DNA of 61,782 nt, taken from assembly GCA_021812785.1 (NCBI GenBank), contig JAKAMR010000002.1, positions 1-61,782 on the forward strand, written 5' to 3'. Position 1 is the stretch's first letter; each line of letters opens with the position of its first letter. A program made the position numbers and the translations under genes. Positions 1 through 61,782 of this stretch are shown here, piece after piece. The notes beneath the pieces are model-generated. The model searched no databases, was not told the DNA's origin, and saw only the letters and a program-made list of their open reading frames with translations. The DNA comes from Nitrospirota bacterium (lineage in GTDB: Bacteria > Nitrospirota > Thermodesulfovibrionia > Thermodesulfovibrionales > JdFR-88).

Positions 1-107
1 GGGAGTTTTTTGCGATGTATAACCCGATGAACAATAAGGGCACGTACCAATTCAGACCGGTTTCATTTCCATAAATGGATCTGAAATCCCTCAAAGGAGA
101 GAAAATC

Positions 108-1364
108 ATGAAACCAGGAAAGTCCAGAGTTATAGATCTTATGTCCCTGATAATAGGGGCCGGGCTCCTTTTGGCCAGTTGCGGTGGAGGGGGCGGCAGC
201 TCTCCGGCAGCCGGCGCGGCAAACCCTTCAGGGGGAAGCTCCAGCGGCGCATCGCAGACAGCGGCAGTGGGGCTATTCATGACGGATGACGCATCCGGTT
301 TTGGGCAGGTGTCGGCGATAATCAACTCGGTGACCCTCCTGAATTCCGGAAGCGGGCAATCGTGCACAGTCCTTTCAAGCCCGGTCCACATCGACCTTGC
401 AAACCTGTCTGATGTCATGGAGCTTGTAAAAACGTCAAATTGCCCGGCTGGTTCTTTTGACACTGTCAGGATCGCCTTCAGCAATGCGGCCGGACTCACA
501 GATTCAGGCGGGACAAGCAGTACCTGTGCATTTACGTCCTTCAGCTCCGGCCAGCCTTCTCCGGACACAATGTCCTGCAGCGGAAATAACTGCACCATGG
601 ATCTAAATACCCAGGCAAACATCCTTGCCAGCCAGAACAACCGCGTTGGAGTGGATTTCGACCTCAAGGACTTCACTGTTACCGGGTTCGGCACCAGGGT
701 CTGTTCCGTGACGGTGCGGGTAAACCCGCTCAGCGGACCGCAGATGGACGCGATGGGGTTTCACCCTGGCATAACCGGGATGATCGCAGGCGCCACAGGC
801 AGCACTGTAACCATAAACACCGGCGCGAGGTCCTTCATTATAAACGCCTCTTCTATGGGACAATCGGATTTCCAGGGATTCATGCAGACGGCCCAAACAA
901 AGGGCTTCCCCGCCATTGCCGATTGCACGAACTTCGACTTTAATGCCGGCACATGCCAGGCCGGCAAGGTATTGGCAGTGGCCACCGGCATGGTTTCCAA
1001 TCTGGACACATCCAATCATACTTTCGTGCTTACGCTCAATGACGGGACTCACCTGGATGTGGGTTTCCCTAACGCCAACGTAAAAGGCATGCCGGAAGAC
1101 GGCCAGCTTGCCGTTGTTGATCTCATGGATATGAATACTTCCTCCGGCACGCCAAGTGATGCCTCCCAGATCGACAACGTCCCGTCCGGAATGGGCTCAA
1201 AGGGACTGCCCGGTTTCAATTCACCGATGGCGAGTGGAGGCTCGGGGTCTTCCGGCAGCGGCGGCTCAAGCATGCCCAGTAGTGGCGGTACCGGGTTACC
1301 CGGCGGCGGCAGCTCGGGGCCTTCAAGCGGCGGCTCAGGGTCTTCCGGCAGCGGCAGGATGTAA
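108..1364 (+). CDS. DUF4382-domain lipoprotein (paralogue 1)
   Basis: Predicted exported lipoprotein of unknown function. The start at 108 is chosen because AAAGGAGAG lies just upstream and a typical signal peptide follows; an upstream ATG at 75 has no such site. The hydrophobic segment ends in a lipobox (LLASC) followed by a glycine run, so the mature protein should be lipid-anchored. Next comes a DUF4382-type domain (motifs GLFMTDDAS, LSDVMELVKT, FDTVRIAFSN) with several conserved cysteines, then a second beta-rich part, then a C-terminal tail of about 60 residues made almost only of Gly, Ser and Pro. Its paralogue lies at 8009-9115 and shares long stretches such as SCSGNNCTM. A surface or periplasmic carbohydrate- or matrix-binding role would fit DUF4382, but this is inference. 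Confidence 0.85.
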   Translation: MKPGKSRVIDLMSLIIGAGLLLASCGGGGGSSPAAGAANPSGGSSSGASQTAAVGLFMTDDASGFGQVSAIINSVTLLNSGSGQSCTVLSSPVHIDLANLSDVMELVKTSNCPAGSFDTVRIAFSNAAGLTDSGGTSSTCAFTSFSSGQPSPDTMSCSGNNCTMDLNTQANILASQNNRVGVDFDLKDFTVTGFGTRVCSVTVRVNPLSGPQMDAMGFHPGITGMIAGATGSTVTINTGARSFIINASSMGQSDFQGFMQTAQTKGFPAIADCTNFDFNAGTCQAGKVLAVATGMVSNLDTSNHTFVLTLNDGTHLDVGFPNANVKGMPEDGQLAVVDLMDMNTSSGTPSDASQIDNVPSGMGSKGLPGFNSPMASGGSGSSGSGGSSMPSSGGTGLPGGGSSGPSSGGSGSSGSGRM

Positions 1365-1413
1365 AAAAAACGGGGCCTGCATCCGTTTTGCCGGTGGCAG
1401 GCCCCGTTTTTTT
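1363..1413. terminator. Bidirectional intrinsic terminator
   Basis: A strong GC-rich inverted repeat (ACGGGGCCTGC paired with GCAGGCCCCGT) is flanked by A8 on the left and T7 on the right. It can terminate both the DUF4382 gene and the convergent aminotransferase gene. Confidence 0.85.
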
Positions 1414-1438
1414 AAAGGCAGCAGGTGCTTAGCCTGCT

Positions 1439-2632
1439 TTATCCGGCCTGTTTTCCCATCATCTCTTTTAATACCCCGCCAAGCCTCTTTATCCCCGTCC
1501 TGATGGTTTCTTCATCAACGCAGGAGTAGTTAAGCCGGAAAGTGTTCACGCCATGCCTGTTCACATAAAAAGGGTCTCCGGGCACAAAGGCCACCTTGCG
1601 TGCTACCGCCCGTTTGAAGACGTCCATTGCCGGCAGGCCTTCAGGCAGGGTTATCCAGAGGAACATTCCGCCTTCCGGCCTGGTAAACCGCGCCTCTATG
1701 GGAAAGTGCTCCTCGATGGCCTCTATCATGACATCCCTCTGTTTGCCGTATGAGGCCTTGATCTTCTCAATGTGCCTGTCGATATCGTTGTCCTCAAGGT
1801 ATTTCAGGATCACCCTCTGGCCAAAGTAGTTCGTATGGAGGTCCGATGCCTGTTTTGCTATAACCAGCTTTTCCATGATCTCGTCCCCGGCAACAAGCCA
1901 TCCGATGCGGAAGGAAGGGGCCACTATCTTGGAGAATGAGCCCAGAAGCACGGTATTTTCCGGAATGAACCAGTAGAAGGAGGATTTGCCTGAGCCGCGG
2001 AACCGCAGTTCCCCGTAGGGATCGTCCTCGATAAGAAGGGTGTCTCTTTTTCCGAAGAGGGCGGAAACGCTCCTCCTGTTTTCCTCGGAGTAGCTTATTC
2101 CGGAGGGGTTCTGGAAATCAGGCACCGCATAAAACAATTTCACCGGATGCTCACGAAGCGCCTGCTCCAGCCGCACCGTGTCTATGCCGTCCGTATCCAC
2201 CGGAACTGGATGGAAGCGGGTTTTATAGACGGAAAAAGCCTGTATGGCCCCAAGGTATCCGGGCTCCTCCATTACGACATGGTCTCCCTCGTTAAGAAAC
2301 GTCTTGCCGAGCAGGTCGAGCCCCTGCTGCGATCCGGATGTGATCAGTATGTTGTCCGGATGAACATCTATCCCCTTTTGGGTCTTGTATCTTCCTGCGA
2401 TCCATTCCCGCAGCCCTGGATAACCCTCCGAAACGCTGTACTGCAATATGTCCTTGCCGCATTCGGCAAAGAGACGGCTGGCAGCATCATTCAACTCCTT
2501 AACCGGGAAAAGGTCACGGTTCGGCATACCCCCGGCAAAGGAGATGATGGATTCATCCACCGTCAGCTTAAGGATGTCCCGGATGAACGACCTAGGAACG
2601 TCCGATATCCTGTCTGAAAAAATGTTGCCCAT
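1439..2632 (-). CDS. PLP-dependent aminotransferase, LysN / MocR-like class I
   Basis: Fold-type I aminotransferase of the subgroup that includes 2-aminoadipate transaminase LysN and the catalytic domain of MocR regulators. There is no N-terminal winged helix, so it is a stand-alone enzyme. Visible landmarks are the PLP phosphate region (TSGSQQGLD), the NPSG motif (DFQNPSGISY), the aspartate that holds the pyridine nitrogen (IEDDPYGEL) and the Schiff-base lysine in SFSKIVAPSFRIGW. Its length of 397 residues is normal. The substrate cannot be read from the sequence; amino-adipate, branched-chain or aromatic amino acids are all used by relatives. It is monocistronic and ends at the shared terminator. 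Confidence 0.88.
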   Translation of the reverse strand: MGNIFSDRISDVPRSFIRDILKLTVDESIISFAGGMPNRDLFPVKELNDAASRLFAECGKDILQYSVSEGYPGLREWIAGRYKTQKGIDVHPDNILITSGSQQGLDLLGKTFLNEGDHVVMEEPGYLGAIQAFSVYKTRFHPVPVDTDGIDTVRLEQALREHPVKLFYAVPDFQNPSGISYSEENRRSVSALFGKRDTLLIEDDPYGELRFRGSGKSSFYWFIPENTVLLGSFSKIVAPSFRIGWLVAGDEIMEKLVIAKQASDLHTNYFGQRVILKYLEDNDIDRHIEKIKASYGKQRDVMIEAIEEHFPIEARFTRPEGGMFLWITLPEGLPAMDVFKRAVARKVAFVPGDPFYVNRHGVNTFRLNYSCVDEETIRTGIKRLGGVLKEMMGKQAG

Positions 2633-2752
2633 GCCTGCCTTCCTGAATTACGGTGTTTTATTTTACCGTAAAAAATGAAAAATGAGCCATAAGACTTTCT
2701 CATTCAAAGGACAGTTTTCCGCCATTTCCCCGATGATCAAACCGGAAGAAAT

Positions 2753-2788
2753 TGACATTTCAAGTCAATTTCTTGGCGTTTTTTGTCT
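2753..2788 (+). promoter_or_regulatory. Pair of TGAC-N7-GTCA enhancer-like palindromes
   Basis: Site 1 is TGAC-N7-GTCA at 2753-2767. Site 2 is the degenerate TGGC-N7-GTCT at 2774-2788. Their centres are 21 bp apart, two helical turns, and site 2 is centred about 59 bp upstream of the -24 GG of the sigma-54-like promoter at 2839. The same pair at nearly the same spacing precedes the promoter at 14349, which argues for a common enhancer-binding protein. Confidence 0.65.
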
Positions 2789-2838
2789 CACTTGGGAATC
2801 AGCAATTGTAATTTTCAAATAAAATCACGCTTTTATTC

Positions 2839-2854
2839 TGGCATAAATTATGCG
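2839..2854 (+). promoter_or_regulatory. Sigma-54-type -24/-12 promoter
   Basis: TGGCAT-N5-ATGC matches the RpoN consensus TGGCAC-N5-TTGC at the invariant GG and GC with correct 12-bp spacing. The core is nearly identical to the site at 14349. It would drive the small CxxC protein and, after about 110 bp, the transglycosylase-like gene. Confidence 0.65.
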
Positions 2855-2896
2855 TGGAAAGGGATAGGAGAAGCCGCCTTGAGGAGGTACAGCCAG

Positions 2897-3085
2897 ATGA
2901 AAGACAAGGAATCAGAGCGTCTTTGGGATGATTTCAGACAGTCGGACGTCAAAAAAACCGGGTGCAGACTCTGTGAAAACCAAGGGTGTCCCGAATTCCT
3001 CGAAATGGAGGACTGCATTACCAGCAAACTTGACATAGAGCGTATCAACTATTGCCCTCGCTGCGGACGCAAGCTGAAAAATTGA
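2897..3085 (+). CDS. Small CxxC zinc-ribbon-like protein
   Basis: A 62-residue soluble protein of unknown function. The start at 2897 is chosen because GAGGAGGT sits 8 nt upstream; the longer reading from 2783 would begin inside the promoter region and is rejected. Cysteines are arranged as CRLC, then single Cys at GCPEF and DC, ending with CPRCGRK, which looks like one or two zinc-binding knuckles. It is the first gene after a sigma-54-type promoter and precedes the transglycosylase-like gene in the same direction, so the two may be co-transcribed. No family is recognised with confidence. Confidence 0.6.
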   Translation: MKDKESERLWDDFRQSDVKKTGCRLCENQGCPEFLEMEDCITSKLDIERINYCPRCGRKLKN

Positions 3086-3194
3086 TGCACGCCACGGATG
3101 ACGCCTGTACATTTGGCCTTAAAGCCTGCTCCGGGATTCTTTTGTCCAGGGTCCTTTTGTTCCGGGTTCCGGGGGGGGCGCCGGCAGGTAAAGG

Positions 3195-4286
3195 ATGAGG
3201 GATGCGGACATGAAAAAGGTCTTGGCCATTTTCGCCGTTTTATCGTTCGCCTCCTACGGGGTTTTTGCCTCCGGTTGCCGGGCGGAAGGACACGGGATCT
3301 TTGCTGAAATCAGCAAGGCAAAAGCAATCCTTAAAACCCGGACCCCCGGATATGAAATTTGCGGCGGCCGGATATGCAATGCGGATATCCTTCTGGCCGT
3401 GCGCGATCCGAACGGACAAATCGAAACGGTAAAGATCGATCACACAGGCCAGGTTTTGGGAAATGACAGGATTCAATTCGACGATCTGGACCGGGGAATG
3501 GGCGCGACTTTCAGCATAAAAGGAAAAGGCTATGCCATCCTGGCCATGAAAAGAGCTGTCCGGGGCAGGGACGGCCAGATCGAAGATGAAATTTATGTCC
3601 CGTACTCAAAAGAAATGGATACGCCTGGAATGAGGAGACGGGGCCTGGCTTATCTGCGTTTAGTTGTCGCCCGGGCGAGGAAGAAACTGAAAGCACTAAA
3701 AGTAAGGTCCAGGGTCTATCCAGGCAAACTGGTTGCGGATACCGTTCCCTCCGATGTGCCGGTCACTATCGCGATCATCGAGCATATCGACCCCGACGAT
3801 TTCAGCGCTTACCAGAAAGCCAGAAAACCCATTACGCCACTTATCGACAAAGTCCTTGTTACCCTGGCCCTGAACGGGGACCGGGCCTACCGGTTTTGCG
3901 GCTCAAGGGCGGGCGCGCTCGGTCTTTTCCAGTTTACGCGGCCTACCTATAACCTGGTATGCAGGCAGTATTCAGGGGCGTCGCTCTGCCCGCGTTTCGC
4001 ATGGGGGGCGGAAGACCACGTGAATGCGGCCATGGCCTCATTTCTGCTTTTTGATTCCGACCTTAAAAAGCTCGATAAGCGCAGGCTGAACTATTTCCGC
4101 AGGAGACCTGAATTAAAAAGGCTGTTCATCGCGGCCTCGTATAACGAGGGACCGAAAAGGGCCGCGCATAACCGGATCCTGGACGAGACGAAAAATTATA
4201 TTCAAAAATTCAGGGCGGTCTGGAACAATTTTTTCCGTTCCGCGAAAAAAAAGAAGAGGAAAAAGGCAAAAAAACATTTTGCGTAA
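3195..4286 (+). CDS. Exported lytic-transglycosylase-like protein
   Basis: Probable periplasmic murein-acting protein with a lysozyme/SLT-like fold. An N-terminal hydrophobic signal (KKVLAIFAVLSFASYGVFAS) is followed by about 150 residues of unassigned sequence. A C-terminal region (about 195-345) resembles SLT domains: IIEHID could hold the catalytic glutamate, SRAGALGLFQFT corresponds to the SLT AGAxGLMQ motif, and AASYNEG to AAYNAG. The tail is extremely lysine-rich (KKKKRKKAKK). The start may be 3195 or 3210; both have weak purine-rich upstream sequence. It lies 110 bp behind the small CxxC protein and likely belongs to the sigma-54-type transcription unit. Enzyme activity is inferred from motifs only. 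Confidence 0.7.
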   Translation: MRDADMKKVLAIFAVLSFASYGVFASGCRAEGHGIFAEISKAKAILKTRTPGYEICGGRICNADILLAVRDPNGQIETVKIDHTGQVLGNDRIQFDDLDRGMGATFSIKGKGYAILAMKRAVRGRDGQIEDEIYVPYSKEMDTPGMRRRGLAYLRLVVARARKKLKALKVRSRVYPGKLVADTVPSDVPVTIAIIEHIDPDDFSAYQKARKPITPLIDKVLVTLALNGDRAYRFCGSRAGALGLFQFTRPTYNLVCRQYSGASLCPRFAWGAEDHVNAAMASFLLFDSDLKKLDKRRLNYFRRRPELKRLFIAASYNEGPKRAAHNRILDETKNYIQKFRAVWNNFFRSAKKKKRKKAKKHFA

Positions 4287-4492
4287 AATTCTTTTCGATT
4301 TGACCCGTTTGCCAGCCGCACAAGGGAATAACGCAGATTAATGCATCTTTCCCCTCATTATTTTTTCTGCACTTCATACGATTTTAAGTTTTGCTCCTTG
4401 CGTGACGGGCAAACCGGCCCTAAAATTAGATCAGGGATGATCGGCGGATCCGTTTCTCAAAAAAAACGCAAACTGTTTTCCGGAGGGCAATT

Positions 4493-5017
4493 ATGAAAAA
4501 AAAAGGATTACAGACGGTGGTTTTTCCTGTCGCGATCATGTTCCTGCTTTCGGCTCTGGCCGGAACGGCCTTTGCTGTTCAATTTTCAACCACGCTTTCA
4601 GGAAGAAATGAGGCGCCACCGGTAAAGACCAGGGCCACCGGAGAGGCCGTCTTCAAGTTCATCACGGACCATGGAGAAATCGGCCTTGACTACACGCTCC
4701 AAGTGAAAGACATCAAGGATGTGACCGCCGCCCATATTCATTTGGGCAAACCCGGTAAAAGCGGGCCTGTAGTCGTAGTGCTCTTTAGCGGGCCGGAGAA
4801 AAAAGGCGCGTTTACCGGCGAATTGGCTCACGGCAGGATCAGCAATAAAGACCTGGTGGGTCCGCTTGAGGGCAAAACATTGGGCGACCTTATGCACGAG
4901 ATCATAGAAGGCAACGCCTATGTGAACGTCCACACGACGGCACACCCCGGGGGAGAGATACGCGGACTGCTGAAATGCCCTGCGGCAATCTGCCCCAGCC
5001 CATTCTTCAGGAAGTGA
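4493..5017 (+). CDS. CHRD-domain secreted protein
   Basis: A 174-residue exported protein with a clear signal peptide (cleavage likely after GTAFA) and a single CHRD domain, the beta-rich domain first described in chordin and common in bacterial secreted proteins. Family motifs are visible: LSGRNEAPPV at the start, AHIHLGKPGKSGPVVV in the middle and AYVNVHTTAHPGGEIRG at the end. CCGGAGGGC lies at good distance before the ATG. Two cysteines near the C-terminus could form a disulfide. The function of bacterial CHRD proteins is not settled; no metal or catalytic site is evident. It is monocistronic. Confidence 0.88.
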   Translation: MKKKGLQTVVFPVAIMFLLSALAGTAFAVQFSTTLSGRNEAPPVKTRATGEAVFKFITDHGEIGLDYTLQVKDIKDVTAAHIHLGKPGKSGPVVVVLFSGPEKKGAFTGELAHGRISNKDLVGPLEGKTLGDLMHEIIEGNAYVNVHTTAHPGGEIRGLLKCPAAICPSPFFRK

Positions 5018-5071
5018 GATCCGGGCTTGAGCAATTTAAAAAGATTCTGACATTTACCGGTTGAACCGGCA

Positions 5072-5108
5072 CTATTGAAATGGGGGCCCCGGGCTCCCAT
5101 TTCAATAG
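5072..5108. terminator. Perfect 13-bp hairpin between convergent genes
   Basis: CTATTGAAATGGG pairs perfectly with CCCATTTCAATAG around an 11-nt GC-rich loop. It lies between the convergent CHRD gene and a histidine kinase gene, as expected for a shared terminator, but no T-run follows on either strand, so factor-dependent termination or RNA protection is equally possible. Confidence 0.5.
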
Positions 5109-5137
5109 ACAAAATCGGTCTCCAGACTTTTCGCATA

Positions 5138-6562
5138 TCACGGAAGGCCGGTCCTGAACCTGATGTGGAATTCCGCTCCCCTGCCGGCTGCCATCCGGAC
5201 CTCTCCGCCAAGCTGTTTTGTGGCAAGGTTGTTAACCAGCTTCAAACCGAGGGTTTTGATGTTTTTAAAATCGGTAAACTGTAATCCGGGGCCGTCATCG
5301 CCGTAAACAAGCTCCATAAGGTCCTCACCTGTCCGGCGGAAGGATATCCGTATCTCTCCGCTTCTTCCCCCGGTAAATGCATACTTCAGGGAATTGGACA
5401 TGAGCTCATTAATGATGAGGCCGCAGGGCATTATTACGTCTATCGGCAAGGGTATGTTGTCCGCTTCCAGTTTCAGGCTGATATTGCCGCCGCCCCGGGC
5501 ATTGCTTTCGAGGAGTGCCCTGGCCAAGTCTGTCATATATTCCTTCATATTCACGCTGGAGAGGTCGCTGGACTTATAGAGTTTCTCATGGACGAGAGCC
5601 ATCGCCATAATACGGTTTTCCGTGTCCCGGAACATCTGAAGGACCCGCTCATCGGAAACGGAGGCGGACTGGAGGCCGATAAGGCTTGAGATCACCTGCA
5701 TATTGTTTTTTGTCCTGTGGTACAACTCCCGCAGCAGGATCTCCTTCTGCTCAATTATCTGTTCCAGCCGGTCCCGGTATTTTTTTAATTCTTCGGTCCT
5801 TTCCTCCACGGTGGCCTCCAGACGCTCGTGGTGCAGCCTAAGTTCGACTTCCGCCTTCTGCCTGGCCTCGATCTCCGCGTACAAGGCGCGGTTAAGCTCC
5901 TCCACTTTCTGCTTTTCTTCTTTCAGGTTCCCGATCACGTTCCTGTTTTCAAGCCGCAGGAGAAGAGTCGTCAGGTACGTCCGGTAGTTTTGCAGGGCAA
6001 CCCACCAGAGGCCGGCCAGGAAAAGAGCTACCATAATGCCCATGGCAAGGTGAAATTCGTCAGGAATGAGAAAAAACCTTACTACAAGCGGTACCAAAGC
6101 AGGAACGCCGAAGGCCGGATATCCGCCTTTTAATTGGGAGAATGTGGCGGCCGCCCCGGCCGCCATGCCGCCGAGAACAAACGCGATGAACACCTGGTAA
6201 GCCATTGAACTGCCTGGAAACAAAAAAAATGCGCTGCTGCCCCACACGAGCCCTGAAAGGAACAACCCCACCAGAATGCGTCTTGCCCATAGCGCCGCAG
6301 ATTCAGGCGTTATTCTTATTTTTCCATTACCGATCAGAATAACGAGCCTGGAGACGATCAGCAACATCATGGCGGTAAACCACACGATCACATTTGTCCG
6401 GGGGACCGCGTCCCTCAGTACGAAACATACGATCACCGAATTCAGGAAGCTCATTATCAGCCCAACCGGAAGGAGGTCGTACATCCGCCCGACCTGCCCG
6501 GCAAGGATCTCAGCCGGGCCAGCGGCGCTGTCTTCGGCACGAAGTATTTCTTTATTCTTCAC
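5138..6562 (-). CDS. Membrane sensor histidine kinase, HisKA_2 family
   Basis: Inner-membrane sensor kinase. Residues 30-190 form about six hydrophobic segments, followed by a coiled coil (about 205-275), a HisKA_2 dimerisation domain with the phospho-acceptor histidine in LYHRTKNNMQ (His282), and a HATPase domain with the N-box (INELMSNSLKYAF) and G-box (DDGPGL). GTG start with AAGGAG 5 nt upstream. The kinase half is closely similar to the one encoded at 12658-14115, while the membrane halves differ, so the two share a catalytic origin but probably sense different inputs. HisKA_2 kinases commonly signal to receiver-only or unusual output proteins; the nearest receiver here is the PilZ-REC protein at 11591. 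Confidence 0.9.
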   Translation of the reverse strand: MKNKEILRAEDSAAGPAEILAGQVGRMYDLLPVGLIMSFLNSVIVCFVLRDAVPRTNVIVWFTAMMLLIVSRLVILIGNGKIRITPESAALWARRILVGLFLSGLVWGSSAFFLFPGSSMAYQVFIAFVLGGMAAGAAATFSQLKGGYPAFGVPALVPLVVRFFLIPDEFHLAMGIMVALFLAGLWWVALQNYRTYLTTLLLRLENRNVIGNLKEEKQKVEELNRALYAEIEARQKAEVELRLHHERLEATVEERTEELKKYRDRLEQIIEQKEILLRELYHRTKNNMQVISSLIGLQSASVSDERVLQMFRDTENRIMAMALVHEKLYKSSDLSSVNMKEYMTDLARALLESNARGGGNISLKLEADNIPLPIDVIMPCGLIINELMSNSLKYAFTGGRSGEIRISFRRTGEDLMELVYGDDGPGLQFTDFKNIKTLGLKLVNNLATKQLGGEVRMAAGRGAEFHIRFRTGLP

Positions 6563-7108
6563 AACTGCTCCTTGTTAGGAAAAAGCAAACGCATTCAGAA
6601 ATTATTTTTTTCAGGGGGCACTTAAATTATCTCAGAATGAAATCCGTATTCAACCGGAACATATTTGGTTCCCCTTTGAGCTTTCTCAGCTCTCGTATAC
6701 CCATCGTAATAATGTCCCTTCCCGGCATGATCCACTCCTTTAAAAGAGGAAAACATAACCCGTCTATAGGACCGGGACTTCGATTTTCTCTGGATTCTTT
6801 TCACGGGACAAAAACGGCACCAGACGCATCCATGTCATAATAGGAATTAAGAGGGTTATCACTGGAACGAGCGGCGCCTTGTTAAAGAGCGATTATGATC
6901 AAACAGGATGGATTAACGGGAGTTTGCTTTGGATAAGATGAATTCCGGAAAACGGGCATCATTAGTAAAAGACCAAAGAAAGCAGTAAAAAATTTATTTT
7001 TTTGTTGAATTAATGGGAGCCGGGCCCAATCGCCCGAACATCGGACGAAAAGGGCCTGGCTAATCTCTCAATCAGAACGCCCAACGTTTCAGTCGGAAGC
7101 TGCCTGCA
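6563..7108. other. 546-bp intergenic stretch
   Basis: Between two minus-strand genes. Apart from the 33-codon reading frame at 6627-6728, listed separately, I see only AT-rich sequence without an obvious gene, RNA or repeat. The right end contains GC-rich short inverted pieces (around 7020-7060) that could terminate transcription after the SYLF gene. Confidence 0.4.
6627..6728 (-). CDS. 33-residue ORF with ideal ribosome-binding site
   Basis: A short minus-strand frame beginning MPGRDIITMGIRELRKLKG. Its only strong support is AAAGGAG placed exactly 6 nt before the ATG. The phrase ITMGIRELRKLK is reminiscent of the N-terminus of some transposases, so it may be the degenerate beginning of a lost insertion sequence rather than a functional small gene. 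It lies just upstream of a histidine kinase gene in the same direction. Evidence is thin. Confidence 0.25.
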   Translation of the reverse strand: MPGRDIITMGIRELRKLKGEPNMFRLNTDFILR

Positions 7109-7672
7109 TTACTCGGAATCAGGATGTATCCTTGTGAATTTGGTGCCCTTGATGGACACGCCGCCCATCAACCCCTCCTGGCCGAATATGAAGCCGGCGA
7201 TGGGGTGCTGGCTCCGAAGCGTCTCAACAGTGGCCTCCGCCCCCGCGTTTATAAGGGTTATCTCCGCATCCACCCCGGCCTCCCAGTTTTCGCTGCGCTC
7301 GAATTTTTTAAGCACGTCATCCGTCATGAACAGTATGACCATGTCATACTTCTGCGCCCCCAGCTGCCATCCCACGGAACCTCCGGCAACGCTGTAGTAG
7401 CCCACTGTCCTGCCGCCCACCATAAGCGCACCCTGGCCGTACTTTCCCCCGAACACAAAAGCGGCCTTTACAATGCCCGGCATCACGAGCACTCCCTTTG
7501 CGCCCTTCAGATATGCCGTGCCTCCCTTGATCTTCTGCTTGAAACGGACCATCGCCGCCCTGACGCTTGCGTCTATCTCCCCTTTGCTCTTTGCATATGA
7601 CGCGGTGGAAAACAGGGAAAATACGCAGATGAAACATAAGCAAACCGATAAAAGCCTGGCGCGTTCACGCAT
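7109..7672 (-). CDS. SYLF (Ysc84-type) domain exported protein
   Basis: An exported protein of about 187 residues made of a signal peptide (cleavage likely after ASYA) and one SYLF domain, the lipid-binding domain of eukaryotic Ysc84 that is also widespread in bacterial periplasmic proteins. Typical motifs are AKGVLVMPGIVKAAFVFGG, SVGWQLGAQKYDMVILFM and EITLINAG. The start at 7672 is chosen for the purine-rich AAAGGGG shortly upstream and the compact signal peptide; the frame remains open upstream to 7708. The bacterial role is not established; membrane or phospholipid association is inferred from the family. Single gene with divergent neighbour. Confidence 0.82.
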   Translation of the reverse strand: MRERARLLSVCLCFICVFSLFSTASYAKSKGEIDASVRAAMVRFKQKIKGGTAYLKGAKGVLVMPGIVKAAFVFGGKYGQGALMVGGRTVGYYSVAGGSVGWQLGAQKYDMVILFMTDDVLKKFERSENWEAGVDAEITLINAGAEATVETLRSQHPIAGFIFGQEGLMGGVSIKGTKFTRIHPDSE

Positions 7673-7865
7673 TTTTGTCCCCTTTCTTTTCCTCATCGTT
7701 CCCCTCATCGTTCAAATGTATATTTTCAGCTTTTTTATTCCTGCATTTTCATCCCGCAACGGAAAACAACACAAAATCCAGACTTTTGAAACAAGTATAT
7801 ACGATTTTGAGGTTCATTTGACAAGCAATTTGACTATGCGGCCGTTTCAAAATAGAATTTGTTTG

Positions 7866-7934
7866 AGGGCCGGTGACAAGTATCTTTGAGGAGCGCTGAC
7901 GGGCATCTTTGAAGGCCAGTGACGGGCATCACTG
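7866..7934. repeat. Three tandem 23-bp repeats in a promoter region
   Basis: Three imperfect copies with period 23 bp, each holding a TGAC core at 7874, 7897 and 7920, followed by a RGTATC/GGCATC block. They lie between the divergent SYLF gene and the second DUF4382 gene, 75-143 bp upstream of the DUF4382 start. About two helical turns per unit would suit cooperative binding of a regulator to one DNA face. Confidence 0.6.
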
Positions 7935-8008
7935 ATTAGATGTTTATTCGCCGCTACAATCTTAAAATCGCCGGTTTTAACCATCTTGTCACAGGGGAGA
8001 GAGAGACA

Positions 8009-9115
8009 ATGAAATTGGAGAAGATACGCATTTTTGTGCTTATTTTTGCCGTCCTGGGTGCGGGGTTATGGCTCACCAATTGCGGAGGCGGCGGAGGGAC
8101 TTCATCCTCAACCGGGTCAGCCGGGTTGTTTATGACGGACGATGCTTCCAGCTATCAGGACATAATCGCGGTTGTGAATTCGGTGACATTCCTTAATTCC
8201 GGAAACGGGGACTCCTGCGAGGTTTTTCCCAACGCATCCACTTCCGGCCCCGCCACGGTCAACCTTTCCAACCTCTCGAACGTGCTAGCTCTTATAAGCA
8301 CCGGTAACTGCCCTTCGGAATCATTCAACAGGGTCAAGGTAGTGTTCAGCAACACGGTGGGGCTCACCAACTCAGCCGGAACAAGCAGCGGATGCGCATT
8401 TGCTGGCTTCAGCCAGGGGCAGCCCGCGCCGGACACGCTTTCCTGCAGCGGAAATAACTGCACCATGGAGGTAAACGGAGCAGTCAACGTGCTTGCCAAC
8501 CAGAACAACCGCGCCGCTCTTGATTTTGTCCTCAAGGATTTCAATGTGACCGGATTCGGCCAGCCAAACTGTTCCGTGACGATGAGGGTAAGCCCTCTTA
8601 ACGCATCTCAAATGGACCAGAAGGGTTTTGTCTCCGGCATAAACGGGACTATCTCCAACGCCGTCGATAACACCGTAACGATAAATACGGGGACGAGATC
8701 CTTCCTTGTGAACACCACAGCCAGCGGGCAGACAGGTTTTCCGGGGCTCATGCAGTTTGCCAGGACAAACGGGTTGCCGGCACAGGCCAACTGTACAAGT
8801 TTCGATTTCAACGCCGGAAGCTGCCAGTCCAGCCAGGTGCTGGCAAGCCTCACCGGGACGGTCTCCGGGCTGAGCAATTCGGTCTCCACTTCAACATTCA
8901 CGCTTACCTTCAAAAGTGGGGCCATCACCGTGAGCGTTCCAACTGCACAGGTGGAAGGCCAACTGGTGAACGACAAGCTTGCCATCGTAAAGCTCTTGTC
9001 CCAGACCGGGAATAATTCTTATGCGGCTTCCCAGGTGGAGAGCCTGGCGGGCATGGGTGCAATGGGAACGCCCATGAATAACGGCATGCCTGGCGGCGGT
9101 ATGCCAATGATGTAA
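8009..9115 (+). CDS. DUF4382-domain lipoprotein (paralogue 2)
   Basis: Exported lipoprotein paralogous to 108-1364. The start at 8009 follows GGGGAGAGAG; a longer frame from 7940 lacks a site. A signal peptide ends in LTNC followed by Gly residues (lipobox), then a DUF4382 domain (GLFMTDDAS, LSNVLALIST, FNRVKVVFSN), conserved cysteines and the shared block SCSGNNCTM. The C-terminus ends in a short Gly/Met-rich tail instead of the long Ser/Gly tail of its paralogue. Tandem 23-bp repeats upstream suggest its own regulation. Function unknown; a cell-surface role is inferred from the lipid anchor. Confidence 0.85.
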   Translation: MKLEKIRIFVLIFAVLGAGLWLTNCGGGGGTSSSTGSAGLFMTDDASSYQDIIAVVNSVTFLNSGNGDSCEVFPNASTSGPATVNLSNLSNVLALISTGNCPSESFNRVKVVFSNTVGLTNSAGTSSGCAFAGFSQGQPAPDTLSCSGNNCTMEVNGAVNVLANQNNRAALDFVLKDFNVTGFGQPNCSVTMRVSPLNASQMDQKGFVSGINGTISNAVDNTVTINTGTRSFLVNTTASGQTGFPGLMQFARTNGLPAQANCTSFDFNAGSCQSSQVLASLTGTVSGLSNSVSTSTFTLTFKSGAITVSVPTAQVEGQLVNDKLAIVKLLSQTGNNSYAASQVESLAGMGAMGTPMNNGMPGGGMPMM

Positions 9116-9142
9116 GAAAAAGAGAAAAGGAAAAAATATGCA

Positions 9143-9175
9143 AGGGCCGCCTCAATTTCATAGTGAGGCGGCCCT
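9143..9175 (+). terminator. Hairpin terminator after DUF4382 gene
   Basis: AGGGCCGCCTCA pairs perfectly with TGAGGCGGCCCT around a 9-nt loop, 28 bp after the stop codon. The following sequence is only moderately T-rich. Confidence 0.65.
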
Positions 9176-9324
9176 ATTCAATTCAAAAAGACCTTCCGGC
9201 AAACCAAATATCTGCATTCTTTTAAAAAGCCTTAGCCAATCACAGATTTTCATTTACATTTACGCGCTTTATTTTATAAACTAAGATGTTTAAAAAATAA
9301 ACTGCCGATGGTCTTGGAAGGATC

Positions 9325-11559
9325 TTGAAAATTAGAAAGCTCTGGCTGCCTCCGGCCCCGCTTATCGACAGCTTCAAAGTCAGCGTCGAATCGAGACTTG
9401 CCCCCCGTTTCGCAAAAATAATTTTCCTGGCCTTCCTGGCTGAAATGGCCGCCATGTACCTTGCAGCCCATTTGAGCATCCGGGGTTATCTTCTGAAAGG
9501 TCTTGTAGATTCCGCTGTCATCAGTTTCATCCTGTTCCCAGGCCTGTACCTGTTCATTTACGCGGACATGGAGAGGGCTGAAGCAGAGATCAAAAGGCAG
9601 GCGCTTCAGCAGGAAACAGCGGCAAGGCTGGGGCAGATCGCCCTGTCCGGCATTCCCATAAACGATCTCCTTAATGAATCCGTTCTTGAAACGGCGAAGG
9701 TACTGGACGTGGAATTTTGCAAGGTGCTTGAACTGAAGGAGGACGGCAGCGGGTTGCTGCTGCGGCATGGGGTTGGCTGGAAAGAAGGCCTTATCGGGAG
9801 CGCCATTGTCGATTCCAGCGCAAACTCTCAGGCGGGCTATACGTTACTGTCCAGGGAGCCTGTTATTGTGAAGTATCTGCCGGATGAGAAGCGCTTTCAT
9901 GGCCCGCAGCTTCTTTTTGATCACGGGATAGTAAGCGGCATGAGCGTGGTCATTGGAACTCCGGAACGGCCTTATGGGGTTTTGGGCGCGCACTCTTCAC
10001 GCCGGAGGACATTCTCCAAGGATGAAGTGAATTTTCTCCTCTCCGTCTCAAACGTGCTTGCCGGGGCGATAGAGCGCAAAAGATCGGAGGAGGACATCAG
10101 CCAGAGCAAGCACGACTGGGAGGACACCTTCAACAGCATAACCGACATGATCACCATTCATGATTGCGATTTCAATATTATAGCAGCCAACAAGGCTGCC
10201 CAAAAGATCCTCCGCCTCCCCTTCCTGGAGAAAAAACCTGATGCAAAATGCTTCAAATATTATCATGGCGCTTTGAATGCCCCGGCCGGCTGCCCCAGCT
10301 GCTCCTGTCTTAAATCGGGACAACGCGGGACGTTCGAGCTGTTTGAGCCGCACCTGAACATGTTCATAGAGATAAGAGCGGTCCCCAGGATAGACCGCAA
10401 TGACAAGACGGTCGGGTTGATCCACATAGTAAGGGACATCACTGAGCGCAAAAAGTCTGAAGAATTGATGAAAGGCCAATATGAGCGAATGGCCGCGCTC
10501 AGGTCAATAGATGCGGCCATAAACTCCTCGCTGGACATGAAAGTCACTTTGAACATGATCCTTGAGCAAATAACCGCCCAGTTGAAGGTGGATGCCGCGG
10601 ATGTGCTCCTCTTCGATTCCCATGCCATGACCCTTAGTTATGCGGCCGGCCGGGAGATAAGGACAAAGATGGGGGAAGGCGCCATCGCCGTGGAATCATT
10701 GCCTGCCGGAAAGGCGGTGATGGAAAACATGATCATAAAGGCGCCCGATCTGGCTGGCAACGATGGCCGCATTTCTGAAATATTCAGAGAGGACGGGTTC
10801 AAGGCATATTTCGCGGTCCCTCTGACGGCAAAGGGACAGGTGAAAGGCGTGCTGGAGATATTCCATCGCAGCCCCCTGAAGCCGGACCCCGAGTGGCTAA
10901 ATTTTCTTGAGCTTCTTGGCGGGCAGGTGGCCATAGCGTTAGACAATATATCCATGTTCAATAATCTGCAGCGCTCGAATTTTGAGCTGCTGCTTGCGTA
11001 TGACAGGACCATAGAGGGCTGGGCCCGCGCGCTTGACTACAGGGACAAGGAGACGGAAGGCCATTCGAGAAGGGTCACGAACCTGGCGATAAGGATAGCC
11101 CAGGCAATGGGCATCCAGGGGGAAGACCTTATCCACATAAGGCGCGGCGCCCTTCTTCACGACATTGGAAAACTGGGCGTGCCGGACTCCATACTCCTGA
11201 AGATGGGAAAACTCACCCAGGAGGAATGGCAGGTAATGAAAAAACATCCCGAGACCGCCGCCGAACTGCTCTCGCAGATACCGTTTCTTAAACCGGCGAT
11301 GGACATCCCGTATTGCCATCACGAAAAGTGGGACGGCACCGGTTACCCAAGGGGGCTCAAGGGCGAACAGATTCCTCTTGCGGCAAGAATATTCGCCATC
11401 GTGGATGTCTGGGACGCTCTTCATTCCGACCGCCCTTATCGTGCCGCCTGGACTAAGCGGATGGTCATAGACCATATCCGCGCTCTCTCCGGGCAGCATT
11501 TTGACCCGCAACTGGTCGACATCTCCCTGAAAGTCCTTTCAGAGTCCGCCAACGGCTGA
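9325..11559 (+). CDS. GAF-PAS-GAF-HD-GYP cyclic-di-GMP phosphodiesterase
   Basis: Membrane-linked signalling protein predicted to hydrolyse cyclic di-GMP. Two hydrophobic segments near residues 28-50 and 58-80 are followed by a GAF domain (about 95-245), a PAS domain (about 255-375) with a cysteine-rich loop (CPSCSC), a second GAF domain (about 385-540) and a C-terminal HD-GYP domain (about 545-740). The catalytic signatures are complete: GHSRRV, LLHDIGKLGVPD, HHEKWDGTGYP. It starts at a TTG preceded by GGAAGGA. The convergent PilZ-receiver gene next door encodes a likely cyclic-di-GMP effector, so this region may form a small local network. The cysteine loop in PAS could bind a metal or sense redox state, which is inference. 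Confidence 0.9.
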   Translation: MKIRKLWLPPAPLIDSFKVSVESRLAPRFAKIIFLAFLAEMAAMYLAAHLSIRGYLLKGLVDSAVISFILFPGLYLFIYADMERAEAEIKRQALQQETAARLGQIALSGIPINDLLNESVLETAKVLDVEFCKVLELKEDGSGLLLRHGVGWKEGLIGSAIVDSSANSQAGYTLLSREPVIVKYLPDEKRFHGPQLLFDHGIVSGMSVVIGTPERPYGVLGAHSSRRRTFSKDEVNFLLSVSNVLAGAIERKRSEEDISQSKHDWEDTFNSITDMITIHDCDFNIIAANKAAQKILRLPFLEKKPDAKCFKYYHGALNAPAGCPSCSCLKSGQRGTFELFEPHLNMFIEIRAVPRIDRNDKTVGLIHIVRDITERKKSEELMKGQYERMAALRSIDAAINSSLDMKVTLNMILEQITAQLKVDAADVLLFDSHAMTLSYAAGREIRTKMGEGAIAVESLPAGKAVMENMIIKAPDLAGNDGRISEIFREDGFKAYFAVPLTAKGQVKGVLEIFHRSPLKPDPEWLNFLELLGGQVAIALDNISMFNNLQRSNFELLLAYDRTIEGWARALDYRDKETEGHSRRVTNLAIRIAQAMGIQGEDLIHIRRGALLHDIGKLGVPDSILLKMGKLTQEEWQVMKKHPETAAELLSQIPFLKPAMDIPYCHHEKWDGTGYPRGLKGEQIPLAARIFAIVDVWDALHSDRPYRAAWTKRMVIDHIRALSGQHFDPQLVDISLKVLSESANG

Positions 11560-11590
11560 AAAACCCCGTTCTTTTTATTTTTCCGGTCTT

Positions 11591-12313
11591 TCAGTTCAGG
11601 TAAAATTTTATCCTTTCGGTCAGCTTGGCCGGGGACGTAAATGTTCTTGGCATGAACTCTGTCGCCCCGATCTTCATGGCTTTTTCCATATCGTCCCTGG
11701 ATGATTTGGCGGACAGGACCAGTATCGGAATGGTTTCCGTTTCCGGACTGGACCTTATTTTGGAAACCATCTCAAAACCGTCAGAGCCCGGCTGGTATAT
11801 ATCCATCAGCACCAGGTCAACCCGCCCATCGGAGATCACGCCCATGGCGGCCTCATGGTCTTCAGCCTCCAATAATGTAAAACCCTCCAGAACGATCTTG
11901 CTCCCGTACACCTTTCTGGTCATGGCGTTGCCGTCTATTATGAGCACTTTTTTCCGGGCCTGCCCACTGGGCGCGTTCTTTTGCCTTCTCAGGAATTCAC
12001 AGAGAATTTTCTTCTGATCAAGCGTCATGTTCAGGAACATAAGCCCCATTCCCACGCCTGGCTTTGAATGCTGAACACGCGTGCTTATGAAAACGGTGCC
12101 CTTGTCCAGGGGCAGCGAAATGAACACCGTGCTTCCCAACTGGAAATTCCGGCCGGTATGGATGTAAATGCCCTGTTCGCTCAGGTCAAGGCCCGTTGCG
12201 CTTATCGCGTTATTGAGCACGACCTCCTTTTTTATAATTACCCTTGGCTCCCTTCGTCTTTCAACCAATTTATGGACCTCCCAAAATTGAATATCGTCCA
12301 TATGAGAACGCAA
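11591..12313 (-). CDS. PilZ-receiver two-domain protein
   Basis: Cytoplasmic protein joining a cyclic-di-GMP-binding PilZ domain to a CheY-like receiver. PilZ motifs are complete: R20xxxR24 and D43xSxxG48. In the receiver the phospho-acceptor is D171 (LVLMDIYQPGSDG), but the acidic pair is reduced to one residue (IID127-G128) and the conserved lysine of the KPF motif appears as Arg223 (MPRTF). Phosphorylation may therefore be weak or absent, although the phospho-acceptor remains. It lies between an HD-GYP protein and a HisKA_2 kinase and is the only receiver nearby, so these may act together. Convergent with the HD-GYP gene. Confidence 0.85.
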   Translation of the reverse strand: MRSHMDDIQFWEVHKLVERRREPRVIIKKEVVLNNAISATGLDLSEQGIYIHTGRNFQLGSTVFISLPLDKGTVFISTRVQHSKPGVGMGLMFLNMTLDQKKILCEFLRRQKNAPSGQARKKVLIIDGNAMTRKVYGSKIVLEGFTLLEAEDHEAAMGVISDGRVDLVLMDIYQPGSDGFEMVSKIRSSPETETIPILVLSAKSSRDDMEKAMKIGATEFMPRTFTSPAKLTERIKFYLN

Positions 12314-12657
12314 TTTCCATGCCTATCGTCCCCCTGAATTTGCGAAGAATCAAAAACACATTTAAAAATAAGTGTTTTTAGGCTTCGACCGGAATTGGGC
12401 AAAAAAAAAGACCTTTGAATGTGCCCAAATAGGACCGTCGTGCAACTGGAAATAATTGCAGGCCCACGGAGACGGGAGGAAATAATTTCCTGCCCGGATT
12501 TTGACGACCCCTTGCTCCATCACGAACAAAAAAATTGTATTTCAAGGGCCCAGGCTTTGTCAGACGCTAGCTTTTTATTTTTAAATTCACAATGTTAGGT
12601 TTCTTAAAGTTGCAAATTAAGTCATTGCGCTTAGACTTTAATTAGAGGATATAACCT
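12314..12657. other. Divergent regulatory region
   Basis: Contains an AT-rich inverted repeat (AAAAACAC at 12352-12359 with GTGTTTTT at 12372-12379) and two direct repeats of 18 bp with a period of 30 bp (12448-12465 and 12478-12495, core GGAAATAATT). These could be operators for the divergent PilZ-receiver gene or the kinase gene. No reading frame is evident. Confidence 0.4.
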
Positions 12658-14115
12658 ATGATACTCATATATTTTTTATATAGTTTCCCCTTCTTCATAC
12701 TGGCCCTGATCATACTCATACACATAAACAGAGAGAGCCAGTTTGCCTTTGCAAAGAACCTATGGCTTTTAGCGGTCTTTGCGATCACGCAGGGCATTCA
12801 TGAAATGACGGAGATGTTTGCCGGTTTCACGGAGCCTTCTGTCCGTTCCCTTAATCTTGCCGATGCAATTACCCTGGCTATCTCGTTTTATTGCCTCATT
12901 CAGTTCGGCATCAGCACCATAGTCGGGGTCAGCGCCGTTGACTACGGCAAAAAAGGTCAAAAAAATCAAAAAAGCGGGAAAAACTGGCGTTTTAATTTGA
13001 TCCCACTTATATTGGGCGCATCCTGGCTAATTATACTGATAGCAAACCAGTATAACTTCTACACCGGCAAGTACGGCGGGTTGGGCGATGTCTTCGCACG
13101 ATACCTTTTAGGGCTTCCCGGTTGCTTCCTTACGGCGTACGCCCTGGTCCTGCAGCGGTCAGAGGTCAAGAAGGCAGCCAACCATGTATTTCAAAGATCT
13201 TTGACGATGGCATCAGCGGGCTTTGCATTTTATGGGCTATTGTCAGGGCTTGTGGTGCCCCAGGCAAGCTTCTTCCCTGCATCCATTCTCAATTATGCGG
13301 CATTTCTGCATAAAACCGGTCTGCCGGTCCAGCTTGCCCGCGCATTTGCAGGGGCATTTATCGCATATAACATGCTCAAAGTCATACGGCTATTTGAATG
13401 GGAGGCATCGGATGCCGCCAGAAGGGAAAACGAGTATCTCCAGGAAAAGATAAAGGAACGGACAGGCGAGCTTGAGAGGGCCAACAGTGAAAAGGAAACC
13501 CTTTTGCGGGAACTTTACCATCGCACAAAAAACAACATGCAGCTGATATCCAGCCTTATCGGCCTTCAATCAAAATATGTGAAGGATGAGCGGTCCCTGC
13601 AGATGTTAATGGATTCACAAAACAGGATCCAGGCCATGTCCATGGTACATGAAAAGCTCTATCAGTCCGGAAATCTTTCTGATATAACCGTAAAGGAATA
13701 CATAGAAGAACTGGCCAAAGCCCTGATGGCAAGCTACCACCTCCAGCAGCGGGTGGCTCTGAAGCTGGACATAGACGATATTCGTTTGAATATCGATATG
13801 GCAGTGCCGTGCGGATTGATCATAAACGAACTGATGACAAACTCCCTGAAATATGCCTTCCCAGGGGGCAGGACCGGGGAGGTCTTTATAGCTTTTCACA
13901 GGCTCAATGGCAACAAGGTGAAACTGGTGTTTGCGGACAACGGCACAGGGATACCGCATGATTTCGACCTCACGCAGGCAAAGAGCCTGGGGCTCAAGCT
14001 TTTATACAACCTGGCCACAAAACAGCTCCATGGGGACGTGCGGCTCGATTGCCGGCGCGGCTGCCGGTATGAAATAACCTTTGAGACAAACTGCCTTTCG
14101 CAATGCGGCCCTTGA
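12658..14115 (+). CDS. Membrane sensor histidine kinase, HisKA_2 family (second copy)
   Basis: Inner-membrane sensor kinase with six to seven hydrophobic segments in residues 1-245, a short coiled coil, then HisKA_2 with the acceptor histidine in LYHRTKNNMQ (His288) and a HATPase domain (INELMTNSLKYAF, ADNGTGIP). The catalytic half closely matches that of the kinase at 5138-6562, while the sensor half is different, with a Lys/Asn/Gln-rich cytoplasmic loop (about 98-110). The start is preceded by AGAGGA about 10 nt upstream. The sensed signal is unknown. A pair of sigma-54 enhancer-like sites lies just downstream but belongs to the next gene. Confidence 0.9.
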   Translation: MILIYFLYSFPFFILALIILIHINRESQFAFAKNLWLLAVFAITQGIHEMTEMFAGFTEPSVRSLNLADAITLAISFYCLIQFGISTIVGVSAVDYGKKGQKNQKSGKNWRFNLIPLILGASWLIILIANQYNFYTGKYGGLGDVFARYLLGLPGCFLTAYALVLQRSEVKKAANHVFQRSLTMASAGFAFYGLLSGLVVPQASFFPASILNYAAFLHKTGLPVQLARAFAGAFIAYNMLKVIRLFEWEASDAARRENEYLQEKIKERTGELERANSEKETLLRELYHRTKNNMQLISSLIGLQSKYVKDERSLQMLMDSQNRIQAMSMVHEKLYQSGNLSDITVKEYIEELAKALMASYHLQQRVALKLDIDDIRLNIDMAVPCGLIINELMTNSLKYAFPGGRTGEVFIAFHRLNGNKVKLVFADNGTGIPHDFDLTQAKSLGLKLLYNLATKQLHGDVRLDCRRGCRYEITFETNCLSQCGP

Positions 14116-14260
14116 GCCCCGGCAGCCAATGGCGCGGAATTCCGCATCACGTTTAAAAATATAAAATGATCATGCGCCAATAAGCCTGGCAAAACAAAAA
14201 GCGAAAAAATAAAAAAATCGAATCGCCAGGCGGACGGTCCGCCAATCATGCCGCATACTT

Positions 14261-14297
14261 TGACATTATAAGTCAGATTTTTTGACGCTTTTTGTCA
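14261..14297 (+). promoter_or_regulatory. Two perfect TGAC-N7-GTCA enhancer sites
   Basis: Perfect palindromic sites at 14261-14275 and 14283-14297, centres 22 bp apart. The second is centred about 60 bp upstream of the -24 GG of the sigma-54-type promoter at 14349. The same arrangement occurs at 2753-2854. A separate perfect palindrome (GGCGGAC, G, GTCCGCC) lies just upstream at 14229-14243. Confidence 0.7.
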
Positions 14298-14348
14298 CGC
14301 TTCCCACAAAAAACCTTTAAAACCTCCCGCATATCCATAATTCTCCCC

Positions 14349-14364
14349 TGGCACAAATTATGCT
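14349..14364 (+). promoter_or_regulatory. Sigma-54 (RpoN) -24/-12 promoter
   Basis: TGGCACAAATTATGCT matches TGGCAC-N5-TTGCW with one mismatch, and the GG/GC spacing is exact. The expected transcription start is near 14374, about 75 nt before the L,D-transpeptidase start codon. Confidence 0.78.
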
Positions 14365-14447
14365 ATCACAAATTAAGCAAATATGACTGAAAAATCATTC
14401 GGGCCGTTTTTCCATCTTGGCGGGCCCGCAGCATTCAGGGAAGGAAA

Positions 14448-15041
14448 ATGCATTTTTTGTCATTTCATATGCGGCAGCAAGGCAGCTTGAGAACTAAAAT
14501 AATTTGCTTTTCATCTCTGTCCGTCCTGGTTTTCTTTTATTTTGTTCTGTCAGCCCAATGCGCTGCCGCCCAATCGGATCATAGTGTGGATCATCGAGCG
14601 AATTATCGAACAACAGGCCGGAGGCCCTGCGATGCAAATGGGAACGGATTGGTCGTGGATACCGCCAGGCATCTTCTATGGATATGCCAGGACGGGAAAG
14701 ACGCCGGGGAATTCAGGGTGTCACTTGGCAGGGGCGGAGTGGATAAAACAAGGCGCGGGGACGGCAAGACCCCTCTGGGCGAGTATTCTCTCGGAAATCC
14801 CAGGCCCTCGCCACGCTTCGGCACATTCATTCCAATTGCTTATCCGACCCGCCGGGAGCTTGCGGAAGGCTATTCGGGCGGCGATGTGGGGGTCCATGGG
14901 CCCTCCCACATTTATACATGGTTCGAAAATACAGAGAACGACTGGACGCTGGGATGCATCGCGGTGGGCTCCGGGCATGAAATATTGAAGATAGCCAAAT
15001 GGGTCCGTGGACATCAGGGAAGCAAGATACTCATCAAATAA
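14448..15041 (+). CDS. L,D-transpeptidase (YkuD-type) family protein
   Basis: Exported cell-wall enzyme homologue of 197 residues. After a long signal segment (residues 1-42, ending near CAAAQ) comes a YkuD-type domain: LVVDTARHLLWI at the start, KTPLGEYSLG, the histidine region GVHGPSH and the catalytic cysteine in WTLGCIAV. The usual motif is SxGCxR; here it reads TLGCIA, so the arginine is absent, as in some endopeptidase-like family members. Such enzymes form 3-3 cross-links or attach or release lipoproteins on peptidoglycan. GGAAGG precedes the ATG. It is driven by the sigma-54-type promoter at 14349. Confidence 0.85.
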   Translation: MHFLSFHMRQQGSLRTKIICFSSLSVLVFFYFVLSAQCAAAQSDHSVDHRANYRTTGRRPCDANGNGLVVDTARHLLWICQDGKDAGEFRVSLGRGGVDKTRRGDGKTPLGEYSLGNPRPSPRFGTFIPIAYPTRRELAEGYSGGDVGVHGPSHIYTWFENTENDWTLGCIAVGSGHEILKIAKWVRGHQGSKILIK

Positions 15042-15098
15042 AAATGCTCGCTTTACCCGGAAGATCGATCCGGCGCAAATTGATTTTTTCAGTTGGGC

Positions 15099-15124
15099 AC
15101 CGGCATAATCAATGCCGGTTTTGT
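15099..15124 (+). terminator. Intrinsic terminator after L,D-transpeptidase
   Basis: ACCGGCAT pairs with ATGCCGGT around a 5-nt loop and is followed by TTTTG. Confidence 0.65.
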
Positions 15125-15192
15125 GGGCTTTGCATGAATAAACGGGAAAAACAGTATTTCTGCGGAAGTAAACATTAAGGAGGAGAGAGGGA

Positions 15193-15966
15193 ATGTTTAG
15201 AAGGGTTTTTGTAGTATTGTTTTTTGGCATTGTTGCCGTATTGGCGGCAGGCAGCGCATGGGCGGTCAGCCCGGCTTTTGAGTTGGAAGGACGCTACTGG
15301 GTAACCAGCCTTAGCGGGCACGTGCAGGTCTATGATTCATCGGCTACGGCAACGGATATCGATCTGAAGAATGACCTCAAGATAGGCAACAAGGACGTGC
15401 CCGACTTGCGCTTTACATGGCACACGGGAGAAGACAGCTGGCTCAGGCTGGACTATACCCACCTTTCATATAGCGGAGACAACCCGTCCCTGGCCTCGCA
15501 GATCGTTTTTCGAGGCCATACATACGATGTGAACACGCATGTTACAAGCTCCCTTAAAGTGGATTACGCAAGCCTGGACTGGGCCTGGCAGTTCATAAAC
15601 ATAAAAAACGTCTTGAAATTCGGCACACTCATATCAGCAAAGGGTTTCTGGACGGACGCCTCGATAGATGACGTTACCACTAATATAAGCGAATCCAAGA
15701 ACATTGACTTCGGTCTCCCCACCGTCGGCGCGGCCCTGGATATTAACCCTGTCAGCTTTGTGGACATATTCGGGGATTTCTCATGGATAACGGCAGGAAA
15801 GTACGGCCATATGTACGATACCGAAGGCGGCGTCAAGATAATCCCCATTAAATATTTAAGTATCACCGGGGGGTACAGGATATTCGACCTGACCGCCAAG
15901 GACAACTCGGATTTTGCAAGCGTGAAGATCGAGGGGCCCTTTGCCGGCGCGACCCTGCGGTTTTAG
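15193..15966 (+). CDS. Outer-membrane beta-barrel protein
   Basis: A 257-residue protein with a signal peptide (cleavage likely after SAWA) and alternating hydrophobic/polar strands ending in phenylalanine (GATLRF), the usual C-terminal signal for BAM-dependent insertion. Strand-like repeats such as DSWLRLDYTHLSYSG, FVDIFGDFSWITAG and YLSITGGYRIFDL support a small barrel of eight to ten strands. AAGGAGGAGAG precedes the ATG. It follows the L,D-transpeptidase gene but a terminator separates them, so it is probably independently transcribed. No specific family or substrate is recognised. Confidence 0.8.
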   Translation: MFRRVFVVLFFGIVAVLAAGSAWAVSPAFELEGRYWVTSLSGHVQVYDSSATATDIDLKNDLKIGNKDVPDLRFTWHTGEDSWLRLDYTHLSYSGDNPSLASQIVFRGHTYDVNTHVTSSLKVDYASLDWAWQFINIKNVLKFGTLISAKGFWTDASIDDVTTNISESKNIDFGLPTVGAALDINPVSFVDIFGDFSWITAGKYGHMYDTEGGVKIIPIKYLSITGGYRIFDLTAKDNSDFASVKIEGPFAGATLRF

Positions 15967-15991
15967 CCAAACAGGAAAAAGTTGAGCACAT

Positions 15992-16036
15992 GGGCAGGGA
16001 CTTTTGATTATCCAAATAAAAAAGCCCTGCCCTTTA
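15992..16036 (+). terminator. Terminator after the beta-barrel gene
   Basis: GGGCAGGG (15992-15999) pairs with CCCTGCCC (16025-16032), extended by CTTTT/AAAAAG on the inside, followed by a short T-run. Confidence 0.7.
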
Positions 16037-16549
16037 AAATGTTTTCGGGTTAATCAGGTTAAAAAAAAGGCGCTTCAGGATTCCGTGCGGAGGCGGACGG
16101 CATTCGCTTTGCCAGGTGTCGCCTCACCGTTTCGCTGGCATGTCCATATACCGCGCAGAGTTTATGAGTTGACCGCTGCATAATGTTACGCGCTCGCGCC
16201 ACCCGCTGCGCTCATACCATCCTCATGACGCATCCCCGTCTTCCTCTGTCAATTCCCTTTGAGTATTTTGTTTTACCGTTTGTTGCCCGTGCGGCCCTAA
16301 ACGGGTCGGGATATAATCGAAGATAGAAATAAAGAGGTTTTTTTCACAAAAAATTCATCTTTTAACTATATAGTTTAGATAAAATTTTTTTACGGTGACA
16401 CGGGTTACAGCAGTAGCCCGGGGAGTCGCTTAATCTATAACCTGCGGCAAAATGAAGCATTTCATATACCCTGCTTTTTATTGAAAATATTTTGCCGGTT
16501 CCCGTTACTCCAACTTAAAAACGATCACGATTAAAAAATGGAGGCAATC
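16037..16549. other. Long intergenic region with a GC-rich block
   Basis: About 510 bp without a convincing gene. Positions 16075-16250 are distinctly GC-rich and unlike the AT-rich flanks. The minus strand there has a 40-codon frame (start near 16183) without a ribosome-binding site or recognised family. From 16320 the sequence becomes AT-rich and probably holds the promoter of the next gene. Confidence 0.35.
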
Positions 16550-17443
16550 ATGCTTAAAAGTCTAAAGAAAATATTCTCCCATATAGTCATAATTATACTG
16601 AGCGCATCGGCAGCGCTCTCTATTCCTTATATCGGAAGGTTCATAGCCAATAACTACCAGAGATACTGGTCTCTCATAGAAAATAAAGAGATATTCCTTA
16701 TATCCATGGAAATATCCGTGGCGGCGCTTCTCATCTTTCTTTTCAACCTCGCGGGCCGGAGCCTTAAAAATATGCGGCTCTCCGGCATGGCCGCCAAAGC
16801 AGGCATGGTGCTTGTGACAAATACACAACACGGGAAAAACAGGAAAAACCCTATTGCCGGAAACAGCATAAAAAAACTTATCCTGGCGCGGATCAGAAAA
16901 TTCAAGGAAAAAGAGGGGTTTTCAAAGGACATCCTGCTTATCGGTTCAACGGGATACAGCACTTTCGTGGACCCGGACGGCGACTTTCACAATGTGCTTA
17001 AGAATTGCCGTGAGGCGAAGATCATGCTTCTTAACCCGTTTTGCGAAGGGGCGGCCCTCCGGGCCAGGGGTATTCCCGAGCCCGATATAACACCGGAAAG
17101 CTTCAAAAGCCGTATCCTTCAGAGTATTGATTTTTTGACGGCCCTGAACGAGGTCCATCAAAATATAAGGCTAAAACTTTTCAGTGACTCACCGTTTCTG
17201 AAACTTGCCATTCTGGGGGACTATATCAGCATGCGTCCTTATCGCGCGGGACTGGGCACAAGGGAAATGCCCGAATATATATTCAGGCACTCGCAGGACA
17301 CGGGAAGCCTGTTTGATATTTTTTACCAGTTCTTCCTTTCCAGGTGGCGAGATCCGGGCACACCCGAATACGACTTCAATACCCGGGAGCTCATATACAG
17401 GGACGGGGCGGGAGGCGAGCTTAGAAGAGAAAGGCTTGAATAG
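16550..17443 (+). CDS. Two-TM membrane protein with unassigned cytoplasmic domain
   Basis: A protein of about 297 residues. The start at 16550 is chosen because TGGAGG lies 5 nt upstream; the frame also contains an ATG at 16538 inside that site. Two hydrophobic segments near residues 5-25 and 46-66 anchor a soluble C-terminal domain. That domain has the pattern DILLIGSTGYSTFVDPDGDF, then KIMLLNPFCEGAALRARGI, and later a stretch ending LLF-type strands (LKLFSDSPFLKLAILGDYI). This recalls effector domains with a phospholipase-D-like fold that lack the HKD catalytic motif, but I cannot assign a family. It stands alone between terminators. Confidence 0.65.
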   Translation: MLKSLKKIFSHIVIIILSASAALSIPYIGRFIANNYQRYWSLIENKEIFLISMEISVAALLIFLFNLAGRSLKNMRLSGMAAKAGMVLVTNTQHGKNRKNPIAGNSIKKLILARIRKFKEKEGFSKDILLIGSTGYSTFVDPDGDFHNVLKNCREAKIMLLNPFCEGAALRARGIPEPDITPESFKSRILQSIDFLTALNEVHQNIRLKLFSDSPFLKLAILGDYISMRPYRAGLGTREMPEYIFRHSQDTGSLFDIFYQFFLSRWRDPGTPEYDFNTRELIYRDGAGGELRRERLE

Positions 17444-17520
17444 GGAAGCAATATAAAAACAGGACCGGACACACAATGATTTTTTGTTTTTTTATGCTAT
17501 CCTGCAATCAGGAGGCATAT

Positions 17521-17727
17521 ATGAGAAACGTCGGGGGCATAGACAGGGTTTTCAGGATAATAGCGGGGATCGTCCTTGCGCTTTTGGCGGCGTTTGCAGG
17601 GATGGCGCCCGGAGTAAGGGTGCTTCTCATTGTGTTTGCCGTGGCAGCTTTTTTCACCGGGGTCTTTGGATTTTGACCGCTGTCCAAGGTGCTGGGTATC
17701 AGCACCTACAAAAAGAAACAGGCCTGA
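17521..17727 (+). CDS. DUF2892 (YgaP-like) membrane protein with in-frame TGA; candidate selenoprotein
   Basis: Small two-helix inner-membrane protein (start MRNVGGIDRVFRI, with GGAGG upstream). The conventional frame stops at TGA 17674-17676 after 51 residues, exactly where DUF2892 proteins usually have cysteine in GFCPLY. Beyond the TGA the frame continues as PLSKVLGISTYKKKQA and stops at 17725; this matches the family ending PLYxLLGISTC except that the last Cys is Tyr. A hairpin fitting the bacterial SECIS pattern follows the TGA. If TGA is read as selenocysteine, the protein has 68 residues with Sec52. The alternative is a recent nonsense mutation with the truncated protein made. Coordinates given are for the readthrough form. 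Confidence 0.6.
17687..17707 (+). promoter_or_regulatory. SECIS-like hairpin after TGA of DUF2892 gene
   Basis: AGGTGCT pairs perfectly with AGCACCT around the loop GGGTATC. The loop begins 17 nt after the TGA, and its first bases are G. Counting from the T of TGA as 1, U17, G23 and U24 coincide with the bases known to matter in the E. coli fdhF element, although U17 is paired here rather than bulged. No T-run follows, so it is not a terminator. Confidence 0.5.
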
Positions 17728-17753
17728 GCATCTATTTGATCTGATCCTTGATC

Positions 17754-18140
17754 ATGGGCCCTCAGCATGTTTACGGGACACTGGCGGATGCGGTAGTGCT
17801 GGTGCATCTCCTCTGGATAGTCTTTCTTTTTACAGGCGGCATCTGGGGAAGAAAATACCTGCCCGTAAGGCTGTTCCATATCTTCGGGCTGGCCCTGGCC
17901 TTCGCGGTTCAGGTCTTCGACTGGTACTGTCCGCTTACCTATCTGGAGGTGTTCCTCAGGCAAAAAGCCGCAAATAATCCCCATGCGGTGTACACAGGCT
18001 CCTTCATTACCCATTACGCGGAAAAACTCATCTATATAAACCTGCCTCGCGGCCTCATAGTCTTTGCAACTATCCTGCTTTGCGGCTTCAACGCTTTTTT
18101 GTACCTGGGAAGACGGAAAAAAAGACCGCGCACATCTTAA
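17754..18140 (+). CDS. DUF2784 membrane protein
   Basis: Small integral membrane protein of about 128 residues with four hydrophobic helices, matching DUF2784: HLLWIVFLFTGG near the N-terminus, the conserved FDWYCPLTYLE segment and the C-terminal YAEKLIYINLP. Function unknown in the literature I can recall. The ATG at 17754 is used; a TTG at 17748 is also in frame and neither has a strong ribosome-binding site, so translation may be coupled to the DUF2892 frame just upstream, which in the readthrough form ends 26 nt earlier. Confidence 0.8.
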   Translation: MGPQHVYGTLADAVVLVHLLWIVFLFTGGIWGRKYLPVRLFHIFGLALAFAVQVFDWYCPLTYLEVFLRQKAANNPHAVYTGSFITHYAEKLIYINLPRGLIVFATILLCGFNAFLYLGRRKKRPRTS

Positions 18141-18223
18141 AACCTTAGGAACCAATTTTCCGCAATCATGTATATTATCCCTTATGAACATGATATTTGC
18201 CGGTCCTGACCTGCTTATAAGAC

Positions 18224-19483
18224 TTGCTATGTCCGCCAGTGCAGCACAATAAAAATAAAAATAAAAATATCTTGCCGTTTGAAGTCCGCAGGCTGATGAT
18301 GGCGCGCGCGGCGCGAAGCCTGGGACAAGGCGCACTGGTTGCGGCATTCGTACTTTACCTGCATGCCCTGGGATGGCAGGCTACCGCCATCGGCGCGACG
18401 CTTTCCGCTGCGCTGCTGATAGGCGCTGTTCTCACATTGGCCGTGGGCCCCTTGAGTGACCGCCGCGGCCGGCGGCGTTTCCTGCTTCTTTATGAGGCCA
18501 TCCAGGCTGGAGCCGCATTATTGGCCCTGGCCACTGCCTGGCCTCCGGCCCTGGTGCTGGCCGCCATAGCAGGCGGTTTCGGGCGGGGAGCAAATGGCAG
18601 CGCGGGGCCCTTTGCTCCTCTTGAACAGGCTTGGCTTGCACAAGCACTGCCCGCGGAAAAGCGCGGCGAGGTGTTCAGCATGAATGCCGCCATCGGCTTC
18701 ATCGGGATGGCTCTCGGGGCGCTGCTTGCGGGCGGAGTCCATCTCCTCATAGGCCCTATGGGCACTGTACTTGCCTTCCGGCCTCTGTTCCTTCTTTCTC
18801 TGGCTGGTTCAATCGTGGCCTTCTCTCTCATCGCCAGCATGAAGGAGCCTGTCCTTTCGCCAACGGGCGGGCAGCCGGTAAGACAAAAACAAAGACAAAA
18901 ACAAAAAAACCGGGAACGGCGCAGGGAAAACCGTATGCTGGTGCGTCTGGTGACGGCAAACACCCTTAACGGGCTTGGCATCGGCATGATCGCCCCGCTC
19001 ATAGCATACTGGTTTGCCCTGCGTTTTCATCACGGACCGGGGTCTATCGGCCCCGCGCTGGCCGTAAGCTTCGTTTTGGGCGGCCTGGGTTCGTTCCTGG
19101 TCTCCCGGTTGGCGCGGAGCCATGGGTTGATACGGCCGGTAGTCGCCATGCGCGGCATGGGGCTTCTGTTTCTGATGATGGTGCCGCTTGTTCCAAAATT
19201 CTGGGTCTCCGCGGCCCTATATGCGCTCCGGTCGGGGTGCAACCAGGGGACAGCGGGCGTACGCCAGGCTCTCGTCGTGGGCCTGACGCGCGACCGCAGG
19301 GGGCTGGCCGCCAGTTTGCAGAACGTATCCATCCAGATCCCGCGCGCAGTGGGTCCGGTAGTCTCCGGGTTCATGCTGCATGCGGGCATGCTGAAAATAC
19401 CCTTCTTCATAGCCGCCGCCCTCCAGATGGCTTACCTGGTACTTTATGCATTGTTTTTTCGGGGTTATGCAGCAGAGGAATAA
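18224..19483 (+). CDS. Major facilitator superfamily transporter
   Basis: Twelve-helix MFS permease (about 400 residues). Family features include the loop-2/3 motif GPLSDRRGRRRF and a central cytoplasmic loop of unusual composition (RQKQRQKQKNRERRREN). The start is uncertain: the frame opens at TTG 18224 and first reads through a simple A-rich repeat giving NKNKNKN, whereas relatives usually begin near the segment LPFEVRRLMMARA (about 18281-18296). The repeat could be part of the leader. The substrate cannot be predicted; drug or metabolite efflux is common in relatives. Not obviously in an operon. Confidence 0.85.
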   Translation: MLCPPVQHNKNKNKNILPFEVRRLMMARAARSLGQGALVAAFVLYLHALGWQATAIGATLSAALLIGAVLTLAVGPLSDRRGRRRFLLLYEAIQAGAALLALATAWPPALVLAAIAGGFGRGANGSAGPFAPLEQAWLAQALPAEKRGEVFSMNAAIGFIGMALGALLAGGVHLLIGPMGTVLAFRPLFLLSLAGSIVAFSLIASMKEPVLSPTGGQPVRQKQRQKQKNRERRRENRMLVRLVTANTLNGLGIGMIAPLIAYWFALRFHHGPGSIGPALAVSFVLGGLGSFLVSRLARSHGLIRPVVAMRGMGLLFLMMVPLVPKFWVSAALYALRSGCNQGTAGVRQALVVGLTRDRRGLAASLQNVSIQIPRAVGPVVSGFMLHAGMLKIPFFIAAALQMAYLVLYALFFRGYAAEE

Positions 19484-19574
19484 AAAAGATTTCTTTTGTA
19501 AACTGAGGGAATGCCCGTGATATACTGCTATTAGAAGAAAGATCCAAGGTAATCCTGGCCCAGGCCCGTCAAAT

Positions 19575-19901
19575 ATGAGGGGGAAAAAGTCAATAAAACC
19601 TCCGGTCCTTGATGAAAGACCCGATACCATCAGGCATGAGATCATGGCCGCCCTCAAAGGCGCTGCGCTAACGGCAAAAGATATCTCTTCGCAGGTAAGG
19701 ATCACCGAAAAAGAGGCCTATGAGCACCTCGATCATATCAGAAAGAGCTTGGGCGGCGTGCACGGTCTCCTGCTCATTACGCCCGCGGAATGCAAAAAAT
19801 GCGGCTTCGTCTTCAAAAAGAGAGAGCGCCTCAAAAAACCGGGCAGGTGCCCGGTATGTCACAACGAGGCCATAAAACCGCCGGGATTTTCTATCAGATA
19901 A
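19575..19901 (+). CDS. HTH-zinc-ribbon transcriptional regulator (COG3357-like)
   Basis: A 108-residue protein with an N-terminal winged-helix-like region (IRHEIMAALKGAALTAKDIS followed by a recognition-helix pattern KEAYEHLDHIRKSL) and a C-terminal zinc ribbon with CKKCGFVF and CPVCHNE. This arrangement matches the small regulators grouped in COG3357. A -10-like TATACT lies near 19520, upstream. The neighbouring 88-residue gene starts 12 nt after its stop and is likely co-transcribed. The target genes are unknown. Confidence 0.75.
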   Translation: MRGKKSIKPPVLDERPDTIRHEIMAALKGAALTAKDISSQVRITEKEAYEHLDHIRKSLGGVHGLLLITPAECKKCGFVFKKRERLKKPGRCPVCHNEAIKPPGFSIR

Positions 19902-19913
19902 GGATCAGCCACC

Positions 19914-20180
19914 ATGAGGGAAAAAACAATTGACATAAAGGAAATCCGGGAACTCGCAAAGAGGTTCCGCCCTGAGGAAATAGAACACTGTATTGAGATG
20001 CACCTTCGGGAAGAGAAGCATGAGTGTCCCCTGAAAGGCACGAGCGAGCACATAATAAATGAGCTTGCCAAAGCCGGATTTGTAAGAAAAATGGTGGACA
20101 ATGGAGCGCAGCCCATGGACGCGATAAGAGAGCTTGCGGAACGGATACGCCGCTTCCAGATGGGCTCCGATGGGAAATGA
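19914..20180 (+). CDS. Conserved small protein of unknown function
   Basis: An 88-residue, highly charged, mostly helical protein with two cysteines (EHCIEM and HECPLKG) and no signal peptide. It starts 12 nt after the zinc-ribbon regulator, with AAGGA upstream of the ATG, so the two probably form an operon. I do not recognise the family. The pattern of helix-forming segments (EIRELAKRF, AIRELAERI) suggests a small helical bundle and possibly a partner of the regulator, but that is only inferred from position. Confidence 0.65.
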   Translation: MREKTIDIKEIRELAKRFRPEEIEHCIEMHLREEKHECPLKGTSEHIINELAKAGFVRKMVDNGAQPMDAIRELAERIRRFQMGSDGK

Positions 20181-20206
20181 AATGGCAAAAAATAATTCCA
20201 GATATT

Positions 20207-20401
20207 CTAACCACCCCAGCCGATGCTTATGATTATGGCATCAGCCTTGCAGACCTCAAGGCATGCCCCGCAGTTAATGCAATAGGCTGAACGATAAGGC
20301 TCGCTCTTTTCGCCAGACATCTTGAAACAACCGGCTGGACAGACTTTTATGCAATCGCCGCATCCCGTGCATTTGTCCCAATTCACCAGGGCTACGAACA
20401 T
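20207..20401 (-). CDS. Small 2[4Fe-4S] ferredoxin
   Basis: A 64-residue electron carrier with two cluster-binding motifs: CTGCGDCIKVCP and CINCGACLEVCK. The first is the standard CxxCxxCxxxCP form. The short, basic-poor chain and C-terminal AIIISIGWGG are typical of indolepyruvate/oxoacid-oxidoreductase-type ferredoxins. GAGGT precedes the ATG at suitable distance. It is a single gene between opposite-strand and same-strand neighbours, so its redox partner is not indicated by context. Confidence 0.88.
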   Translation of the reverse strand: MFVALVNWDKCTGCGDCIKVCPAGCFKMSGEKSEPYRSAYCINCGACLEVCKADAIIISIGWGG

Positions 20402-20529
20402 GGTTTTACCTCACCCAAAATATTTACAGGATCATTCCTTGCTCCGAGTTTACAGATGGCGGCCGGCATTGTCAAAAAAAACCGCGGGATTGAAAGAAGA
20501 AATAGGGGTTTAAGTTACCTGTGGAAAAG

Positions 20530-20565
20530 ATTGAGAGGGGCCTCTGACGACGGTCCCCTCTCAAT
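20530..20565 (-). terminator. Terminator of the porin gene
   Basis: ATTGAGAGGGG pairs perfectly with CCCCTCTCAAT around a 14-nt loop; on the minus strand it is followed by CTTTT. Confidence 0.7.
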
Positions 20566-20612
20566 AAAGTGGGGTTAGGAAGAAATTTTCATATTTTTCG
20601 ATTGGTCCGGAA

Positions 20613-21968
20613 TCAAAACTCCATCATCCAATCCACCTGCACGGTATTTTCCGTGTGGTTGGCAGTGTCGCCGGGCTTGAGGTTCTCAATCGGTTTGAGA
20701 TTGTAGTATGAAACGACCGCTTGCATCTTCTTTGCCAGACCATAGGTGAAGCCCGCCCTGTTGCCCTCCACGTTGGTTGAGCCAAAGTAAATGTCGGCGT
20801 TGGGGAAGATGTCGAGCCAGGCGTTTCTCTCCAGGCGGCGATAGTTGTAGTTGATCTGCCACTTGCCGGCCTTGTTTACAGCGGCATGCCCCAGTTTTAT
20901 ACCCATAATATAGCCCTGGTTGCCGCTAGAGGGGGCCGGGTTGTTGATGTATTCCGCGTAGAGCCCGGCATAAGGCACCACAGTCGAGAGCCCGCCAAAA
21001 TCCGCCTGGGCGCCGAACCAGAAGTCGTTGTAGTTATACAACAGGTTGCCCTTGGCATCCAGGCTGTCGGAGGTGTTCAGGCCGGTGACGTTGTGGAATA
21101 TCCCGTTTACGTTGGCAGGAAGCTGGTTGAAATACTGGTAAGTCCTTTTTATATTATCAAAGATGTAATAGGCCGCGGCGAGCCTGATCTTGTCTTTTTG
21201 CGCGAACTTCAGGTCCACTCCGGGGTTGATCACGCCCATCAGCGGCATTTCCGCTCCCGAGGGGGGCATCTGTGCGCCAAGCACGAAGAGATCGGTGTTC
21301 AGAAAATAATCTAAGGCCCCGGTTGCAGGCGGGGTTATCATCACGGCAAGGCCATCCGGCCTGATGTTGCCGTCCCACGTCAGCATGGTAGGCGTCCATA
21401 TCGGGTTCGGGAACTTTCCTACAGCTATGTTCACTGTTTTGGAAGGCGTTATCTGGGCATATACCATGTCTATCCTGGGAAGATGCCCCTGGAACCCGTT
21501 GCCGAAATTGTCGTTAGTGGACCTGGAAAGCAAAACCCCTTGCCCGCCGCTTGCGATCCCGAAGACAACCTTTACGTGTTTGGTGACCTGGTCGGCCAGT
21601 TGGAGTCTGTAGCGGAACCTCCCGCGGTTGATGGCTGGGGTCGACTGGTCCTGGACGTCGAGGTATTCATACCTCAGCCGCAGATCGCCGCTTATGGTGA
21701 GTTTTTTTAACCATGCGGGAAGCTTGCCGTTGCCGCCCGAACTCTGGCCGTCCTGCGCCAGAATGGTGTTTGCGTCGTCCTGGCTCAGCACGCCTTTATT
21801 CACCAGTTTATTGACAAGCGTGCTCATATCGGTTGCCGCATTCGCATTAACCGCGTCCGCCAGCGGCACAACGATCATAAAAAACGCCAATATTGCCGCG
21901 CCCAACAATAACCTGCCCGGCTGCCTTCGCCCTCTCCAAACCTGAAAAGCTTTTTTCCCCGTTGACAT
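20613..21968 (-). CDS. Putative outer-membrane porin
   Basis: Porin of the putative-porin type (451 residues). A signal sequence (residues 15-45, cleavage near NANA) is followed by a short helical region (LVNKLVNKGVLSQDDANTIL) of the kind that in related porins contacts the cell wall, then a long beta-barrel with strand motifs such as LTISGDLRLRYEY, RGRFRYRLQLADQV and WQINYNYRRLER, ending in phenylalanine (VQVDWMMEF). AAAGGAG lies upstream of the ATG. Substrate is unknown. It is monocistronic with a terminator behind it and two inverted repeats in its upstream region. Confidence 0.85.
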   Translation of the reverse strand: MSTGKKAFQVWRGRRQPGRLLLGAAILAFFMIVVPLADAVNANAATDMSTLVNKLVNKGVLSQDDANTILAQDGQSSGGNGKLPAWLKKLTISGDLRLRYEYLDVQDQSTPAINRGRFRYRLQLADQVTKHVKVVFGIASGGQGVLLSRSTNDNFGNGFQGHLPRIDMVYAQITPSKTVNIAVGKFPNPIWTPTMLTWDGNIRPDGLAVMITPPATGALDYFLNTDLFVLGAQMPPSGAEMPLMGVINPGVDLKFAQKDKIRLAAAYYIFDNIKRTYQYFNQLPANVNGIFHNVTGLNTSDSLDAKGNLLYNYNDFWFGAQADFGGLSTVVPYAGLYAEYINNPAPSSGNQGYIMGIKLGHAAVNKAGKWQINYNYRRLERNAWLDIFPNADIYFGSTNVEGNRAGFTYGLAKKMQAVVSYYNLKPIENLKPGDTANHTENTVQVDWMMEF

Positions 21969-22043
21969 CTCTTACTCCTTTCCCTTCTGAAAATATTTTT
22001 AATTTAAAAATCTTGGGATATGATAATCGCCTACTGTTACAGG

Positions 22044-22067
22044 AAAGTTTCGATTACGTGAAACTTT
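22044..22067. promoter_or_regulatory. Inverted repeat upstream of porin
   Basis: AAAGTTTC (22044-22051) and GAAACTTT (22060-22067) form a perfect 8-bp inverted repeat with an 8-bp spacer, 76 bp upstream of the porin start. It is a plausible operator. Confidence 0.4.
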
Positions 22068-22152
22068 GATTAATCCCGGAAGTTGGTTAAAAAAACAGAT
22101 GCGGTTTTAAAAAAGAGGGGGGAACAGGATCGGCTTTCGCACTTAATTCGGA

Positions 22153-22170
22153 TTTAACACAAGTGTTAAA
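22153..22170. promoter_or_regulatory. Palindrome in the divergent region
   Basis: TTTAACAC-AA-GTGTTAAA is a near-perfect 18-bp palindrome located just upstream of the promoter of the thioredoxin-like gene. Symmetry and position suit a dimeric repressor or activator site. Confidence 0.45.
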
Positions 22171-22186
22171 GCAGGCATAATTCGGC

Positions 22187-22215
22187 TTCATTGCGGTCTT
22201 GATTTCCTGTATAAT
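22187..22215 (+). promoter_or_regulatory. Sigma-70-type promoter of the thioredoxin-like gene
   Basis: A perfect extended -10 (TGTATAAT, hexamer at 22210-22215) with a weak -35 (TTCATT at 22187-22192) at 17-bp spacing. Transcription would start near 22222. Confidence 0.55.
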
Positions 22216-22235
22216 CAGAGAAGCGAATTACCTTA

Positions 22236-22259
22236 CCTTAAATCATTAAGGGGTTTTTT
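22236..22259 (+). terminator. Terminator-like hairpin in the 5' leader
   Basis: CCTTAA-ATCA-TTAAGG followed by GG and T6 lies between the promoter at 22187 and the thioredoxin-like start at 22277. It may act as an attenuator. Confidence 0.5.
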
Positions 22260-22276
22260 CCTCACAAAGCGGGCTG

Positions 22277-22612
22277 ATGCCCAAAAAAATAAAAACAATG
22301 AGAATAATCAAAATGAGAATTGACTGTTATGTTTCTCCGGGGTGCGGTTCGGAAGAGGCCCTGCGCGAAAATATCCGGCGGGCGCTTGCCCTTGAGGAGG
22401 CCCGGTCGGAGGTGGAATTCCACTCTATAGACAATGAGAAGGCGCTTGCGCTGGGGCTGACCGGCTCTCCCTCCGTGCTCATAAACGGGGAGCAGTTGCA
22501 GCCGCAGGAGAGGGCCGGCTTTTCATGAAGGATGTTCAGTGACGAGTCTGGAAGACTCGCAAATGTGCCTTCGGTTGAGACGCTGCGGCGGGCAATTAGA
22601 AAAACAACATAA
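22277..22612 (+). CDS. Thioredoxin-like protein with in-frame TGA; candidate selenoprotein
   Basis: Small thioredoxin-fold protein. The N-terminal redox motif is CYVSPGC, followed by helix and strand segments and the cis-Pro region TGSPSVLING. The conventional frame stops at TGA 22526-22528 after AGFS. Relatives continue here with a conserved Cys-Arg (typically CRxY followed by a Gly-rich turn and a final PSxExL helix). After the TGA this frame continues RMFSDESGRLANVPSVETL and then RRAIRKTT to TAA at 22610. The match makes the TGA occupy that cysteine. A SECIS-like hairpin follows. Read through, the protein has about 111 residues and would be a selenoprotein; otherwise it is truncated by nonsense mutation. 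The start is uncertain (22277, 22298 or 22313). Confidence 0.65.
22543..22559 (+). promoter_or_regulatory. SECIS-like hairpin after TGA of thioredoxin-like gene
   Basis: CGAGTCT pairs perfectly with AGACTCG around the loop GGA. The loop begins 21 nt after the TGA and its first base is G, which meets the bacterial SECIS rules (loop 16-37 nt downstream, G in the first two positions). No T-run follows it. Confidence 0.5.
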
Positions 22613-22636
22613 GAAGAATCAAAAGGCGCCTGTATA

Positions 22637-25339
22637 TCAGGTCAAGCTCTCAATGTAAATTCTTGAATCCACGGCGGAAACGCCTTTGCCCTCATCGAAT
22701 ACCAGGAGCGGGTTTATCTCCATCTGCCTTATCTCGGGAAAATCCTCTATAAGCACGGAGAACCGCAGTATCACCTCGACAAGCGCCTTCATGTCCCTGG
22801 GCGGCCGCCCCCGCCAGCCTTTAAGCAGCGGCAGGCTCTTGAGCCCCGCCAGCATCTTTTCAGGGTCCAGTCCGGTAAGAGGGTGAAGAGAAAAAGATAC
22901 ATCCTTCATCAGCTCCACCTGTATGCCGCCAAGCCCAACCATAACAAGGGGCCCGAAAGTGGGATCGAACGTCATCCCCAGTATCACCTCCTGGCCGCCG
23001 TAGAGCATGGGCTGTAGCACCGCCCCTTCCATGCGGTCACCCAATTTTTCCTTCATGGCATTAAAATTTTGCCTCACTTCTTCTTCCGAGCGCAGGTCCA
23101 GGGCCACGCCGTTTACGTCCGTTTTATGGATCACGGTAGAGGAGCGGAGCTTCAGGACAACGGGGAAGCCGGCTTCCGCCGCCTTCCTTGCCGCCTCTTC
23201 CGCGGTTAAGGCCACCTCCATCCTGGCCGCGGGTATGCCGTAATGACCAAGCAGGGCGGAGCCCTCCTCCGGCATGAGCCAGCCGCTGGTTGCCCCGGAG
23301 GCCTCCAGCCTTTTGGCGGCGCCGGAGATGAGTCTGCCAGCATCTTCATCCTTAATGTCCGGGAACTTGGGCACCCTTCCCTCTTCCGTGCTCAGGAACC
23401 TGGAGTAATGGTAGGCCCTCGCCAGCGCCTCTATCGCATCTTCGGGGAATATGTACGAAGGGACATACCTGCCCGAAGCCAATTCAAGGTTTACCATCTC
23501 TCCCATCGTCATGAAGCAGGCGATCACGGGCTTTTGCCCCTGGTAGCCGTTCATGGCATCGCGCACCGACTTTGCCACTTCCTCCGGGCGCGTTACGAGC
23601 GGGGGGATATAAATGACCACCAGAGCATCGATGGCCGGGTCATCAAGCATCGCCTCCATAGACTTTTTGAAAGATTCGGCCGGAGCGGAAGCTATCATGT
23701 CCACAGGGTTTCCAAGGGAGGCCGCCTCGGGCAGGAATTCCCTTAACCGCTCAAGCGTGGGGGCGGACAGCGCGGGGACCTTCAGCCCCCAGTCCTCGCA
23801 GGCGTCGGCCGCAAGCACACCCGGGCCTCCGGCGTTTGTCAGAATGCCCACATTGGGCCCCCTGGGCAGCGGCTGGTTCGAAAGCAGCTTCGTAATGTTG
23901 AACATCTCCTCTATCTTGTCCACGCGTATGACCCCCGCCTGCCTGAACATGGCCTCCACGGCCACTTCAGCCGCGGCAAGCGCGCCCGTGTGAGAAGTTG
24001 CCGCCCTTGCGCCCACTTCCGATTTGCCGCCCTTTACCGCCACTACCGGCTTCTTCCTGGACACCCTGCGAGCGATGCGGCTGAATTTCCTCGGGTTCCC
24101 GAAGGACTCCATGTAGAGCGCTATGATGTCCGTGTTCTCATCGTCCTCCCAGAACTCAAGCAGGTCGTTGCTGGATATGTCCATGCGGTTGCCGATGCTC
24201 ACAAAGGAGCTTATGCCAAGCGACATGCTCTTGGCGTAATCGAGCAGCGCAAGCCCCAGTGCGCCGCTCTGGGAGCCGATGCTTATCCTGCCGCATGGAG
24301 GCATGTTCGGGGAGAAGGTCGCGTTAAGGCTAACATCCGGATGGCAGTTGAGTATGCCAAGGCAGTTTGGCCCTATAACCCTCATACCGTAGGAAAGGAC
24401 TTTTTCCAGCAGCTTTTTTTCCCTCTGTCTGCCCTCGCCCCCCGCCTCGCCAAACCCGGCCGATATGATGACAAGGCCCCATATGCCCCTTTTGCCGCAT
24501 TCCTCCACAACGTCCAGCACCATGGGCGACGGCACCACTATCACCGCAAGGTCGATGTCTCCCGGCACATCCAGCACCGAGGGGTATGAGAGCACCCCGT
24601 CAATGGAGGCGGCATTGGGGTTTACCGGAAACACCGTGCCCTTGAAGGAGCTCCTTAAAAAATTTCTGAAGATGGCCCCCCCTACGTTCCGGGGGTTCCT
24701 GGAGGCGCCGATGACCGCAACAGTGCGCGGGTAGAGCAGTTTTTTTACCCCCGCGGAGCGCGCTATGTGCTCCCTGTATGCCTGCCTTTTTGAAAATTCC
24801 GCCTGTTCCCTCAGGTCAATCGAATACTCGTAGGTCCCCTCGTCAAAGACCTTCTGGAACTTGAAACCGCTTTCCTCGAACACCTCTATCATGCGGCTGT
24901 TTTCCGGTATCACGCGCGCGACAAAACGGTTTATCTTGTAGTGCGCGGCGCTGGCGGCCAGCTGCTCCAGAAGGGCGGTCCCTATGCCCCGCACCTGTAT
25001 GTTGTCTTCCACGACAAAGGCGACCTCCGCGGTCTTGCCGCCCGCCATCAGGAACCACCGCCCCACGGCCACTATGCGTTCCTTCTCCCCCTCGCCCATG
25101 GTCGCCACATAGGCGTATTTCCGGGGAGGGTCCATCTCCGTGTAATAGCCCAGCTCCGCATCGGTTATCTGCTTTTTCGTGTATCCGAAACGCAGGTACC
25201 GCGTCCATTCGCTAAGGCGGTAGAAAAGCCCCTCTATCCGGCTTCTGTCATCCGGGCGTATGGGCCTCACCCTTAGCCTCTGCCCCGTCCGCAGCACCAC
25301 GTCCACGATTTCCGGGTTATGGTTGGCCATGTTTATCAT
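22637..25339 (-). CDS. GNAT acetyltransferase / ADP-forming acyl-CoA synthetase fusion (Pat-like)
   Basis: A 900-residue protein of the protein-lysine acetyltransferase / acetate-CoA ligase (ADP-forming) superfamily. Domains in order: GNAT (about 15-185, acetyl-CoA loop VEDNIQVRGIGTALL), CoA-binding Rossmann (about 205-330, VIGASRNPRNVGG), succinyl-CoA-ligase-like flavodoxin domains with the phospho-histidine loop SHTGALAAAE (about 335-610), and a C-terminal ATP-grasp (about 685-895, VVLKLRSSTVIHKTDVNGV). In E. coli Pat the GNAT domain is C-terminal; here it is N-terminal, as in a second known arrangement. It may make acyl-CoA with ATP formation, acetylate proteins, or both; which activities persist cannot be told. 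The start is ATG 25339 or 25330; neither has a strong ribosome-binding site. Confidence 0.88.
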   Translation of the reverse strand: MINMANHNPEIVDVVLRTGQRLRVRPIRPDDRSRIEGLFYRLSEWTRYLRFGYTKKQITDAELGYYTEMDPPRKYAYVATMGEGEKERIVAVGRWFLMAGGKTAEVAFVVEDNIQVRGIGTALLEQLAASAAHYKINRFVARVIPENSRMIEVFEESGFKFQKVFDEGTYEYSIDLREQAEFSKRQAYREHIARSAGVKKLLYPRTVAVIGASRNPRNVGGAIFRNFLRSSFKGTVFPVNPNAASIDGVLSYPSVLDVPGDIDLAVIVVPSPMVLDVVEECGKRGIWGLVIISAGFGEAGGEGRQREKKLLEKVLSYGMRVIGPNCLGILNCHPDVSLNATFSPNMPPCGRISIGSQSGALGLALLDYAKSMSLGISSFVSIGNRMDISSNDLLEFWEDDENTDIIALYMESFGNPRKFSRIARRVSRKKPVVAVKGGKSEVGARAATSHTGALAAAEVAVEAMFRQAGVIRVDKIEEMFNITKLLSNQPLPRGPNVGILTNAGGPGVLAADACEDWGLKVPALSAPTLERLREFLPEAASLGNPVDMIASAPAESFKKSMEAMLDDPAIDALVVIYIPPLVTRPEEVAKSVRDAMNGYQGQKPVIACFMTMGEMVNLELASGRYVPSYIFPEDAIEALARAYHYSRFLSTEEGRVPKFPDIKDEDAGRLISGAAKRLEASGATSGWLMPEEGSALLGHYGIPAARMEVALTAEEAARKAAEAGFPVVLKLRSSTVIHKTDVNGVALDLRSEEEVRQNFNAMKEKLGDRMEGAVLQPMLYGGQEVILGMTFDPTFGPLVMVGLGGIQVELMKDVSFSLHPLTGLDPEKMLAGLKSLPLLKGWRGRPPRDMKALVEVILRFSVLIEDFPEIRQMEINPLLVFDEGKGVSAVDSRIYIESLT

Positions 25340-25616
25340 GTTAGAAAAATTCTATCAGGTGGCGCGGGGTTTTCAAGCACAATGCAATGCCATGGCGCAC
25401 CTGTCCATGGATAGGGACGGCTTCTTTTAATCCGGGGCTGTTTCCTGATAGAATAGCCAATGGATGTAGTTTTAAATTGAGAGCATTGAGCGCCGTCTCG
25501 ATGATCTCCTGGCCTTTACGGACCATATACTGAATTATGCGCGAGTCCGCTACAATTCATAAACAAGCCTATCCCTTAGTTTTATTTTAAATCCGCCCGG
25601 CAATCGGCTATCATTT

Positions 25617-25700
25617 TAAAATGGAAAGCGAGCAAGCGAGCGAATCTGAATAAATTAATAAAATCCACACATTCGAAACCCACAGGGATTTAAAAAAAAG
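25617..25700 (+). repeat. Dispersed AGCGAGCG element, copy D (divergent)
   Basis: Head AAAATGGAAAGCGAGC and tail ACATTCGA...CACAGGG resemble the element found at 45056-45141 and 61048-61138. It ends 10 bp before the alcohol dehydrogenase start codon, in the same orientation as that gene. Confidence 0.5.
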
Positions 25701-25710
25701 GTCACTAATA

Positions 25711-26772
25711 ATGAAAGCCATGCTATTGAGAAAGATTTCCGATCTTGGATCCGATCCTCCCCCTCTTGAACCGGCCGATGTCCGGAGACCTATTCCTGAA
25801 GGAAACCAGATACTCGTAAGGATTTCCCGCTGCGGGGTCTGCCATACCGATCTGGACGTGATAGAAGGCAGAACGCCGCCGTCGCTGTACCCTCTAATTC
25901 CGGGTCATCAGATAGTGGGCAGAGTGGAGGAACTGGGCCCCGGCGCGAAAAAGAAAGAGGAAGAGAAAGAGAAAAAGAAAAAATTCAGAATTGGAGACAG
26001 GGTGGGCATAGGGTGGATAAATTCCGCCTGCGGCAAGTGCGGCTTCTGCCTTGAAGGCAGGGAAAACCTGTGCGATGGGTTCAAGGCGACGGGCAGAGAC
26101 GCAAACGGCGGTTATGCGGAATATACCGTCGTCCCGGAAGACTTTGCCTATCCCATACCCGAGGCGTTTTCGGATTCCCAGGCCGCCCCGCTGCTTTGCG
26201 CGGGCACCGTAGGCTACCGCTCGTTCAAGCTTGCTGGCATAAAGGACGGCCAGAGCGTCGGACTGACCGGTTTCGGCGGGGCCGGGCATCTTGTCCTGGC
26301 GATGATCCTCCATAAATATCCGGCTTCGAAAGTCTTCGTTTTCGCGCGAAGCAGGGCCGAGCAGGCTTTCGCGATGGAAAGGGGCGCTTACTGGTCAGGC
26401 GGAACTGAAGAAAGGTCTCCGGAAAAGCTGAGCGCGATAATAGACACCACCCCTGCCTGGAAACCCGTGGCGGAGGCTTTAAAAAACCTGGAAAAAGGCG
26501 GCAGGCTCGTCATCAACGCCATAAGAAAAGTGGACTCGGACAAGGCTTCTCTCCTCTCTATCGATTACACCCGCGACCTCTGGATGGAAAAGGAGATAAA
26601 GAGCGTTGCCAATGTGACCAGAAGGGATTTTGAGGAGTTTTTGCCCTTGGCGGCCCAAATGCATTTGGAGCCCGAGATACAGGAATACCCGCTGGAAGAG
26701 GCCAACAAGGCGCTGCTGGAGATAAAACAGGGAAAGATCCGGGGAGCAAAGGTTCTAAGGATCAGCTACTAA
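25711..26772 (+). CDS. Zinc-dependent alcohol dehydrogenase (MDR family)
   Basis: Medium-chain dehydrogenase/reductase, 353 residues. Catalytic zinc ligands are Cys44 (CGVCHTD) and His66 (PGHQIVG; many relatives have GHE). Structural zinc ligands are Cys107, 110, 113 and 121. The Rossmann motif is GFGGAGHLV. The loop between the catalytic domain strands contains an unusual run of Lys and Glu (KKKEEEKEKKKK, about 80-91) encoded by almost pure A/G sequence, an insertion relative to relatives where this turn is short. It oxidises or reduces alcohols/aldehydes with NAD(P)H; the substrate is unknown. Single gene preceded by a dispersed repeat. Confidence 0.88.
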   Translation: MKAMLLRKISDLGSDPPPLEPADVRRPIPEGNQILVRISRCGVCHTDLDVIEGRTPPSLYPLIPGHQIVGRVEELGPGAKKKEEEKEKKKKFRIGDRVGIGWINSACGKCGFCLEGRENLCDGFKATGRDANGGYAEYTVVPEDFAYPIPEAFSDSQAAPLLCAGTVGYRSFKLAGIKDGQSVGLTGFGGAGHLVLAMILHKYPASKVFVFARSRAEQAFAMERGAYWSGGTEERSPEKLSAIIDTTPAWKPVAEALKNLEKGGRLVINAIRKVDSDKASLLSIDYTRDLWMEKEIKSVANVTRRDFEEFLPLAAQMHLEPEIQEYPLEEANKALLEIKQGKIRGAKVLRISY

Positions 26773-27012
26773 CACGGCTATAAGTATGGCAACATTGCCT
26801 TGTTGTCATTCCGGCCGGAATTTTATTTATTAATAAAAATCGGGCGGAATCATTCCCGCTTTTCGGAAGGATTCCCCTTAGCAACACGATCTTTTATTTC
26901 CCGTTCGGGCCGCCCTGCAATATTTCACCTGCGGTTGAGCTTCCATCGAACTCCTTTGCACAGACAACAATTAAATAGAACCTTAAGAATAATGCTCCCC
27001 TTTTAGATTCTT

Positions 27013-27402
27013 CTATTTTTTTCCTCCAAACTTAATCGCAACTCCTTGCACATCTGTGCATGTAAAACTCAAAATATTATAGATCGGTAATAACCCATAG
27101 AGACTGCTTGAAACCGTAACATTTAGTAATGCGTCGCCGCCTGATTTTTTTAAGGCCTCATCAACTGCCTTTGAGAATGTAGAATTTCCAAATGGAACTA
27201 CACCAAGGACGAAGAAACGACAGGAGCTGCCTTCAGCCGGACCGATTTCTTTATAAGACTGTGCAGTCTTGAGCAGCGAACCAGGGTTCCCCATCGTTTT
27301 TGTAACGAGGCCTAAACTACCGACCGAAGTACACCCAGTCAAAAACAATATACTTACGACAGTAATGGCAACTAAAAACCGTGAGGCGCTTCTTTCTCTC
27401 AT
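27013..27402 (-). CDS. Small lipoprotein, TRL-like
   Basis: A 129-residue exported lipoprotein: signal peptide ending in a clear lipobox (FLTGC), followed by a compact domain with SCRFFVLGVVPFGNSTFSKAVDEAL and LPIYNILSFTCTDVQGVAIK. The pattern cysteine-LGxxxFG...A...GG is that of TRL-like or related small outer-membrane lipoproteins. GAGGAGGAG precedes the ATG. Two further cysteines may form a disulfide. Codon usage looks more AT-rich than its neighbours, so recent acquisition is possible. No operon partner. Confidence 0.7.
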   Translation of the reverse strand: MRERSASRFLVAITVVSILFLTGCTSVGSLGLVTKTMGNPGSLLKTAQSYKEIGPAEGSSCRFFVLGVVPFGNSTFSKAVDEALKKSGGDALLNVTVSSSLYGLLPIYNILSFTCTDVQGVAIKFGGKK

Positions 27403-27832
27403 TTACTCCTCCTCTTTCAATTTCGGTCACTCCATTTTTTTTAAATTACATTTTCATGGCATAGACGATTAAGATAAAAAAACGCAAGGAATAATGCAGC
27501 GATTAAAAGTTCGCCAAGACCTTTACGGCTTGATGCACATTTTAAGTGCTCCCGGATCAATAGTTGCAATCGTAATTTGCAAGTATAACAGAATTCGCAA
27601 AAAGAGGAATTTAGGGCAATAAGGCAATATTTCTTTCCCGGAAAAAAATCCTGGCGGCGATACGCCCCCGTCCAAGCCGTGCCATGGGTCAACCCCAGCC
27701 GCCAATCGGGGAGTATACTTTAAATAGGGAAGACCGATCTTCATTCCCATTATTCATAATTGAAAGCGAGCGTACCCCATCTTCACCTTCCGCAGGGATG
27801 CGGGCCCCTTACAGGAAAGGAGGCGTCTTTTA
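27403..27832. other. 430-bp intergenic region upstream of cydAB
   Basis: Divergent region between the lipoprotein and cydA. It is AT-rich in its left half and holds a partial dispersed repeat near 27760. A strong AAAGGAGG ribosome site lies just before cydA. I see no small gene. A promoter or oxygen-responsive operator is expected but not recognisable. Confidence 0.35.
27760..27805 (+). repeat. Dispersed AGCGAGCG element, copy E (partial)
   Basis: TGAAAGCGAGCGTACCCC followed by TTCCGCAGGG shares a 14-nt core AGCGAGCGTACCCC with the copy at 61048-61138. The internal part is shorter. It lies in the same orientation as the downstream gene cydA. Confidence 0.45.
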
Positions 27833-29194
27833 ATGGACACTTTGGCCCTGAGCAGGTTGCAGTTTGCGATCACCGCCATGTTTCATTTCATTTTTGTCCC
27901 CCTCACCCTCGGCCTCTCCATCCTCGTTGCCTGGATGGAATCCCGCTACCTGGCCACCGGAGAGGAGACCTTTCTGAGGATGGCGAAATTCTGGGGAAAG
28001 CTGTTTCTTATCAATTTTGCCCTAGGGGTGGTAACGGGCATTACCATGGAGTTCCAGTTCGGCATGAACTGGTCGGCGTACTCCAGATACGTGGGAGACA
28101 TTTTTGGCGCCCCCCTTGCCATCGAGGCCACTGTGGCATTTTTCCTGGAGTCGACATTCATTGGTCTCTGGGTCTTCGGATGGGACAAGGTCTCAAAAAA
28201 GACGCATGCTTTAGCCATCTGGCTTGTGGCCCTGGCCACCAACCTTTCAGCCCTCTGGATACTGCTTGCCAACGGCTGGATGCAGCACCCGAGCGGATAC
28301 GTTCTAAGGAACAACAGGGCCGAAATGACCGATTTTCTTGCGGTTGCCACCAACAGTTACGGATGGCTCAAGTTCCTGCACACTGTCCTTTCGGGCTACG
28401 TGGTGGCGGCCTTCTTTGTAATGGGAATCTCCGCCTGGCATCTGCTTAAGAAAAACGAGACGGAGTTTTTCAGGCGCTCGTTCAGGATCGGGGCGGCTTT
28501 CGGGCTTGCCGCATCCCTGCTTGTGGTGCTTGCAGGGGACTTTCACGCCAAAGAAGTGGCCGAAACACAGCCATCCAAATTTGCCGCCATCGAGGCCAAC
28601 TGGAAGACAACGAACGATTGCGCCTACAGCCTGGTCTGTATTCCGGATGTAAAGCACGAGAGAAACTACATAGACACCCTGAAGATACCGGGGCTTCTGA
28701 GCTTCCTGGCCTTTGGCTCTACAAAGGCCAGCATAACGGGACTGAAGGACATCCCAAAAGACCTGCGTCCGCCGGTGATGAGCACGTTTCTCAGTTTCAG
28801 GGCGATGATCGCACTGGGTTTTCTGTTCATAATCCTGGCGGTCTTTGCCTTTGTCTATTCCAGGGGAAAGAGGCTTGAGGCCAGGCGCACTTTTTTGAGG
28901 ATAATGCTATACGCCATACCCCTGCCCTACATAGCGGGCCAGCTTGGCTGGATCGTTGCGGAAGTGGGCAGACAGCCATGGATCGTTTACGGGGTCCTGA
29001 AGACCAAAGACGCCGTCTCCGGCGCCGTAAGCCCCGCGCAGGTCTGGACTTCTCTGACCGCTTTCACCCTGGGTTACGGGGCGCTGGCCGTGGTGGACAT
29101 ATACCTGCTTGGCAGGGCGGCAAAAAAAGGCCCCGATGGGCTTTCCCAGGGATACGGGGCCGCCGGCACAACGGCGAGGGAGGACGTATCATGA
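27833..29194 (+). CDS. cydA: Cytochrome bd oxidase subunit I
   Basis: Haem-bearing subunit of the high-affinity quinol oxidase that reduces O2 to water in the inner membrane. Haem ligands and key acids are in place: His18 (MFHFIF), His183 (KFLHTV), Glu98 and Glu106 (IEATVAFFLES). The periplasmic Q-loop is of the short type (about 250-330), containing AAIEANWKTT. It has 453 residues and about nine hydrophobic helices. AAAGGAGG precedes the ATG. It overlaps cydB by 4 nt (ATGA), so the two are translationally coupled. In an otherwise anaerobic-looking gene set it probably serves O2 detoxification or microaerobic respiration. Confidence 0.95.
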   Translation: MDTLALSRLQFAITAMFHFIFVPLTLGLSILVAWMESRYLATGEETFLRMAKFWGKLFLINFALGVVTGITMEFQFGMNWSAYSRYVGDIFGAPLAIEATVAFFLESTFIGLWVFGWDKVSKKTHALAIWLVALATNLSALWILLANGWMQHPSGYVLRNNRAEMTDFLAVATNSYGWLKFLHTVLSGYVVAAFFVMGISAWHLLKKNETEFFRRSFRIGAAFGLAASLLVVLAGDFHAKEVAETQPSKFAAIEANWKTTNDCAYSLVCIPDVKHERNYIDTLKIPGLLSFLAFGSTKASITGLKDIPKDLRPPVMSTFLSFRAMIALGFLFIILAVFAFVYSRGKRLEARRTFLRIMLYAIPLPYIAGQLGWIVAEVGRQPWIVYGVLKTKDAVSGAVSPAQVWTSLTAFTLGYGALAVVDIYLLGRAAKKGPDGLSQGYGAAGTTAREDVS

Positions 29195-30246
29195 TATTCC
29201 AGGTCATATGGTTCATTTTATGGGCCGTACTTTGGGCGGTCTATTTCATGCTGGACGGGTTCGACCTTGGCGCAGGCATCCTCTATTTTTTTTTCGCCTC
29301 TGATGAAAAAATAAAAAAAGACGTTCTTAACACCATAGGCCCTGTCTGGGACGGCAACGAAGTGTGGCTTATTACCGCGGGCGGGGCTACGTTCGCGGCG
29401 TTTCCCACCACCTACGCGCTTATGTTCAGTTACCTGTATTCGGCCATGCTCCTTCTGTTGTTTTCCCTGATCCTGAGGGGGGTGGCGCTGGAATTCAGAG
29501 GGCATGCGGAAGGCCAAAGGTGGAGGAAAGGCTGGGACAGGGCATTTTTCCTGGGGAGTTTCCTTGCAACCCTGCTTCTGGGTGTGGCCTTCGGCAACAT
29601 CTTCAAGGGATTGCCGATGGACGTAAGCGGCTACCATGGAAGCCTGCCTGGGCTCTTGAACCCTTACGGACTTCTTACTGGCGTTCTTTTTGTCCTGCTC
29701 TTTGCGGTGCATGGCTCCCTATGGCTGTCCATTAAGCTGCCCGGCAGCCCGCATAAAAAAGAAGTCGCAAACAAAAAGGCTTCGGCATTGGCGGGGCGTC
29801 TCTGGTATCCGCTTGTGCTTGTTGCAGTGGGCTTTCTCGCATACACGGCCTTTGCCACCCGTCTGTACATCAACTATCTGAACCACCCAATCCTCTGGCT
29901 CCTGCCCGCAATAGCGGTAGCGGCCCTGCTTGCGATAAAATACCTGACCCTGACCGGCAGGCAGCTTCGGGCCTTTTTCGCCTCTTGCGTTACCATCCTA
30001 TTCGTTGTCTTCACTGGGGTGGCGGGACTTTATCCGGACCTGATACCTTCAAGCCTGGATCCGGCATACAGCCTCACACTGTTCAATTCGTCCTCCAGCG
30101 TGTACACGTTAAGGATAATGACCGTCGTGGCAGTTGTCTTCGTGCCGGTGGTCATCGCTTACCAGCTCTGGATATACCGCATATTCGGCCGAACAAAAAC
30201 CGCGTTAAGAGAAGAAAAGAAAAACGGACAATCAGGACTCGCTTAG
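29191..30246 (+). CDS. cydB: Cytochrome bd oxidase subunit II
   Basis: Membrane subunit partner of CydA; 351 residues with about nine helices. Family motifs include YFMLDGFDLGAGIL near the N-terminus, GPVWDGNEVWLI (with the conserved Trp-Asp-Gly-Asn) and GFLAYTAF. The start at 29191 overlaps the cydA stop and has GAGGGAGG upstream; a longer frame runs back inside cydA and is not real. No cydX-like frame follows, because the gene ends by overlapping the convergent histidine kinase gene by 15 bp. Confidence 0.95.
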   Translation: MIFQVIWFILWAVLWAVYFMLDGFDLGAGILYFFFASDEKIKKDVLNTIGPVWDGNEVWLITAGGATFAAFPTTYALMFSYLYSAMLLLLFSLILRGVALEFRGHAEGQRWRKGWDRAFFLGSFLATLLLGVAFGNIFKGLPMDVSGYHGSLPGLLNPYGLLTGVLFVLLFAVHGSLWLSIKLPGSPHKKEVANKKASALAGRLWYPLVLVAVGFLAYTAFATRLYINYLNHPILWLLPAIAVAALLAIKYLTLTGRQLRAFFASCVTILFVVFTGVAGLYPDLIPSSLDPAYSLTLFNSSSSVYTLRIMTVVAVVFVPVVIAYQLWIYRIFGRTKTALREEKKNGQSGLA

Positions 30247-31764
30247 GGGCAGGGATATCTCGACCACGAGGCCGCCATCGGGGGCGTTCGATGCCTTTAC
30301 CTCTCCACCGTGCAGATGGACGGCCCTCTCCGTAATGGCAAGGCCCACCCCTGTGCCGCCGCTTGCCCTGTCCCGCGCGTCCTCCACGCGGTAAAAAGGC
30401 TGGAATATGTGGGCGAGCGCCTCCTCCGGCACTCCCTGCCCATGGTCCCGGACCCGGATGATCGCGTTTGGCCTGCCGTCTTTGGCGGCGCGCCTTAAGG
30501 TAACCTCAACCGCCGAGCCTCCAGCGGTATAACGGACGGCGTTTCGCACCACGTTTTCTATCGCGCGCCTAAGCATCTCCGGCGAGCCGTTCACAGCGGC
30601 CTTTTCCATTGACTGCACTCGGAAAAGAACCTGGCGGCCCGTGCCTGATGCCTCGTAACCAGCATCGCCGGCAATGTCCGACACAAGCTGCGCAAGGTCG
30701 ACATGGACCTTGGTTTTTTCCAGCCTTTCGGTCCCGCTCTCAAGCAGGGTCAGGGTTACGAGCTGGGCTATCAGGTCGTTGAGCCTTTCGGCCTCCTTCT
30801 CTATCCTGTCCAGCGGGCCCGCCGCTTTTTCCCCGGAGTTGCGTTTTGCAAGCTCCAACGCCACGTTCAGCCTGGCAAGCGGGGAGCGCAGCTCATGGGA
30901 TATGTCCCGGATAAGACGCTGCTGGGCATCAAGAAGGGATTCTATCCTTTCCGCCATGCTGTCAAAATCCCTGCCCAGGGCGGCTACCTCACCGCCCCCA
31001 CTGCCTGCCGCACCCTGCCCCACTCTGGCCTTCAGGTCCCCGGCGGCAAGCCTTTGGGTCGCCTGCCTGAGGCGGCGTATGGGCGCCGTAAGCTGCCAGG
31101 CGAGAACATAGCAAATGACCCCTCCAACTATCAGATAGATGAGCTGGCGGAATCCGAAGATCAATGGGAAAAGAGGACCCGGTTTTAATGGACGGAAGGG
31201 CACATAAGGCCACTCCCCGGCTATAACATATTCATGTTCATATTCACGCTGCTTGGCATCGGCACCTTTGGATGGCAGGGTAAACGGCAGGGCAACAAGA
31301 AGTTTCCTGCCCCAAACGGCGGTCTGCAGGTGTCCTCCCTTTTCCTGGAAGGCCTTTCCTGCTAATTCAGCCACCCGCGCTTCCGGGCCTTTTTGATTCC
31401 CTCCCTGCAGAAGCGTACGGTTTTCCGCCTCGAACAGATAGATGCGGATGCCGGACGATGACTTAACCCTTTCGGCCAAGTCGCCCAGGGCCGTCTGTCC
31501 GCCGCGGTTATAAGCCTCGGCCGCGGATTCTCCGTATAAAAGGAGTACATTGCTCAAAAGCCTGTCCCGGTGCATGGCTATTTCCTTATGGACCCTGGCT
31601 ATCGGACCTATCTGGGCGGTGGCGGTAAGAAGGAAGATCACCACGCCGGACAGCACCATGGCCAGCCAGAACCACAGGAATATCCTTATAAAAAGAGTTC
31701 TTGCCGCACCCTTGCCAATCGGCGGCCTGGATGAATTAAGGAAGGACAACTTCGGGCTGGACAA
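30232..31764 (-). CDS. Sensor histidine kinase, CpxA-like
   Basis: Classical envelope-sensing kinase of 510 residues: TM helix at about 25-47, a periplasmic domain (about 50-205), second TM near 208-228, HAMP (LTAPIRRLRQATQRLAAGDL), HisKA (DISHELRSPLARL) and HATPase (NVVRNAVRYT, DHGQGVP, GTGVGLAI). TTG start 2 nt after the regulator stop codon, with AAGGGG upstream. It forms an operon with the OmpR-type regulator at 31767. The pair sits divergent to a TolC-MacAB operon with a CpxR-like box between them, so it likely controls that operon in response to envelope stress or an exported substrate. The C-terminus overlaps cydB convergently. Confidence 0.88.
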   Translation of the reverse strand: MSSPKLSFLNSSRPPIGKGAARTLFIRIFLWFWLAMVLSGVVIFLLTATAQIGPIARVHKEIAMHRDRLLSNVLLLYGESAAEAYNRGGQTALGDLAERVKSSSGIRIYLFEAENRTLLQGGNQKGPEARVAELAGKAFQEKGGHLQTAVWGRKLLVALPFTLPSKGADAKQREYEHEYVIAGEWPYVPFRPLKPGPLFPLIFGFRQLIYLIVGGVICYVLAWQLTAPIRRLRQATQRLAAGDLKARVGQGAAGSGGGEVAALGRDFDSMAERIESLLDAQQRLIRDISHELRSPLARLNVALELAKRNSGEKAAGPLDRIEKEAERLNDLIAQLVTLTLLESGTERLEKTKVHVDLAQLVSDIAGDAGYEASGTGRQVLFRVQSMEKAAVNGSPEMLRRAIENVVRNAVRYTAGGSAVEVTLRRAAKDGRPNAIIRVRDHGQGVPEEALAHIFQPFYRVEDARDRASGGTGVGLAITERAVHLHGGEVKASNAPDGGLVVEISLPLSES

Positions 31765-31766
31765 CT

Positions 31767-32549
31767 TCAGGCCCCTTCCCTACTTGATGGGCTTTCACTT
31801 TTTTCGGCGGGAAGGTCCTGGGGTCGGGTATAGAGATACCCCATTCCGCGAACCGTTTTTATGCGTTCCATTCCATGGGCATCCCGGCCCAGTTTTTTCC
31901 TCAGGTTGCTTACGTGCACGTCTATGCTCCGGTCATAGGGGGAAAGGCCATGGCCCAGGACCTTTTTATAGAGGTCCTCGCGGCTGACAAGCTGCCCGGC
32001 GCTGAGCAGGAGCTCTTCAAGGAGGTTGAACTCGACTGCGGTCAGTTCAATATTCCCCCCCGATCTGAGCACCCTCCGGCTTGCCCTGTCCAGAAAAATA
32101 TCTCCAACAGTCATGCTGTCCGTCCCAGCTCTTGCCGCCTCCGGACCCGCTTTGCCCACTTCCGGCCTTGCGCGGCGTTTGACGGCCCGGATGCGCGCCA
32201 CCAACTCCCTCGGATTGAAGGGTTTTGGCAGATAATCGTCCGCGCCCATCTCCAGTCCCACGATCCGGTCCACGTCATCTCCCCTGGCCGTAAGCATCAA
32301 AACAGGTATGCCGGAGCGCTCCCTGATACGGCGCAGCACCTCAAAACCGCTTATGCCGGGCAGCATGACATCAAGCACAACAAGCGCGTGTTCTCCGGAA
32401 AGCGCCCTCTGTGCGCCGGCTTCGGCATTGTTTACCGCCTCCACCTCAAAACCCTCAAGCTTCAGATAATCCTTCAGAAGCTCGCAGAGCTCGGTATCGT
32501 CATCGATTACCAGTATCCGGTTTTTGTTTTCCTGGGCTGAACTTTCCAT
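31767..32549 (-). CDS. OmpR-family response regulator, CpxR-like
   Basis: DNA-binding regulator with a receiver domain (acidic pair in VIDDD, phospho-acceptor D60 in VVLDVMLPG, Lys109 in YLPKPF) and a C-terminal winged helix (VEFNLLEELL, DVHVSNLRKKLG, TVRGMGYLY). A loose linker rich in Ala, Gly and Glu joins them. It is the first gene of a two-gene operon with the kinase at 30232. Its likely binding site, GTAAA-N5-GTAAA at 32649-32663, lies 100 bp upstream, between it and the divergent efflux operon, implying autoregulation as well as control of the pump. Confidence 0.92.
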   Translation of the reverse strand: MESSAQENKNRILVIDDDTELCELLKDYLKLEGFEVEAVNNAEAGAQRALSGEHALVVLDVMLPGISGFEVLRRIRERSGIPVLMLTARGDDVDRIVGLEMGADDYLPKPFNPRELVARIRAVKRRARPEVGKAGPEAARAGTDSMTVGDIFLDRASRRVLRSGGNIELTAVEFNLLEELLLSAGQLVSREDLYKKVLGHGLSPYDRSIDVHVSNLRKKLGRDAHGMERIKTVRGMGYLYTRPQDLPAEKSESPSSREGA

Positions 32550-32648
32550 CTAAATAAAATTGTTCCAGTTGAAGTAATGTGGCTTTTGAAGCCCTTTTTC
32601 ATGGCGCCTCATCCATTTAATTTTATCTGAAAGGCCCCGGACGCGTTT

Positions 32649-32684
32649 GTAAAGAATTGTAAAGAATTCCAGCCCCCCATTTAC
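32649..32684. promoter_or_regulatory. CpxR-type box
   Basis: GTAAAGAATTGTAAA (32649-32663) is an exact match to the direct-repeat form GTAAA-N5-GTAAA used by CpxR. A third half-site in opposite orientation (TTTAC) lies at 32680-32684. The box is between the divergent regulator-kinase operon and the TolC-MacAB operon. Confidence 0.65.
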
Positions 32685-32790
32685 AAATCTTTTCCCTTTT
32701 TAATATCCTCTTAACTCATATTCAGGCGCATTCAATGTATTATAAAAAATGGCTTATAAAATTTTATTCAAAAGGAGCTCCATCATTAAT

Positions 32791-34176
32791 ATGGGCCGCA
32801 AAAAAAGAAAAAGAATGTCCACCTGGAAAAGATCCATTTGCCTTTTGTTTGCCGCATACCTGGCTGCCGCTGTGGCGCCACAGCCCCTGCATGCCCAGAC
32901 CCCGGAGCCACGGACTTCGGGGCTTCAGACCCAAAGCCCCCAGGCAGTTAAAGCCATCAAGAAGGGCTCAGTCCTTACGCTTGGGCAATGCATGAGCATT
33001 GCACTCTCCACAAACCCGCAGACCGTAGCGGCCCGCAACACCTTTTTCGCTGCTCAAAGCAGGATCGGCGAAGCCCAGTCCGCCTATTATCCTCAGGCCC
33101 AATGGCAAACGGACATTAATCATTTTTCCTCCACCACCGTTCAGAACCAGTTGGTCGGCGGCACGCGTACAAACAATTTTGCAAATTTCGCCACAGGGCC
33201 GTCCATCACCCAGAACATATATGATTTCGGCCGGACCTCAAGCCAGGTAAACTCGGCCAGGTTCAACAGCGAGGCCTCCTATCAGAGCCTGGAAAACGTG
33301 AATCTCCAAATAATCCTTAACGTCAAGACAGCCTATTACGGCGTGCTTCAGGCGCAGAGGAATGTGAGCGCGGCGCAAGAGGTGGTAAAGCAGGCCAATC
33401 AGCACCTGGTCCAGGCGGAGGGTTTTTTCAAGGTCGGGACCACTCCTAAAATAGATGTAATAAATGCCGAAGTGACCCTGAGCAATGCCCAGCTGAGCCT
33501 TATACAGGCCCGGAACGCGCTCCAGGTTTCCTGGCAGAATCTGAACAATGCGATGGGAATACCTGATGCCCCGGAGTACATAATCGAAGACAACCTGGCT
33601 TATAAACCTTATCCAATAACCTTTGAGTACGCCCTTCAAACTGCTTACAAAAACAGGCAGGACCTTAAATCTTCAGTTTCCACGGAAAAGGCCTTCGAGC
33701 AGTCCCTGAGGCTTGCGAACGCAGGTTTTTACCCCACGCTTTCAGGAAGCGCCGGATACACCTGGAGCGGCGACAGCCTGCCTCTGGACCATGGCTGGAA
33801 CGTGGGCGCATCGGTCGTAATACCAATATTCAGCGGATTTCTTACAAAAAAACAGGTCGATGAGGCGACTGCAAACTTAAACGCCTCCGAGGCAAATGTG
33901 AAGGTCCTTAAACAACAGATATATCTTCAGAACAGGCAGGCCTACCTGAATTTAAAACAGGCGGAAAGCAGCATCGCCACCGCCGCGGTCGGGCTGAAAC
34001 AGGCCCAGGAAAACCTTGACCTTGCCAATGGCAGATACGCCGCCGGAGTTGGGAGCAACATAGAGGTCACGGACGCGCTTACAACTTTCAGCAATGCCCA
34101 AACGGCATACATAAATGCGCTTTACAGCCATAAGCTGGCCGAAGCGAACCTTGAAAACGCAATGGGGGTCAGATAA
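32791..34176 (+). CDS. TolC-family outer-membrane efflux protein
   Basis: Outer-membrane channel component of a tripartite pump. A signal peptide (cleavage near PLHAQ) is followed by two internally repeated TolC halves with long alternating helices rich in Ala, Gln and Asn (AEVTLSNAQLSLIQARNAL, VTDALTTFSNAQTAYI) and strand segments. It has about 460 residues. The start at 32791 is preferred for the AAAAGGAG upstream, though spacing is long; 32749 and 32815 are alternatives. It is the first gene of an operon with a MacA-like adaptor (3 nt downstream) and split MacB. Confidence 0.9.
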   Translation: MGRKKRKRMSTWKRSICLLFAAYLAAAVAPQPLHAQTPEPRTSGLQTQSPQAVKAIKKGSVLTLGQCMSIALSTNPQTVAARNTFFAAQSRIGEAQSAYYPQAQWQTDINHFSSTTVQNQLVGGTRTNNFANFATGPSITQNIYDFGRTSSQVNSARFNSEASYQSLENVNLQIILNVKTAYYGVLQAQRNVSAAQEVVKQANQHLVQAEGFFKVGTTPKIDVINAEVTLSNAQLSLIQARNALQVSWQNLNNAMGIPDAPEYIIEDNLAYKPYPITFEYALQTAYKNRQDLKSSVSTEKAFEQSLRLANAGFYPTLSGSAGYTWSGDSLPLDHGWNVGASVVIPIFSGFLTKKQVDEATANLNASEANVKVLKQQIYLQNRQAYLNLKQAESSIATAAVGLKQAQENLDLANGRYAAGVGSNIEVTDALTTFSNAQTAYINALYSHKLAEANLENAMGVR

Positions 34177-34178
34177 AT

Positions 34179-35351
34179 ATGAAAAAAGGTAAAAAGCTGG
34201 CGGGCCTTCCGGTCATAGTCTTGCTACTGGCCGCTGCCGCCTTCTTCCTTATAGGTAAAAAAGACCACGGACCTCTCTTCAAGACGGCCCCTGTCTCAAA
34301 GGGCAGGATAATATCCTCCATTACGGCAACCGGCACAGTAAACCCCGTAACGACCGTGCTTGTAGGCACGCAGGTTTCCGGCACCATAAAGAGCATCTAC
34401 GCAGATTACAACTCCGTTGTCAGGAAAGGCCAGATGCTCGCCCTCATTGACCCCACCACCTTCGATGCCCAGCTCAGCGAGGCAAAGGCCAACTACTTTT
34501 CGGCCAAAGCCGGCCTGGACAAGGCGACCGCAACGGCGGTAGATGCCAAAAGGACAATGGGCAGGAACAAAAAACTGCTTACAGAAAACCTGATCGCCCA
34601 AAGCGATTTCGATACCTCGGAGACCAACTACGAAACAGCCAAGGCATCCGTGGAAGCGGCACAAGGGCAAGTTGCCCAAACGCAGGCGGCCATGCAATTC
34701 GCGGAGACCAATGTAAAATATACCCGCATCATTTCGCCGGTAAACGGCACCGTTGTGGCCAGGAACGTCGATGTCGGCCAGACAGTAGCGGCGAGTTTCC
34801 AGACCCCGACGCTGTTTTCCGTGGCTCAGGACCTCAAAAAAATGCAGATCGACACAAGCGTGGACGAGGCTGATATCGGCAACGTTAAAACCGGACAGGA
34901 TGTGGAATTCACCGTAGACGCCTATCCGGATATCACATTCAGGGGCAAAGTCACACAGGTAAGGATAAACCCGACCATAGTGCAGAATGTCGTAACATAC
35001 GACGTCGTGATCGCGGTAGCCAACAAGGATCTATTGTTAAAGCCGGGGATGACCGCCAACGTGCAGGTCATTACAGCCATAAAAAAAGGGGTCCTCAGGG
35101 TCCCTAATGCCGCCCTGCGCTTTCGTCTGCCCGGCGCTGCGGCAACAGCCGGAATGAGAAAAGGCGGCCCCGGGGTCTGGGTGCTCGATCAGGGCAAGCC
35201 AAAACGCGTAAACGTGAAGACTGGACTTACGGACGGCGACTATACGGAGGTCTCATCGGCAGATCTCGAACAGGGAGATGCGGTAATAGTGGAAACCCTC
35301 GGCAAATCAGCGAACCGGCCTGCCTTTGGGCATGGTCCCAGGATTTTTTAG
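34179..35351 (+). CDS. MacA-like periplasmic adaptor (HlyD family)
   Basis: Membrane-fusion protein linking the inner-membrane ABC permease to TolC. It has an N-terminal anchor helix (LPVIVLLLAAAAFFLIG), a lipoyl half-motif (GTQVSGTIKSIYADYNSVVRKGQ), a long helical hairpin (about 85-175), the second lipoyl half (ISPVNGTVVARNVDVGQ) and a beta-barrel and membrane-proximal region. Its 390 residues are normal for MacA. It starts 2 nt after the TolC stop codon. It precedes ABC ATPase and permease genes, as in macAB operons for macrolide, peptide or lipid export. Confidence 0.9.
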   Translation: MKKGKKLAGLPVIVLLLAAAAFFLIGKKDHGPLFKTAPVSKGRIISSITATGTVNPVTTVLVGTQVSGTIKSIYADYNSVVRKGQMLALIDPTTFDAQLSEAKANYFSAKAGLDKATATAVDAKRTMGRNKKLLTENLIAQSDFDTSETNYETAKASVEAAQGQVAQTQAAMQFAETNVKYTRIISPVNGTVVARNVDVGQTVAASFQTPTLFSVAQDLKKMQIDTSVDEADIGNVKTGQDVEFTVDAYPDITFRGKVTQVRINPTIVQNVVTYDVVIAVANKDLLLKPGMTANVQVITAIKKGVLRVPNAALRFRLPGAAATAGMRKGGPGVWVLDQGKPKRVNVKTGLTDGDYTEVSSADLEQGDAVIVETLGKSANRPAFGHGPRIF

Positions 35352-35362
35352 GTTTTTCAGAA

Positions 35363-36061
35363 ATGGCTCTAATAGATGTGGACAGAATAAGCAAGAAGTA
35401 CACACTGGGAGATGTGGAGGTAAACGCATTGCGCGGCGTAACCCTGACCATCGATAAAGGGGAGTTCGTTTCCATAATGGGCGCCTCCGGGTCCGGCAAA
35501 TCCACTTTCATGAACATATTGGGCTGCCTGGACAAACCTACGGAAGGAAGATATCTTCTGGAGAGCGTTGATATCTCAAGCCTGGACCGTGACCAACTGG
35601 CCGAGATAAGAAACAGCAAAATAGGTTTTGTCTTCCAGGGTTTCAACCTGCTTCCCAGGACGCAGGCCATCGAGAACGTGGAGCTGCCGATGTTTTACAA
35701 GGGTGTCTCCGCCCAGGAGAGGACGGAACGCGCCATGTCCGCCATGTCCAAGGTCGGCCTTGAAACGAGGGCGAAGCATTATCCAAATCAGCTCTCGGGA
35801 GGACAGCAGCAGCGGGTAGCCATAGCCAGGGCACTGGTAAACGAGGCCCCCATCATCCTCGCCGATGAGCCGACGGGCAATCTGGATACCAAAACCAGCG
35901 TGGAGATCATGGAACTTTTTCAGCGTTTGAACCGGGAAAACGGCATTACCATCATCCTTGTCACTCACGAATCGGATATAGCGGCATGGAGCAGACGCAC
36001 GATACGGTTCATGGACGGACGCCTCATGAGCGATGAAGAGAGGGCTGTAAGCAATGGTTAA
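35363..36061 (+). CDS. ABC transporter ATPase, MacB-type
   Basis: Cytoplasmic nucleotide-binding subunit, 232 residues, of the LolD/MacB/FtsE type. Walker A is GASGSGKST, the signature is [15 protein letters not shown], Walker B is [13 protein letters not shown], with a switch histidine in LVTHESD. In E. coli MacB this domain is fused to the permease; here they are separate genes, the usual Nitrospirota and Desulfobacterota form. It overlaps the permease gene by 8 bp, indicating coupled translation. Confidence 0.93.
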
Positions 36062-37283
36062 TATCCCGTGGACGGCAAAGCTTGCCCTGCGCGCCCTGAA
36101 GGCAAACAAGATGCGCACTCTTCTTACGATGCTTGGCATCATTATCGGTGTGGCCGCGGTTATCGCCATGCTTGCGGTAGGCACCGGGGTCACTCAGAAA
36201 ATAACCGAGCAGATATCCAGCATGGGAAGCAACCTGCTGATCGTTTTGCCCGGAAGCACTACTTCCGGGGGCATCAGGATGGGCGCCGGCACCCAGCCCA
36301 CACTTACCTCCGGGGATGCGCAGGCCATTCAGGAGGGGGCGCCTTCGGTGGATGCCGTGGCCCCGGTGCTTAGCGGCACGGCACAGGTCATCTATGGCCA
36401 CCAGAACTGGTCCACCGGCGTTGTTGGCACTACACCGTCCATGCTTACCGTAAGGGATTGGCCTATCGCCCAGGGAAGAGGATTTTTGGGCGCTGACGTT
36501 CAGAACGCCACAAAGGTCTGCCTGCTGGGACAGACCGTTGTGGACAACCTGTTCGGAGATGAAGACCCCATCGGCAAAAACATAAAAATAAAGGACCTGC
36601 CTTTTACCGTTATCGGCGTCCTTGCTGCAAAGGGACAGTCCGTCATGGGCCAGGACCAGGACGACACCATAATGGTCCCGCTCACGACGGCCCAGCGAAA
36701 GCTCTTCGGGACCGCCTTTCCCGGCATGATCAGGATAATGATGGTGAAGGCCAGATCAACTGGGGAACTCGACAATGCTCAAAGCCAGATAACGGATATC
36801 CTCCGTCAGCGGCACCATATCGGACCCAAAGAGGACGATGACTTCACGGTGAGGAACCTTACACAGATAATGCAGACGGCGGAGCAGTCCACTAAAATAA
36901 TGACCCTACTGCTCGGGGCCATCGCCTCCATCTCTCTCCTGGTAGGCGGCATAGGGATAATGAACATCATGCTGGTCTCCATTACCGAGCGCACCAGGGA
37001 AATAGGAATAAGGATGGCCATAGGCGCAAAGACCTGGGACATACGGTTCCAATTCCTGATGGAGGCGTTCATCATGTCCATGATAGGCGGCATCGTGGGC
37101 ATTGCGATGGGCGTGACAGCCTCGGCCGTCCTTTCTAAGATCGCGGGATGGCCAGGGATAGTCTCTCCGTTTTCAATCTTCCTGGCCTTCGGGTTTTCCG
37201 GGGCCGTAGGCGTCTTCTTTGGTTTCTATCCGGCTTACAAGGCGTCCCTTTTAAACCCTATCGATGCCCTCAGGTATGAATAG
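36054..37283 (+). CDS. ABC transporter permease, MacB/FtsX-type
   Basis: Inner-membrane permease of 409 residues with the four-helix MacB topology: one helix near residues 20-45 (TLLTMLGIIIGVAAVIAML), a large MacB-type periplasmic domain, then three C-terminal helices forming the FtsX domain (LLVGGIGIMNIMLVSITERT, REIGIRMAIGA). It likely works by mechanotransmission with the ATPase at 35363 and adaptor at 34179, driving export through TolC. It is the last gene of the operon. The cargo is not identifiable. Confidence 0.92.
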   Translation: MVNIPWTAKLALRALKANKMRTLLTMLGIIIGVAAVIAMLAVGTGVTQKITEQISSMGSNLLIVLPGSTTSGGIRMGAGTQPTLTSGDAQAIQEGAPSVDAVAPVLSGTAQVIYGHQNWSTGVVGTTPSMLTVRDWPIAQGRGFLGADVQNATKVCLLGQTVVDNLFGDEDPIGKNIKIKDLPFTVIGVLAAKGQSVMGQDQDDTIMVPLTTAQRKLFGTAFPGMIRIMMVKARSTGELDNAQSQITDILRQRHHIGPKEDDDFTVRNLTQIMQTAEQSTKIMTLLLGAIASISLLVGGIGIMNIMLVSITERTREIGIRMAIGAKTWDIRFQFLMEAFIMSMIGGIVGIAMGVTASAVLSKIAGWPGIVSPFSIFLAFGFSGAVGVFFGFYPAYKASLLNPIDALRYE

Positions 37284-37314
37284 GACACGGCCTCTGATAT
37301 ACTAACAATCGCTC

Positions 37315-38181
37315 ATGCAAGCGATGGGGAAAAAAGAAAAAGTAAAAGTAAAAGAACACTGCGAGGCCTGGCGCCGGTGGAGTCCGGGCGGGCTTGAGGT
37401 TTTTTACAAGAAATATAATAAACGCCAGTTTGTCCATCCGGATCCTCTTGAATTCCTGTATGAGTACTCCGACCCAAGGGACCTGGAAATTACCGGTCTT
37501 ATAGCCTCCTCTTTCGCTTATGGGCGGGTCAAACAGATCCTCGCCAAGACCGGCTTTGTGCTGGAAAAGATAGGTCCGCCGCATGATTTTGTTCTGAAAA
37601 CGGGTAAGGGCACGCTGGAAAAACTCTTTGGCGGGTTCAAGCACAGGCTTGTCACCGGCGAAGAGCTCATCTTTTTCCTGGGCAGGATACGAACGGTCCT
37701 CGAAAAATACGGCTCGCTCAATGAATGTTTTTTAGCGGGTTTCAAGAAGGATGATGACACTGTTTTGCCCGCCCTCACGGATTTTGTTTCAGCGCTCTGC
37801 CCTGCCGGTATCTGTCCCAGGACAACGCTGCTGTCGCGGCCGGAAAAGGGGAGCGCATGCAAAAGGCTCAATCTGTTTCTCAGGTGGATGATAAGAAAAG
37901 ACGAGGTGGACCCTGGGGGCTGGGACGGGATTTCACCCGCGAAGCTTATAGTTCCGCTGGACACCCACCTGCACTCCCTTTCAATAGCACTGGGGCTTAC
38001 CGGAAGGAAGCAGGCCGGCATGCGCGCGGCATTGGAGATCACCCGGGCCTTTCGTGAGATATCCCCCGATGATCCGGTACGGTATGATTTTACGCTCACG
38101 AGACCCGGTATCCAAAACGATAAGCAACTGATGGATTTTCTTTATCAATGCCTGGAAATAAAAACAGGGTCCTCTTCATAA
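37315..38181 (+). CDS. TIGR02757 (DUF2400) family protein
   Basis: Conserved protein of 288 residues of the TIGR02757/DUF2400 family, found mainly in Bacteroidetes, Nitrospirae and Proteobacteria. Characteristic segments: HPDPLEFLYEYSDPRDLEI near the N-terminus, GLIASSFAYGRVKQI, NLFLRWMIRKDEVDPGGW and LDTHLHSLSIALGLTGRKQ. Helix-hairpin-helix-like pattern suggests nucleic-acid contact, but the role is unknown. The first residues (GKKEKVKVKE) come from an A-rich simple sequence. It follows the efflux operon by 31 bp and may be an unrelated tail gene. Confidence 0.85.
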   Translation: MQAMGKKEKVKVKEHCEAWRRWSPGGLEVFYKKYNKRQFVHPDPLEFLYEYSDPRDLEITGLIASSFAYGRVKQILAKTGFVLEKIGPPHDFVLKTGKGTLEKLFGGFKHRLVTGEELIFFLGRIRTVLEKYGSLNECFLAGFKKDDDTVLPALTDFVSALCPAGICPRTTLLSRPEKGSACKRLNLFLRWMIRKDEVDPGGWDGISPAKLIVPLDTHLHSLSIALGLTGRKQAGMRAALEITRAFREISPDDPVRYDFTLTRPGIQNDKQLMDFLYQCLEIKTGSSS

Positions 38182-38260
38182 AGTAAAATAAAACAAAATA
38201 CCCTTTTTGGGTATAAATAAAATAAAAAACTTTTAAATTGACGTGGCAAGGAGGAAGAAC

Positions 38261-38752
38261 ATGGCTGATTTTTTTAATGCATTTGAAATTTTTGAAATAG
38301 CCGAACAGATCGAAAGAAACGGCGGCGCGTTTTATCGCAAGGCCGCGGAGGCCGCAGAGGACGAAGAGCTTGGAGGGGTGCTCCTCCAGCTGGCCTCAAT
38401 GGAAGATGACCACATAAAGGTCTTTTCCTCCATGAAAGAGGAGCTCGAAGGACAGCCATGGGCCCAGGGATTCGAGCAGGAAAATGAGGCCGTCCTGTTC
38501 CTGAGGGCGATGGCCTCCGGGAAGGTCTTTGGCGACAGGAAAGACCTTGTGGAGCTTGCGGGAGATATGAGCATGACGGACATTCTGGATAAAGCCATCT
38601 CGCTTGAGAAAGATTCCATCGCCTTTTACACCGGCATAAAGGAGCTTGTGCCGGCTGAGTTCGGCAAAGGCAGGATAGACGCCATCATAAAGGAGGAAAT
38701 GAGGCATGTGAGGATCCTTTCGGAAAGGCTAGCCTCCATGCCCGAGTTTTAA
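38261..38752 (+). CDS. Rubrerythrin-like ferritin-family protein
   Basis: A 163-residue four-helix diiron protein. The glutamate ligands are arranged in two EXXH-type halves: IEIAEQIERNGG plus MEDDHIKVF in the first, LEKDSIAFYTG plus EEMRHVRIL in the second. There is no rubredoxin domain, so it is the erythrin-only type, used in peroxide or oxygen defence or iron handling. The start at 38261 is selected because AAGGAGG lies 6 nt upstream. It is a single gene between TIGR02757 and RNase R. Confidence 0.85.
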   Translation: MADFFNAFEIFEIAEQIERNGGAFYRKAAEAAEDEELGGVLLQLASMEDDHIKVFSSMKEELEGQPWAQGFEQENEAVLFLRAMASGKVFGDRKDLVELAGDMSMTDILDKAISLEKDSIAFYTGIKELVPAEFGKGRIDAIIKEEMRHVRILSERLASMPEF

Positions 38753-38818
38753 AAAATGGGTGGTATTCCCGCAATTTATATTCACAACCGGTCCCCAAAA
38801 GGATAAAATACTTCCGGA

Positions 38819-40939
38819 ATGGTGGAAAAAGAAGACGTCCTGTCATATTTCAAGCGAAAACCCAGGCCCCAGGGATTAAGGGAACTCTCTGCCGGTTTCG
38901 GCCTTAACCGGCAGGAGGCCCGCGGTTTCAAAAGACTCCTTCGCGGAATGCTTCAAACAGGAGACCTCGTTCTGACGAGGAAGGGCCTTTATGCGCCTTC
39001 GGAGGATGTCAACCTGGTGCGCGGATATTTTGAGGCCCACGGGGACGGTTTCGGATTCGTCGTTTCCGACCTGCCCGGGCAAAGGGACCTATTCATCCCG
39101 CCTTACGCCACAATGGGGGCAATGGATAACGATAAGGTGATCGCAAGGCCTGAAGGCAGCGAAAGCGGCAGGAAAGGACGGATCATCAGAATCCTCGAAC
39201 GGGCCCCCCGGAGGGTTGCCGGCAGGCTTGATAAATCAAGAACAGCCTGCTTTATCAAGCCAAAATCAAGGTCTCTCAAAATGGACATCTACATTCCGCC
39301 CGGAGAATGTGCCCGATACAGGAACGGCCAGGAAGTTATCGCCGAAATCGTGGATTATCCCTCCGACAAGAGGCCTCCCGTAGGGAGAATCATAAAAGGC
39401 ATCGAACCGCCTGAAAGACCTATTGACGAGATAGACAGTATTATAGAGGAGTTCTCCCTGCCAACGAGATTCCCCAAACAGGTAGCCGAAGAGGCAAAAA
39501 AAATACGGGCCGGAGTGGAAGCACGGGACAGGCTCCAAGTTGAATCTGAAGATGCGCTGCAAAGGAAAGACCTGACCAGGTTGCCTACCGTGACAATAGA
39601 CGGCGAGCGGGCAAAAGATTTTGACGATGCCGTTTCCATCAGGTTGAGCGGCAGCGGCTACAGGTTATGGGTTCATATCGCCGATGTCAGCCATTATGTC
39701 CCCTGGGACAGCCTCATAGACATCGAGGCAAGGAAAAGAGGGACAAGCGTCTATTTCACAGACCGCGTGCTGCCCATGCTGCCAAAGGAGCTCTCGGAGG
39801 ACCTGTGCAGCCTGGTCCCGGGAGAAAACCGGCATGCCTTTACCATACAGATGGACTTTGACAGAACTGGAAAACGGGAGGCGGCCTCTTTTTACAAAAG
39901 CATTATTCGAAGCGATGAGCGAATGACTTACACAGATGTAAGCAAGATACTGGTAGATGGCAATACCGGTTTAAGAACTCGTTACGACAGCCTTGTTAAG
40001 GATTTCGAGCTGATGGAGGAGCTTGCCGGAGAGCTGAGGGCACGGCGTCTTGACAGAGGAAGCCTTGATTTCGACCTGCCGGAGCCGGAGGTCCTCATCG
40101 ACCTGCAAGGCAGGCCTGAGGCCATAGTGAGATCGGAGCGCAACATTGCTCACGTCATTATAGAAGAGTTCATGATAGCCGCCAATGAGGCCGTGGCGGA
40201 GTATCTAAGCGGACTCGGTGCGCCCGCAATTTACCGGATACACGAAGAACCCGATCTTGTAAAAATGGAGGAGGTCCTCCGGTTCGCAAAAAACCTGCTG
40301 CGCACAAAAAACCAGGATTTCCGTTCCATACTGGAGTCGGCAAGGGGGACGCCTGAAGAGGAAATAATCAACTTTACAGTGCTCAGAAGCCTCAAGCAGG
40401 CCCGTTACAGCACGGTCAATGCAGGACATTTCGGCCTGGCCTCGGAATGCTACACGCATTTCACTTCGCCCATAAGGAGATATCCGGACCTGGTGGTCCA
40501 CCGGATACTCGAAGAGGCGCTTTTCCACCAGAAAAAAAGAGAAAAAACCTTCCCGGCCCAAAGGGCTGAGATGCTGGGCGAACTCCTGCCGGAACTTGCA
40601 TTCAGCTCCTCCCGCATGGAGAGGAATTCGGATGAGGCGGAACGGGCGGCCCTAAGGGCAATGAAGGCCTGGTTCATAAAAGACAAAGTGGGTGAAGAAT
40701 TCCCGGTGAAGGTGATAGAGGTCACGAACTACGGTATCCGCGTCAGGTTCGAGGATTTTTATGTGGAGTCCTTCATCCATGTATCGCTCATGGCAGATGA
40801 TTTCTATGTCTTCAATGAAAAAAATCTAACTCTGGCCGGGAAGCATACAGGCAAAAAATTCCGTATCGGCGACCTCATCAAGGCACGGATAGACAGGGTT
40901 GACCTGCAGGAAAGGGAGATAATTCTGGGGCTGGCATAA
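38819..40939 (+). CDS. rnr: Ribonuclease R
   Basis: 3'-5' exoribonuclease of the RNB family (706 residues). Domain order is winged-helix/cold-shock at the N-terminus, a second cold-shock domain, the RNB catalytic domain with the metal-binding aspartates in TIDGERAKDFDDAVSI, then an S1 domain ending with EIILGLA. HFTSPIRRYPDLVVHR is the hallmark RNB motif. It is somewhat shorter than E. coli RNase R because the Lys-rich tail is missing. It degrades structured RNA and helps trans-translation and rRNA quality control. Confidence 0.93.
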   Translation: MVEKEDVLSYFKRKPRPQGLRELSAGFGLNRQEARGFKRLLRGMLQTGDLVLTRKGLYAPSEDVNLVRGYFEAHGDGFGFVVSDLPGQRDLFIPPYATMGAMDNDKVIARPEGSESGRKGRIIRILERAPRRVAGRLDKSRTACFIKPKSRSLKMDIYIPPGECARYRNGQEVIAEIVDYPSDKRPPVGRIIKGIEPPERPIDEIDSIIEEFSLPTRFPKQVAEEAKKIRAGVEARDRLQVESEDALQRKDLTRLPTVTIDGERAKDFDDAVSIRLSGSGYRLWVHIADVSHYVPWDSLIDIEARKRGTSVYFTDRVLPMLPKELSEDLCSLVPGENRHAFTIQMDFDRTGKREAASFYKSIIRSDERMTYTDVSKILVDGNTGLRTRYDSLVKDFELMEELAGELRARRLDRGSLDFDLPEPEVLIDLQGRPEAIVRSERNIAHVIIEEFMIAANEAVAEYLSGLGAPAIYRIHEEPDLVKMEEVLRFAKNLLRTKNQDFRSILESARGTPEEEIINFTVLRSLKQARYSTVNAGHFGLASECYTHFTSPIRRYPDLVVHRILEEALFHQKKREKTFPAQRAEMLGELLPELAFSSSRMERNSDEAERAALRAMKAWFIKDKVGEEFPVKVIEVTNYGIRVRFEDFYVESFIHVSLMADDFYVFNEKNLTLAGKHTGKKFRIGDLIKARIDRVDLQEREIILGLA

Positions 40940-40960
40940 AATAAAAAAACCAGGGCCAAG

Positions 40961-41023
40961 GACTCCCTCACCCCAAACCCTCTCCCAATGGAGAGGGAGG
41001 AGCGAAGCGGTAGGGGAGGAAAT
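40961..41023. repeat. REP-like intergenic repeat
   Basis: Contains CCCTCACCCC followed by CCCTCTCC-CAAT-GGAGAGGG, an inverted repeat of a kind seen as dispersed elements in many bacteria. The outer arms (CTCCCTCACCCC and GTAGGGGAGG) also pair partly. It lies between RNase R and the RpiB-like gene. Confidence 0.55.
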
Positions 41024-41075
41024 GACAACACAAGGTTACCCTGTAGCAAGCTATAGGGAATTGCAAGTTTAAATT

Positions 41076-41453
41076 ATGAAAATAGCTATCGCCTCAGATA
41101 TGGAAGGAACCGCCCTGAAAACTGAGCTTGTGCCCTATCTCTTGCAAAGAGGGTATGAGGTAATCGATAAGGGCGAGAATGCGGAGGCTGCCGGGTGCGC
41201 CGCCCTTGTGGCTTCGTCCGTTATTTCCGGAGAGGCCCTGGCAGGCATTCTCATAAGCGCCACTGGCGTTGGCGTTTCAGTGGCTGCAAACAGATTTGAC
41301 GGCATAAGGGCCTCAGTCTGCCCGGATACCTATGCCGCCGGGCACGGCGTACGCGAAGAAGGGCTGAACGTGCTTTGCCTGGGCTCCGGTTCTGTGGGCG
41401 TAGAGCTTTCAAAGGAACTCGCTGAGAGTTTTATAAAGGCGATTTCAGCTTGA
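41076..41453 (+). CDS. RpiB/LacA-fold protein lacking catalytic residues
   Basis: Member of the ribose-5-phosphate isomerase B / galactose-6-phosphate isomerase fold, 125 residues, about 20 shorter than RpiB. The fold is recognisable (MKIAIASD, GILISATGVGVSVAANRFDGIRAS, NVLCLGSGSVG). Catalytic positions differ: SDHAG is SDMEG (Met9), the catalytic cysteine of ICGTGIG is Ser61, the later conserved His of AREHN becomes Glu. It therefore probably does not isomerise ribose-5-phosphate in the usual way. A LacA-like subunit or a ligand-binding relic is possible. It has only a weak ribosome site. No partner subunit is seen nearby. Confidence 0.8.
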   Translation: MKIAIASDMEGTALKTELVPYLLQRGYEVIDKGENAEAAGCAALVASSVISGEALAGILISATGVGVSVAANRFDGIRASVCPDTYAAGHGVREEGLNVLCLGSGSVGVELSKELAESFIKAISA

Positions 41454-41572
41454 AAAAGCACCAGATGCAGATAGACGCAAAGCCGGATCCAAGCGCTTAA
41501 CGCGCACTGGGTGGCAGGCCTTGGCGCATTTCAAAAATCCCTTTATTATATGGCTTTATAAGGTAATTTATC

Positions 41573-41601
41573 TTGACATTGAACGGCTAATTTTATAAAT
41601 T
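41573..41601 (+). promoter_or_regulatory. Promoter of the cytochrome gene
   Basis: Perfect -35 TTGACA (41573-41578) and an AT-rich -10 region (TATAAATT at 41594-41601; a -10 at 41596 gives 17-bp spacing). It lies 43 bp before the cytochrome start. Confidence 0.65.
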
Positions 41602-41644
41602 AAAAGATAAAAAAAGTTAGATTGGAAGGAGGTGAAAAAATAGG

Positions 41645-41971
41645 ATGAAGAAGATCACTGCTATCATGGTATTCGTAGCAGCTATAGTCTTCGCGGCGAG
41701 TTTCGCAATGGCAACCCCTCCCGGCAAGGATGTCACTTTCAATGCTGGCGCTATGGGTAAGGTAACTTTCAGCGGCGCGGTTCACGCCAAGGCGGGGCTT
41801 AAGTGCAATGATTGCCACACGAAGATATTCCCGATGAAGGCACCTGGAACTCCTGGCGCAGCCAAGTTCACGATGTCCGACATCAGGGCAGGCAAATATT
41901 GCGGTGAGTGCCACAACGGTAAAAAGGCATTCGCACCTAACGGCAATTGCACAAAATGCCACAAAATGTAA
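41645..41971 (+). CDS. Tri-haem c7-type cytochrome (cytochrome c3 family)
   Basis: Periplasmic multihaem electron carrier of 108 residues. Signal peptide (cleavage after FAMA) is followed by three CxxCH haem sites: CNDCH, CGECH and CTKCH. His residues in GAVHAKAG and others can be the second axial ligands. Motifs FSGAVHAKAGLKCNDCH, MSDIRAGKYCGECHNGKKAF and NGNCTKCHK closely match the triheme c7 (PpcA-like) proteins of metal-reducing and Nitrospirota bacteria. AAGGAGGTGA lies upstream, with 12-nt spacing. It carries electrons across the periplasm, e.g. to outer-surface acceptors. Single gene with its own promoter and terminator. Confidence 0.93.
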   Translation: MKKITAIMVFVAAIVFAASFAMATPPGKDVTFNAGAMGKVTFSGAVHAKAGLKCNDCHTKIFPMKAPGTPGAAKFTMSDIRAGKYCGECHNGKKAFAPNGNCTKCHKM

Positions 41972-41998
41972 ATTTTCTGAACTGATTTAAAGAATAAA

Positions 41999-42042
41999 AA
42001 CCGGGAAAGGCCTCAGCAATGAGTTTTTCCCGGTTTGATTTT
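41999..42042 (+). terminator. Terminator of the cytochrome gene
   Basis: AACCGGGAAA pairs with TTTCCCGGTT around a GC-rich loop and is followed by TGATTTTTA. Confidence 0.75.
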
Positions 42043-42186
42043 TATGTAGATCCGGCTAATCAATCGCCGTGCGGCGGCCTATGGACTTGCCATTTTGAAT
42101 TTTTAGTTTCGAATTTTCTAAGGAAGAATTCCCGATGCGTTTAGCTTGCGGGAATGAAAGCAAAGATCACTACAGGAATTGCAGGT

Positions 42187-43137
42187 TTAGAGCCTTATTT
42201 CGACGTATGACTTTTCCCTGAGGCCCTTCAGCCATAATTTGTAATCATGTTCGAACTTGGCCTCGACAAGCTCCTGTTTCGCTCCGTTTTCAAGGTCCGC
42301 AGGGCGTCTGGATGAGGATTCATCCTCCAGTTTAAGTATATAAAGTCCGTTTTCTGTCCAGAAGGGCTGGCTCACATTACCCACCTTCAGCTTACTGATC
42401 ACGTCCAGCATGGAAGAGGAGAGCATATCTTTATTTATCACACCGATATCGGGATCAGATTGGGAATATGCCTTGGCAATGGCCATAAAATCACCGCCTG
42501 AACGTATCTTTTGCAATGCCTCATCCGCCCTTTTTTCGATCACTTCTTTTTGCCCCGGGTCCTTCGGCATACGGAAAAATATCTGCGCCAGCTTGTACGA
42601 ATCCCCTTCGACCGCCGTAAGACCTTTTGATTTGGCGTATTCGGCCACCTGGGCACCGCTAACGTTTATCTTCTCCCGGACTTCCCTGGAGACAACCTCG
42701 TTCACCAGTATCTGATCGGAAAGCCTTTTCCTGTAGTCTTTCAGAGTAAGTCCTTCTGATTTCAACGCCGCCTCAAAGGCGCTATCGTCCATTGAATATT
42801 TTTTCTTTATGGCGGAGATTGCGTCATCAACCTCCTTGCTGCCCACATCCATTTTAAGTCTTTTTGCCTCCTGGACCTGGAGGGTCATATCTATCATCTT
42901 GTCCAGGTATCCAGCTTCATGATCTTCAAGGAACTTTCTTTTCTCATCGCCGGAAAGAGAGCTTATCTGCCTGCTGTAATCAAATTCCATGGCCTGGTAA
43001 AGCTGGGACCACGTAATAACCTCATTGTTTACGACCGCAACTACCTTGTCGAGTACAAAAGGCAATTCAGCGTTTGCCGCAACCGGCAAAAAAATGAGGA
43101 CCGCAATAATGGAAAAAAGGATCTTTATTTTTTTCAA
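42187..43137 (-). CDS. SurA-like peptidyl-prolyl isomerase
   Basis: Periplasmic chaperone / parvulin-type protein, 316 residues. Signal peptide (cleavage near ANA) is followed by a SurA_N-like domain (about 30-160: VVAVVNNEVITWSQL) and a parvulin domain (about 180-280: LAQIFFRMPKDPG, AYSQSDPDIGVINKDML, VSQPFWTENGLYILKL). It assists folding of outer-membrane proteins. Its ATG overlaps the stop of the next gene upstream by 4 bp (ATGA), making a two-gene operon with the lipoprotein chaperone at 43134. Confidence 0.88.
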   Translation of the reverse strand: MKKIKILFSIIAVLIFLPVAANAELPFVLDKVVAVVNNEVITWSQLYQAMEFDYSRQISSLSGDEKRKFLEDHEAGYLDKMIDMTLQVQEAKRLKMDVGSKEVDDAISAIKKKYSMDDSAFEAALKSEGLTLKDYRKRLSDQILVNEVVSREVREKINVSGAQVAEYAKSKGLTAVEGDSYKLAQIFFRMPKDPGQKEVIEKRADEALQKIRSGGDFMAIAKAYSQSDPDIGVINKDMLSSSMLDVISKLKVGNVSQPFWTENGLYILKLEDESSSRRPADLENGAKQELVEAKFEHDYKLWLKGLREKSYVEIRL

Positions 43138-44036
43138 TTGTAAATCTTTATGTCTGCCGAGGCCTTTTTCCTGGCGATCAACCCCAGGATGGCCTGCTTT
43201 CTTTTCTGATTAAGAAGCATGGCTTTAATCTGTCCCTCCACCTCATTGAACCCCATGGCGGATGCCGGTTTCCTTCCTTTCAAGCCTACAAGAAGATAAC
43301 CATCATGGGTTTTAAAAGGCCCGCCAAAGGAGCCTTCCTTAACGGAAGAAAGTTCCTTGCCCATTTCCGGTCCGTAGATATTGACTGGCGTCCAGCTATA
43401 GTCTCCTACACCTACGGTTTTAGAGTTAAGGTACCTGTCCGCGACCCGGTCAAATCCCCCGGATTTCATCTGGGCCGCGATTTTGTCGGCGTCATCGAGT
43501 GTGGAGGCCTGCACGATCCTTACATCCACCTGCGCCGGCGCCATGAACATCTCAGGGCGGCTTTTATAGAAATTCATTGCGTCCCCATCGCTGACCGAAC
43601 CAGCGGGAACCAGGCTGTCTATAAGCTTTCCCATTAAAATCTGTTCTTTGAGCGCCTGCTTGAACGTCCCCATGTCTATATTCATATTTTTCAACTGTTT
43701 TTCCAACACATCCTTGCCGTAAGACTGGCTTATGCGCGCCATCTGGTTGTCCACTTCCCCATCGCTGACAGTAAAACCTCTGGCTTTAGCTTCCTGGAGG
43801 GCAAGCTTTTCGCCTATAAGCCCCTGAAGGACCTGGGATCTGGCGGCCTGCTTATCTGGGTCTTTCATGCTGGCCGCTGAAGGACCCATGCTTAACGCTA
43901 CAGCCCTGTCCAGGTCTTTTTGGGTGATCTTTTCCCCGTTCACCAGGGCAGCCGGTTTCTTTGAGCATCCCACGGTCAATATAAGCATCGCAAATACAAT
44001 CAATAAAAAAGATATTTTTGAGATTTTGCGGCCCAT
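43134..44036 (-). CDS. Lipoprotein PpiC/SurA-N chaperone (PrsA-like)
   Basis: Membrane-anchored relative of SurA/PrsA, about 300 residues. The start at 44036 follows AAGGAG (13-nt spacing); the frame remains open to 44156 but the extension has no function-like features. Signal peptide with lipobox (LTVGC). Then SurA_N-like helical domain (ITQKDLDRAVALSM, LIGEKLALQEAKARG) and a parvulin-like domain (VDVRIVQAST, DGYLLVGLKGRK). First gene of an operon with the SurA-like gene at 42187. Foldase for exported proteins is inferred. Confidence 0.82.
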   Translation of the reverse strand: MGRKISKISFLLIVFAMLILTVGCSKKPAALVNGEKITQKDLDRAVALSMGPSAASMKDPDKQAARSQVLQGLIGEKLALQEAKARGFTVSDGEVDNQMARISQSYGKDVLEKQLKNMNIDMGTFKQALKEQILMGKLIDSLVPAGSVSDGDAMNFYKSRPEMFMAPAQVDVRIVQASTLDDADKIAAQMKSGGFDRVADRYLNSKTVGVGDYSWTPVNIYGPEMGKELSSVKEGSFGGPFKTHDGYLLVGLKGRKPASAMGFNEVEGQIKAMLLNQKRKQAILGLIARKKASADIKIYN

Positions 44037-44273
44037 AAATTCAACTTGTCTCCTTATATTATTATTTCCTGATTTTCTGCATAATTGTTTTCTCGTAGTA
44101 TTCCAGTAGGTAGTTTGCCATATCAAGGCCGGTAACCGCAACCAGAGGCCTTCCATGCAAGGGCATTGGGCAAAAAAAAGGATAAATTCAGGTAAAATAT
44201 TTACTCATGAATGGGGATTTAAGGCAAAAATGGAAATTGGATCCTTTTAATTTTACTTAAAACTGGTGAGGAT

Positions 44274-45017
44274 ATGATCGTTTTAGGAGTGGAGACGGCC
44301 ACAATGAATGGCGGAGTCGCCCTGGCGGGTGACGAAGGCTTAATCGCCGAATTAAGGCTGAACGTAAAGACTACGCACTCGGAGAGGCTTTTACCGGGAC
44401 TGGATTACCTGCTTAAGCAAACAGGCCTTGAGCTGGAGCAAATAGATATCCTCGCCGTCTCGCACGGACCGGGTTCGTTCACCGGGCTCAGGGTCGGGAT
44501 ATCCCTTGTAAAAGGGATTGCGTTCGCGTATGGCACGGGGAAAAAGGTTGTTGCCGTCCCTACCCTTGAAGCCTTTGCATGGCACTTCCCTTTCAGTTGC
44601 CTGCCGGTCTGTCCCCTCCTTGATGCGAGAAGGGGCGAGCTGTACGGGGGAATTTTCTTATGGCGGGAAGGTGAGTTCACAAGGGTAGTGCCGGAGGCGG
44701 CGCTCCCTCCGGATAAGTGGATAGAACTGGCAAGGGATGCCCTGGACCGGGGTCATGATAAAATTGTTCTCATGGGAGAAGGCTCGGCCATTTACGGGAA
44801 AAATTTTAGGGATTCCCTTGGAGGACGCGCACTTTTCGCACCGCCTTCCGCAATGTCACCATCTCCTGCCAACGTCGCCTTGCTAGGAGTGCAAATGGCG
44901 GCTAAGGGGCTATTTGCCGATCCTGAAATGCTTGTTCCTTTTTATATCAGGAAATCAGAGGCGGAGCTGAAATTGAAGCAGTCGCATCCCGCAGGGCAAG
45001 TGAGCAAAACCGGTTAA
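44274..45017 (+). CDS. tsaB: tRNA threonylcarbamoyladenosine biosynthesis protein TsaB
   Basis: Universal tRNA t6A factor TsaB (YeaZ), 247 residues, ASKHA fold. It bridges TsaD and TsaE in the threonylcarbamoyl transfer to tRNA A37. Landmarks are the phosphate-binding start LGVETATMNGGVAL, HSERLLPGLDYLL and the strongly conserved SHGPGSFTGLRVGISLVKG. GGTGAGG precedes the ATG. It is followed by rimI, a common pairing (tsaB-rimI), with a duplicated dispersed repeat in between. Confidence 0.93.
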   Translation: MIVLGVETATMNGGVALAGDEGLIAELRLNVKTTHSERLLPGLDYLLKQTGLELEQIDILAVSHGPGSFTGLRVGISLVKGIAFAYGTGKKVVAVPTLEAFAWHFPFSCLPVCPLLDARRGELYGGIFLWREGEFTRVVPEAALPPDKWIELARDALDRGHDKIVLMGEGSAIYGKNFRDSLGGRALFAPPSAMSPSPANVALLGVQMAAKGLFADPEMLVPFYIRKSEAELKLKQSHPAGQVSKTG

Positions 45018-45030
45018 TAATAATGATAAT

Positions 45031-45141
45031 CCTTAAATTCGATGCCCGGAGGGCATAAAATGGGCAGCGAGCGTTCAGCGAGCGAACTTTGATGGATCAG
45101 AAATTCCTTACATTCGATGCCCGGAGGGCATAAAAAAATGG
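45031..45141 (+). repeat. Dispersed AGCGAGCG element, copies A (tail) and B (complete)
   Basis: A 30-bp tail (CCTTAAATTCGATGCCCGG then AGGGCATAAAA) at 45031 is repeated with one change at 45106. Between them lies the head TGGGCAGCGAGCG. The element 45056-45141 thus runs AAAATGGnnAGCGAGCG to ATTCGATGCCCGGAGGGCATAAAA. Its GGAGGG is the Shine-Dalgarno of rimI. Related copies lie at 25617, 27760 and 61048, always in the direction of the following gene. Confidence 0.75.
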
Positions 45142-45587
45142 CAGTTGAACAGCTGATCGTGGAGCAGATGGGGAGCCGTCATCTTGATGAAGTGCTCGCG
45201 ATAGAAAAACGGTCTTACAGTACCCCATGGTCTGCAAACTCTTTTAAAAACGAGATATATAACCCTTATTCTATCGCCCTTGCCGCCATGATGGATGGAA
45301 CGGTCGTGGGCTATATCCTTGCCAACTACCGGTTTCATGAGGGGCACATCCTTAATGTTACGGTACACCCGGATCATATGCGCAAAGGGATAGGAACCCA
45401 TCTTATGAAACTGGTAATGGAGATGCTAAGACAAAGACAATGCACAGTTGCATATCTTGAGGTGCGCGCATCCAACCAGGCCGCCCGCCGGATATACGGA
45501 AAACTGGGCTTTCATGAAGCAGGAAGAAGAAAAGCTTATTATATAGAGCCTTTCGAAGATGCGGTCCTTATGACCGCGGAACTGTAA
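45138..45587 (+). CDS. rimI: Ribosomal-protein-alanine N-acetyltransferase RimI
   Basis: GNAT acetyltransferase of 149 residues, RimI type, acetylating the N-terminus of ribosomal protein S18 in E. coli. Motifs: LAIEKRSYSTPWSANSF at the N-terminus, VTVHPDHMRKGIGTHLM (acetyl-CoA loop), YLEVRASNQAARRIYGKLGF. The start at 45138 is set by the GGAGG carried on the upstream dispersed repeat; an ATG at 45117 lies inside the repeat. It follows tsaB, with which it often forms an operon. Confidence 0.9.
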   Translation: MAVEQLIVEQMGSRHLDEVLAIEKRSYSTPWSANSFKNEIYNPYSIALAAMMDGTVVGYILANYRFHEGHILNVTVHPDHMRKGIGTHLMKLVMEMLRQRQCTVAYLEVRASNQAARRIYGKLGFHEAGRRKAYYIEPFEDAVLMTAEL

Positions 45588-45625
45588 CTTCAAAAAAGAG
45601 AAAAAAGAACGGTTTTTTTGTTCTT

Positions 45626-46000
45626 TCAGGGCTTCTTGTTCCCTGATATCCTCACAACATCTTCAAGCATCTCTATGAACCCGTGTTTGAGCTTTTTGCT
45701 GTGCAATCTTCTGAATAGCATCAGGAGCTTTGCCTCCTCGTTCAAAAGGGCAACATGAACAGCCTTCGCTTCGCCTGCCCGGACAGGCTCTTCATCATCC
45801 AAAAAAACGCTCACCGGCACTCCCAGAGCACCCGATATCTGCTTCAGCCGGGATAAGCTCAGTTTGTTTATCCCTTTTTCATATTTCTGGACCTGCTGGT
45901 ATGAAACGCCGATCTTGTCCGCCAGCCCCATCTGGGACATACCGGACGATTTCCTCATGTGCCTGATAAGCTCGCCTATCGCCTTCTCGCTTTTAAACAT
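45626..46000 (-). CDS. XRE-family transcriptional regulator
   Basis: A 124-residue DNA-binding protein with an N-terminal helix-turn-helix of the Cro/CI type (IGELIRHMRKSSGMSQMGLA, VSYQQVQKYEKGINKLSL) and an unassigned C-terminal helical tail. AAGGGGAG precedes the ATG. The leader contains a very A-rich simple repeat on the coding strand (AAAAAACAT repeated). Target genes unknown. Confidence 0.88.
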   Translation of the reverse strand: MFKSEKAIGELIRHMRKSSGMSQMGLADKIGVSYQQVQKYEKGINKLSLSRLKQISGALGVPVSVFLDDEEPVRAGEAKAVHVALLNEEAKLLMLFRRLHSKKLKHGFIEMLEDVVRISGNKKP

Positions 46001-46177
46001 CTACTCTCCCCTTAATTTTTTGTTTTTTTATTTTTTATGTTTTTTATGTTTTCCCATTTATATTTTATTATACAAGATTCTATAGATACTGCCGATAATC
46101 AGTGGCGGCTGTCTACAAACCGCAGGTTGCATAAGAAGGATACACGTGGATACCCGTTTGGCTGGTTATCTGCCCAT

Positions 46178-47203
46178 TCAAGGAAATATTTCCCATATGC
46201 CTTTGATCTCCCGTGAACATGACGGGCACACACCTTTGCCCTGCAGCCTCATATCGAGTATGCGAAAGCCGCTACGCGCAACAACGACCGCCCCGCAGAA
46301 AGGGCAGCAGGTATCTTCTCCGCCCTCTCCCGGCACATTGCCCAGGTACACGTGCTTTAGTCCCTCATCGAATCCTATCTCCCTTGCCCTTTTTAGGGTC
46401 TCCACTGGCGTGGGAGGGCTGTCAAGGAGACGGTACGCAGGATAAAACTGGCTAATGTGCCATGGGATAAAGGGGTCCACTGATCGTATGAACCTGGCGA
46501 TATCCCTTAACACTTCCGCAGAGTCGTTATGGCCTGGAATGATGAGCGTGGTGATCTCAACCCAGACCCCTTTTTCCTTCATTAATTTTATTGTCTCTCT
46601 CACCGGGGCCGCCCGGGCATGGCAAATCTCGCGATAAAACCTTTCATCGCCTTTTAGATCAATGTTGTTTGCGTCCAGGTAGGGGGCAATGGCGCCCGCG
46701 CTCTCGGCGGTCATGAAGCCGTTGCTCACAAATACGTTCCTGATTCCGCTCTGCCTGGCAAGCATGGCGCAGTCAAGGGCGAATTCCAAAAAAATGGTAG
46801 GCTCCGTATAGGTATAGGAAATGCTCCTGCATCCGGCCTGAATTGCGGCAGAGACAACGGCCTCCGGGGTCATTTCCTTGCCCGGGATGCCGACATCGGG
46901 CCTTTCCCTGGGGAATTGTGATATCTCATAGTTCTGGCAGTGCTCGCATCTGAAATTGCAGCCAACCGTCGCTATGGAATATGAGAGAGATCCGGGCAGG
47001 AAATGGTAGAGCGGCTTTTTTTCTATGGGGTCCACGTTAATGGCGGCAATCCTGCCGTAGACGAGGGAATAGAGCGTGCCCCCACGGTTTTCCCTGACCG
47101 CGCAAATCCCCCTTTTGCCCTCCCCGATTACGCAGCGATGGGCGCATAGAAAGCAGCGCACAGTGGCCCCGTCCGTCTTTTCATAAAACATCGCCTCTCT
47201 CAT
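46178..47203 (-). CDS. amrS: AmmeMemoRadiSam system radical SAM enzyme AmrS
   Basis: Radical SAM protein of about 341 residues. The [4Fe-4S] motif is CNFRCEHC. Upstream it has the AmrS signature CFLCAHRCVIGEGKRGICAVRENRGG and, downstream, NIDLKGDERFY and the C-terminal CPFCG and CPSC knuckles. The start is set at 47203 (MREAMFYEK); the open frame extends to 47236. In many genomes amrS sits beside Memo and AMMECR1 genes; here neither is visible. The substrate of this system was not known when the family was named. Confidence 0.88.
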   Translation of the reverse strand: MREAMFYEKTDGATVRCFLCAHRCVIGEGKRGICAVRENRGGTLYSLVYGRIAAINVDPIEKKPLYHFLPGSLSYSIATVGCNFRCEHCQNYEISQFPRERPDVGIPGKEMTPEAVVSAAIQAGCRSISYTYTEPTIFLEFALDCAMLARQSGIRNVFVSNGFMTAESAGAIAPYLDANNIDLKGDERFYREICHARAAPVRETIKLMKEKGVWVEITTLIIPGHNDSAEVLRDIARFIRSVDPFIPWHISQFYPAYRLLDSPPTPVETLKRAREIGFDEGLKHVYLGNVPGEGGEDTCCPFCGAVVVARSGFRILDMRLQGKGVCPSCSREIKGIWEIFP

Positions 47204-47302
47204 AATGAATATTTTAGCACCCTGCGGCAATAGCATAAAAAAATAGCTAATAAAAAATAGCTAATAAATTGAATTTGTCTGGTCACCGGATTATAATTGC
47301 TT

Positions 47303-47479
47303 ATGGAAAAAGTTGAAAAAATAAAAATATGCCCTCTTTGCGGTGAGCCTGAAAACAGATGCGCCTGCGAGGGCGGGTGAGCGCATACCTGCCCCTTGGA
47401 TCTGGGGGAACCATTCTGCCCCATCTGCAAACCGGCACCCGGCTCTTTATTTGAAGAAAAGCCCGGCGCTTCCTTTTGA
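47303..47479 (+). CDS. Zinc-knuckle small protein interrupted by in-frame TGA
   Basis: Reading from ATG 47303 gives MEKVEKIKICPLCGEPENRC and ACEGG, then TGA at 47378, then AHTCPLDLGEPFCPICKPAP and on to TGA at 47477. Before and after the TGA, regularly spaced Cys pairs (CPLCG; CAC; CPLDLGEPFCPIC) look like one continuous zinc-ribbon protein of about 58 residues. Three explanations are possible: recoding of TGA, a broken gene, or chance. A stem CCCC/GGGG follows but its loop begins with T, so it does not meet SECIS rules well. It lies upstream of nfeD in the same direction, without a clear ribosome site. Coordinates are for readthrough. Confidence 0.35.
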
Positions 47480-47579
47480 AGGCCCGCCGCTCTCTTTGGA
47501 AATATAGTCCCCTGATCTTCATCCAGCAAGGGATTTCCCTTTATTTTCCCTTTTGTTGCGCCGGAAGTCAGGATAGAAT

Positions 47580-48926
47580 ATGAGTATGTTCAGGGCTCGC
47601 TATTTTTATTTTTTCCTACTTTCGCCCGCGTTCCTGTTATTTCTGACCGGTATGCCTTTGGCCCACGCGGGGAAAAGCAGGCCCCGGATCATGGTCATAG
47701 ATTATGAGGGGGTAATAAACCCTGTTGCCAGCCAGTACATGGAGGACAACATCAGGCTGGCAAACAGGTCAGACGCACAGGCGCTTGTCATAGAGCTGGA
47801 CACCCCAGGCGGCCTGGACAGCTCCATGCGCTCCATAATCAAAACGATAAACGGAAGCGCTGTGCCTGTAGTTGTCTATGTTGCCCCCAACGGAGCCAGG
47901 GCGGCCTCTGCTGGGGTCTTTATTACGCTGGCAGCCAATGTGGCGGCAATGGCCCCACAGACAAACATAGGAGCGGCACACCCGGTGGAGATCGGAGGAA
48001 AGCTGGGCAAGACAATGGAGGAAAAGGTGACAAACGACGCCGTTGCTTATATAAAATCCATTGCCCAGCTGCGGGGAAGAAACGAACAATGGGCTGAAAA
48101 GTCGGTAAGGGAAAGCATCTCCTCCACGGCCGGCGAAGCCCTGAATGCAGGAGTAATAAACCTTATCGCCAATAATCTGGGCGATCTCATTAAAAAACTG
48201 GACGGCATAAAGGTGGTTACCGCGGCCGGGCCCAGGGTTATAAACACAACAGGGGCGGAAATCACAATAAACCAGATGGGGTTCCGGCTGAAAGCGCTTT
48301 CCGCCCTGAGTGACCCGAACGTGGCCTATATTCTGATGCTTCTGGGTTTCTATGGCATCTTTTTTGAGATAATCAGCCCCGGGGCCATATTGCCGGGGGT
48401 CATCGGAGCCATTTCACTTATAACGGCCTTTTACGCGTTCCAGATGCTTCCTGTAAACTACGCAGGGGTCCTCCTGATCCTGCTTGCCATTGTCCTGTTT
48501 GTCCTTGACGTAAAGCTGGCCTCTCATGGCGCGCTCACCGCAGGGGGGATAATTTCCATGGTAATAGGCTCGCTGATGCTCTTCAGGAGCGGAGGGCCGC
48601 TGATGCAGCTTTCGATTGCGGTCATCATCCCCGCGGTATCTGTAACGGTCCTTTTTTTCTTCTTTACAGTAAGGCTTGTAGTAGAGGCGAGACGAAGAAC
48701 GCCGGTTACCGGCGTCGAGGGGCTTAAAGGGGAGGCGGGCCTTGCAGCCACCGCAATAAACGGACAGGGCACGGCAAGGGTGCATGGGGAGCTGTGGTCG
48801 GCCTGGTCTGAGGAGCCCATAGAGGCCGGCGAAAGGATCGAGGTCGTATCTATGGAAGGACTGAAACTGAAGGTGAAAAAGGCTCAAAAAAATAAAAATA
48901 CAGAATCCAAGGAGGCAGGCAAGTGA
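47580..48926 (+). CDS. NfeD-family membrane serine protease (long form)
   Basis: Membrane-bound ClpP-class protease of 448 residues. Signal segment then a protease domain (about 35-235) with the catalytic serine in [11 protein letters not shown] (Ser110) and probable Lys149 (EEKVTNDA). Several TM helices (about 245-375) follow, then a C-terminal OB-like NfeD domain ([20 protein letters not shown]) and an A-rich Lys/Asn tail. It cleaves stomatin C-termini in relatives. The next gene is a stomatin-like slipin starting at the overlap GTGA, the classic NfeD-slipin pair for membrane quality control. Confidence 0.9.
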
Positions 48927-49696
48927 ACATGGTGGCATCGTCGGCCATAGGCTTTATTGCGATCATCATCTTCGTCATCTATTTTTTATCTGCGGCGATC
49001 AAGGTACTCAAGGAATATGAACGCGGTGTCGTGTTCAGGCTGGGACGGGTCATCCCGGTCAAGGGCCCCGGCCTGGTAATAATATGGCCCATCATAGATA
49101 AGCTGGTCCGGGTTGGTTTAAGAACGGTCACCATGGATGTGCCCTCCCAGGACATCATAACGAAGGACAACATAACCGTGAAGGTCACCGCCGTGATCTA
49201 TTTTCGGGTAGTTGACCCCATAAAAGCGATAACTGACGTGGAGGACTTTTATTACGCGACCAGCCAGATATCGCAGACCAGCCTGAGGAGCATACTGGGG
49301 CAAAGCCAGCTGGATGACCTGTTGTCCAATCGTGAGGAACTGAACGCCGCGCTCCAGAAGGTAATAGACACCCAGACGGAACCGTGGGGCATCAAGGTAA
49401 CGGCAGTCGAGGTGAAAAATGTTGATATCCCACAGGAGATGCTCCGGGCCATAGCCAGGCAGGCGGAGGCTGAAAGGGAAAGAAGGGCAAAGGTGATCAA
49501 CGCGGAAGGCGAATTCCAGGCCTCGCAGAGACTCCTGGAGGCTGCTGACATAATGGCCCGTAACCCGATGACCTTGCAGCTCAGGTTCCTTCAGACCCTC
49601 GCCGAGATCGCCACAGAAAAGAACTCCACCACCTTATTCCCCATACCCATAGACATATTGAAACCGTTCTATGACATGGCCGCCAAAAAGGGATGA
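48923..49696 (+). CDS. Slipin / stomatin-like SPFH protein
   Basis: Membrane-anchored SPFH-domain protein, 257 residues, partner of NfeD. One N-terminal helix ([18 protein letters not shown]), then the band-7 domain ([46 protein letters not shown]) and a coiled-coil segment with the [19 protein letters not shown] signature. GTG start overlaps the NfeD stop (GTGA), preceded by GGAGG. It scaffolds membrane microdomains and is a likely substrate of NfeD. Confidence 0.93.
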
Positions 49697-49697
49697 T

Positions 49698-50147
49698 ATG
49701 GCCTTATATCTGTGCGTATTATTTTTATTTCCATTAGCCCTGCTTATGCCTGCCCCCGATGCATGGGGCATAATAGAGCAAGGATATGCGGGGCTTTATC
49801 CCCATCAGATGGCACACGCCTTTTTCCTGATCTCACTGGTCATATTCATCTGTTACATCCGGCAGAAAGAACTTACAAAAGAGCGGGGATGGCTCTACAT
49901 ATCCATTTCAGCTGCCCTCCTTGTCCTGTGGAATGCATTTGCGTTCATAGGGCACGAGGAACTCCTTAATTTAGACCGGAGTTTATTCATAAACACCGGT
50001 GATTTCTTGAAAAGCGCTGTAAAGGCTGGTCCCGCCGGGCTGCATTACATGATCTACAAGATGGACAACCTTATCCTTGTGGTATCGTTTTTTTTCCTTT
50101 ACCTTGGGATAAGGCGGCAGTACAAGACATATGGAGGGCGGCAGTGA
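49698..50147 (+). CDS. Membrane protein of unknown function, kinase-linked
   Basis: Integral membrane protein of about 149 residues with three to four helices, starting with a signal-like segment (ALYLCVLFLFPLALLMPAP). The start at 49698 is chosen just after the slipin stop; an in-frame ATG at 49671 lies inside slipin. Its GTGA end overlaps the next gene (histidine-kinase-like), so both are co-translated. It shows no recognised family. The large periplasmic loop (about 95-120) and position suggest a sensor partner of the kinase, by inference. Confidence 0.6.
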   Translation: MALYLCVLFLFPLALLMPAPDAWGIIEQGYAGLYPHQMAHAFFLISLVIFICYIRQKELTKERGWLYISISAALLVLWNAFAFIGHEELLNLDRSLFINTGDFLKSAVKAGPAGLHYMIYKMDNLILVVSFFFLYLGIRRQYKTYGGRQ

Positions 50148-51289
50148 CAGGTTTTTTCCCGCTTTATCCCATATACGTCATCGACATCGCGGGCACCTTC
50201 ATCAACCTGCTGTTTGCGGCCTCCAGCCTGATCATGTCCATAAAACTCCTTCGCAGGCAGAGGGAAAACATCTTTTGGGTTTACCTTGTCTGGCTTACCT
50301 CCTCGCTTATGGTCTTCGCCTTTTCAAGAAGTGTGGGACATATCATACGCTATGCCCTGGTCTTTGGCGGATACCGGCGTTTATGGAACGCGCTGGCTCC
50401 TTACAGCGGCGGTTTAAATACCCTCAGTTTCGTCCTTGCGGGCGGAGCAAGTCTTTTTTTCATCATGGTGAACAACCTTTACCAGAAGGTCGCGGCGGAC
50501 AAAAAGAGGCTTTCGGAACTTAATGCGGAGCTTTCAAGGCTGAATGAGGAACTGGAAAGTGTGGCTTCCGAACGTTCCCTTAACCTCATGGCCCTGCGTG
50601 TGGCGGACAGAGTCAGAAACCCGGCGACCATTATAGGGGCGATAGTACTGAGACTGTTCCATACCCAGGACCTTTCCGAGCCTGTAAGGAAAAAACTTAT
50701 GGACGTGAGAGAGGCCTCAGGAAGGCTCGACCTGATAGTCAAGGAATACGAGGACATACTTAAAAACAAGGAAAAATTCTTCAAGGTCGAGGACTTGAAC
50801 GAGATAGCAAGGGAGACGCTCCTTACGTTTGACACCCGCGTCAAGGAAAAAAAGGCCGACGTAAATCTGGAGCTTGCGGGCATACCGCTGTACTTCTACG
50901 CCGTAAAACACCTCATACGCATCGCTCTTGTTCACATGATCAGAAATGCCTTGGACGCCTCGCCGAAAGGAGGCAAGATCGCCATCCGGTCTGGCTTTTC
51001 CGATAAACGCATTTTTCTTTCCATAAGCGATCAGGGCCCCGGCATAGACCGGCAGGACATCGGCAAGATATTCGACCTTTTCTACAGCACCAAGGGGCGA
51101 ATGGGAACGGGACTTCCGATGGTCAAGCAGATAGTGGACGAGCATGGGGGAGAGATAGACGTGGAGAGTTCCGAAGGCGGGTCCGTATTTACGCTGTATT
51201 TCCCTGCGGGATGGATAGAGTTTGCCGGCTCGCTACCACTTAAGAAGGGCCGAGGCCCAGGTGAGCCCACCGCCGAAGGCCTCCAGTAA
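50144..51289 (+). CDS. Histidine-kinase-like ATPase lacking acceptor histidine
   Basis: Membrane sensor with three or four helices (about 10-110), a coiled coil (about 115-145) and a HATPase domain with intact N-box (HMIRNALDAS), G1 (SDQGPGID) and G2 (GTGLPMVKQIV). The dimerisation helix reads LRVADRVRNPATII where HisKA has VAHEIRNPLT, so the acceptor His and following acid are replaced by Asp155-Arg156. It is the fourth gene in a tightly overlapping cluster after nfeD, slipin and the 149-residue membrane protein. The C-terminus runs 57 bp into fabH on the opposite strand. It may phosphorylate another protein or act as a non-autophosphorylating regulator. Confidence 0.75.
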   Translation: MTGFFPLYPIYVIDIAGTFINLLFAASSLIMSIKLLRRQRENIFWVYLVWLTSSLMVFAFSRSVGHIIRYALVFGGYRRLWNALAPYSGGLNTLSFVLAGGASLFFIMVNNLYQKVAADKKRLSELNAELSRLNEELESVASERSLNLMALRVADRVRNPATIIGAIVLRLFHTQDLSEPVRKKLMDVREASGRLDLIVKEYEDILKNKEKFFKVEDLNEIARETLLTFDTRVKEKKADVNLELAGIPLYFYAVKHLIRIALVHMIRNALDASPKGGKIAIRSGFSDKRIFLSISDQGPGIDRQDIGKIFDLFYSTKGRMGTGLPMVKQIVDEHGGEIDVESSEGGSVFTLYFPAGWIEFAGSLPLKKGRGPGEPTAEGLQ

Positions 51290-52216
51290 TACGTAATCCC
51301 CTCGTTGCAGCCTTCCTGCCTTGGCGGCTTCATCCAGCGCGATGGGGATCGAGGCGGCAGAGGTATTGCCGAACCTGTCTATATTCACGGCCACCCTGTC
51401 CATCGGGATCCCAAGTCTTTCAGCGGTCGCCTTTATTATCCTCAGGTTTGCCTGGTGCGGTATGAGAAGCGCGATCTGGGACGACTGCAGACCGTTTGAT
51501 TTAAGGGTATTGAGGACAAGGGTTTCGAGCGTCTTAACGGCCACCTTGAAGGTCTCATTGCCGCTCATATGGAGGTAATGAAGCCCTTTTTCCAATGTCT
51601 CCGCGGAGGCGGGCATCTTTGACCCTCCCGCGGGTATCATAAGCAGGTCACCTTTGCTTCCGTCGGCGTGGATGTTCACGGAGACTATCCGCCCTTCCCT
51701 GGCCTGTGCAGGTTCCACCAAAACCGCTCCGGCGCCATCACCAAACAATATGCAGGTAGAGCGGTCCTGCCAGTTGGTTATCTTCGAGAGTACCTCGGAG
51801 CCCACAACAAGCACTTTGCTGTATTGTCCGCTGCGCACAAACGAATCGGCAACGGAGAGGGCATAAATAAAACCGGAACAGGCCGCGTTTACATCAAAGG
51901 CCGCTGCATTCGAGGCGCCCAGTTTTTCCTGCAGCATGCAGGCCGCCGAAGGCACGAAGGTGTCGGGGGTGACTGTCGCAACTATGATCAATTCCAGTTC
52001 GGCGGGTTTCATCCCCCTTTGATTAAGGGCATTCTCCGCGGCCTTGACCGCGAGGTCCGAGCACGCCTGATTTTTGGAGGCTATCCTTCTTTCCTTTATG
52101 CCCGTGCGAGCGGTGATCCATTCATCGCTGGTATCGACCATTTTTTCAAGGTCCTGGTTTGTCAGCTTTTTAACAGGCACGTAGGAGCCTGTAGCGCTAA
52201 TTCTAGCCTGCCGCAA
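51233..52216 (-). CDS. fabH: Beta-ketoacyl-ACP synthase III
   Basis: Initiates fatty-acid synthesis by condensing acetyl-CoA with malonyl-ACP. Catalytic Cys113 (NAACSGF), the His of PHQANLRI and the Asn of GNTSAAS are present; the C-terminus GGGLTWASALLKW is full length. It starts with TTG overlapping the plsX end by 14 nt. Operon with plsX and rpmF upstream. Convergent with the kinase-like gene, overlapping by 57 bp. Confidence 0.95.
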   Translation of the reverse strand: MRQARISATGSYVPVKKLTNQDLEKMVDTSDEWITARTGIKERRIASKNQACSDLAVKAAENALNQRGMKPAELELIIVATVTPDTFVPSAACMLQEKLGASNAAAFDVNAACSGFIYALSVADSFVRSGQYSKVLVVGSEVLSKITNWQDRSTCILFGDGAGAVLVEPAQAREGRIVSVNIHADGSKGDLLMIPAGGSKMPASAETLEKGLHYLHMSGNETFKVAVKTLETLVLNTLKSNGLQSSQIALLIPHQANLRIIKATAERLGIPMDRVAVNIDRFGNTSAASIPIALDEAAKAGRLQRGDYVLLEAFGGGLTWASALLKW

Positions 52217-53237
52217 CGGGGTTCCCTTTCAAAGGCAGTGCTGTCTTGTTCTTATTTATCTCTTCTCTTATTATCTCGTACATTTTCTTCCTTGAGAATT
52301 CAGACGCCACTTTAAGGGCGTTCTTGATGGCCTTCGAAGTGGACCGGCCGTGTCCTATTATGCACGTTCCGTTTATGCCCAGCAGGGGTGCGCCACCGTA
52401 TTCAGCATAATCGGTCTTCTTTTTAAAACCCCTGAGGGCGCCCTTTATGAAGAGATAGCCAAGCCTTCCCGTAGGCAGACCGCCGATCTCCTGCTTAAGC
52501 ATCTTTATGACCGTCTCGGCCAATCCTTCGCTGGTCTTAAGCACTATGTTACCGATAAAACCATCGCAGACGACGACGTCCGCTTCGCCTGAAAAAAGGT
52601 CCTTGCCCTCGATATTGCCCATAAAATTAAGACCGGAGGGCTGAATGAGCTTGAAGGACTCCTTCGTAAGCTCGTTGCCCTTGCTCTCCTCTTCCCCTAT
52701 AGATAAGATAGCCACCCTAGGAGAAGGCCTGCCCAGTATATGTTTTGCGAAGGCGTTGCCCATCAGGGCAAACTGGAACAGATTGACGGGACTTGAGTCC
52801 ACGTTGGCCCCAGCGTCTATAAGTACGAAAGGTTTTTTAAAGGTCGGCATCATGGCTGCAATGGCGGGACGGTCCACTCCTGTGGATGCGCCGAGCACTA
52901 TAAGCGCAAGCGCCATGACAACTCCCGAATGCCCCGCGCTTACGACCGCATGGGCCTCACCGGCCTTCACCAGGTCCACGGCCATGCGGATAGAGGATTT
53001 TCTTTTCTTCCTTATGGCTGCCATGGGAGATTCTCCCATGCCTATAACCTCCGGGGCATGCGTTATCCTCACTCTCAGAGCGGGGAACCGCTTACCCATA
53101 AGCTCTTTTCTTATAGATGGCTCATCCCCCACGAGTATGATCTCAAGATCATCATACTCGTTCAGGGCCTCGACAGCGCCCTCCACTATGGCCGAAGGAG
53201 CATGGTCTCCGCCCATTGCGTCCAGGGCGATTATCAT
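52203..53237 (-). CDS. plsX: Phosphate acyltransferase PlsX
   Basis: Soluble enzyme making acyl-phosphate from acyl-ACP for phospholipid synthesis; 344 residues. Motifs [14 protein letters not shown] at the N-terminus, [40 protein letters not shown]. The ATG overlaps the rpmF stop by 4 nt. The cluster yceD-rpmF-plsX-fabH is a conserved ribosome-lipid operon and links with plsC, encoded near 61136, in the acyl-transfer pathway. Confidence 0.95.
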
Positions 53238-53422
53238 CCTTCTTTTTCTACTACATTGAGGATCTTGCGTCCGTCATAAGTCCCGCACGCCGGACAGACC
53301 CTGTGCGGCACCTTGGGCTCGCTGCACTCCGGGCATGCTACCAGGGCCGGCTGCTCGCCTTTCCAGTTTGCTCTCCTTTTATCTCTCCGGGACCTGGTAT
53401 GTCTGTGTGTTGGGTTAGCCAT
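53234..53422 (-). CDS. rpmF: 50S ribosomal protein L32
   Basis: Small ribosomal protein of 62 residues with the N-terminal [20 protein letters not shown] and a zinc-binding ribbon CPEC...[13 protein letters not shown] of the four-Cys type. It lies between yceD (44 nt upstream) and plsX (overlapping by 4 nt), the common order. Confidence 0.95.
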
Positions 53423-53466
53423 TTTCCGCTCCTTTCCATGAACAAAAATTTAAAATTTCTTAAAAG

Positions 53467-53982
53467 TCAGTTGCTTTTGTTTTTATTTCCCTTGAAATAT
53501 TTTTTAAGCTCATCGAATGCCGATGGGGTCTTCTCTCCCGCGGGACATATGCAACCCTCCACGTTCAGATCCCGCCCACACCCGGGACATATTCCCTTGC
53601 AGGTCTCGCTACAAAGAACTTTTATAGGCACATTGAGGAAGATCTGCTCGGACGCAATGACGCCCGTATCGATCTCATCTTCTTTGTAAAAACCCATATC
53701 CAGCTCTTTCTTCCCGATCCCGCCGTGCTCTTCTTCCATCTCTTCCACAGGGTTATACACGAGGTCAACCGGCATGGAGACATCCTGGGCAAACTCCCGC
53801 AGACACCTGCTGCACATGAGCTTCATTTCGGCCTCTATAGTCCCATTTACCAGGACCTGGGGGCCTCTCTTGTCAATATGGAGCTTTACGCTGGCCAGCG
53901 TTTCATGCTCGTTGATCCCCACGGCAATCTGCTCATCCACATCCATTCCCTCTTCGGGTATTTCAGAAACTTTTATTTTCAT
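53467..53982 (-). CDS. YceD family (DUF177) protein
   Basis: Protein of 171 residues of the DUF177/YceD family, which is linked to 23S rRNA accumulation in bacteria and plants. It contains four conserved Cys in CSRCL and, nearer the end, ETCKGICPGCGRDLNVEGC, probably a zinc site. It heads the rpmF-plsX-fabH operon. No ribosome site stands out. Upstream 54 bp has no further gene in this direction until the nuclease-like gene. Confidence 0.88.
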   Translation of the reverse strand: MKIKVSEIPEEGMDVDEQIAVGINEHETLASVKLHIDKRGPQVLVNGTIEAEMKLMCSRCLREFAQDVSMPVDLVYNPVEEMEEEHGGIGKKELDMGFYKEDEIDTGVIASEQIFLNVPIKVLCSETCKGICPGCGRDLNVEGCICPAGEKTPSAFDELKKYFKGNKNKSN

Positions 53983-54108
53983 TACGGTTTATTCCAGTTT
54001 TTTATGGGATACCTTTGCAATCCTACATGATATAGATTCACGGCGGATTATGTCAACCGGAAAAGCCAATTCCCCCGCTAACATCCTGTGCCGCTCCCTT
54101 GACCAGAT

Positions 54109-54720
54109 TTACCGGTTGAACCGAAGCGGGATAATAGTTCCCTGGGGATGCCCAGCGGATTTTTGCCTGTTGGCGGAATCAGGGCTGCAAGCGCCGGGCA
54201 CTCCGCAATCGATGACGTTAAAGGCAAGCAGTATCCGGCGCTCCTTCTCAAGCCTCTCCGGAGAAAGTGCGGCACAGCCCGGGCCTGCGGCAATCAGCAT
54301 GGCGGCGGACCTGTCTGGAATAGCTGAAAGATCCTCCGAAATGAGGTCTCCGCTTTCCGTCCTTAAGACCCTCGAATAGTCAGAGCGTGTAACGACGGCT
54401 ACGGGTATCAATCCGTCTTCCATCGCACGGCTGAATGCAAGCACATGCCTTTCTATAGACTCAAGAGCGGAAACGGCGCATTTTATCGCGATGATCCTTT
54501 TCCCGCCTGCCCGCACGATAAAATCCACGGAGCACCGCTCCTTCTGCCTGCTTGTTTCGATCTCAAAGGGGGCATCTATTTCTATGTCCTCATCCAGATA
54601 GCCTTTTTCCTTTATCAGGAAATCATAGACCCGCTCCCTGATAAGCCCAGTCATCATGACAACGCCCCGCTCCTGTTCCCTGAGTTTCTCAAGGATCATT
54701 TTTTCTTTTTCGCTGTCCAT
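54109..54720 (-). CDS. Type I restriction R N-terminal-like (HSDR_N_2) protein
   Basis: A 203-residue soluble protein with a PD-(D/E)xK-like core: Asp in VDFIVRAGGKR and the IxK of RIIAIKCAV, as in HSDR_N_2 domains. It occurs without HsdM or HsdS, so it is likely an orphan nuclease-like or a nucleic-acid-binding protein. The start at 54720 is preferred; on the minus strand a TATAAT ends 6 nt before the ATG, with a TTGGAA 18 bp further up, so the transcript may be leaderless. The frame remains open to TTG 54735. C-terminal tail after about residue 175 is Pro/Ser-rich. Confidence 0.7.
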   Translation of the reverse strand: MDSEKEKMILEKLREQERGVVMMTGLIRERVYDFLIKEKGYLDEDIEIDAPFEIETSRQKERCSVDFIVRAGGKRIIAIKCAVSALESIERHVLAFSRAMEDGLIPVAVVTRSDYSRVLRTESGDLISEDLSAIPDRSAAMLIAAGPGCAALSPERLEKERRILLAFNVIDCGVPGACSPDSANRQKSAGHPQGTIIPLRFNR

Positions 54721-54897
54721 AGAAAAATTATACAATCCCCGGCTTTTTTATTCCAACGCCCGCCTTTTTTATTTCACCAGTAAAAAATATCTGTTTCATA
54801 CTGGCGATACGCCCTTCCAAACTACCTCCCGTTCCAGCCAGCCTCTCTAAAAGCCTTGAAAATGTAAGAAAAAAAGTTTTATTCTAATGATATTCCT

Positions 54898-55980
54898 ATG
54901 GGCAAAATAGAAGATCTGAGAAAGAACATTGACGCGATAGACCTTGACATCCTAAAGCTCCTGAACGAACGGGCTTCTCTCGCCGTTGAGGTAGGCAAGG
55001 AAAAAAAGGAAAAGAAGATATCATGCTATGCCCCAGAGAGGGAAAAAGAGGTCATATCAAACCTCGTGGAGCATAACGCAGGACCCCTTTCCAACGAGAC
55101 GGTAAAGGGCCTTTACAGGGAAATAATATCGGCTTCCCGGTCCCTGGAAGAGCCTCTCAAGGTGGCCTATTTCGGTCCGATCGCTACATTTACGCACATG
55201 GCCGCGCTAAGACATTTCGGGTCCTCCAACGATTTCATACCGGCTGACAGCATAAGGGCGGTCTTTGGAGAGGTGGAATCCGGCCGCGCCGTTTACGGTG
55301 TGGTGCCTATAGAGAACTCTAACGAGGGGGTCGTAAATTACACCCTCGATATGTTCACCGATTCCGACCTGCTCGTGTCCGGCGAGATCATGCTTGAGAT
55401 ATCGCAGAACCTTCTTTCCCTGAGCGGAGAGCTCTCCAAGGTAAAACGCATATACTCCTTTCTGCCCGCCACGGCCCAGTGCAAGGGATGGCTTGAAAAG
55501 AACATGTCCGGGGTCCCCATTGTAGAGGCATCGAGTACGGCAAATGCGGCCGAGATCGCTTCCGGCGACGCAGAGGCCGCGGCGATTGCCGGCGAGGCTG
55601 CGGCAAGGATCTACAACCTTAAATTCGCAGCCGGGGACATCCAGGACGGAAAACACAATTTTACCCGCTTCCTCGTAATAAGCAAGGTGCAGCCCGGCAG
55701 GACGGGAAGGGACAAGACATCTATAATGTTCTCTGTGAAGGACCGTCCCGGAGCGCTCTATGATATCCTTGCTCCGCTTAAAAAGGGGGGCATAAACCTT
55801 ACAAAAATTGAGTCGCGCCCTTCCAAGAGAAAGGCATGGGAATATATTTTCTTTGTGGACATGCGGGGGCACATCCAGGACAAGCCGCTCCGCAAGGCCA
55901 TACAGGCGATCAAAAAAGACTGCCTTTATCTGAAGATACTAGGTTCATATCCGATGGTGGACGATGATAAAAGCCCCTGA
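54898..55980 (+). CDS. pheA: Chorismate mutase / prephenate dehydratase (P-protein)
   Basis: Bifunctional enzyme for phenylalanine synthesis, 360 residues: AroQ-type chorismate mutase (about 1-85, RKNIDAIDLDILKLLNERA), prephenate dehydratase (about 88-270, with the TRF motif in HNFTRFLV; the usual GPEGTFT reads GPIATFT), and a regulatory ACT domain (SIMFSVKDRPGALYDILAP, KIESRPSKRKAWEYIFF). ESRP indicates phenylalanine feedback. It is the first gene of the aromatic supra-operon and overlaps hisC by 17 nt. Confidence 0.93.
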   Translation: MGKIEDLRKNIDAIDLDILKLLNERASLAVEVGKEKKEKKISCYAPEREKEVISNLVEHNAGPLSNETVKGLYREIISASRSLEEPLKVAYFGPIATFTHMAALRHFGSSNDFIPADSIRAVFGEVESGRAVYGVVPIENSNEGVVNYTLDMFTDSDLLVSGEIMLEISQNLLSLSGELSKVKRIYSFLPATAQCKGWLEKNMSGVPIVEASSTANAAEIASGDAEAAAIAGEAAARIYNLKFAAGDIQDGKHNFTRFLVISKVQPGRTGRDKTSIMFSVKDRPGALYDILAPLKKGGINLTKIESRPSKRKAWEYIFFVDMRGHIQDKPLRKAIQAIKKDCLYLKILGSYPMVDDDKSP

Positions 55981-57067
55981 CCACGTGCTCAAAGTGAAGG
56001 CTTATGTCCCGGGCAAACCCATGGAGGAGCTTGAGCGCGAGCTTGGCATCAAGGACCCTGTAAAACTGGCCTCGAACGAAAACCCCCTTGGCCCCTCCCC
56101 GCTTGCCCTGGAAGCGGTGATTTCCGAGCTTTCAAAAAAGGGGATAAACCGGTATCCGGATGGAAGCGGCTTTTATCTTAAAAAGAAACTCTCAAAAACC
56201 CTTGGCACAGATCCCGGATGCCTGATCCTTGGCAACGGCTCGAACGAGATCATCGATATTGCCGCGAGGACCTTTTTGAGGCCGGGAGATGAGGCCGTAA
56301 TGGCGGCCCCCTCTTTCGTGGTCTATTCCATGTCTGTCACGCTTCAGGGCGCAACCGCTGTCGAGGTACCGCTTGATGGTCTTTTGAGACATGACCTGAC
56401 GAGCATGGCTCAGGCCATAACACCCAAGACAAAAATGGTCTTCATAGCGAACCCGAACAACCCGACAGGAACGATAAATTACACGCTGGAATATGACAGT
56501 TTTTTCGCCGGAATACCGGACGATGTACTGGTCGTAATCGATGAGGCATATATAGAATACGTCACCAGCCGGGATTACCCTGACAGCATGAAATATCTTT
56601 CGGAAGGCAAGAACGTGCTTATACTGAGGACGTTCTCCAAGATATACGGGCTGGCCGGCCTCAGGACCGGATACGGCATAAGCCACTGCGAGATACTGGC
56701 ACAGATGGAGCGGGTACGGGCACCGTTCAATGCCAACTCATTGGGCCAGGCGGCGGCATTGCGGGCCCTCGATGACGCGGCCCACGTCAGCCGCTCCAGG
56801 GAGATCAATGAGCAGGGAAAGGAATTTCTGTACAGGGAACTCTCCGCGCTCGGCTATGAGTATGTGACGACGGAGGCCAATTTCATTTATATACGCGTAA
56901 GTGACGCGCAGGGCCTTTTTGACGCATTGCTGAAGGAAGGGGTTATAATCAGGCCCGCCGGGCAGGAAGCCGTCCGCGTCACCATAGGGCTGCCGGAGGA
57001 AAACAGAAGGTTTATTAATTCGATGAAAAAAACAAAAAGCAAAAATATCCGCGGAGCCAAAAAATAA
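55964..57067 (+). CDS. hisC: Histidinol-phosphate aminotransferase (possibly aromatic aminotransferase)
   Basis: PLP enzyme of 367 residues, HisC type: [32 protein letters not shown] and the Schiff-base lysine in [16 protein letters not shown]. It lies between pheA and aroF, away from other his genes, so it probably also transaminates phenylpyruvate or hydroxyphenylpyruvate, closing the Phe and Tyr routes of the same operon. The start at 55964 overlaps pheA. Confidence 0.9.
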
Positions 57068-57110
57068 AAAAACGTCTGAAAATAAATTTCAAAAAACCTG
57101 GGAGGATAAA

Positions 57111-58136
57111 TTGGATATAATCGTACTTAAGCGCGACGCCTCTGAAGAGGAGCTCAAACACATCACGAAAAAACTTGAAGGTCTTGGTCTTACGTCTAAG
57201 ATATCGAAGGGCACGGAGAGGACCGTTATCGGGGTCATCGGCGACACGTCGAAAGTAACCGAGGAAACGGACGACTCTTTTCGCGCCATACCGGGCGTCG
57301 AGAGCGTGATGCGCATACTGAAACCATACAAGCTGGCCAGCAGGGAATTCAAAAAAACATCCACCGTTGTCAAGTGCAAGGGCATGTCCATTGGCGGAAA
57401 GAGGATATGCGTTATCGCTGGTCCCTGTTCTGTCGAGAACAAGACGATGATGCTTGAAATCGCAAAACAGGTAAAGTCCGCGGGGGCCAATTTCATCAGG
57501 GGCGGGGCCTTCAAACCAAGGACTTCACCCTACTCCTTCCAGGGACTTGGCGAGGAAGGGCTCAAGCATCTTCAGGCCGCCAGGGAGAAAACGGGGCTTC
57601 CGATCGTAACTGAGCTCATGGACCCCAGGGACATAGAGGCCGTGGAAAAATATTCGGACATAATACAGATAGGCGCAAGGAACATGCAGAATTTCAGGCT
57701 CCTGCTGGAAGTGGGCCAGAGCAGGAAGCCGATTCTCCTTAAAAGAGGGCTTGCCGCCACCGTAAAGGAATGGCTCATGTCCGCCGAGTACATAATGAGC
57801 AGGGGCAACCATAACGTGATAATGTGCGAGAGGGGCATAAGGACATTTGAGACCGCAACAAGAAACACCCTGGACCTAAGCGCGGTGCCCGTGCTGAAGA
57901 AGCTTACCCATTTACCCGTCGTCGTGGACCCCAGCCACGGGGTCGGAGTGCTGGAGCATATACCGGCAATGGCCAAGGCCGCGGTGGCGGCCGGAGCGGA
58001 CGGTCTGCTGATAGAGGTCCACACTAACCCGGAAGAGGCGCTTTCTGACGGCGAGCAGTCCCTGAGACCCGATGCCTTCAAAAAATTAATGAAGGAACTC
58101 AAGCCGGTGGCGAAAGCCGTTGGCAGAGATATTTAA
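57111..58136 (+). CDS. aroF: DAHP synthase, type I-beta
   Basis: First enzyme of the shikimate pathway, 341 residues. N-terminal ferredoxin-like/ACT regulatory extension (about 1-75) then a TIM barrel with [67 protein letters not shown] and VVDPSHGVG. Such type I-beta enzymes with this extension are feedback-inhibited by Tyr or Phe. TTG start with GGAGG upstream. Co-transcribed with hisC and tyrA. Confidence 0.93.
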
Positions 58137-58153
58137 TAAAAAAAAGCAAAAAA

Positions 58154-59002
58154 ATGTTTTTTGAAAAGACGGCAATTCTGGGGGTCGGGCTCCTGGGGGC
58201 CTCCCTGGCCCTTGCCCTGAAAAAAAAAGGCATTTCAGCAACGATATCCGGTTACGGGCGGACGGAGGAAAACCTCCGGAGGGCCCTGGAAAAAGGGATA
58301 ATAGATTCCTATTGCCTTGACCCCAGCGAGGCCGTAAGAGGGGCTGATCTCGTCGTGCTGGCAACGCCTGTTGGGACCTTCCTTGAGGTCGCAAATATCA
58401 TAAAGGACGCCGTCGATAAGGACTCTATCCAGACTGATGTGGGCAGCGTAAAGGGCAGCCTCGTTCATGAACTCGAGTCAATACTGCCCCGGTTTGTAGG
58501 CGCCCACCCCATTTCCGGCGGGGAAAGGTCCGGCGCGGATAACGCTGATGACGGGCTCTTCGACGGGGTGAGATGCATAATAACCGGCACCGGGCAGACA
58601 GACCCCATGGCGCTTGGCAGGATAGAGGAACTATGGCGGGCCCTGGGCGCAAAAGTGGAGCGAATGGACCCCGCCCTGCATGACAGAATATACGCGCTCG
58701 TCAGCCATCTGCCGCATATCCTGGCATACTCTCTTGTCAATACTCTGGACACCATTGACGGGGATTACATAAAGTTTGCGGGCCAGGGCTTCAAGGACAC
58801 CACCCGCATTGCCTTGAGCTCCCCTGAGCTGTGGAGGGACGTTTGCGGACTGAACCGCCTGAACCTGCTGGACTCCATCAAGGCGTTCAAAAAAGAGTTG
58901 GAGAGGGTCGAGACCCTCATACGCGAAAGCGATCTGGAGGGACTGGAATCCGAATTCGCTAGGGCAAGGGGCCTGAGGAAAAGCATTGATCAAAAGGATT
59001 GA
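58154..59002 (+). CDS. tyrA: Prephenate dehydrogenase
   Basis: NAD-dependent enzyme of 282 residues for tyrosine synthesis: Rossmann motif GVGLLGASLAL, VGSVKG, HPISGGERSGADNADDGLF and SHLPHILAYSLVN. It is a monofunctional TyrA without chorismate mutase or ACT domain, as expected beside a PheA that contains the mutase. It starts 17 nt after aroF and its end overlaps aroA by 17 nt. Confidence 0.93.
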   Translation: MFFEKTAILGVGLLGASLALALKKKGISATISGYGRTEENLRRALEKGIIDSYCLDPSEAVRGADLVVLATPVGTFLEVANIIKDAVDKDSIQTDVGSVKGSLVHELESILPRFVGAHPISGGERSGADNADDGLFDGVRCIITGTGQTDPMALGRIEELWRALGAKVERMDPALHDRIYALVSHLPHILAYSLVNTLDTIDGDYIKFAGQGFKDTTRIALSSPELWRDVCGLNRLNLLDSIKAFKKELERVETLIRESDLEGLESEFARARGLRKSIDQKD

Positions 59003-60338
59003 AAGCAAAGGCTGCCTGAAAGGAACGGTCATCACGCCACCCGACAAGTCCATCTCCCACAGGGCGGTCATGTTCGCATCCATTGCCAAGGGGAAAAGCC
59101 GGATAGAAAACCTTTTGCTGGCGGCCGACACCATTTCCACTTTAAAAGCGATGGAACAGTTGGGCGCGAAAATAGAGGGTGACGGGCAGAAGATAGCTGT
59201 TGCTGGTTTTGGCGCTTTGCATGAAAATTATGAGATAACCGGAAATGGGCTCCACGGCCTCTCGGAGCCGGTCTCGTTCATAAACTGCGGAAATTCCGGG
59301 ACAACAACAAGGCTGCTTTGCGGCTTGCTGTCCGGCAACCCTTTTTTTTCTGTCCTCTCCGGGGACGAGTCGCTTAACTCCAGGCCCATGAAAAGGGTTA
59401 TCAAACCGCTTGCGCGAATGGGTGCGGAGATCATGGCCAGGGCATCGGATTCCTATCCGCCCATTGCCATCCGTGGAGGCAAACTGCGCGGGATCAATTA
59501 CGAGATGCCCGTTGCCTCGGCGCAGGTAAAATCCGCGTTAATACTGGCCGCTCTATATGCGGACGGAGAGTCCGTAATAAAAGAGCCCTACCCTTCAAGG
59601 GACCATACGGAATGGATGCTACAGTCGATGGGCGCGGAGCTGGATAACGAAATACCTACCGAAATACACGTAAAAGGCCCCTCCAAAGAGCTGTCGCCTT
59701 TAGATATAACCGTGCCCGGGGATTTCTCCTCCGCAGCCTTCTTTTTGGTTGGCGCGCTAATTAAGCAAAATTCCGATGTCCTCATAAAAAACGTTTGCCT
59801 GAATCCTACAAGGACCGGGCTTCTCACCGCGCTTGCATCAATGGGAGCAAAAATAGCCCAGGAAAACAAGAGGGTGGTCTCCGGCGAGATCGTGGGCGAT
59901 CTCCATGTGGAAGGCGTACAGAAATTAGAGGCCGCGACCATAGACCCGGCCCGCATCCCGTGGATGATAGACGAGATCCCCATCCTGTGTATCGCCGCCG
60001 CCTGCGCCGAAGGTCGAATGGAAATAAGGGGCGCGGGGGAACTCAGGGTAAAGGAATCCGATCGTATAACGGCGATGGCGACGGGGTTAAAAAAGATGGG
60101 CGTAGAGGTTGAGGAGTTCGAGGACGGGCTGGCCATAACCGGGGTCGCGATGAAAGGGGCCAGGGTCGATTCGTTCGGAGACCACAGGATAGCCATGTCC
60201 TTTGCCGTAGCCGGACTGGCCGCCTCGGGCGTCACGGAAATAGAAAACGGGGACGAAGCCGTAAAAATATCCTATCCCGGATTTTTTCACACGTTAGATA
60301 AACTTCGTGGAATCACTGGGAAAGGTTCCAATGAGTAA
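58986..60338 (+). CDS. aroA: EPSP synthase
   Basis: 5-enolpyruvylshikimate-3-phosphate synthase, 450 residues. Signatures: PPDKSISHRAVMFASIAKG, NCGNSGTTTRLLCGLLSG (with a normal GNSGTT loop) and DHRIAMSFAVAGLAA. The presence of NCGNSGTTTRL corresponds to the class in which the equivalent residues are often glyphosate-tolerant type II, but class cannot be judged firmly by eye. TTG start preceded by GAGGA, overlapping tyrA. Confidence 0.93.
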   Translation: MIKRIESKGCLKGTVITPPDKSISHRAVMFASIAKGKSRIENLLLAADTISTLKAMEQLGAKIEGDGQKIAVAGFGALHENYEITGNGLHGLSEPVSFINCGNSGTTTRLLCGLLSGNPFFSVLSGDESLNSRPMKRVIKPLARMGAEIMARASDSYPPIAIRGGKLRGINYEMPVASAQVKSALILAALYADGESVIKEPYPSRDHTEWMLQSMGAELDNEIPTEIHVKGPSKELSPLDITVPGDFSSAAFFLVGALIKQNSDVLIKNVCLNPTRTGLLTALASMGAKIAQENKRVVSGEIVGDLHVEGVQKLEAATIDPARIPWMIDEIPILCIAAACAEGRMEIRGAGELRVKESDRITAMATGLKKMGVEVEEFEDGLAITGVAMKGARVDSFGDHRIAMSFAVAGLAASGVTEIENGDEAVKISYPGFFHTLDKLRGITGKGSNE

Positions 60339-60374
60339 GACAGTCGCCGTGCATCCCTATAAAGAGGCTTTGAT

Positions 60375-61049
60375 TTGGGTAAAGTAGTGGCCATAGACGG
60401 CCCCTCGGGCGCGGGCAAAAGCACATTGGCCAAGGCATTGGCCGGCGCGCTCGGTTTTGAATACTTGGATACCGGGGCACTTTACAGGGCCGCCGCGCTT
60501 TGCCTGAAATTAAAGGGCGCCACGCCTGAGGATGATGACGAAAAGATAGCCGCCGTACTGAAGGAGGCAAGAATCGACTTTATGGGCGGAAAGGTATACC
60601 TGAACGGCACGGACGTCTCGGAGGAGATAAGGACAAAGGAAGCGGGCCACTACTCATCTGTTTTTTCAGCCCGCAAGCCTGTAAGAGATTTCCTGCTGCC
60701 TCTGCAAAGGAGTTTTTCCTCCTCTTCCTCCAGGGATCTGGTGGTGGAAGGACGGGACATGACCACCGTGGTATTCCCCGGCGCATGGAAAAAATTCTAT
60801 CTTGACGCATCTCTGAAAGAGAGGGCCCGCAGGAGATTTGAGCAGATGGCTGCCGCAGGCCGGCATATCTCCATGGAAGACGCGATGGAAGATGTGGCTT
60901 TACGTGATAACCGGGACTCTTCAAGAGAGATCGCGCCCCTGAAAAGAAGCGAAGATGCGTTCTACCTTGACACCACGGACGTTCCTGCCTCAAAGGTGCT
61001 CGAGGAAATGCTGAAGGTCATAAACGTTTGCGGAAAAACCGGAAAATAA
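60375..61049 (+). CDS. cmk: Cytidylate kinase
   Basis: CMP/dCMP kinase of 224 residues: P-loop DGPSGAGKSTLAKALA, YLDTGALYRAAAL and GRDMTTVVFPGAWKKFYLDA; typical C-terminus. TTG start with AGAGG upstream. Located between aroA and plsC as in many Nitrospirota and Desulfobacterota operons. Confidence 0.93.
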   Translation: MGKVVAIDGPSGAGKSTLAKALAGALGFEYLDTGALYRAAALCLKLKGATPEDDDEKIAAVLKEARIDFMGGKVYLNGTDVSEEIRTKEAGHYSSVFSARKPVRDFLLPLQRSFSSSSSRDLVVEGRDMTTVVFPGAWKKFYLDASLKERARRRFEQMAAAGRHISMEDAMEDVALRDNRDSSREIAPLKRSEDAFYLDTTDVPASKVLEEMLKVINVCGKTGK

Positions 61050-61138
61050 AATGGATAGCGAGCGTACCCCGAAGGGTAAGACATCGAATGTGATGAATAG
61101 AAAATTCCTCACATTCGATGTCCGCAGGGCATAAAATG
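61048..61138 (+). repeat. Dispersed AGCGAGCG element, copy C
   Basis: Begins at the cmk stop (AAAATGGATAGCGAGCGTACC) and ends with ACATTCGATGTCCGCAGGGC and the ATG of plsC. It contains a perfect inverted repeat, ACATCGAATGTGA (61081-61093) with TCACATTCGATGT (61109-61121). Related to copies at 45056, 25617 and 27760. Confidence 0.7.
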
Positions 61139-61765
61139 AAAGACTGCTACTTCTTTTTCAAGAACCTGTTCCATATTTATTTCAGGGCATATAACCGCCT
61201 GGAGATCAAGGGCAGGGAGTTCATACCGCGTGAGGGCGGCCTTATAGTGATCTCGAACCATTCTAGCTATCTGGACCCGCTGATCATAGGGGCGGCCGTG
61301 AACCGCAGGATGACATTTCTTGCGAAAAAAGAGCTTTTCTCCATACCCCTCGTAGGCACTTTCGTAAGCAGTTTTTCTCTTCCCGTGAGCCGGGAAGGCT
61401 CCTCGCATGCGATGATCAAGGAGACCGTTAATAGGCTCCGGAATGGAGAGGCCATCGCGATGTTCCCGGCAGGAGAGAGAGACAAGGGAGGAGACGGGTC
61501 GGAGGCAGGTTTTAAACGCGGGCTAGAGCTCCTGGCCAGGCTCTCCAAAGTGCCCGTGCTGCCTGCTTATATCAAGGGGGCTGACGGGTCGCTTCCCGTG
61601 GGAGGAAAATTTCCGAGACCGTCCAGGATATCGGTCCGGTTCGCTCCGTGCCTACCGCCTGACAATAACGCTGGCGGGAATACCGGAGGGGTTGCGGAGG
61701 AAAATGAAACTAAAAGCACAATCTCCCGTGCTATTGAGAGCATAGGGAGGCTGAAGACAGCGTGA
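61136..61765 (+). CDS. plsC: 1-acyl-sn-glycerol-3-phosphate acyltransferase
   Basis: Membrane-associated acyltransferase of 209 residues making phosphatidic acid. The HX4D motif is NHSSYLD and the second motif FPAGERD replaces the usual FPEGTRS form, as in many PlsC homologues. The start at 61136 is the ATG at the end of the dispersed repeat; an ATG at 61118 lies inside it. It overlaps ispH by 4 nt (GTGA). Confidence 0.88.
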   Translation: MKDCYFFFKNLFHIYFRAYNRLEIKGREFIPREGGLIVISNHSSYLDPLIIGAAVNRRMTFLAKKELFSIPLVGTFVSSFSLPVSREGSSHAMIKETVNRLRNGEAIAMFPAGERDKGGDGSEAGFKRGLELLARLSKVPVLPAYIKGADGSLPVGGKFPRPSRISVRFAPCLPPDNNAGGNTGGVAEENETKSTISRAIESIGRLKTA

Positions 61766-61782
61766 AACTCGTCATCGCCAAA
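61762..61782 (+). CDS. ispH: Start of 4-hydroxy-3-methylbut-2-enyl diphosphate reductase (partial)
   Basis: The last 21 nt encode (M)KLVIAK from a GTG start overlapping the plsC stop. This is the usual N-terminus of IspH, and ispH follows cmk/plsC in many related operons. Cut by the window edge, so the identity rests on seven residues plus context. Confidence 0.6.

Follow-up and report, generated by a model that had tools for sequence, protein, structure and literature searches.

In bacteria, a UGA codon is decoded by SelB carrying Sec-tRNA-Sec when a hairpin of the SECIS type follows it. MerB breaks carbon-mercury bonds, and selenium binds mercury more tightly than sulfur. The NmerA domain of mercuric reductase has a fold different from that of a thioredoxin-like domain. 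In work attributed to Ledwidge and dated 2005, NmerA is said to remove Hg(II) from proteins and to deliver it to the reductase. The family nearest to the gene analysed here is NF049942, the "hypothetical protein DF" of deep-Sep, for which the available text of PMC12013277 gives a single gene with Sec and reports that homologues with TGA were absent elsewhere. Selenium has also been tied to MerB-like and metal(loid) functions through SaoL and other metal-related selenoproteins, and in SaoL the Sec residue lies in the lyase itself, in the motif CU (available text of PMC13188914).

Gene layout and comparison with described families

The candidate selenoprotein gene lies in a 61,782-nucleotide stretch of DNA, referred to here as the window (Table 1). 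The first-pass annotation had described a frame running from ATG 22277 to an in-frame TGA at 22526 and on through 27 further codons to a TAA, and rereading the DNA gave the same layout, with 27 sense codons before the TAA at 22610-22612. The proposed start appears less likely, as relatives begin at the Met of the sequence MRIDCY, which makes ATG 22313 the likely start. The 12 residues upstream of MRIDCY are not common to relatives, and the predicted product is therefore 99 rather than 111 residues long. Its only motifs of this kind are CYVSPGC near the start (Cys5 and Cys11) and the predicted Sec72-Arg73, and neither a CxxC nor a UxxC motif of the classical thioredoxin kind occurs in the window protein. 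The gene stands alone, adjoining a porin gene and an acyl-CoA-ligase-type gene. Its 900-aa neighbour has 89% identity to the counterpart in L003 and 87% to that in L002, the closest relatives, with which neighbouring genes are held in common. Searches of the window with Rfam (gathering cut-off) and ARAGORN returned no match.

The predicted structure of the window protein was a thioredoxin-like model with a pLDDT of 94; a search of the PDB by sequence returned weak thioredoxin-like matches only (best E, 0.05). Residues 16-106 aligned to positions 2-96 of the 96 in NF049942 (E, 4e-13). However, the score of 49.2 bits was below the curated cut-off of 70, and the protein was therefore filed as a relative and not as a member. 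Seven TGA-type relatives that were tried scored 37-59 bits, whereas relatives with Cys-Arg came near or over the cut-off (L061, 79 bits; L026, 67; L027, 64), and L061, which is over it, has Cys in the column of the window's TGA. In the available text of PMC12013277, DF has one Sec case, whereas Sec dominates the branch described here. These comparisons support the placement of the window gene in a Sec-rich branch that lies near NF049942, for which a selenoprotein had already been predicted, yet scores below its cut-off. To a predicted selenoprotein family with one reported Sec case, this would add a Sec-rich branch whose members fall short of the present cut-off and are truncated in gene calls.

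Other described systems were less similar. The Thioredoxin_3 and MTH895-ArsE-type thioredoxins (PF13192, TIGR00412) share weak similarity and the thioredoxin-like fold with the window protein, but it falls below every curated cut-off (18.4 versus 24.8 bits for PF13192), and in place of a CxxC motif its second redox residue would be Sec72, far along the chain. Unlike in SaoL, the predicted Sec residue is in a thioredoxin-like domain, which stands alone in the window and ahead of MerB in L005 and L011; no match to the MerB domain (PF03243) was found in the window protein. The likeness to NmerA lies in the proposed role only.

Table 1. Positions of the predicted genes, in-frame UGA codon, hairpins and gene fusions
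Feature	Positions	Strand	Basis or remark
Predicted selenoprotein gene, 99 aa, Sec72, DF-related (NF049942), thioredoxin-like fold	22313..22612	+	Start by homology; ATG 22277 alternative
In-frame TGA, predicted to be read as selenocysteine (residue 72)	22526..22528	+	Column conservation in relatives
SECIS-like hairpin with a stem of 7 bp and a GGA loop that begins 21 nt downstream of the UGA	22543..22559	+	Conservation in relatives
DUF2892 / YgaP-like membrane protein (PF11127), probable selenoprotein	17521..17727	+	Sec-TGA 17674-17676, final stop TGA 17725-17727
SECIS-like hairpin of DUF2892 gene, with 8 bp and a loop of 5 nt that begins 18 nt downstream of the UGA	17687..17707	+	
DUF2784 gene (PF10861)	17748..18140	+	In L003 between the two UGA genes
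Predicted Sec thioredoxin-like domain fused to MerB	L005 8001-8987; L006 864-1850; L009 8001-8987; L011 8001-8984		

Probable decoding of the internal UGA

A scan of genome contigs yielded 28 related loci (L001-L028). The column of the window's UGA holds TGA in 25 of them (L001-L025, counting L022, whose sequence is cut off just past its TGA), Cys in two actinobacterial loci (L026 and L027) and Gln in L028, a distant relative with 34% identity over residues 13-76. When 245 genomes of the phylum to which L003 belongs (Nitrospirae) were sampled, relatives were present in 37, comprising 31 of the TGA type and 6 with Cys and no stop. TGA was followed by Arg in all 30 TGA loci fetched from this sample (19 caught by a script pattern and 11 read from printed translations) and in all three further TGA-type loci, and all six stop-free relatives had Cys then Arg. 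Relatives lacking Sec nearly always have Cys at the position of Sec72. The earlier proposal that the TGA stands in a conserved Cys codon was supported: apart from the distant L028, every relative that was read carries either Sec-UGA or Cys in the aligned column, and the motif given at that stage, Cys-Arg-x-aromatic followed by PSxExL, proved right in the alignment. It had also been asked whether homologues end at this point. A protein search returned 26 proteins, one of them the window's own, and the other 25 all end at the UGA position (24 at GFS and 1 at GST); however, the frame continues as conserved protein in every related locus read far enough. Cys11, the second Cys of CYVSPGC, is invariant in the alignment, and Cys5 is missing in L020, L021, L026 and L027. 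A triad of Cys5, Cys11 and Sec72 was rejected because Cys5 is not conserved.

The UGA form of the gene accompanies the Sec machinery. SelB was over its cut-off in 21 of the 26 genomes of the first loci, namely 20 of 23 with the TGA type (not G004, G006 or G021), one of two with Cys and not in the one with Gln. In the phylum sample, SelB was over the cut-off in 102 of 245 genomes, including 28 of 31 TGA-type genomes versus 74 of 214 others (Fisher P = 2.5e-9, relatedness ignored). Among the 31 TGA-type genomes, SelA was found in 27 and tRNA-Sec (E<=1e-10) in 25, and every genome had at least one of SelB, SelA and tRNA-Sec. The three without SelB over the cut-off were G006, in which SelB is cut by a contig end, and G166 and G109, which have neither SelB nor SelA and tRNA-Sec only. 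The close relative carrying L003 (G003) has SelB (368 bits) and SelA (594 bits) and no strict tRNA-Sec match, and the genome of L002 has SelB (332 bits) and tRNA-Sec (70 bits). Two of the six Cys-type genomes (G260 and G047) have none of the three. In control genomes, the tRNA-Sec search matched 14 of 14 at E<=0.001, 5 of 14 over the Rfam cut-off and 2 of 14 at E<=1e-10, and SelB was over its cut-off in 2 of 14; given these control matches, weak hits to tRNA-Sec were set aside as evidence. Recoding of UGA 22526 as another residue, through a code in which it means Trp or Gly or through insertion of a standard amino acid on readthrough, would agree with a frame that is open once the UGA is read, but is extremely improbable, given that UGA is the ordinary stop of 16 of the 42 window ORFs of at least 200 aa, that the stop-free relatives carry Cys and not Trp or Gly, and that the UGA form accompanies SelB.

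Several loci showed features of their own. L028 (8001-8180) sits in an ars-type neighbourhood, and L025 (4776-5073) consists of two gene halves in different frames, by sequencing error or decay. A divergent TGA-type set (L066, L067, L048-L049 and L051-L057; e.g., IKIDIFMSEICGSYY...LT-TGA-RMY) was also seen, and in two genomes (G006 and G101) such relatives stand beside a typical copy. Downstream of L060 (G047:C181), a thioredoxin-like segment reads TTW-TGA-PACG, its TGA taking the place of the Cys of WCPAC; that genome gave no SelA, SelB or strict tRNA-Sec match. Fifteen stretches of viral contigs matched a pattern, and none of the 15 encodes a relative.

The codons on either side of the UGA were compared for protein constraint. 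Over all pairs of 25 sequences, the 24 codons past the UGA gave a pS of 0.74 and a pN of 0.20 (pN/pS, 0.27), and the 20 codons before it gave 0.80 and 0.25 in 23 sequences, L003 and L010 being left out for length differences. In shifted frames the constraint pattern was gone (pS, 0.28 and 0.25; pN, 0.35 and 0.36). These data support the view that the region past the UGA evolves as protein, like the region before it. Within the hairpin codons pS was 0.62, versus 0.86 in the codons before and 0.77 in those after, as an extra RNA constraint would give.

The first-pass annotation had placed a hairpin with a 7-bp stem and a GGA loop 21 nt after the TGA. The perfect stem (22543-22549 with 22553-22559) and the loop (22550-22552) are as described, but the 21 nt is the distance to the start of the loop, and the stem starts 14 nt after the TGA. 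The bacterial SECIS rule in the available text of PMC13188914 specifies a loop of 3-9 nt, a stem of at least 4 bp, a G in the first two loop positions and a distance of 16-37 nt from the UGA, with an energy limit of -7.5 kcal/mol. Of 25 sequences, 24 agree with this rule in stem, loop and distance (the window and 23 of 24 others, the exception being L015), and in the hairpin kept by these 24 the loop follows the UGA at 20-21 nt. Folded by itself, the hairpin reached the energy limit in 10 of the 25 (the window, at -7.7, and 9 of 24 others), whereas a fold of 54 nt reached it in 24. Taken singly, the window hairpin is unremarkable, since its 61-nt fold (-17.4 kcal/mol; z, -1.27) was equalled in stability by 20 of 200 shuffles; it rises above chance because it is conserved across relatives. 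Against synonymous recodings that keep the peptide and the local codon use, it gave P values of 0.027 (pairs) and 0.013 (local energy), and these combined over 25 sequences to 1e-8 and 2e-11, relatedness ignored. An alignment of 63 columns has 86.9% of its cells paired, versus 22-44% when slid by 1-3 columns. Four of the seven stem pairs have changed on both sides, a result reached by 8 of 500 shuffles, and RNAalifold recovers 6 of the hairpin pairs. In L014 and L007, two amino acids each are changed and the stem pairs are kept.

If UGA 22526 were an ordinary stop, the product would be a 71-aa protein, and what lies beyond would be a remnant, a frame open by chance or a short gene with a start of its own. 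The database gene calls that end there in 25 of 25 other proteins, the unremarkable hairpin of the window taken alone and the use of UGA to end long window ORFs would all fit such a stop. However, a remnant would lose the constraint, the read-through with Cys and the kept UGA, whereas the 3' part shows constraint as protein without a change of frame, stop-free relatives read through with Cys, and the UGA is kept in 25 of 28 loci. An ordinary stop is therefore very unlikely, and with the recoded genome and the chance frame it was rejected on the UGA/Cys column, the stop-free Cys relatives, the UGA stops of the window and pN/pS.

Comparison of these sequences indicates that the internal UGA of 22313-22612 is almost certainly read as Sec, and the fuller reading, in which Sec is combined with the thioredoxin-like fold and a Cys11/Sec72 pair and any metal role is left aside, is hardly less probable. 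SelB with Sec-tRNA-Sec would decode the UGA using the conserved hairpin, the machinery being that seen in relatives. The product, 99 residues long, would consist of one thioredoxin-like domain in which Cys11 lies close to the N-terminus and Sec72, with Arg next to it, far along the chain; Cys11 and Sec72 may form a redox or metal-binding pair.

A second UGA-containing gene in the window

The first-pass annotation had named a second TGA gene starting at 17521. This gene proved real, with a PF11127 match (E, 8.5e-19) and an inner TGA that recurs in relatives. Many other pairs of in-frame TGAs in the window and its relatives were judged by eye to be frames overlapping known genes and were rejected; only 17674 and 22526 were taken as real TGAs common in frame. 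DUF2892 relatives were present in 52 of the 245 phylum-sample genomes, 8 of them with the inner TGA, and SelB was over its cut-off in all 8 of these versus 2 of the 44 others (Fisher P = 6e-8, relatedness ignored). In 20 relatives that were fetched, the column holds a stop in 8 and Cys in 12. These observations suggest that the DUF2892 gene is a probable selenoprotein gene and mark DUF2892 as another family that probably contains selenoproteins. PF11127 is absent from the available text of the selenoprotein review PMC13188914, and the literature search found no paper joining a selenoprotein with DUF2892 or YgaP. In L003, the DUF2892 gene, a DUF2784-like gene and the DF-like gene follow one another within about 1.1 kb. 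The two UGA genes of the window are about 4 kb apart, with genes for an MFS transporter, a ferredoxin and a porin, among others, between them.

Fusions, neighbouring genes and possible role

Four Sec-type relatives (L005, L006, L009 and L011) have a long C-terminal extension. It matches MerB in L005 (E, 5e-29) and L011 (E, 3e-31), and the C-terminal parts of L006 and L009 have 74% and 72% identity to the MerB part of L005. With the L011 fusion as query, 188 proteins were returned. Among the 120 of these that were listed (P0028-P0147), the longest has 305 aa, none carries the core motif of the thioredoxin-like part, no Cys form of the MerB fusion was seen, and 68 start inside the segment just past the Sec codon, 64 of them with MF. 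Because MerB-type proteins start just past the Sec codon, gene callers appear to split these proteins, and many of those listed, filed as alkylmercury lyases, look like truncated C-terminal parts of larger selenoproteins. In L061-L064, all of the Cys type, the domain is followed or preceded by no MerB but is joined to an ArsC-like arsenate reductase, as NCBIfam indicated for L061 and tblastn for all four; L013 is fused to an ArsE-type thioredoxin. The gene fusions tie selenium to mercury and arsenic handling, and a direct test is therefore possible, that is, whether the Sec domain takes Hg(II) from MerB or reduces ArsC.

Some of the loci have nearby genes for ArsR, a MerR-type regulator, an ArsE-type thioredoxin and, at L005, a MerA that scores over its cut-off, as well as ACR3-like, ArsC-like and SaoE/SO_0444-like genes that are under their own cut-offs. 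A mer or ars gene lies within 1.5 kb at 21 of 51 Sec loci, the window being counted (8 mer type and 13 ars type), at 6 of 8 Cys loci, at the Gln locus and at none of 20 control loci around DUF2892 genes. The queries came from three of the tested loci, and without those three the count is 18 of 48 Sec loci. No such gene was found within 1.5 kb at 30 of the 51 Sec loci, among them the window and L001-L003, and nine queries found none in the whole window.

The fusions and neighbours suggest that the domain could be a thiol/selenol partner in metal(loid) detoxification, which would reduce, or take cargo from, MerB- and ArsC-type enzymes, much as NmerA does for mercury. Judged from gene content, a role of the family in thiol/metal(loid) chemistry is somewhat probable, and a metal(loid) thiol/selenol relay is our best guess at its function. 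Alternatively, the protein may be a selenoprotein that acts as a general disulfide reductase or a peroxide-type redox protein, with the mer and ars neighbours reflecting a general need for reductant and not metal binding, and we give this a little under an even chance. The isolated position of the window copy beside the porin and acyl-CoA-ligase-type genes, the window free of mer and ars genes and the Sec loci lacking such neighbours would all agree with a general reductase. The fused ArsC is, by its family name, of a thioredoxin-dependent type, so that reductant supply alone would explain that fusion. However, MerB is fused to the domain in its Sec form, and the control loci are without mer or ars neighbours. 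For the stand-alone window copy, we consider the metal(loid) role less likely than not.

In the part of the literature searched, in which NF049942 came up in one paper, the Sec-rich branch, the MerB fusion of the Sec type, the ArsC fusion of the Cys type and the mer/ars setting are seemingly new. A more specific scheme, which we consider rather unlikely, has the Sec domain as a selenol-based relay for soft metal(loid)s that, in uncultured Nitrospirota, makes up the N-terminal half of a selenium-dependent organomercurial lyase not so far recognised, with a stand-alone form in the window's lineage that works with the nearby DUF2892 protein, a membrane selenoprotein apparently not yet described. 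If this were true, that organomercurial lyase would be annotated today as a plain MerB starting just past the Sec codon.

The loci with ArsC fusions (L061-L064) are of the Cys type, yet their genomes have both SelB and SelA.
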